DNA of 14,323 bases from Syntrophomonadaceae bacterium (GTDB lineage: Bacteria; Bacillota_D; Dethiobacteria; DTU022). The position numbers were made by a program, and so were the translations under genes. The notes under the pieces are model-generated. The model did not search any database. It saw only the letters and a list, made by a program, of their open reading frames with translations, and was not told the DNA's origin. The DNA lies in contig PUNU01000167.1 in NCBI GenBank assembly GCA_003551865.1, positions 1 to 14,323 of the forward strand, in the 5' to 3' direction. Position 1 is the first letter of the stretch. The number at the start of each line of letters is the position of its first letter. This document shows positions 1-14,323 of the stretch, piece by piece.

Positions 1-502
1 CCCCGTAATAGAGGGCAAAGCGGCTCCCGGTTATTTTGCCGGCACGGGGAAAGTCCAGTATGTCCAGGTTGGCGCCAACGTCCCAGTGCGCAAGGGGGGT
101 GAAGTCAAAGGCCGGCTTATCACCCCAAGAGCGCACTTCGACATTATCCGACTCATCTTTGCCTGGCGGCACCACCGGATCGGGGATGTTGGGCAATCTT
201 AATAAAAGCTGTTCCAGGTCTGCGTCTAGCTGGCGCAGTTTTTCGTCGAGTTCCTTGATTTTCGCCGATACTTCACGCATCTCTTCTTTTTTCTGCCGGG
301 CTTCTTCACTGTCGGCTCCGGCCCGGCCAATTTCCTTTGATACCCGATTGCGGACCTGTTTGAGCTCTTCGGTTTCCTTGAGCAGATTACGCCGGTTTTT
401 GTCCAGGGAAAGCAGGCCGTCAAGATCGGCTTCTTCACCCTTAAACTCCATAGCGTGACGCACAACCTCGGGATTTTCTCGCACAAATTTTAGATCCAGC
501 AT
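1..502 (-). CDS. serS: Seryl-tRNA synthetase, N-terminal part (runs off the left edge)
   Basis: Class II aminoacyl-tRNA synthetase that charges tRNA-Ser in the cytoplasm. About 167 codons of a usual ~425 are in the window; the catalytic core motifs lie outside it. The protein starts MLDLKFVRENPEVVRHAM, which is the standard SerRS opening. Residues ~28-105 form the charged helical tRNA-binding coiled-coil arm (LLSLDKNRRNLLKETEELK, then a Lys/Glu-rich return helix). The family's linker follows (LPNIPDPVVPPGKDESDN) and then the start of the catalytic domain (HWDVGANLDILDFPRAGKI). The start ATG (502-500) has a GGAGGT site 6-7 bases upstream. argS lies 170 bp upstream in the same direction. No T-box consensus is visible in that gap. 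Family assignment is very safe. Confidence 0.96.
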   Translation of the reverse strand, partial: MLDLKFVRENPEVVRHAMEFKGEEADLDGLLSLDKNRRNLLKETEELKQVRNRVSKEIGRAGADSEEARQKKEEMREVSAKIKELDEKLRQLDADLEQLLLRLPNIPDPVVPPGKDESDNVEVRSWGDKPAFDFTPLAHWDVGANLDILDFPRAGKITGSRFALYYG

Positions 503-672
503 CTTATGACCTCCAGCACTACCGCATTTATTTAGGGATACCCGTCCAATAATCCGTGGCCGTAGAAGTCTTATCTTCCTGTTGATTATTTGGCCCGCCC
601 CGCTGCCGCCGGGTGGAAAAAGAAGGCAGCAGTTGACTAAAGCCTTTTACCGCGGCCCCGCGGCTCTATTTT
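503..672 (-). other. argS-serS intergenic region, no T-box seen
   Basis: The 170 bp between the argS stop and the serS start hold the serS ribosome binding site (509-514) and a GC-rich hairpin at about 648-661 (CCGCG-GCCC-CGCGG, 5-bp stem). That hairpin is followed by a T-run only on the plus strand (CTCTATTTTTT), so it is not a clear terminator for argS. A weaker 6-bp GCTGCC/GGCAGC pairing occurs near 610-640. I found no T-box (TGGNACCGCG-like) motif and no convincing promoter, so read-through from argS is possible. Confidence 0.4.
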
Positions 673-2382
673 TTACATTTCTTCCGGGGCGTTAATACCC
701 AGCAGGCCAAGCCCGTTGGCCAGGACCTGCCGGGTGGCATCAATCAGCAGCAGGCGCCCGAGCTTTAGGTTGCCCTCACTGTTTAACACCGGGCAGTTGT
801 GGTAAAAACGATTAAACTCGCGGGCCACTTCGATCAGGTAACGGGCCAGGATTGACGGCTTGTAGTTCTCAGCCGAAGCAAGTATTTTGTCGGGCAGTAA
901 AGCCAGGTACTTTACCAGGGAGATCTCTTCTTCTTCTCCCAGTGCGGAAACCGCCTCTTCGTTCCATTTCAATAAATGCGGCCCGGATTTGCGTAAAATA
1001 CTGCAGATGCGGGCATGGGCGTATTGGATGTAGGCGGCAGTTTCACCGGAAAAGTCGAGCACTTTCTCCCAGTCAAACTCAATATTTTTTACCCGGTCGT
1101 TGCTTAAATCGCCGAAGCGCACCGCTCCCAGTCCGACAGCCCGGGCGGCGTTTTCCTTGTCTTCCAGGTCCGGGTTTTTCTCTTCGATGATTTCCCTGGC
1201 CATTTCGATTGACCGCTGTAAAACTTCTTCCAAAAGAATGATCTTGCCCGCCCTGGTGGACATACGCCCTTCTTTGAATCGAATCAACCCGAAGGGAACA
1301 TGGACACAGTTTTTTGCCCAGTCAAAGCCCAGCAGTTCAAGCACTTTAAAGAGCTGTTGAAAATGCAGGGTTTGTTCCGCACCTACAACATAAAGTGACA
1401 GGGCAAATTGAAATTTTTCGTAACGGTAAATAGCGGCGGCAAGATCTCGGGTTATATACAGGGTGGCCCCGTCTTTTTTACGCAGCATCACCGGGGGCAA
1501 ATTGTATTCCTCCAGGTCGACGATCAAAGCGCCCTCGCTCTCCGTGGCAATCCCCTTATCCTCTACCAGCTTGATTACATCTTCAAGCATTTCATTGTAA
1601 TGGCTTTCGCCGTGGTAGTATTCGAATTCAATGCCGAGCAGTTCATATATCTGGGCGTAATTTTCAAGACTCAGTTTGCGGAAATGGTTCCAGTAAGAAA
1701 CGGCTTCCTCTTCGCCCTCTTCCAGCTTCCTGAACCAGAAGCGAGCATCGTCATCCAGGGAGGGGTCCTTTTCAACCTCCCGGTGAAATAGAACATAAAG
1801 CTCATAAAGGTAATTGACCGGATCGGCCTTGAGGAGGCTTTCGTCCCCCCAGCGCTTGTAGGCAACTATCAGTTTGCCGAACTGGGTGCCCCAGTCTCCC
1901 AGGTGGTTGATCCCGATGCTGTTATACCCCAGGGCCTCATAAATCAAATAAAGGGAATGCCCGATAACCGTAGAACGAATGTGCCCCACCCCGAAAGGCT
2001 TGGCAATATTGGGGGAAGAATAATCAATGGTTACGTTGTGGCCTTTACCCAGATCGGCATGGCCATATTTTGCGCCCTTTTCGCCGATCTCCTGCAGAAC
2101 TTCACGGCTGTAAGTCCGGGGGTTGATGAAAAAATTGAGATAGGGGCCCCGGGGAACCGCCTTTTCCCAAAAGTACCCTTTCTGGCGGGACAGTTGTTCG
2201 GCCAGCTGTTCGGCGATAGCCGCCGGAGATTGTCTCATCTCTTTGGCCAGGGTGTAGCAGGGAAAAGCGAGGTCTCCATAGTCGGGCTCGGGGGGAACTT
2301 CCAAAAGGTTAATCGCTTCGGCCGTTTCAAGTGGAACAAGCGGTTCCAGGGCCAGGCCAATTTCTTCTTTAAGCTTATGCAT
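673..2382 (-). CDS. argS: Arginyl-tRNA synthetase
   Basis: Class I aminoacyl-tRNA synthetase charging tRNA-Arg; 569 residues, the usual bacterial length. Visible in order: N-terminal Add-1 tRNA-binding domain (residues ~1-110, EPDYGDLAFPCYTLAKEM); the HIGH region SSPNIAKPFGVGHIRSTVIG (122-141); the family block GINHLGDWGTQFGKLI (157-172); the KMSKS equivalent GRMSTRAG (372-379); and the C-terminal anticodon-binding helical domain (~440-569) ending GLGLLGINAPEEM, typical of ArgRS. The first His of HIGH is Gly (GVGH, residues 131-134; codon GGG), an oddity treated separately. The start ATG at 2382 has AAGGAG about 12 bases upstream, slightly long but the best choice. It lies 111 bp downstream of the propeller/GerMN gene on the same strand, with no clear terminator between. 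Confidence 0.98.
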   Translation of the reverse strand: MHKLKEEIGLALEPLVPLETAEAINLLEVPPEPDYGDLAFPCYTLAKEMRQSPAAIAEQLAEQLSRQKGYFWEKAVPRGPYLNFFINPRTYSREVLQEIGEKGAKYGHADLGKGHNVTIDYSSPNIAKPFGVGHIRSTVIGHSLYLIYEALGYNSIGINHLGDWGTQFGKLIVAYKRWGDESLLKADPVNYLYELYVLFHREVEKDPSLDDDARFWFRKLEEGEEEAVSYWNHFRKLSLENYAQIYELLGIEFEYYHGESHYNEMLEDVIKLVEDKGIATESEGALIVDLEEYNLPPVMLRKKDGATLYITRDLAAAIYRYEKFQFALSLYVVGAEQTLHFQQLFKVLELLGFDWAKNCVHVPFGLIRFKEGRMSTRAGKIILLEEVLQRSIEMAREIIEEKNPDLEDKENAARAVGLGAVRFGDLSNDRVKNIEFDWEKVLDFSGETAAYIQYAHARICSILRKSGPHLLKWNEEAVSALGEEEEISLVKYLALLPDKILASAENYKPSILARYLIEVAREFNRFYHNCPVLNSEGNLKLGRLLLIDATRQVLANGLGLLGINAPEEM

Positions 2383-2444
2383 TACCGCCTACGTCTCCTT
2401 GACACTTTTTCACTTATTTTAGCTTAAAGAAGAGTGGTTGACAA

Positions 2445-2469
2445 ATGCCGTCTTCCGGCATGACCGGAA
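2445..2469 (-). repeat. Two overlapping, mutually exclusive small hairpins upstream of argS
   Basis: Plus-strand positions 2445-2450/2456-2461 (ATGCCG with CGGCAT, 5-base loop) and 2453-2458/2464-2469 (TTCCGG with CCGGAA, 5-base loop) share bases, so only one can form at a time. They lie between the propeller/GerMN gene and argS, in the argS 5' leader if the two are co-transcribed. Neither is followed by a T-tract on the minus strand, so neither is a standard terminator. This could be a short regulatory leader or chance; stems are only 6 bp. Confidence 0.3.
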
Positions 2470-2493
2470 AAAAGGATAAGAGGCCGTTTTCAG

Positions 2494-4536
2494 CTACTGC
2501 TCCGGGTTAATGAAAAATGGCCGGCGGTAGAATCGGCTAAAGGAGGGATACCCGGCAGGCGGGGTCCACCTTTCTCCTTCAATCAGTATTTCCACCCGCT
2601 GGGTGGCACTGTTCTCAAAAACGGTCAGAAACAGGGCGTCGAGCAGTAATGCAGCCTGAAGTGTTTCATGCTCTTCGGCCTGTTCGGGGAAAACTGCCCT
2701 GGCCGTGCCGTCCAGATCAACCTGTACAAGTTCGGGCGTTTCTTTAAGATCAACCAGGCTCAGGGTCGACGGCACAAATGGCAGGTTGCGGCACCGGCGT
2801 ATTACATGCTCGAGGATCTCTTTTAATTCCTGATGCTGATCATTTTCCGCGAGATCGTCAATCGAAAGGTAGTAGCGGTTTCCGCTCATAACCGGGACAT
2901 ATGCCGGGTTTTCCCGGCGGTGAGGTTCAACCGGCTGTTCCAGGGCCGGGCCTTCACCCAATGCTTCAATTGGCTCCCCTTCGGAGAGGAGATGTATTTC
3001 TTTGACTTCGCTAAATGAGCTGACTGTATAAAGCAGGGACTTAAACGCTTTTTCGCTTTGAGTTGGACCGCTCATCTCGACCAGCTCGGGAGAAAGATCG
3101 AGTTCCAGGCATCCCTCTTCCAATGAAAAATCAATATCGATAAATATTTCTTTGTCGGGGATGGTGCGGTAAAGGGCACTGCCCCGGGCCGGCCCGCGGA
3201 CAAGCTCTTCCAGGGCGGCTCGCAGGGGGTTGTCCGTGGAGCTAATCGACCTGGATACCGGAACCAGGTTGTTGTTTTCGTCAACAAAATAAAGAGGGAT
3301 CCATATTTCGTCGGCCCTTGTGGTGGTAGTGACGGGACTGTAGAGAGGCGTTTTTTGAATATCGTTGTCGTTTTCAGCAAGCAGGGGCTTGAGGTTTACC
3401 AGGTCGATATAGCCGTCCCGTCCGCCAAGCAGGACCAGGTGCGGGTGGCCGGATACCGTCAACCGCTCCACCTGCATGGCCACTTCCCAGCTGTTAACCT
3501 CGGTGCCTTCCCGGTCAATCAGGCTCATGCGGGTGTAGTCTTCCCGATAGTGCCGCCAGGAGCTGGTAACAATGTTTTGGCCGTCGGGAGTAAAGGCAAA
3601 TAGTGATCCGTCCGCAATGCGCTTGCTCCAGAGCAAATCTTCGGTCAGGTCAAAATAGTAAAGGTTTTCTTCGGAACCTTCCCTGCTGCCGTAAACCAGC
3701 AGGCGATTGTAATTCTGCGGGTTAAACTTGACGTTTTTGACCTCGAACGGCAGGCTCGTTTCCCACAGGGATTCCCCCTGCAGATTGTAAACTACCAGCC
3801 GGTCGCCGCCCAGGGCGGCCATACGGCTGCCGTGCTTGGAAACCGCGGCCAGCGATTGGCCTTCATGGGTCCACAGCTTCTCGCCGTCGATATCAACCGC
3901 CGCTATCGAGGGTTGTTCCTCTTCCCGGTAAGTATAGAAAATGTTGGCCTGCTCCAGGTACTCGCTGGAGAGGTGAATCTTCTCTATCGGCGGACTCTCG
4001 ATGCTCCATTTTTTTTCACCATCCTGGTTAAACAGCTCGAGGTAGTGCGTATCTTCTTCAGATTCCGCCCGGGAAACAGCAACCCATGAAGCGTTGGGTG
4101 ATACCGCAATATCCCTGACCGAAAACCCTTGATCATCCCACCAGAACTGCTGGTCAGTAGACATGTAAAGCAGCCTGCCGCCCTCTGTTCCAATGACAAC
4201 GTAATTGCCGCAGGAAGAAATTTTGGCCTGCCTGGGAGCAGTGGAAAATGTTTTATCCCACCTTAGTTTACGATCACTGTCCAGAAGGTTGACCTTGTTA
4301 TTTTCGGCGCTCATAAGAATACCGGTCAGGCTATGGTCTACATCCAGGTCATAGATCGTGCTGCCGGTAAACCAGAGATCGTAAAGAGAGCCGCCTTCAT
4401 CCTGAACCTGGGGTTCAACTATTACTTCGGTCGATTCAGATCTCGGCCACAGGTGCATGGAAAACAGGACCAGGCCGGCCAGGACAAACAACAGGGCCAG
4501 GCCCACCAAGTAGAAGTAAGGTTGAAACCGCTTCAT
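2494..4536 (-). CDS. Membrane-anchored PQQ-like beta-propeller protein with two GerMN domains (LpqB-like)
   Basis: 680 residues. A single hydrophobic segment at residues ~8-28 with no lipobox Cys suggests a signal anchor with the rest outside the membrane. Residues ~50-385 contain repeated strands ending in D-x-x-G-x-x-x-W-like motifs (LLDSDRKLRWDK, LFNQDGEKKW, AVDIDGEKLW, VYNLQGESLW, YFDLTEDLLW; Trp near 93, 177, 222, 258, 303, 350), the signature of a PQQ/WD-type propeller of about six or seven blades. Residues ~412-527 match GerMN: LYFVDENNNLVPVSRSI, NPLRAALEELVRGPARGS, TIP, a VDLS-like LELDLSPELVE, and VKEIHLLSEGEPIE. Residues ~555-655 look like a second, more degenerate GerMN (LQAALLLDALFLTVFENS, RVEILIEGER). 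It sits 97 bp downstream of the histidine kinase on the same strand; actinobacterial LpqB, encoded after mtrAB, combines the same domains in the opposite order. Likely an extracytoplasmic partner of the kinase (inference). The ribosome site is weak (GGGGGTG). Confidence 0.8.
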   Translation of the reverse strand: MKRFQPYFYLVGLALLFVLAGLVLFSMHLWPRSESTEVIVEPQVQDEGGSLYDLWFTGSTIYDLDVDHSLTGILMSAENNKVNLLDSDRKLRWDKTFSTAPRQAKISSCGNYVVIGTEGGRLLYMSTDQQFWWDDQGFSVRDIAVSPNASWVAVSRAESEEDTHYLELFNQDGEKKWSIESPPIEKIHLSSEYLEQANIFYTYREEEQPSIAAVDIDGEKLWTHEGQSLAAVSKHGSRMAALGGDRLVVYNLQGESLWETSLPFEVKNVKFNPQNYNRLLVYGSREGSEENLYYFDLTEDLLWSKRIADGSLFAFTPDGQNIVTSSWRHYREDYTRMSLIDREGTEVNSWEVAMQVERLTVSGHPHLVLLGGRDGYIDLVNLKPLLAENDNDIQKTPLYSPVTTTTRADEIWIPLYFVDENNNLVPVSRSISSTDNPLRAALEELVRGPARGSALYRTIPDKEIFIDIDFSLEEGCLELDLSPELVEMSGPTQSEKAFKSLLYTVSSFSEVKEIHLLSEGEPIEALGEGPALEQPVEPHRRENPAYVPVMSGNRYYLSIDDLAENDQHQELKEILEHVIRRCRNLPFVPSTLSLVDLKETPELVQVDLDGTARAVFPEQAEEHETLQAALLLDALFLTVFENSATQRVEILIEGERWTPPAGYPSFSRFYRRPFFINPEQ

Positions 4537-4633
4537 TAAGAAACACCCCCGGATAAAATACCCGATTAATCACCATTCTACTATAAAGACAAGTCAATTC
4601 GTTAATTATCTGTTTCCGCCTGATTAAGAATTG

Positions 4634-6049
4634 TTAAATTTGTTCTTCAGAATAGGGCAGGGCAAAATAGAAACTGCTGCCCGCCCCTTCTTTGCTTTCC
4701 ACCCAGACCCTGCCTCCGTGCTGGGCGACAATTTCACTGACGATGGCCAGGCCGAGGCCGGTTCCACCGCCCTCCCGGGTGCGGGCCCGGTCAACCCGGA
4801 AAAAACGCTCAAAAATATAGCTTAAATCCTCTTCAGGAATACCGCAACCTGTATCGGCAACCCTGGTAACGGCCTCATTTTCTTCCCTATAAAGAGAAAC
4901 GCTAACTGCTCCTCCGGGAGGAGTATAGTTCAAGGCGTTGTCCAGCAGGTTGCCCACAACCTGGCGAAGCTGCATCGGCACTGCCATTACTTTGTATTCC
5001 CGTTCCGGCAGTTCACAGTGCAGCTCCAGGCCGGCCCGGGCAAAGCGATACTGGTTCTCCTCAACCATGCTGCGGATCAGGCGGTTTAGCACCACCTCTT
5101 CCCGCTCGACATCTTCTTTTTCCAGCCTGGACAGTTCCAGCAGGTCGTTGACCATGGCAATCAACCGATCGAGCTCGCTGTCCAGGTCTTCGACAAACTC
5201 TTTTTGCTGTTCCGGCTCCATTTCATGTTCTTTTAAAGATTTTGTCAAAAGACTCATTGTCGTGAGCGGCGTCCGCACCTCATGGGCAACATCGGCGGCA
5301 AATTTTTTCAGGTTGCTGGTATAGTAATTCAAGCGCTTGGTCATTAAGTTGAACTGATCCGCCAGCCGGCCAATCTCATCACTCGATGAAACTTCGATAT
5401 GCTGATCAAGTTTGCCCTCGGCCATTTTTCTTGCCGCCGCAGTAAGCTCTTCAACCGGCCCGGTAATACGGCGGGCCAAAAGAACCGAGCCGCCGCCGAC
5501 CACGGCTACGGCCAGGAGGGTGGCCAGCAAGAGAAAGGAGCGAATATCACCCAGGGTATTGTAGACATCTTCCATCGAAGCCGACAAAAAAATGGCTCCG
5601 ATTACCGAGTCGTCTTCTTCGACCGGTATGGCCACCTGGAGGACATTTTGTTCCAATCGTTCGCTGTAGCCTACACTGCTGCTGACTTCTCCCTCCAGGG
5701 CGTCATAAACATTTTCCTGTTCCAGGGCTTGATTGAGCAGGCCTCCAACGCGCATCGAATCGCCGACCACGACACCCTGCTGATCGGTAAATATAACCCG
5801 GGCACCGGCCTGACGGCTCATGTTTTCTGCCAGGGTGCTCAGGCGTACTGAGTTGACCTGCCCGCGTAGATGGCCGACCAGAAAATCGGAGGCCAAAAAT
5901 CCGGTGCGTTTTAAGCTCTCGCGCAAATTATTGATGTGGTAGTGCTCCAGCGTGGTATAGAGAAAAAAACTGATAATTATCATTACCGCAAGAATAATGG
6001 CCAGAAATGTCGCTGCCAGGCGAAAGCGAAGGCTGTAAATGCCCGACAT
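4634..6049 (-). CDS. Membrane sensor histidine kinase, PhoR/WalK/MtrB type
   Basis: 471 residues. TM1 ~11-31; extracytoplasmic sensor ~32-170 (Cache/PhoR-like, with ARVIFTDQQGVVVGDS at 83-98 and VLQVAIPVEEDDSVIGAIFL at 136-155); TM2 ~171-191; HAMP ~192-245; HisKA with phospho-acceptor His256 in FAADVAHEVRTPL; ATPase domain with N box (NLLDNALNYTPPGG, Asn371), G1 (DTGCGIP, 399-405), F box (FERFFRVDRART) and G2 (GGGTGLGLAI, 427-436). All catalytic motifs are intact, so kinase activity is expected. The start ATG overlaps the regulator stop by one base (TAATG), with GAGG at a good distance, implying translational coupling. It presumably phosphorylates the regulator encoded just upstream. Membrane topology is inferred from hydrophobicity. 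The signal is unknown, but the ddl and LpqB-like neighbours point to the cell envelope. Confidence 0.95.
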   Translation of the reverse strand: MSGIYSLRFRLAATFLAIILAVMIIISFFLYTTLEHYHINNLRESLKRTGFLASDFLVGHLRGQVNSVRLSTLAENMSRQAGARVIFTDQQGVVVGDSMRVGGLLNQALEQENVYDALEGEVSSSVGYSERLEQNVLQVAIPVEEDDSVIGAIFLSASMEDVYNTLGDIRSFLLLATLLAVAVVGGGSVLLARRITGPVEELTAAARKMAEGKLDQHIEVSSSDEIGRLADQFNLMTKRLNYYTSNLKKFAADVAHEVRTPLTTMSLLTKSLKEHEMEPEQQKEFVEDLDSELDRLIAMVNDLLELSRLEKEDVEREEVVLNRLIRSMVEENQYRFARAGLELHCELPEREYKVMAVPMQLRQVVGNLLDNALNYTPPGGAVSVSLYREENEAVTRVADTGCGIPEEDLSYIFERFFRVDRARTREGGGTGLGLAIVSEIVAQHGGRVWVESKEGAGSSFYFALPYSEEQI

Positions 6050-6741
6050 TAAGCGACCTCCCTAATTTTGTAGCCGGTACCCCAAACGGTTACGATAATT
6101 TCAGGGTTGGCAGGATCTTTTTCAATTTTTTCCCTGAGATGCCTGATATGGACATCAACCGTGCGCACATCACCATAGTAATCATAACCCCACACCTGTT
6201 CCAGAAGCTGCTCCCGGGAATAAACGTTTCCGGCATTGGCGGCAAGGAAGCTTAGCAGGGAAAATTCCTTGGAAGTAAGGTTGATCTCCCTGCCTTCCAC
6301 CCGGACCCGATGCTGCAGCAGGTCGATTTCCAGCTTGCCAATCTGAATTTGTTTCTTTGATTCTTCCTCCCATGCCGTGCTGCGCCTCAGGATAGCCTTG
6401 ATCCGGGCTACCAGCTCCCGGGAATTAAAAGGCTTGGTCAGGTAGTCGTCGGCACCCAGCTCGAGACCGAGGACTTTGTCTATGTCTTCACTGCGGGCGG
6501 TAAGCATTATAATGGGCAGCTCCATTTTTTTGCGAATCTGCCGGCAAACTTCAAAACCGTCCACTTCAGGCAGCATCAAATCGAGAACCACTATGTCGGG
6601 CTTTAATTCAAAAACTTTTTCCAGTGCTTCCCGCCCGTCATAGGCCGGTTCCACCCTAAATCCTTCTCTTTCCAGGTTGAAGGTGAGAGCCTTGACCAGC
6701 GTTTTTTCATCATCCACCAATAAAACCAGTTCATTGCTCAT
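6049..6741 (-). CDS. OmpR/PhoB-family response regulator
   Basis: 230 residues. Receiver domain 1-120 with acidic pair Asp10-Asp11, phospho-acceptor Asp54 (DIVVLDLMLPEVDG), Thr81 and Lys103 (LTKPF). Winged-helix DNA-binding domain ~135-228 (LTSKEFSLLSFLAANAG, VWGYDYYGDVRTVDVHIRHL, VWGTGYKI). I place the start at the ATG at 6741-6739 rather than a TTG at 6750. GGAGG (6756-6752) lies 10 bases before the ATG but would nearly touch the TTG, and the ATG overlaps the upstream glycosylase stop by one base (TAATG). Its own stop overlaps the kinase start the same way. It is a transcription factor controlled by the adjacent kinase; the best analogues are PhoP/WalR/MtrA. Target genes cannot be read from this window. 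Confidence 0.95.
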   Translation of the reverse strand: MSNELVLLVDDEKTLVKALTFNLEREGFRVEPAYDGREALEKVFELKPDIVVLDLMLPEVDGFEVCRQIRKKMELPIIMLTARSEDIDKVLGLELGADDYLTKPFNSRELVARIKAILRRSTAWEEESKKQIQIGKLEIDLLQHRVRVEGREINLTSKEFSLLSFLAANAGNVYSREQLLEQVWGYDYYGDVRTVDVHIRHLREKIEKDPANPEIIVTVWGTGYKIREVA

Positions 6742-7526
6742 TAACCGCAACCTCCGTCATCATGATAGTATTTGACAATTTCTATAAAATCTTCCCATAC
6801 ATCTCTTTTCTTTCCCGGATCGCGCAGTAAAGCCGCCGGATGAAAAGTAGCCATAAACCGGCGCCCCCCGATTTCATGCCACCGGCCTCTACTCCGCGTG
6901 ATCGAGGCATTCTTATCGATCAGCGTGCGCATAGACAGCGCCCCCAGGCATACAACAATTTGTGGATTGATTAGTTCTATTTGCTTCTCTAGATGAGGCA
7001 GGCAGTGGTCGATCTCGGATTGAAAGGGTAAGCGGTTACCCGGGGGGCGGCATTTAATTACGTTGGCAATGTAGACCTCTTTGCGTTCAATTTTAACGGC
7101 TGACAGGATGCGGTCAAGCAGCCGGCCGGCCCGGCCGACAAAAGGGATTCCGATCCTGTCTTCATCGGCTCCCGGACCTTCGCCGATCAGCATCAGGCGG
7201 GCCCGGGGATTCCCGTCCCCGAAAACGACCTGCCGGCAGCCGTTCCTTAAAATACAGAGCTTGCAGGAAAGGCAGTTCTTTTTCAGCTCTTCAAGCTGCT
7301 GCTCCGGATCTTTTTCCTGCGCTTCCTGCCGGGGAACGGAACTGCCTTTACTCATATAGTCAAACAGCGACTGCTGTTGCTCTGTAATCGACCTCACCCC
7401 TCCTGGCGTAAGCGCCACCCAACCTGCCACTTTCCAGCTTCGCCATTTAAGCAATTCAACATAGTAAGCCGATTTTCCTTCAGCCGCTGCGTGCCAATTA
7501 CCGGGGCTGCTTACATTCAGAAGCAC
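6741..7526 (-). CDS. Family 4 uracil-DNA glycosylase (4Fe-4S), start uncertain
   Basis: Removes uracil from DNA in base-excision repair. Visible: Fe-S cysteines Cys85, Cys88, Cys159 and Cys175 (CxxC, then KCRPPGNR and HC 16 residues apart, the family spacing); motif GEGPGADEDRIGIPFVGRAG (115-134); NVIKCRPPGNR (155-165); and C-terminal FHPAALLR (228-235). The open frame is 261 residues from a GTG at 7526, against about 190-210 for the family; conserved sequence starts near residue 77. The GTG at 7526 lacks a ribosome site. A strong GGAGG (7403-7399) lies in frame within the extension, right after a TGGCG-CTTA-CGCCA hairpin (7404-7417), but the GTG at 7397 is only one base from it and the first ATG is at 7355. 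The true start may therefore be inside the first ~58 codons. It follows ddl by 15 bp and couples into the response regulator. Confidence 0.93.
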   Translation of the reverse strand: MLLNVSSPGNWHAAAEGKSAYYVELLKWRSWKVAGWVALTPGGVRSITEQQQSLFDYMSKGSSVPRQEAQEKDPEQQLEELKKNCLSCKLCILRNGCRQVVFGDGNPRARLMLIGEGPGADEDRIGIPFVGRAGRLLDRILSAVKIERKEVYIANVIKCRPPGNRLPFQSEIDHCLPHLEKQIELINPQIVVCLGALSMRTLIDKNASITRSRGRWHEIGGRRFMATFHPAALLRDPGKKRDVWEDFIEIVKYYHDDGGCG

Positions 7527-7541
7527 CGCCGGACCGGCTTG

Positions 7542-8645
7542 TCATTCGGGAGTAGAGCTTAAAAGTGACCGGCGGCGCTCAAACCGGGTTTCGGCCAGCT
7601 CAAGCAGTTTGCCGATCAAATCACTGTAAGGAACGCCGCTGGCTTCCCAGAGCTTGGGATACATACTGATGCTGGTAAAGCCGGGAATGGTGTTGATTTC
7701 ATTTACTATTAAATCTTTTCCCTTGCTGAGAAAGTAATCAATCCGGGCCAGGCCGCTTGCTTCTACGGCCTGGAAGGCCCTTACCGAATAGTCCTTTATA
7801 GTTTCTTCAAGCTCGGCCCCCAGCTCTACCGGAATCACGAGCTCTGATCGATCATCTATGTACTTGGCCCGGTAATCATAGAATTCGTTGCAGGGTATTA
7901 CTTCGCCCGGGCGGGAAGCGGCCGCATCGACGTCACCCAAAACACTGCACTCGATTTCCCGGCCATCAATATATTCTTCAATTACCACCTTATCGTCATA
8001 AAGCAGCGCTTCTTCAACCGCCGACACGAAGTTTGCCCCGGACTGCACCTTGGTCACCCCGACGCTTGAGCCCAGGTTGGCCGGTTTAACGAAACAGGGC
8101 ATACCCAGCTTGTTTTCGGCCAGGTCCTGCCAGTAGCTTTCCCTGCCATTCCACTGCCAGCGGTAAAAATAGATAAAAGAAGCAACCGGCAGCTCCTGCT
8201 TTTTAAAAAGTGTTTTCATGACCACTTTGTCCATGCCCACGCTGGAAGCAAGCACCCCGGAGCCGACATAGGCTATGCCGGCCATTTCAAACAAACCCTG
8301 GATAGTCCCGTCTTCCCCGTAGGTGCCGTGCAGAACCGGGAAAACAAGATCCAGCGGCTGGAACCACCACTCCAAAGGCGAACGTTCGGACTGAACAAGC
8401 AGGCCCGGGTGGTTTGGATCGGTTAAAAAAGATGTACGGGCCGCTTCCCGGGGAGGTCGTTTCTCCCAAAGGGCTAGCCAGGCATCCGGCCCGGTAAACC
8501 ACGTCCCATCCCTGGCAATGCCTACAGGAATAACCTGGTAGCTGTCTTTGTCAATGGCCTCCATTATCGAAGCTGCAGAGCGAAGGGAAACCACATGTTC
8601 TCCCGACCGCCCGCCAAAAATTACCGCCACCTGCTTGCGTTTCAT
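7542..8645 (-). CDS. ddl: D-alanine--D-alanine ligase
   Basis: ATP-grasp enzyme joining two D-Ala for the peptidoglycan precursor, acting in the cytoplasm. 367 residues, the usual length. N-terminal motif GGRSGEHVVSLRSA (11-24) keeps the D-Ala-contacting Glu16. Also seen: HGTYGEDGTIQGLFE (106-120); MDKVVMKTLF; FVKPANLGSSVGVTKV (185-200) with the Ser of the active-site loop; EFYDYRAKY (254-262), whose Tyr residues are typical of D-Ala-D-Ala rather than D-Ala-D-Lac (VanA-type) ligases; and metal-binding NEINTIPGFTSISMYPKLW (315-333). Residue 18, normally acidic (HEVS/HDVS), is Val. The start ATG at 8645 has a modest GGGGA upstream, and a good extended -10 promoter lies 50-60 bp upstream. It heads the run to the glycosylase, regulator, kinase and LpqB-like protein. 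Confidence 0.97.
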   Translation of the reverse strand: MKRKQVAVIFGGRSGEHVVSLRSAASIMEAIDKDSYQVIPVGIARDGTWFTGPDAWLALWEKRPPREAARTSFLTDPNHPGLLVQSERSPLEWWFQPLDLVFPVLHGTYGEDGTIQGLFEMAGIAYVGSGVLASSVGMDKVVMKTLFKKQELPVASFIYFYRWQWNGRESYWQDLAENKLGMPCFVKPANLGSSVGVTKVQSGANFVSAVEEALLYDDKVVIEEYIDGREIECSVLGDVDAAASRPGEVIPCNEFYDYRAKYIDDRSELVIPVELGAELEETIKDYSVRAFQAVEASGLARIDYFLSKGKDLIVNEINTIPGFTSISMYPKLWEASGVPYSDLIGKLLELAETRFERRRSLLSSTPE

Positions 8646-8666
8646 TCAAGATCATCCCCAAAACCG

Positions 8667-8677
8667 CCGTTGAACGG
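8667..8677. repeat. Short inverted repeat in the ddl leader, possible operator
   Basis: CCGTT-G-AACGG, a perfect 5-bp inverted repeat with a one-base centre, lies just downstream of the predicted ddl transcription start and upstream of the ddl ribosome site. It could be a regulator-binding site or a small hairpin. Short enough to be chance. Confidence 0.2.
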
Positions 8678-8698
8678 GCTGTTACTTAAAGTATTTTG

Positions 8699-8707
8699 AT
8701 TATAACA
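8699..8707 (-). promoter_or_regulatory. Extended -10 promoter for the ddl operon
   Basis: On the minus strand the bases read TGTTATAAT: a perfect TATAAT (8704-8699) preceded by TG with one base between, the extended -10 form. A poor -35 candidate, TTTACT (8725-8720), is 15 bases away. Transcription would begin near 8692, giving a leader of roughly 45 bases before the ddl ATG. It would drive ddl and probably the downstream run. Assigned by consensus only. Confidence 0.55.
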
Positions 8708-8726
8708 TAATTGACAAGGAGTAAAT

Positions 8727-8780
8727 ATGAGTAAAATTTATTGCAAAAACCAGCCGAAGCGGTTAAAGTTTACTGTATAA
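8727..8780 (+). CDS. Possible 17-residue leader ORF upstream of the ATP-grasp gene
   Basis: An ATG at 8727 is preceded by AAGGAG (8716-8721) with a 5-base gap, close to an ideal ribosome site. It opens MSKIYCKNQPKRLKFTV and stops at TAA (8778-8780), 30 bases before the ligase ATG. The peptide is strongly basic (five Lys, one Arg) with one Cys. No family is recognisable. Against it: the ribosome site overlaps a TTGACA that could be a -35 box, and the stop overlaps a TATAAT (8776-8781) that could be the ligase's own -10, in which case the ORF would not be transcribed with the ligase. It is either a short leader peptide or a coincidence. Confidence 0.25.
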   Translation: MSKIYCKNQPKRLKFTV

Positions 8781-8781
8781 T
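8776..8781 (+). promoter_or_regulatory. Candidate -10 box for the ATP-grasp gene
   Basis: A perfect TATAAT 29 bases before the ligase ATG, with TG directly in front (8774-8775). Transcription would start near 8788, just ahead of the GGAGGG ribosome site (8795-8800). No good -35 lies at 16-18 bases. An upstream TTGACA (8711-8716) could instead pair with TAAAAT (8732-8737), but at a short 15-base spacing. Confidence 0.35.
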
Positions 8782-8810
8782 TAAAAAAGCTAATGGAGGG
8801 CACTGCTCAT

Positions 8811-10010
8811 ATGCAAACACCGGCGGTTATACTGGGTGCAAATTTCTATACAGCCCTGGGGGCGATTCGGACTTTGGGCCGCAGAGGTGTCCCCGTTTAT
8901 GCCCTGGATTATTTTTTTCCCAAAGCTTATGCGCTGGCTTCCCGCTACGTCACGCAAAAAGTGCTCTGCCCAGATATTAACCGGGAAGAAATGGCCCTGG
9001 CCGATTTTCTTATACAGTTCGGAGAAGATTTTTCCGATCGCCCGGTGCTGATAGCATCGACCGACAGCTATGCCCTGCTTATATCCCGCCATGCCGAAAA
9101 GCTGGACCGCTATTACCGCTTCCCGGAAAACCCGCCCGGGCTGCTTGAGAACATCGTCGACAAAAAAGGGCTGGCCCAGCTTGCTCAAAAGCATAATCTG
9201 CGGGTGCCGCAAACGATAATCGTCGATTCGGACAGCAAACTTGACACTGCGGCCGGAAAAATGTCTTATCCCTGTATTATCAAGCCCGCCCTATCCCATC
9301 AATTCGTGAAGGTTTTCCGCCAGAAATGCCTTCTGGCCAAAGACCGGGATGAGCTGTTGACAGCCCTGGAAGAAGCCCGCTCAAGTGAGCTGGAAGTCAT
9401 GGTCCAGGAGATAATCCCCGGTTTTGACGACCAGATGTTTGTTTTCGATGTTTACGTAGACAAAAAAGGGGATGCCACCCACACTTTTAGCGCTCAAAAA
9501 CTGCGCCAGTTTCCAATCAATTTTGGATCATCCACATTAACCCATCATTATTATGATCCCGAACTAGTTGAGCTGGGTCTCGATTACATCAAGCGCCTGG
9601 GTTACAGGGGCTACGGTGAAATTGAATTTAAAAAGGATCCCCGGACAAATCATTACCACCTGATTGAAATCAACGCCCGCCTGAGCACACTAAACGTGCT
9701 CTTCGACAAATGCGGGCTGGAATTTACCTATGCAATGTACCGCGACTTGATTGGCGATCCTCTCCCTTCCATGCACATCCGGAAAGAACAAGCGTGGGCT
9801 TTCTGGCATGCCTATGAAGACCTTTTCAGCGTCCGCGCCTACCTGAAAAAGAAGCAGCTTACATGCAAGCAGATACTGCTGCCCTGGATTGCCCACCACA
9901 AGGCCCACGCTATATGGGCTGCCGACGATATCAAGCCGCTGTTTTCCTTTGCCCGCCTGCTCCTTGGTAAAGCCGCAAACAAACTGCTGCGCATGGTGCG
10001 TCACAATTAA
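8811..10010 (+). CDS. ATP-grasp carboxylate-amine ligase, COG3919/D-aspartate-ligase type
   Basis: 399 residues; the only plus-strand gene. I chose the ATG at 8811: GGAGGG (8795-8800) is 10 bases before it, whereas the frame's earlier ATG (8793) overlaps that site. The N-terminal pre-ATP-grasp domain (1-110) has LGANFYTALGAIRTLGRRGV and a STDSYALLISRH segment. The ATP-grasp core has MSYPCIIKPALSHQF (151-165, nucleotide Lys158), VQEIIPGFDDQMF (198-210) and metal ligands in GYGEIEFKKD (267-276; Glu270, Glu272) and LIEINARL (284-291; Glu286, Asn288). A ~100-residue tail ends in a basic helix. It resembles the ATP-grasp group that includes enterococcal D-aspartate ligase, which activates a carboxylate and joins an amine. 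Substrates cannot be read from sequence. Divergence from ddl hints at a wall or amino-acid ligation role, but this is inference. It is followed at once by a hairpin. Confidence 0.85.
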   Translation: MQTPAVILGANFYTALGAIRTLGRRGVPVYALDYFFPKAYALASRYVTQKVLCPDINREEMALADFLIQFGEDFSDRPVLIASTDSYALLISRHAEKLDRYYRFPENPPGLLENIVDKKGLAQLAQKHNLRVPQTIIVDSDSKLDTAAGKMSYPCIIKPALSHQFVKVFRQKCLLAKDRDELLTALEEARSSELEVMVQEIIPGFDDQMFVFDVYVDKKGDATHTFSAQKLRQFPINFGSSTLTHHYYDPELVELGLDYIKRLGYRGYGEIEFKKDPRTNHYHLIEINARLSTLNVLFDKCGLEFTYAMYRDLIGDPLPSMHIRKEQAWAFWHAYEDLFSVRAYLKKKQLTCKQILLPWIAHHKAHAIWAADDIKPLFSFARLLLGKAANKLLRMVRHN

Positions 10011-10011
10011 A

Positions 10012-10034
10012 GAGGCGGCTGTTTACACCGCCTC
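10012..10034. terminator. Convergent hairpin between the ATP-grasp gene and the EF-G-like gene
   Basis: GAGGCGG (10012-10018) pairs with CCGCCTC (10028-10034), a perfect 7-bp GC-rich stem with a 9-base loop. It begins one base after the ATP-grasp stop and lies 60 bp beyond the EF-G-like stop. On the minus strand it is followed by TTTAATT; on the plus strand the tail is T-poor. Placement between converging genes supports a terminator, better for the minus-strand gene. Confidence 0.55.
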
Positions 10035-10093
10035 CATTAATCCTTAAGCAATCAATTTTTGCCCGGGCATCACCGGACCAAACTAAGGCTCTT

Positions 10094-12181
10094 TTAAGAT
10101 TCTTCTTCCTGCTCCGCTTTTGCCGCGGCGATAATCTGTTCTGCGACCTGCTGAGGAACTTCTTCGTAGTGAGAAAAAGAAACAGTGAAAAAGCCCCTGC
10201 CCTGGGTCATTGAACGCAAATCGATCGAGTATTTGAACATTTCGGCCATGGGCACCTGGGCACGAATTTTCTGCAGGCTGCCTTCGGGTTCCATGCCCTG
10301 GATGCGTCCCCTTTTGCTGTTTAAATCGCCCATTATGTCGCCCATAAAAGTTTCCGGAACAATTACCTCGACATTCATGATCGGCTCGAGGAGGACGGCG
10401 CCGGCTTGTTCCATACCCTTGCGGAAAGCCTGGGCGGCAGCAATTTTGAAAGCCATTTCGGAGGAATCCACAGTATGGTATGAACCGTCAACCAGCCTGA
10501 CCACTACATCCTCAACCGGATAACCGGCAACCACTCCTTCCTCCATCGCTTCGCGGATTCCTTTTTCCACAGCCGGGATATACTGTTTCGGAACGGCCCC
10601 TCCGAAGATTTTGTCTTCAAATATCAAGCCCTGGCCTGCTTCGGCGGGCTCGAGCTCCAGGTAAACATGGCCGTACTGGCCGCGGCCACCCGACTGTTTT
10701 TTATGCTTCCCTTCGATTTTGGACTGACCGCGAATGGTTTCCTTGTATGGCACCCTGGGAGTGGAAAGATCTACATCCACCCCAAACTTTTGAGCCAGGC
10801 GGCTGACGATAATCTCCAGGTGCAGTTCACCGAGGCCGGAAATTACAGTCTGCCTGGTTTCCGCTTTTCTCTCCAGGTGAAAAGTGGGGTCTTCTTCCAG
10901 AAAACGGGAAAGCCCGCTCATAACTTTTTCTTCGTCACCTTTTGTTTTCGGTTCCACGGCGAAAGAAATAACCGGCTCCGGGTAATCCAGGGCCGGAAAC
11001 ACGATCGGGTCACTGCGATCACAAAGGGTATCGCCGGTAACGGTGTTCTGGAGTTTGGCTACACAGGCTATGTCTCCGGTAACCACTTCATCCATCTGGA
11101 GCTGGTTCTTTCCCCGCATGGAAAAAACCTGGCCCACGCGTTCCGAAATATCCTTCGTGGAGTTGTAGATCTGGCTGTCGGGTTTGAGGGTGCCTGAGTA
11201 AACCCGGAAATAATTTATCCGCCCCACATACGGGTCGGCAAGAGTCTTAAAAACAAAAGCTGAAAGCGGTTCATCCGGGCTCAATTTTCGGGTTGCCTCT
11301 TCTTCACTGCCCGGACGGTAACCTTTTATTTCTTCTTTGTCCATGGGAGAAGGGAGGTAGCGCTTGATCAGGTCAAGCAGGGGCTGGATACCGAAGTTCC
11401 TGGTGGCGGCACAGCAGAGGACAGGAACGATCTTGCCTTCTAAAACTCCCCGGCGAAGCCCGTCGTTTACTTCTTCATCGCTGAGCTCTTCGCCTTCCAG
11501 GTATTTTTCCAGCAAAACATCGTCCGCCTCGGCCACCACCTCGACCAGTTTTTCGCGCAGATCCCGGGCCTGCGAAAGCAAATCATCGGGGATATCTTCT
11601 TCGCTGATCTTTTGACCGTCATCGGAAAATATCTGGGCTTTCTGCCTGACCAGGTCAACTACCCCCTTAAAATTCGCTTCTTTGCCCACCGGCATCTGGA
11701 GTGGAGCGACACTGAGGCCAAAATAGTCTCTCAACTGTTCGAGCGTTCCGTCATAATCGGCATTCTCACGATCCAGCTTATTGATCACCACAAAGCGGGG
11801 CAGTTTGAATTCATCGGCATAGCCCCATACCTTTTCAGTCCCCACTTCAACCCCGGAAACGGCACAAACCGTTGTTATCACGCTGTCGGCAACTCGCAGT
11901 GCCCCCAGGACATCGCCAATAAAGTCAAAGTAGCCGGGTGTGTCAAGCAGGTTTATCTTGGTATCGTCCCATTCCAGGGGAGCCAGGCCGACGTTGATAG
12001 TCACCTGCTTTTTGATTTCGTCCGGGTCATAGTCGGTAGTGGTATTGCCCGACTCGATACTGCCGAGACGATTGACCGCTCCCGATGTAAAAAGCAGTGC
12101 TTCGGCAAGAGAAGTCTTTCCGGCACCACCGTGAGAAATTAAGGCTACGTTGCGAATATTTTCGCTGGTGTACTTCTTCAT
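10094..12181 (-). CDS. EF-G-like translational GTPase, non-canonical paralogue
   Basis: 695 residues with full EF-G architecture. G domain: P-loop SHGGAGKTS (16-24), DTPGY (80-84), NKLD (134-137), a CCAATRNFG G5 region. Then the beta-barrel domain II, domain III (GLGELHLEIIVSRL), domain IV (GGRGQYGHVYLEL and a VDSSEMAFKIAAAQAF segment) and domain V (LNSKRGRIQGMEP). It is not the main fusA. The catalytic His of DTPGH is Tyr84, the RGITI switch I motif is replaced by KKQVTI, and str-operon neighbours are absent. These features match the EF-G-like/EF-G2 subfamily, to which mycobacterial FusA2 also belongs; a paralogue of that type is reported to bind GTP but lack ribosome-stimulated hydrolysis. 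The start ATG at 12181 has an ideal AAGGAGG 7 bases upstream. The tail is acidic (QEEES). Its exact cellular role is unknown. Confidence 0.9.
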   Translation of the reverse strand: MKKYTSENIRNVALISHGGAGKTSLAEALLFTSGAVNRLGSIESGNTTTDYDPDEIKKQVTINVGLAPLEWDDTKINLLDTPGYFDFIGDVLGALRVADSVITTVCAVSGVEVGTEKVWGYADEFKLPRFVVINKLDRENADYDGTLEQLRDYFGLSVAPLQMPVGKEANFKGVVDLVRQKAQIFSDDGQKISEEDIPDDLLSQARDLREKLVEVVAEADDVLLEKYLEGEELSDEEVNDGLRRGVLEGKIVPVLCCAATRNFGIQPLLDLIKRYLPSPMDKEEIKGYRPGSEEEATRKLSPDEPLSAFVFKTLADPYVGRINYFRVYSGTLKPDSQIYNSTKDISERVGQVFSMRGKNQLQMDEVVTGDIACVAKLQNTVTGDTLCDRSDPIVFPALDYPEPVISFAVEPKTKGDEEKVMSGLSRFLEEDPTFHLERKAETRQTVISGLGELHLEIIVSRLAQKFGVDVDLSTPRVPYKETIRGQSKIEGKHKKQSGGRGQYGHVYLELEPAEAGQGLIFEDKIFGGAVPKQYIPAVEKGIREAMEEGVVAGYPVEDVVVRLVDGSYHTVDSSEMAFKIAAAQAFRKGMEQAGAVLLEPIMNVEVIVPETFMGDIMGDLNSKRGRIQGMEPEGSLQKIRAQVPMAEMFKYSIDLRSMTQGRGFFTVSFSHYEEVPQQVAEQIIAAAKAEQEEES

Positions 12182-12202
12182 GTATAGGCCTCCTTAAAGA
12201 TC

Positions 12203-12226
12203 GCCCGGACTGCCTTTAGGCCGGGC
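12203..12226 (-). promoter_or_regulatory. Leader hairpin in front of the EF-G-like gene
   Basis: GCCCGG (12203-12208) pairs with CCGGGC (12221-12226) across a 12-base loop, just 5' of the AAGGAGG ribosome site. On the minus strand a T-run precedes, not follows, the stem, so it is not a terminator of upstream transcription. It could protect the mRNA 5' end or modulate ribosome access. Confidence 0.3.
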
Positions 12227-12365
12227 AAAAAATGATTACCGGAATGATTAATTCGGGCAGTAAAGCGAGGATGTTTTTACAACAACCAGGTCCGTATTTC
12301 GCCCATTTAAAACCCTACCATTATCGCTTAGAAAATGCAAATAGAATATACCGTGAACCATTGAT
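12227..12365 (-). other. leuD to EF-G-like intergenic region
   Basis: This AT-richer gap presumably contains the EF-G-like promoter, but no -35/-10 pair with good spacing is convincing. No terminator for leuD is visible and no RNA gene was recognised. Confidence 0.3.
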
Positions 12366-12872
12366 TTAAAGTTTCTCCTGATCCAGGCGTTTCTTGACGT
12401 ACTCCACCAGGCCTCCAGAGCTGATCAGCTCCTGCATGAACGGAGGGAAAGGTGCGGCCCTCCAGCTTTGGCCGGATTGGACATGGGCAATCAGGCCCTT
12501 TTCCAAATCGACCTTAAGGATATCCTTGCCGGGGGACAAAAAGGAAAGATCATCCGGGCATTCCAGGATTGGCATGCCGATGTTGATCGCATTACGGAAA
12601 AAGATGCGGGCAAAACTGCGGGCAATTACACAGGAGACCCCGGCCCCTTTTATTGCAAGGGGGGCATGCTCGCGTGAACTGCCGCAGCCAAAATTGTGAC
12701 CGGCAACCAGTATATCTCCCGGCCGCACCAGTTTAGGAAATTCAGGCTCGATGTCCTCCATCAGGTGCTTGGCCAGTTCTTCCGGATTTACAGTGCTCAG
12801 GTAGCGGGCGGCAATAATCGCATCGGTATCAATATTGTCACCGAAAATCCAGACCCTGCCTTCCAAAATCAT
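12366..12872 (-). CDS. leuD: 3-isopropylmalate dehydratase small subunit (short LeuD type)
   Basis: Swivelling domain of isopropylmalate isomerase, working with LeuC to convert 2-isopropylmalate to 3-isopropylmalate in leucine synthesis. 168 residues, the short archaeal/clostridial form. Seen: [18 protein letters not shown] (8-25), the active-site loop [14 protein letters not shown] (58-71), and [20 protein letters not shown] (84-103). The start ATG overlaps the leuC stop by one base (TAATG), and GGAGG lies within the leuC end, so translation is coupled. The substrate loop reads YLST. Related short-type pairs include homoaconitases and methylmalate dehydratases, so leucine synthesis is the most likely but not the only reading. 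Confidence 0.92.
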
Positions 12873-14146
12873 TAGACGACCTCCTCAGGGTGGACGATTT
12901 GGCCGGCTACCGCCGAAGCGGCCGCCACCGCCGGACCACAGAGGTATACTTCGCTCTCCGGATGCCCCATGCGGCCGACGAAATTGCGGTTGGTCGTAGC
13001 GAGGGCCTTTTCACCGCCGGCCAATATACCCATGTGCCCCCCGAGACAGGGGCCGCAGGTGGGAGTGCTAACTGCCGCCTCAGCGGCAATAAAAACAGAG
13101 AGGAGCCCTTCATCAAGAGCCTGGCGGTATATCCGCTGGGTGGCCGGTATTACCAACAGCCGCACCCGGGGATGAACTCGCCTGCCTTTTAGCACAGCGG
13201 CCGCCGCACGTAAATCTTCGATTCTGCCGTTAGTGCACGAACCGATAACCACCTGCTGAATCTCGACGCCGGCCGCCCTGGAAACGGGAAACACATTGGC
13301 CGGAGAGGGGGGGAAGGCTACCTGCGGCTCCATGCCGGTTATATCAAAACTGTAAACCTGTTCGTAAACTGCGTTATCGTCACTGTAGACCGGGCTGTAA
13401 GAATAAACTCCCCTATCTTCAAGATATCTAAAAGTGATATCGTCGGGCTGGATATAACCGCACTTGCCGCCGGCTTCGACAGCCATGTTGGCCATTGTCA
13501 GGCGGCCGTCCATGGACAATTGATCTATGGCCGAACCGGCAAATTCCATGGCCCGGTACCGGGCACCGTCGACACCGATCCGGCCGATTGTATACAGGAT
13601 GAGGTCTTTTCCTCCCAGCCAGCGGGGAAGGGAGCCGTTATATTCATAACGTACAGTCGGCGGCACCCGGAACCAGGCTTCACCGATAGCCATGGCCGCA
13701 GCCAGATCTGTGCTGCCCACCCCTGTAGCAAAAGCACCCAGGGCCCCGTAAGTACAGGTGTGCGAATCAGCCCCGATAATGATCGAACCCGGCCGGACCA
13801 GACCCTGTTCAGGCAGCAGGGCATGCTCGATACCCATACGGCCCACTTCATAATAATGTTTTATATTGTAACGTTCGGCAAACCGGCGCAGGACCATAAC
13901 CTGTTCGGCTGCGGCAATATCCTTGTTGGGTGTAAAATGATCCGGCACCAGGATGATCTTTTCCGGATCGAAAACTGTTTCACGGCCGAAACGTTCAAAT
14001 TCTTTTATGGCCACCGGAGCGGTTATATCGTTGCCGAGGGCCAGGTCCACCCTGACGTTCACCAATTCTCCCGGTTCAACCTTTGTCCTTCCGGCCCCGG
14101 CAGCCAGTATTTTTTCCACCATGGTCGCACCACAGTTTCTGGTCAT
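12872..14146 (-). CDS. leuC: 3-isopropylmalate dehydratase large subunit
   Basis: Aconitase-family 4Fe-4S subunit pairing with the LeuD encoded next. 424 residues, the short LeuC2/HacA-type length (the proteobacterial form is ~465). Fe-S ligands: Cys304 (VIGSCTNGRIEDL), Cys364 and Cys367 (STPTCGPCLGGHMGIL). Other family blocks: MVEKILAAGAGR (9-20), VPDHFTPNKDI (67-77), GADSHTCTYGALGAFATGVGSTD (125-147), GGKCGYIQPD (227-236) and ATTNRNFVGRMG (383-394). The start ATG at 14146 has GGAGG about 13 bases upstream, a long gap; the Met at residue 9 is closer to where most homologues begin but has no ribosome site. It could belong to the homoaconitase-like branch of the family. A REP-like inverted repeat lies upstream. 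Confidence 0.93.
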   Translation of the reverse strand: MTRNCGATMVEKILAAGAGRTKVEPGELVNVRVDLALGNDITAPVAIKEFERFGRETVFDPEKIILVPDHFTPNKDIAAAEQVMVLRRFAERYNIKHYYEVGRMGIEHALLPEQGLVRPGSIIIGADSHTCTYGALGAFATGVGSTDLAAAMAIGEAWFRVPPTVRYEYNGSLPRWLGGKDLILYTIGRIGVDGARYRAMEFAGSAIDQLSMDGRLTMANMAVEAGGKCGYIQPDDITFRYLEDRGVYSYSPVYSDDNAVYEQVYSFDITGMEPQVAFPPSPANVFPVSRAAGVEIQQVVIGSCTNGRIEDLRAAAAVLKGRRVHPRVRLLVIPATQRIYRQALDEGLLSVFIAAEAAVSTPTCGPCLGGHMGILAGGEKALATTNRNFVGRMGHPESEVYLCGPAVAAASAVAGQIVHPEEVV

Positions 14147-14228
14147 TTCGGCCTTATTTCCTCCTTTAATAAATTGTGCCCTGTCAATTAAGTTTGTTCT
14201 GTTGTAACTACTCAGGCCTAAACCGCTA
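14147..14228 (-). promoter_or_regulatory. leuC leader
   Basis: Holds AAAGGAGG (about 14160-14167) for leuC. A TTGACA appears on the minus strand near 14184-14189 but has no good -10 at 16-18 bases. No T-box or transcription attenuator is recognisable, so leucine-responsive control is not visible here. Confidence 0.35.
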
Positions 14229-14304
14229 TGCCATAGGGGACGGTTCCATCGTTTTCCCTTCGGCCTTCGCTACGCTCAGGAACGCTCGAACCGTCCCCAT
14301 GGCA
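14229..14304. repeat. REP/MITE-like inverted repeat with GGGGACGGTTC arms
   Basis: TGCCATAGGGGACGGTTC (14229-14246) pairs with GAACCGTCCCCATGGCA (14288-14304): 17 bp with one bulged A, around a 41-base centre. The centre holds CCTTCGGCCTTCGCTACGCTC and a further short TTCC/GGAA pairing. No ORF is inside. Arms of the GGGGACGGTTC kind recur, from memory, as dispersed palindromic elements in clostridial genomes, often linked to Y1 (REP-associated) transposases. A non-autonomous repeat is the likeliest reading; a strong terminator for a gene beyond the window is less likely, because no T-tract flanks it. Confidence 0.65.
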
Positions 14305-14323
14305 CAGCTTTTCACTCAACAAG

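Follow-up and report, generated by a model that had tools for sequence, protein, structure and literature searches.

The window, a stretch of 14,323 nucleotides, contains what is probably a three-component envelope signaling system of the WalK family with feedback on its accessory protein. The three genes are on the reverse strand and encode an OmpR/PhoB-family response regulator (RR, 6049..6741) with Response_reg and Trans_reg_C domains, a WalK-like sensor kinase of 471 aa (HK, 4634..6049) recognized by domain and fold matches, and a membrane-anchored protein of 680 aa (PROP, 2494..4536) that has a propeller and two GerMN domains. The order of regulator, two-TM HAMP kinase and propeller/GerMN protein on one strand, as given in the first-pass annotation, was confirmed in the window and in relatives. 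Also on the reverse strand, a family-4 uracil-DNA glycosylase (UDG, 6741..7526) is the upstream neighbor and is usual before RR. ArgS (673..2382) is the downstream neighbor and usually follows PROP, or directly follows HK where PROP has been lost. The RR-HK-PROP unit is apparently unstudied. Among the papers listed in searches on LpqB/MtrB/MtrA, GerMN, GerM, WalR/PhoP sites, YycH/YycI/WalK, and Dethiobacter alkaliphilus kinases, none dealt with it. A search on GerMN with two-component systems gave nothing judged relevant, and one combining histidine kinase, GerM, beta-propeller, lipoprotein, and downstream was empty.

PROP begins with a signal anchor (residues 6-29, 4450..4521, reverse strand, as are all of its parts), followed by a beta-propeller (residues 61-385, 3382..4356), GerMN1 (residues 410-527, 2956..3309), GerMN2 (residues 544-655, 2572..2907), and a C-terminal INPE motif (residues 676-679, 2500..2511). 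The GerMN domain expected at residues 412-527 is present, with a PF10646 match (E 8.9e-21) and a match of PDB 6gzb (GerM) to residues 404-527 (E 1.2e-7). The domain scan, which also reported a second Germane stretch without giving its place, and structure comparison agree that the propeller comes first and two GerMN-like domains follow. In the INPE motif, N677, P678, and E679 are invariant in set A1; in set A2, N677 is invariant and E679 nearly so. The proposal that a signal anchor replaces the lipobox holds in the window’s clade, where no lipobox-like Cys was found, but distant relatives do have such a Cys (detected with a sequence pattern in 16 of 23 rows and by eye in the other 7). PROP is evidently membrane-anchored, with either a lipobox-like Cys or a signal anchor as the predicted means. 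No Pfam match to YycH or YycI was found in PROP.

The top NCBIfam match of the window RR was YycF (NF040534), at 306 bits and below the cut-off of 340. The HK reached 346 bits against the WalK model (NF033092), short of the cut-off of 725, and its best stretch was the kinase core. The layout of the HK is TM1, Cache-like sensor, TM2, HAMP, HisKA, and HATPase_c. The extracytoplasmic sensor (residues ~31-167, 5549..5959, reverse strand) matched sCache_like and Cache_WalK near cut-off, and its model had pLDDT values of 81-92 per ten residues. The best PDB fold match for the HK model was 9a5d (E 1.5e-36), an integrative model of WalK-YycH.

The unit appears to be carried by one class of Bacillota, the Dethiobacteria judging by the names on some homologues. 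Dethiobacter alkaliphilus, a cultured species, is one named carrier. Propeller-spanning matches were found in 79 of 97 class genomes (E <= 3.4e-33). In a phylum survey that scored two candidates per genome, at least 14 of 398 genomes had a full-length or long propeller-spanning match, all 14 being in the class list, and nearly all other matches listed were to GerMN alone. One genome outside the class (G342) had a shorter propeller match (residues 93-382) that was not beside a two-component system. Twelve pattern matches in viral contigs included no relative. The homologues do sit beside two-component genes; neither this check nor the one for GerMN at residues 412-527, both proposed in the first-pass annotation, refutes its reading. 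HK is directly upstream of PROP in 72 of 77 PROP loci, and the contigs of the other 5 begin within PROP; the contigs of L018, L019, L020, L022, and L030 are without HK. RR was seen in 68 of these 72 loci, with all three genes in order, and was not seen in 4. ArgS is on the same strand in 61 of the 72; in L144, L147, and L148 the contig is cut before the next gene. UDG was not found before RR in L023, L031, L037, L088, and L106. Related loci are non-independent samples in all such counts.

PROP was lost more than once from loci in which the kinase stayed. Seven loci have RR, HK, and ArgS without PROP, so the kinase can persist without it, and six of these seven keep the sensor. In one PROP-less HK (L152, one draft genome), TM1 is followed at once by TM2 and the Cache domain is missing. 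Another draft genome (L105) has a propeller-only PROP after HK. At equal kinase distance, the sensors of PROP-less kinases were more diverged in 6 of 7 bins (bins with at least 7 pairs). Residual distances over 50 loci, with L105 left out of the distance tests, gave correlations of 0.39 for HK sensor with propeller, 0.40 with GerMN2, and 0.11 with GerMN1. Control correlations could be as high, at 0.37 for propeller-ArgSb (all loci) and 0.42 for HKkin-ArgSb (core set). Propeller-HKkin reached 0.67 in the distant set, and the smallest Mantel p was also reached by many control pairs. The sensor-propeller rate correlation is a weak hint of a link between PROP and HK.

Between HK and PROP there are three TTAA half-sites (4602..4637, reverse strand) whose spacing is conserved in homologous loci. 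In the window they are at 4637-4634, 4627-4624, and 4605-4602, which are 10 and 22 bases apart, and the first overlaps the HK stop codon. A -10-like TAGAAT (4575..4580, reverse strand) lies upstream of PROP; by eye, no convincing -35 hexamer precedes it at the normal distance. It deviates from the pattern TA[TCA]AAT, which 31 of 32 core relatives have downstream of HK; 30 core gaps were used for the promoter reading. In-phase TTAA pairs occur at 29 of 32 core and 23 of 40 distant HK ends, at 0-4 other gene ends per set, and at 1 of 9 HK ends without PROP. The phase test was framed after these sequences had been read and is therefore post hoc for them. Within a narrower interval the counts were 18 of 32 and 17 of 40 against shuffled means of 3.4 and 3.3. 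Out-of-phase pairs were found at 9 of 32 and 4 of 40 HK ends and at 7 of 27 core UDG ends. A stricter repeat, TT[AT]A[CT][AT]-N4-5-repeat, gave no signal (1 of 33 in the core set against a shuffled mean of 0.48, and 3 of 40 in the distant set against 0.21). It is evident that PROP has its own conserved putative promoter, in which the TTAA repeats keep to helical phase. OmpR-family regulators bind repeats in helical phase, and binding of a regulator of this type is predicted here.

Similar arrays precede a GerMN gene and genes for LysM wall hydrolases. The hydrolase promoters were tested after the PROP promoters with the same phases, and 23 of 30 carried an in-phase array. Of 96 genomes, 53 had a hydrolase match, and the best 30 of these were used. 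Two of the 30, G076 and G078, had suggested the hydrolase. A genome-wide search for triple TTAA in 12 genomes gave 76 sites. The count exceeded the reversed-pattern control in G003, G005, G007, G019, G076, and G078, equaled it in G001 (0) and G093 (19), and was lower in G006, G030, G053, and G089. Among the 55 sites inspected, many adjoin metabolic genes or fall within genes. Twenty downstream genes were scanned, and these were picked partly for an exported look, so their share of wall genes is biased as a count.

It is possible to propose how the system would work. PROP would sit outside the membrane, where its propeller, perhaps with GerMN2, would touch the Cache sensor of HK and thereby set the kinase output. 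The TTAA array would be bound by a regulator of the OmpR family, in the simplest case the cognate RR, which would adjust the supply of PROP and so close a feedback loop. A LysM wall hydrolase would be supplied together with PROP by the same regulator. The earlier suggestion that the accessory protein regulates the kinase is plausible; the conserved gene order and the GerMN and propeller domains are supported. Our guess is that PROP might inhibit the kinase, giving negative feedback, by analogy with LpqB in Mycobacterium smegmatis (PMC5845573) and WalH/WalI, which PMC7299342 presents as negative regulators in Bacillus subtilis. In Staphylococcus aureus, YycH and YycI activate, according to PMC7355866.

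Instead of regulating the kinase, PROP could be a protein of the envelope or of sporulation, a mere target of the system that is co-located because RR controls it. GerMN domains do occur in GerM, the separate promoter of PROP bears an array of regulator type and similar arrays precede a GerMN gene and LysM-hydrolase genes, and RR-HK persist without PROP. This is unlikely, however, since PROP directly follows HK in all 72 loci where this is visible and the only sensor-less kinase is PROP-less; the rate correlation adds its weak hint. Another possibility concerns which regulator reads the array. PhoP boxes consist of repeats of the TTAACA type. WalR typically targets wall hydrolases. Read in reverse, TTAACA becomes TGTTAA, which presumably fits the WalR half-site, so WalR may read the array. 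In that case PROP would be wired to another wall regulon, that of WalR or PhoP, and not to its own RR. One array site does lie upstream of a PstS-like gene. The consulted part of PMC5405149 does not show the WalR motif. Against PhoP, no orthologue was found in 5 of 10 genomes (drafts of unknown completeness), and the PROP promoters of these five carry the array. Reading by WalR or PhoP is a serious possibility, although we lean against it and retain the cognate RR as the simplest regulator.

The idea that the unit is itself the organism’s WalRK, with PROP replacing YycH and YycI, draws on the best scores of HK and RR being to the WalK and WalR models and on the PAS domain, as in WalK, of the PROP-adjacent HK in L077 and L100. 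It is hardly credible because relatives carry a separate WalRK-YycHI locus. In L136, the one locus in which these families were scanned, a second RR-HK is followed by YycH and YycI, with HtrA one gene further. L139-L142 resemble this locus by gene sizes and protein starts, as does L138 from the kinase onward. Of the 97 class genomes, 79 have a YycH match, and in 63 it is above cut-off. The WalK proteins of L136 and L138 score 549 and 564 bits, also below 725, but are aligned nearly end to end; the WalR of L136, at 330 bits, is likewise below 340. In a tree made from 24 of 79 RR rows, the PROP-locus and WalRK-locus regulators are separate clades (support 99/97 and 100/100). L011 was left out of the HK alignment because of a stop in the chosen range. 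Inheritance of an MtrAB-LpqB module with a reshuffled accessory protein would account for the shared gene order, the GerMN and propeller domains, the lipobox-like Cys of distant relatives, and the span of the MtrB model over nearly the whole HK (6-468). It is nevertheless very improbable. The window RR scores 272.4 bits against MtrA (NF040689, cut-off 300) and the HK 221.8 bits against MtrB (NF040691, cut-off 450), both under their WalR and WalK scores, and RegX3 outscores MtrA (231 versus 219 bits). MtrA, represented by one sequence, is on a long branch and has no resolved place in the tree. Gmad1 (PF10647), the LpqB propeller, had no match in PROP at E <= 10 and was found in 0 of 6 class genomes, with a positive Corynebacterium glutamicum control. 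No chain named LpqB was among the matches listed by Foldseek and VIA, which excludes nothing.

The preferred WalK-family signaling system can be compared with several known systems. Like GerM, a sporulation protein, PROP has GerMN and matches 6gzb, but a propeller of ~320 residues stands before its GerMN pair; to our knowledge, GerM has neither a propeller nor a tie to a kinase. BamB/PQQ-type and WD40 propellers are similar in fold, which does not show a shared function; BamB is an outer-membrane assembly factor. PhoPR-Pst also combines an OmpR-type regulator with a membrane kinase, but L137 has a separate RR-HK upstream of genes that look like pst/phoU from their protein starts. The analogy with WalRK, drawn in the first-pass annotation, holds for a Cache/HAMP kinase of WalK type with membrane-anchored extracytoplasmic partners and fails as identity. 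In relatives of the window organism, the two are evidently separate loci by sequence; PROP follows HK, whereas YycH and YycI are elsewhere (L136), and unlike WalK the window HK had no PAS domain between HAMP and HisKA in the domain scan. As a counterpart of actinomycetotal MtrAB-LpqB, the unit stands as a design, with the same order on one strand and a GerMN-propeller protein, but kinship is unsupported. LpqB has a different domain order from PROP. Two separate origins of one design are a better fit than a reshuffled ancient module, although neither is proven. Somewhat short of an even chance, in our view, Bacillota may have independently evolved an LpqB-like component, in which a WalK-paralogue kinase would have gained an envelope-sensing propeller-GerMN protein whose propeller contacts its Cache sensor and whose supply is under feedback from its own RR, in parallel to WalRK-YycHI in the same cell; after PROP loss the kinase would drift and might drop its sensor. 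A propeller-GerMN partner with a WalK-type kinase in a second phylum would suggest a repeatable design. The natural PROP losses, the propeller-only variant, and the sensor-less kinase are material for reading the interface. The unit resembles a system of the phylum to which the tuberculosis bacterium belongs, yet its kinase seems nearer to another family.

Homologues of PROP, the 680-residue membrane-anchored protein with a propeller and two GerMN domains that is encoded after the sensor kinase (HK), were retrieved by protein search (122 in all), and 117 of the 120 among the matches listed are 663-701 residues long. Source-given names include Dethiobacteria bacterium and Dethiobacter alkaliphilus. 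The contig titles are mostly Syntrophomonadaceae or Bacillota; one Desulfovibrio and one Desulfonatronospira may be binning labels. Among 97 genomes of the class to which one relative belongs, 90 match the PROP profile, 79 of them with E <= 3.4e-33 and part of the propeller included; 11 match only at E 4e-15 or weaker, via GerMN in nine among the matches listed. A search of 398 genomes across the phylum, scoring two candidates per genome, gave long matches in 14, every one already in the class list. Outside the class, a propeller lipoprotein (L278:4735-7044) matches PROP residues 93-382 and adjoins no two-component system.

Homologues lie beside two-component genes, in agreement with the first-pass annotation. 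Among 77 loci (37 contigs of the core search and 40 more distant), HK lies directly 5' of PROP in 72, and the other five contigs begin within PROP. The response regulator (RR) was seen in 68 of these 72, and a same-strand ArgS gene follows PROP in 61. Between PROP and ArgS, a second protein with two Germane (GerM-like) stretches is found in two loci (L090:8062-9042 and L102:4955-6001). The window also encodes an ATP-grasp protein (8793-10010, + strand) divergent from Ddl; many relatives possess it and it was not found in others.

PROP has its own putative promoter, with an array of TTAA repeats. OmpR/PhoB-family regulators bind half-sites repeated in tandem at intervals of one or two turns of the helix, and the TTAA repeats between HK and PROP lie 10-11 or 20-22 bases apart (in the window, 4637-4634, 4627-4624, and 4605-4602). 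With spacings pooled, pairs are most frequent at 10-11 bases (59) and 20-22 bases (44). In phases picked after reading these sequences, a pair occurs within 100 bases past the HK stop in 18/32 core and 17/40 distant loci (in 300 dinucleotide shuffles, means 3.4 and 3.3 and maxima 9 and 8). Pairs out of phase occur in 9 and 2 (shuffled, 4.7 and 4.2). In-phase pairs are found after the PROP stop in 0/32 core and 2/34 distant loci, before Ddl in 0/24, before the uracil-DNA glycosylase gene (UDG) in 0/25, and after core ArgS in 2/29; a wider count gave 0 to 4 at other gene ends in either set. Counted from 20 bases inside HK, in-phase pairs are present in 29/32 core and 23/40 distant loci (out of phase, 9 and 4), and in 1/9 PROP-less loci, two of which are contigs ending before the next gene. 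A -10-like hexamer lies 3' of HK in 31/32 core loci and also 3' of PROP, before ArgS, in 29/32, and CTCTGG occurs in 17/30 HK-PROP gaps.

Because the phases were chosen post hoc, and a stricter repeat pattern tried first on the HK-PROP gaps gave no signal, a LysM hydrolase gene is the better check on the array. Upstream of its best 30 loci, in-phase pairs are found in 23 and out-of-phase pairs in three (shuffles: mean 5.0, maximum 10 in 200). A c-di-AMP riboswitch (RF00379) precedes the LysM + Hydrolase_2 gene in two of three loci tested (L264:1341-1465 and L272:1342-1463). By eye, several other leaders of this gene resemble such riboswitch leaders. Searched genome-wide in 12 genomes, the triple repeat has 0-19 sites per genome, with counts higher than a reversed-pattern control in six, equal in two, and lower in four. 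Sites lie immediately 5' of PROP in three genomes (G007, G076, and G078). In G076 and G078 they also precede wall hydrolase genes of the LysM + Hydrolase_2 type, and others lie 5' of genes for a GerMN lipoprotein, a LysM-G5-M23 peptidase, and LysM-CAP, LytR-CpsA-Psr, and PstS-like proteins. Many more of the 55 sites inspected adjoin metabolic genes or fall within genes. WalR may read the array, since reversed TTAACA fits the WalR half-site. A PhoP orthologue was not found in five of the 10 genomes in which it was sought, and the array is kept in the PROP promoters of all five (L008, L029, L002, G076, and G078).

ArgS directly follows RR-HK, and PROP is absent, in seven loci (L143, L145, L146, L149, L150, L151, and L152). 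Three of these (L143, L146, and L152) are nested in PROP-bearing groups of the RR tree, so that PROP was likely lost about three times. In the orthologous HK of L152 (1330-2454; 374 residues), TM1 is followed at once by TM2, HAMP, and the kinase core; a Cache domain was not found. In Bacillus subtilis, deletion of the WalK sCache domain gives constitutive signalling (PMC7299342). The other six PROP-less loci retain the sensor. At equal kinase distance, sensors of PROP-less HKs diverge more from PROP-bearing relatives than those do among themselves in six of seven bins of at least seven pairs, the pairs not being independent (at 0.3-0.4, 0.68 against 0.46); the direction is reversed at 0.5-0.6 (seven pairs). 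In L105 (6043-7242), PROP still follows HK and stops after the propeller, with both GerMN domains missing. A terminator-like stretch, judged by eye, and then ArgS lie 3' of it. The sensor-less HK and the propeller-only PROP each come from one draft genome.

The HK sensor and the propeller appear to correlate in rate. Over 50 loci, residual distances of the sensor correlate with the propeller (0.39), GerMN2 (0.40), and GerMN1 (0.11). For the control genes (RR, UDG, and the two halves of ArgS) the coefficients are -0.19 to 0.11. The values are 0.48, 0.37, and 0.08 in the core set (22 loci; other genes -0.14 to 0.30) and 0.57, 0.31, and 0.11 in the distant set (28 loci; other genes -0.15 to 0.21). 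The result is suggestive and falls short of proof, since control pairs are similarly high: propeller-ArgSb 0.37 (all loci), and propeller-ArgSa 0.38 and HK kinase-ArgSb 0.42 (core). Propeller-HK kinase reaches 0.67 in the distant set.

As far as tested, RR-HK-PROP is kin of neither MtrAB nor WalRK. Kinship with MtrAB-LpqB is not supported: bit scores, all below curated cut-offs, are higher for WalK (346) than MtrB (222) and for YycF (306) than MtrA (272). Gmad1, the LpqB propeller family, was found neither in PROP nor in six genomes of the class, with Corynebacterium glutamicum as positive control. MtrA (one sequence) and RegX3 take unresolved positions in the RR tree, which covers 56 regulators. 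Compared with PDB folds, the HK model best matches 9a5d (an integrative WalK-YycH model). The unit does not appear to be WalRK itself: the RRs form a single clade (24 rows, 99/97) separate from the WalRs (100/100), and in the relative L136 WalRK-YycHI sits elsewhere. There, a separate 608-residue kinase carries Cache_WalK, HAMP, and PAS, and the genes after it encode YycH (E 2e-19), YycI (E 3.5e-16), a 429-residue protein resembling MurA by look, and an HtrA-type protease. YycH was matched in 79 of 97 class genomes, above cut-off in 63. As in WalK, PAS lies between HAMP and HisKA in the PROP-adjacent HKs of L077 and L100, which would fit descent of HK from a WalK-like kinase with later loss of PAS. 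The kinases of L079 and L081 equal these PAS-bearing HKs in length.

The suggestion that a signal anchor replaces the lipobox holds for the window's clade and fails for distant PROPs, in which a lipobox-like Cys follows the hydrophobic segment (16/23 by the pattern used, the remaining seven by eye; at least 90% conserved in alignment A4). The anchor is therefore not the distinguishing trait, since a probable lipoprotein form, as in LpqB, occurs within the family. It is domain order that sets PROP apart from LpqB. At the C-terminus, the INPE motif (window 2500-2511; NPE invariant in 39 PROPs of alignment A1) is a possible docking tail.

On sequence grounds, the reading adopted is that PROP would act outside the membrane as a partner dedicated to HK, a WalK-family kinase, that feedback would set it, and that RR-HK-PROP would serve envelope homeostasis. 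This reading is likeliest to be wrong if PROP is a target of the system and not a kinase regulator. Precedents for PROP as a kinase partner are of both signs: YycH/YycI activate WalK in Staphylococcus aureus (PMC7355866), and in B. subtilis WalH/WalI regulate negatively (PMC7299342). For feedback, MtrA of Streptomyces venezuelae binds the mtrAB-lpqB promoter, with activation suggested (PMC13189361).
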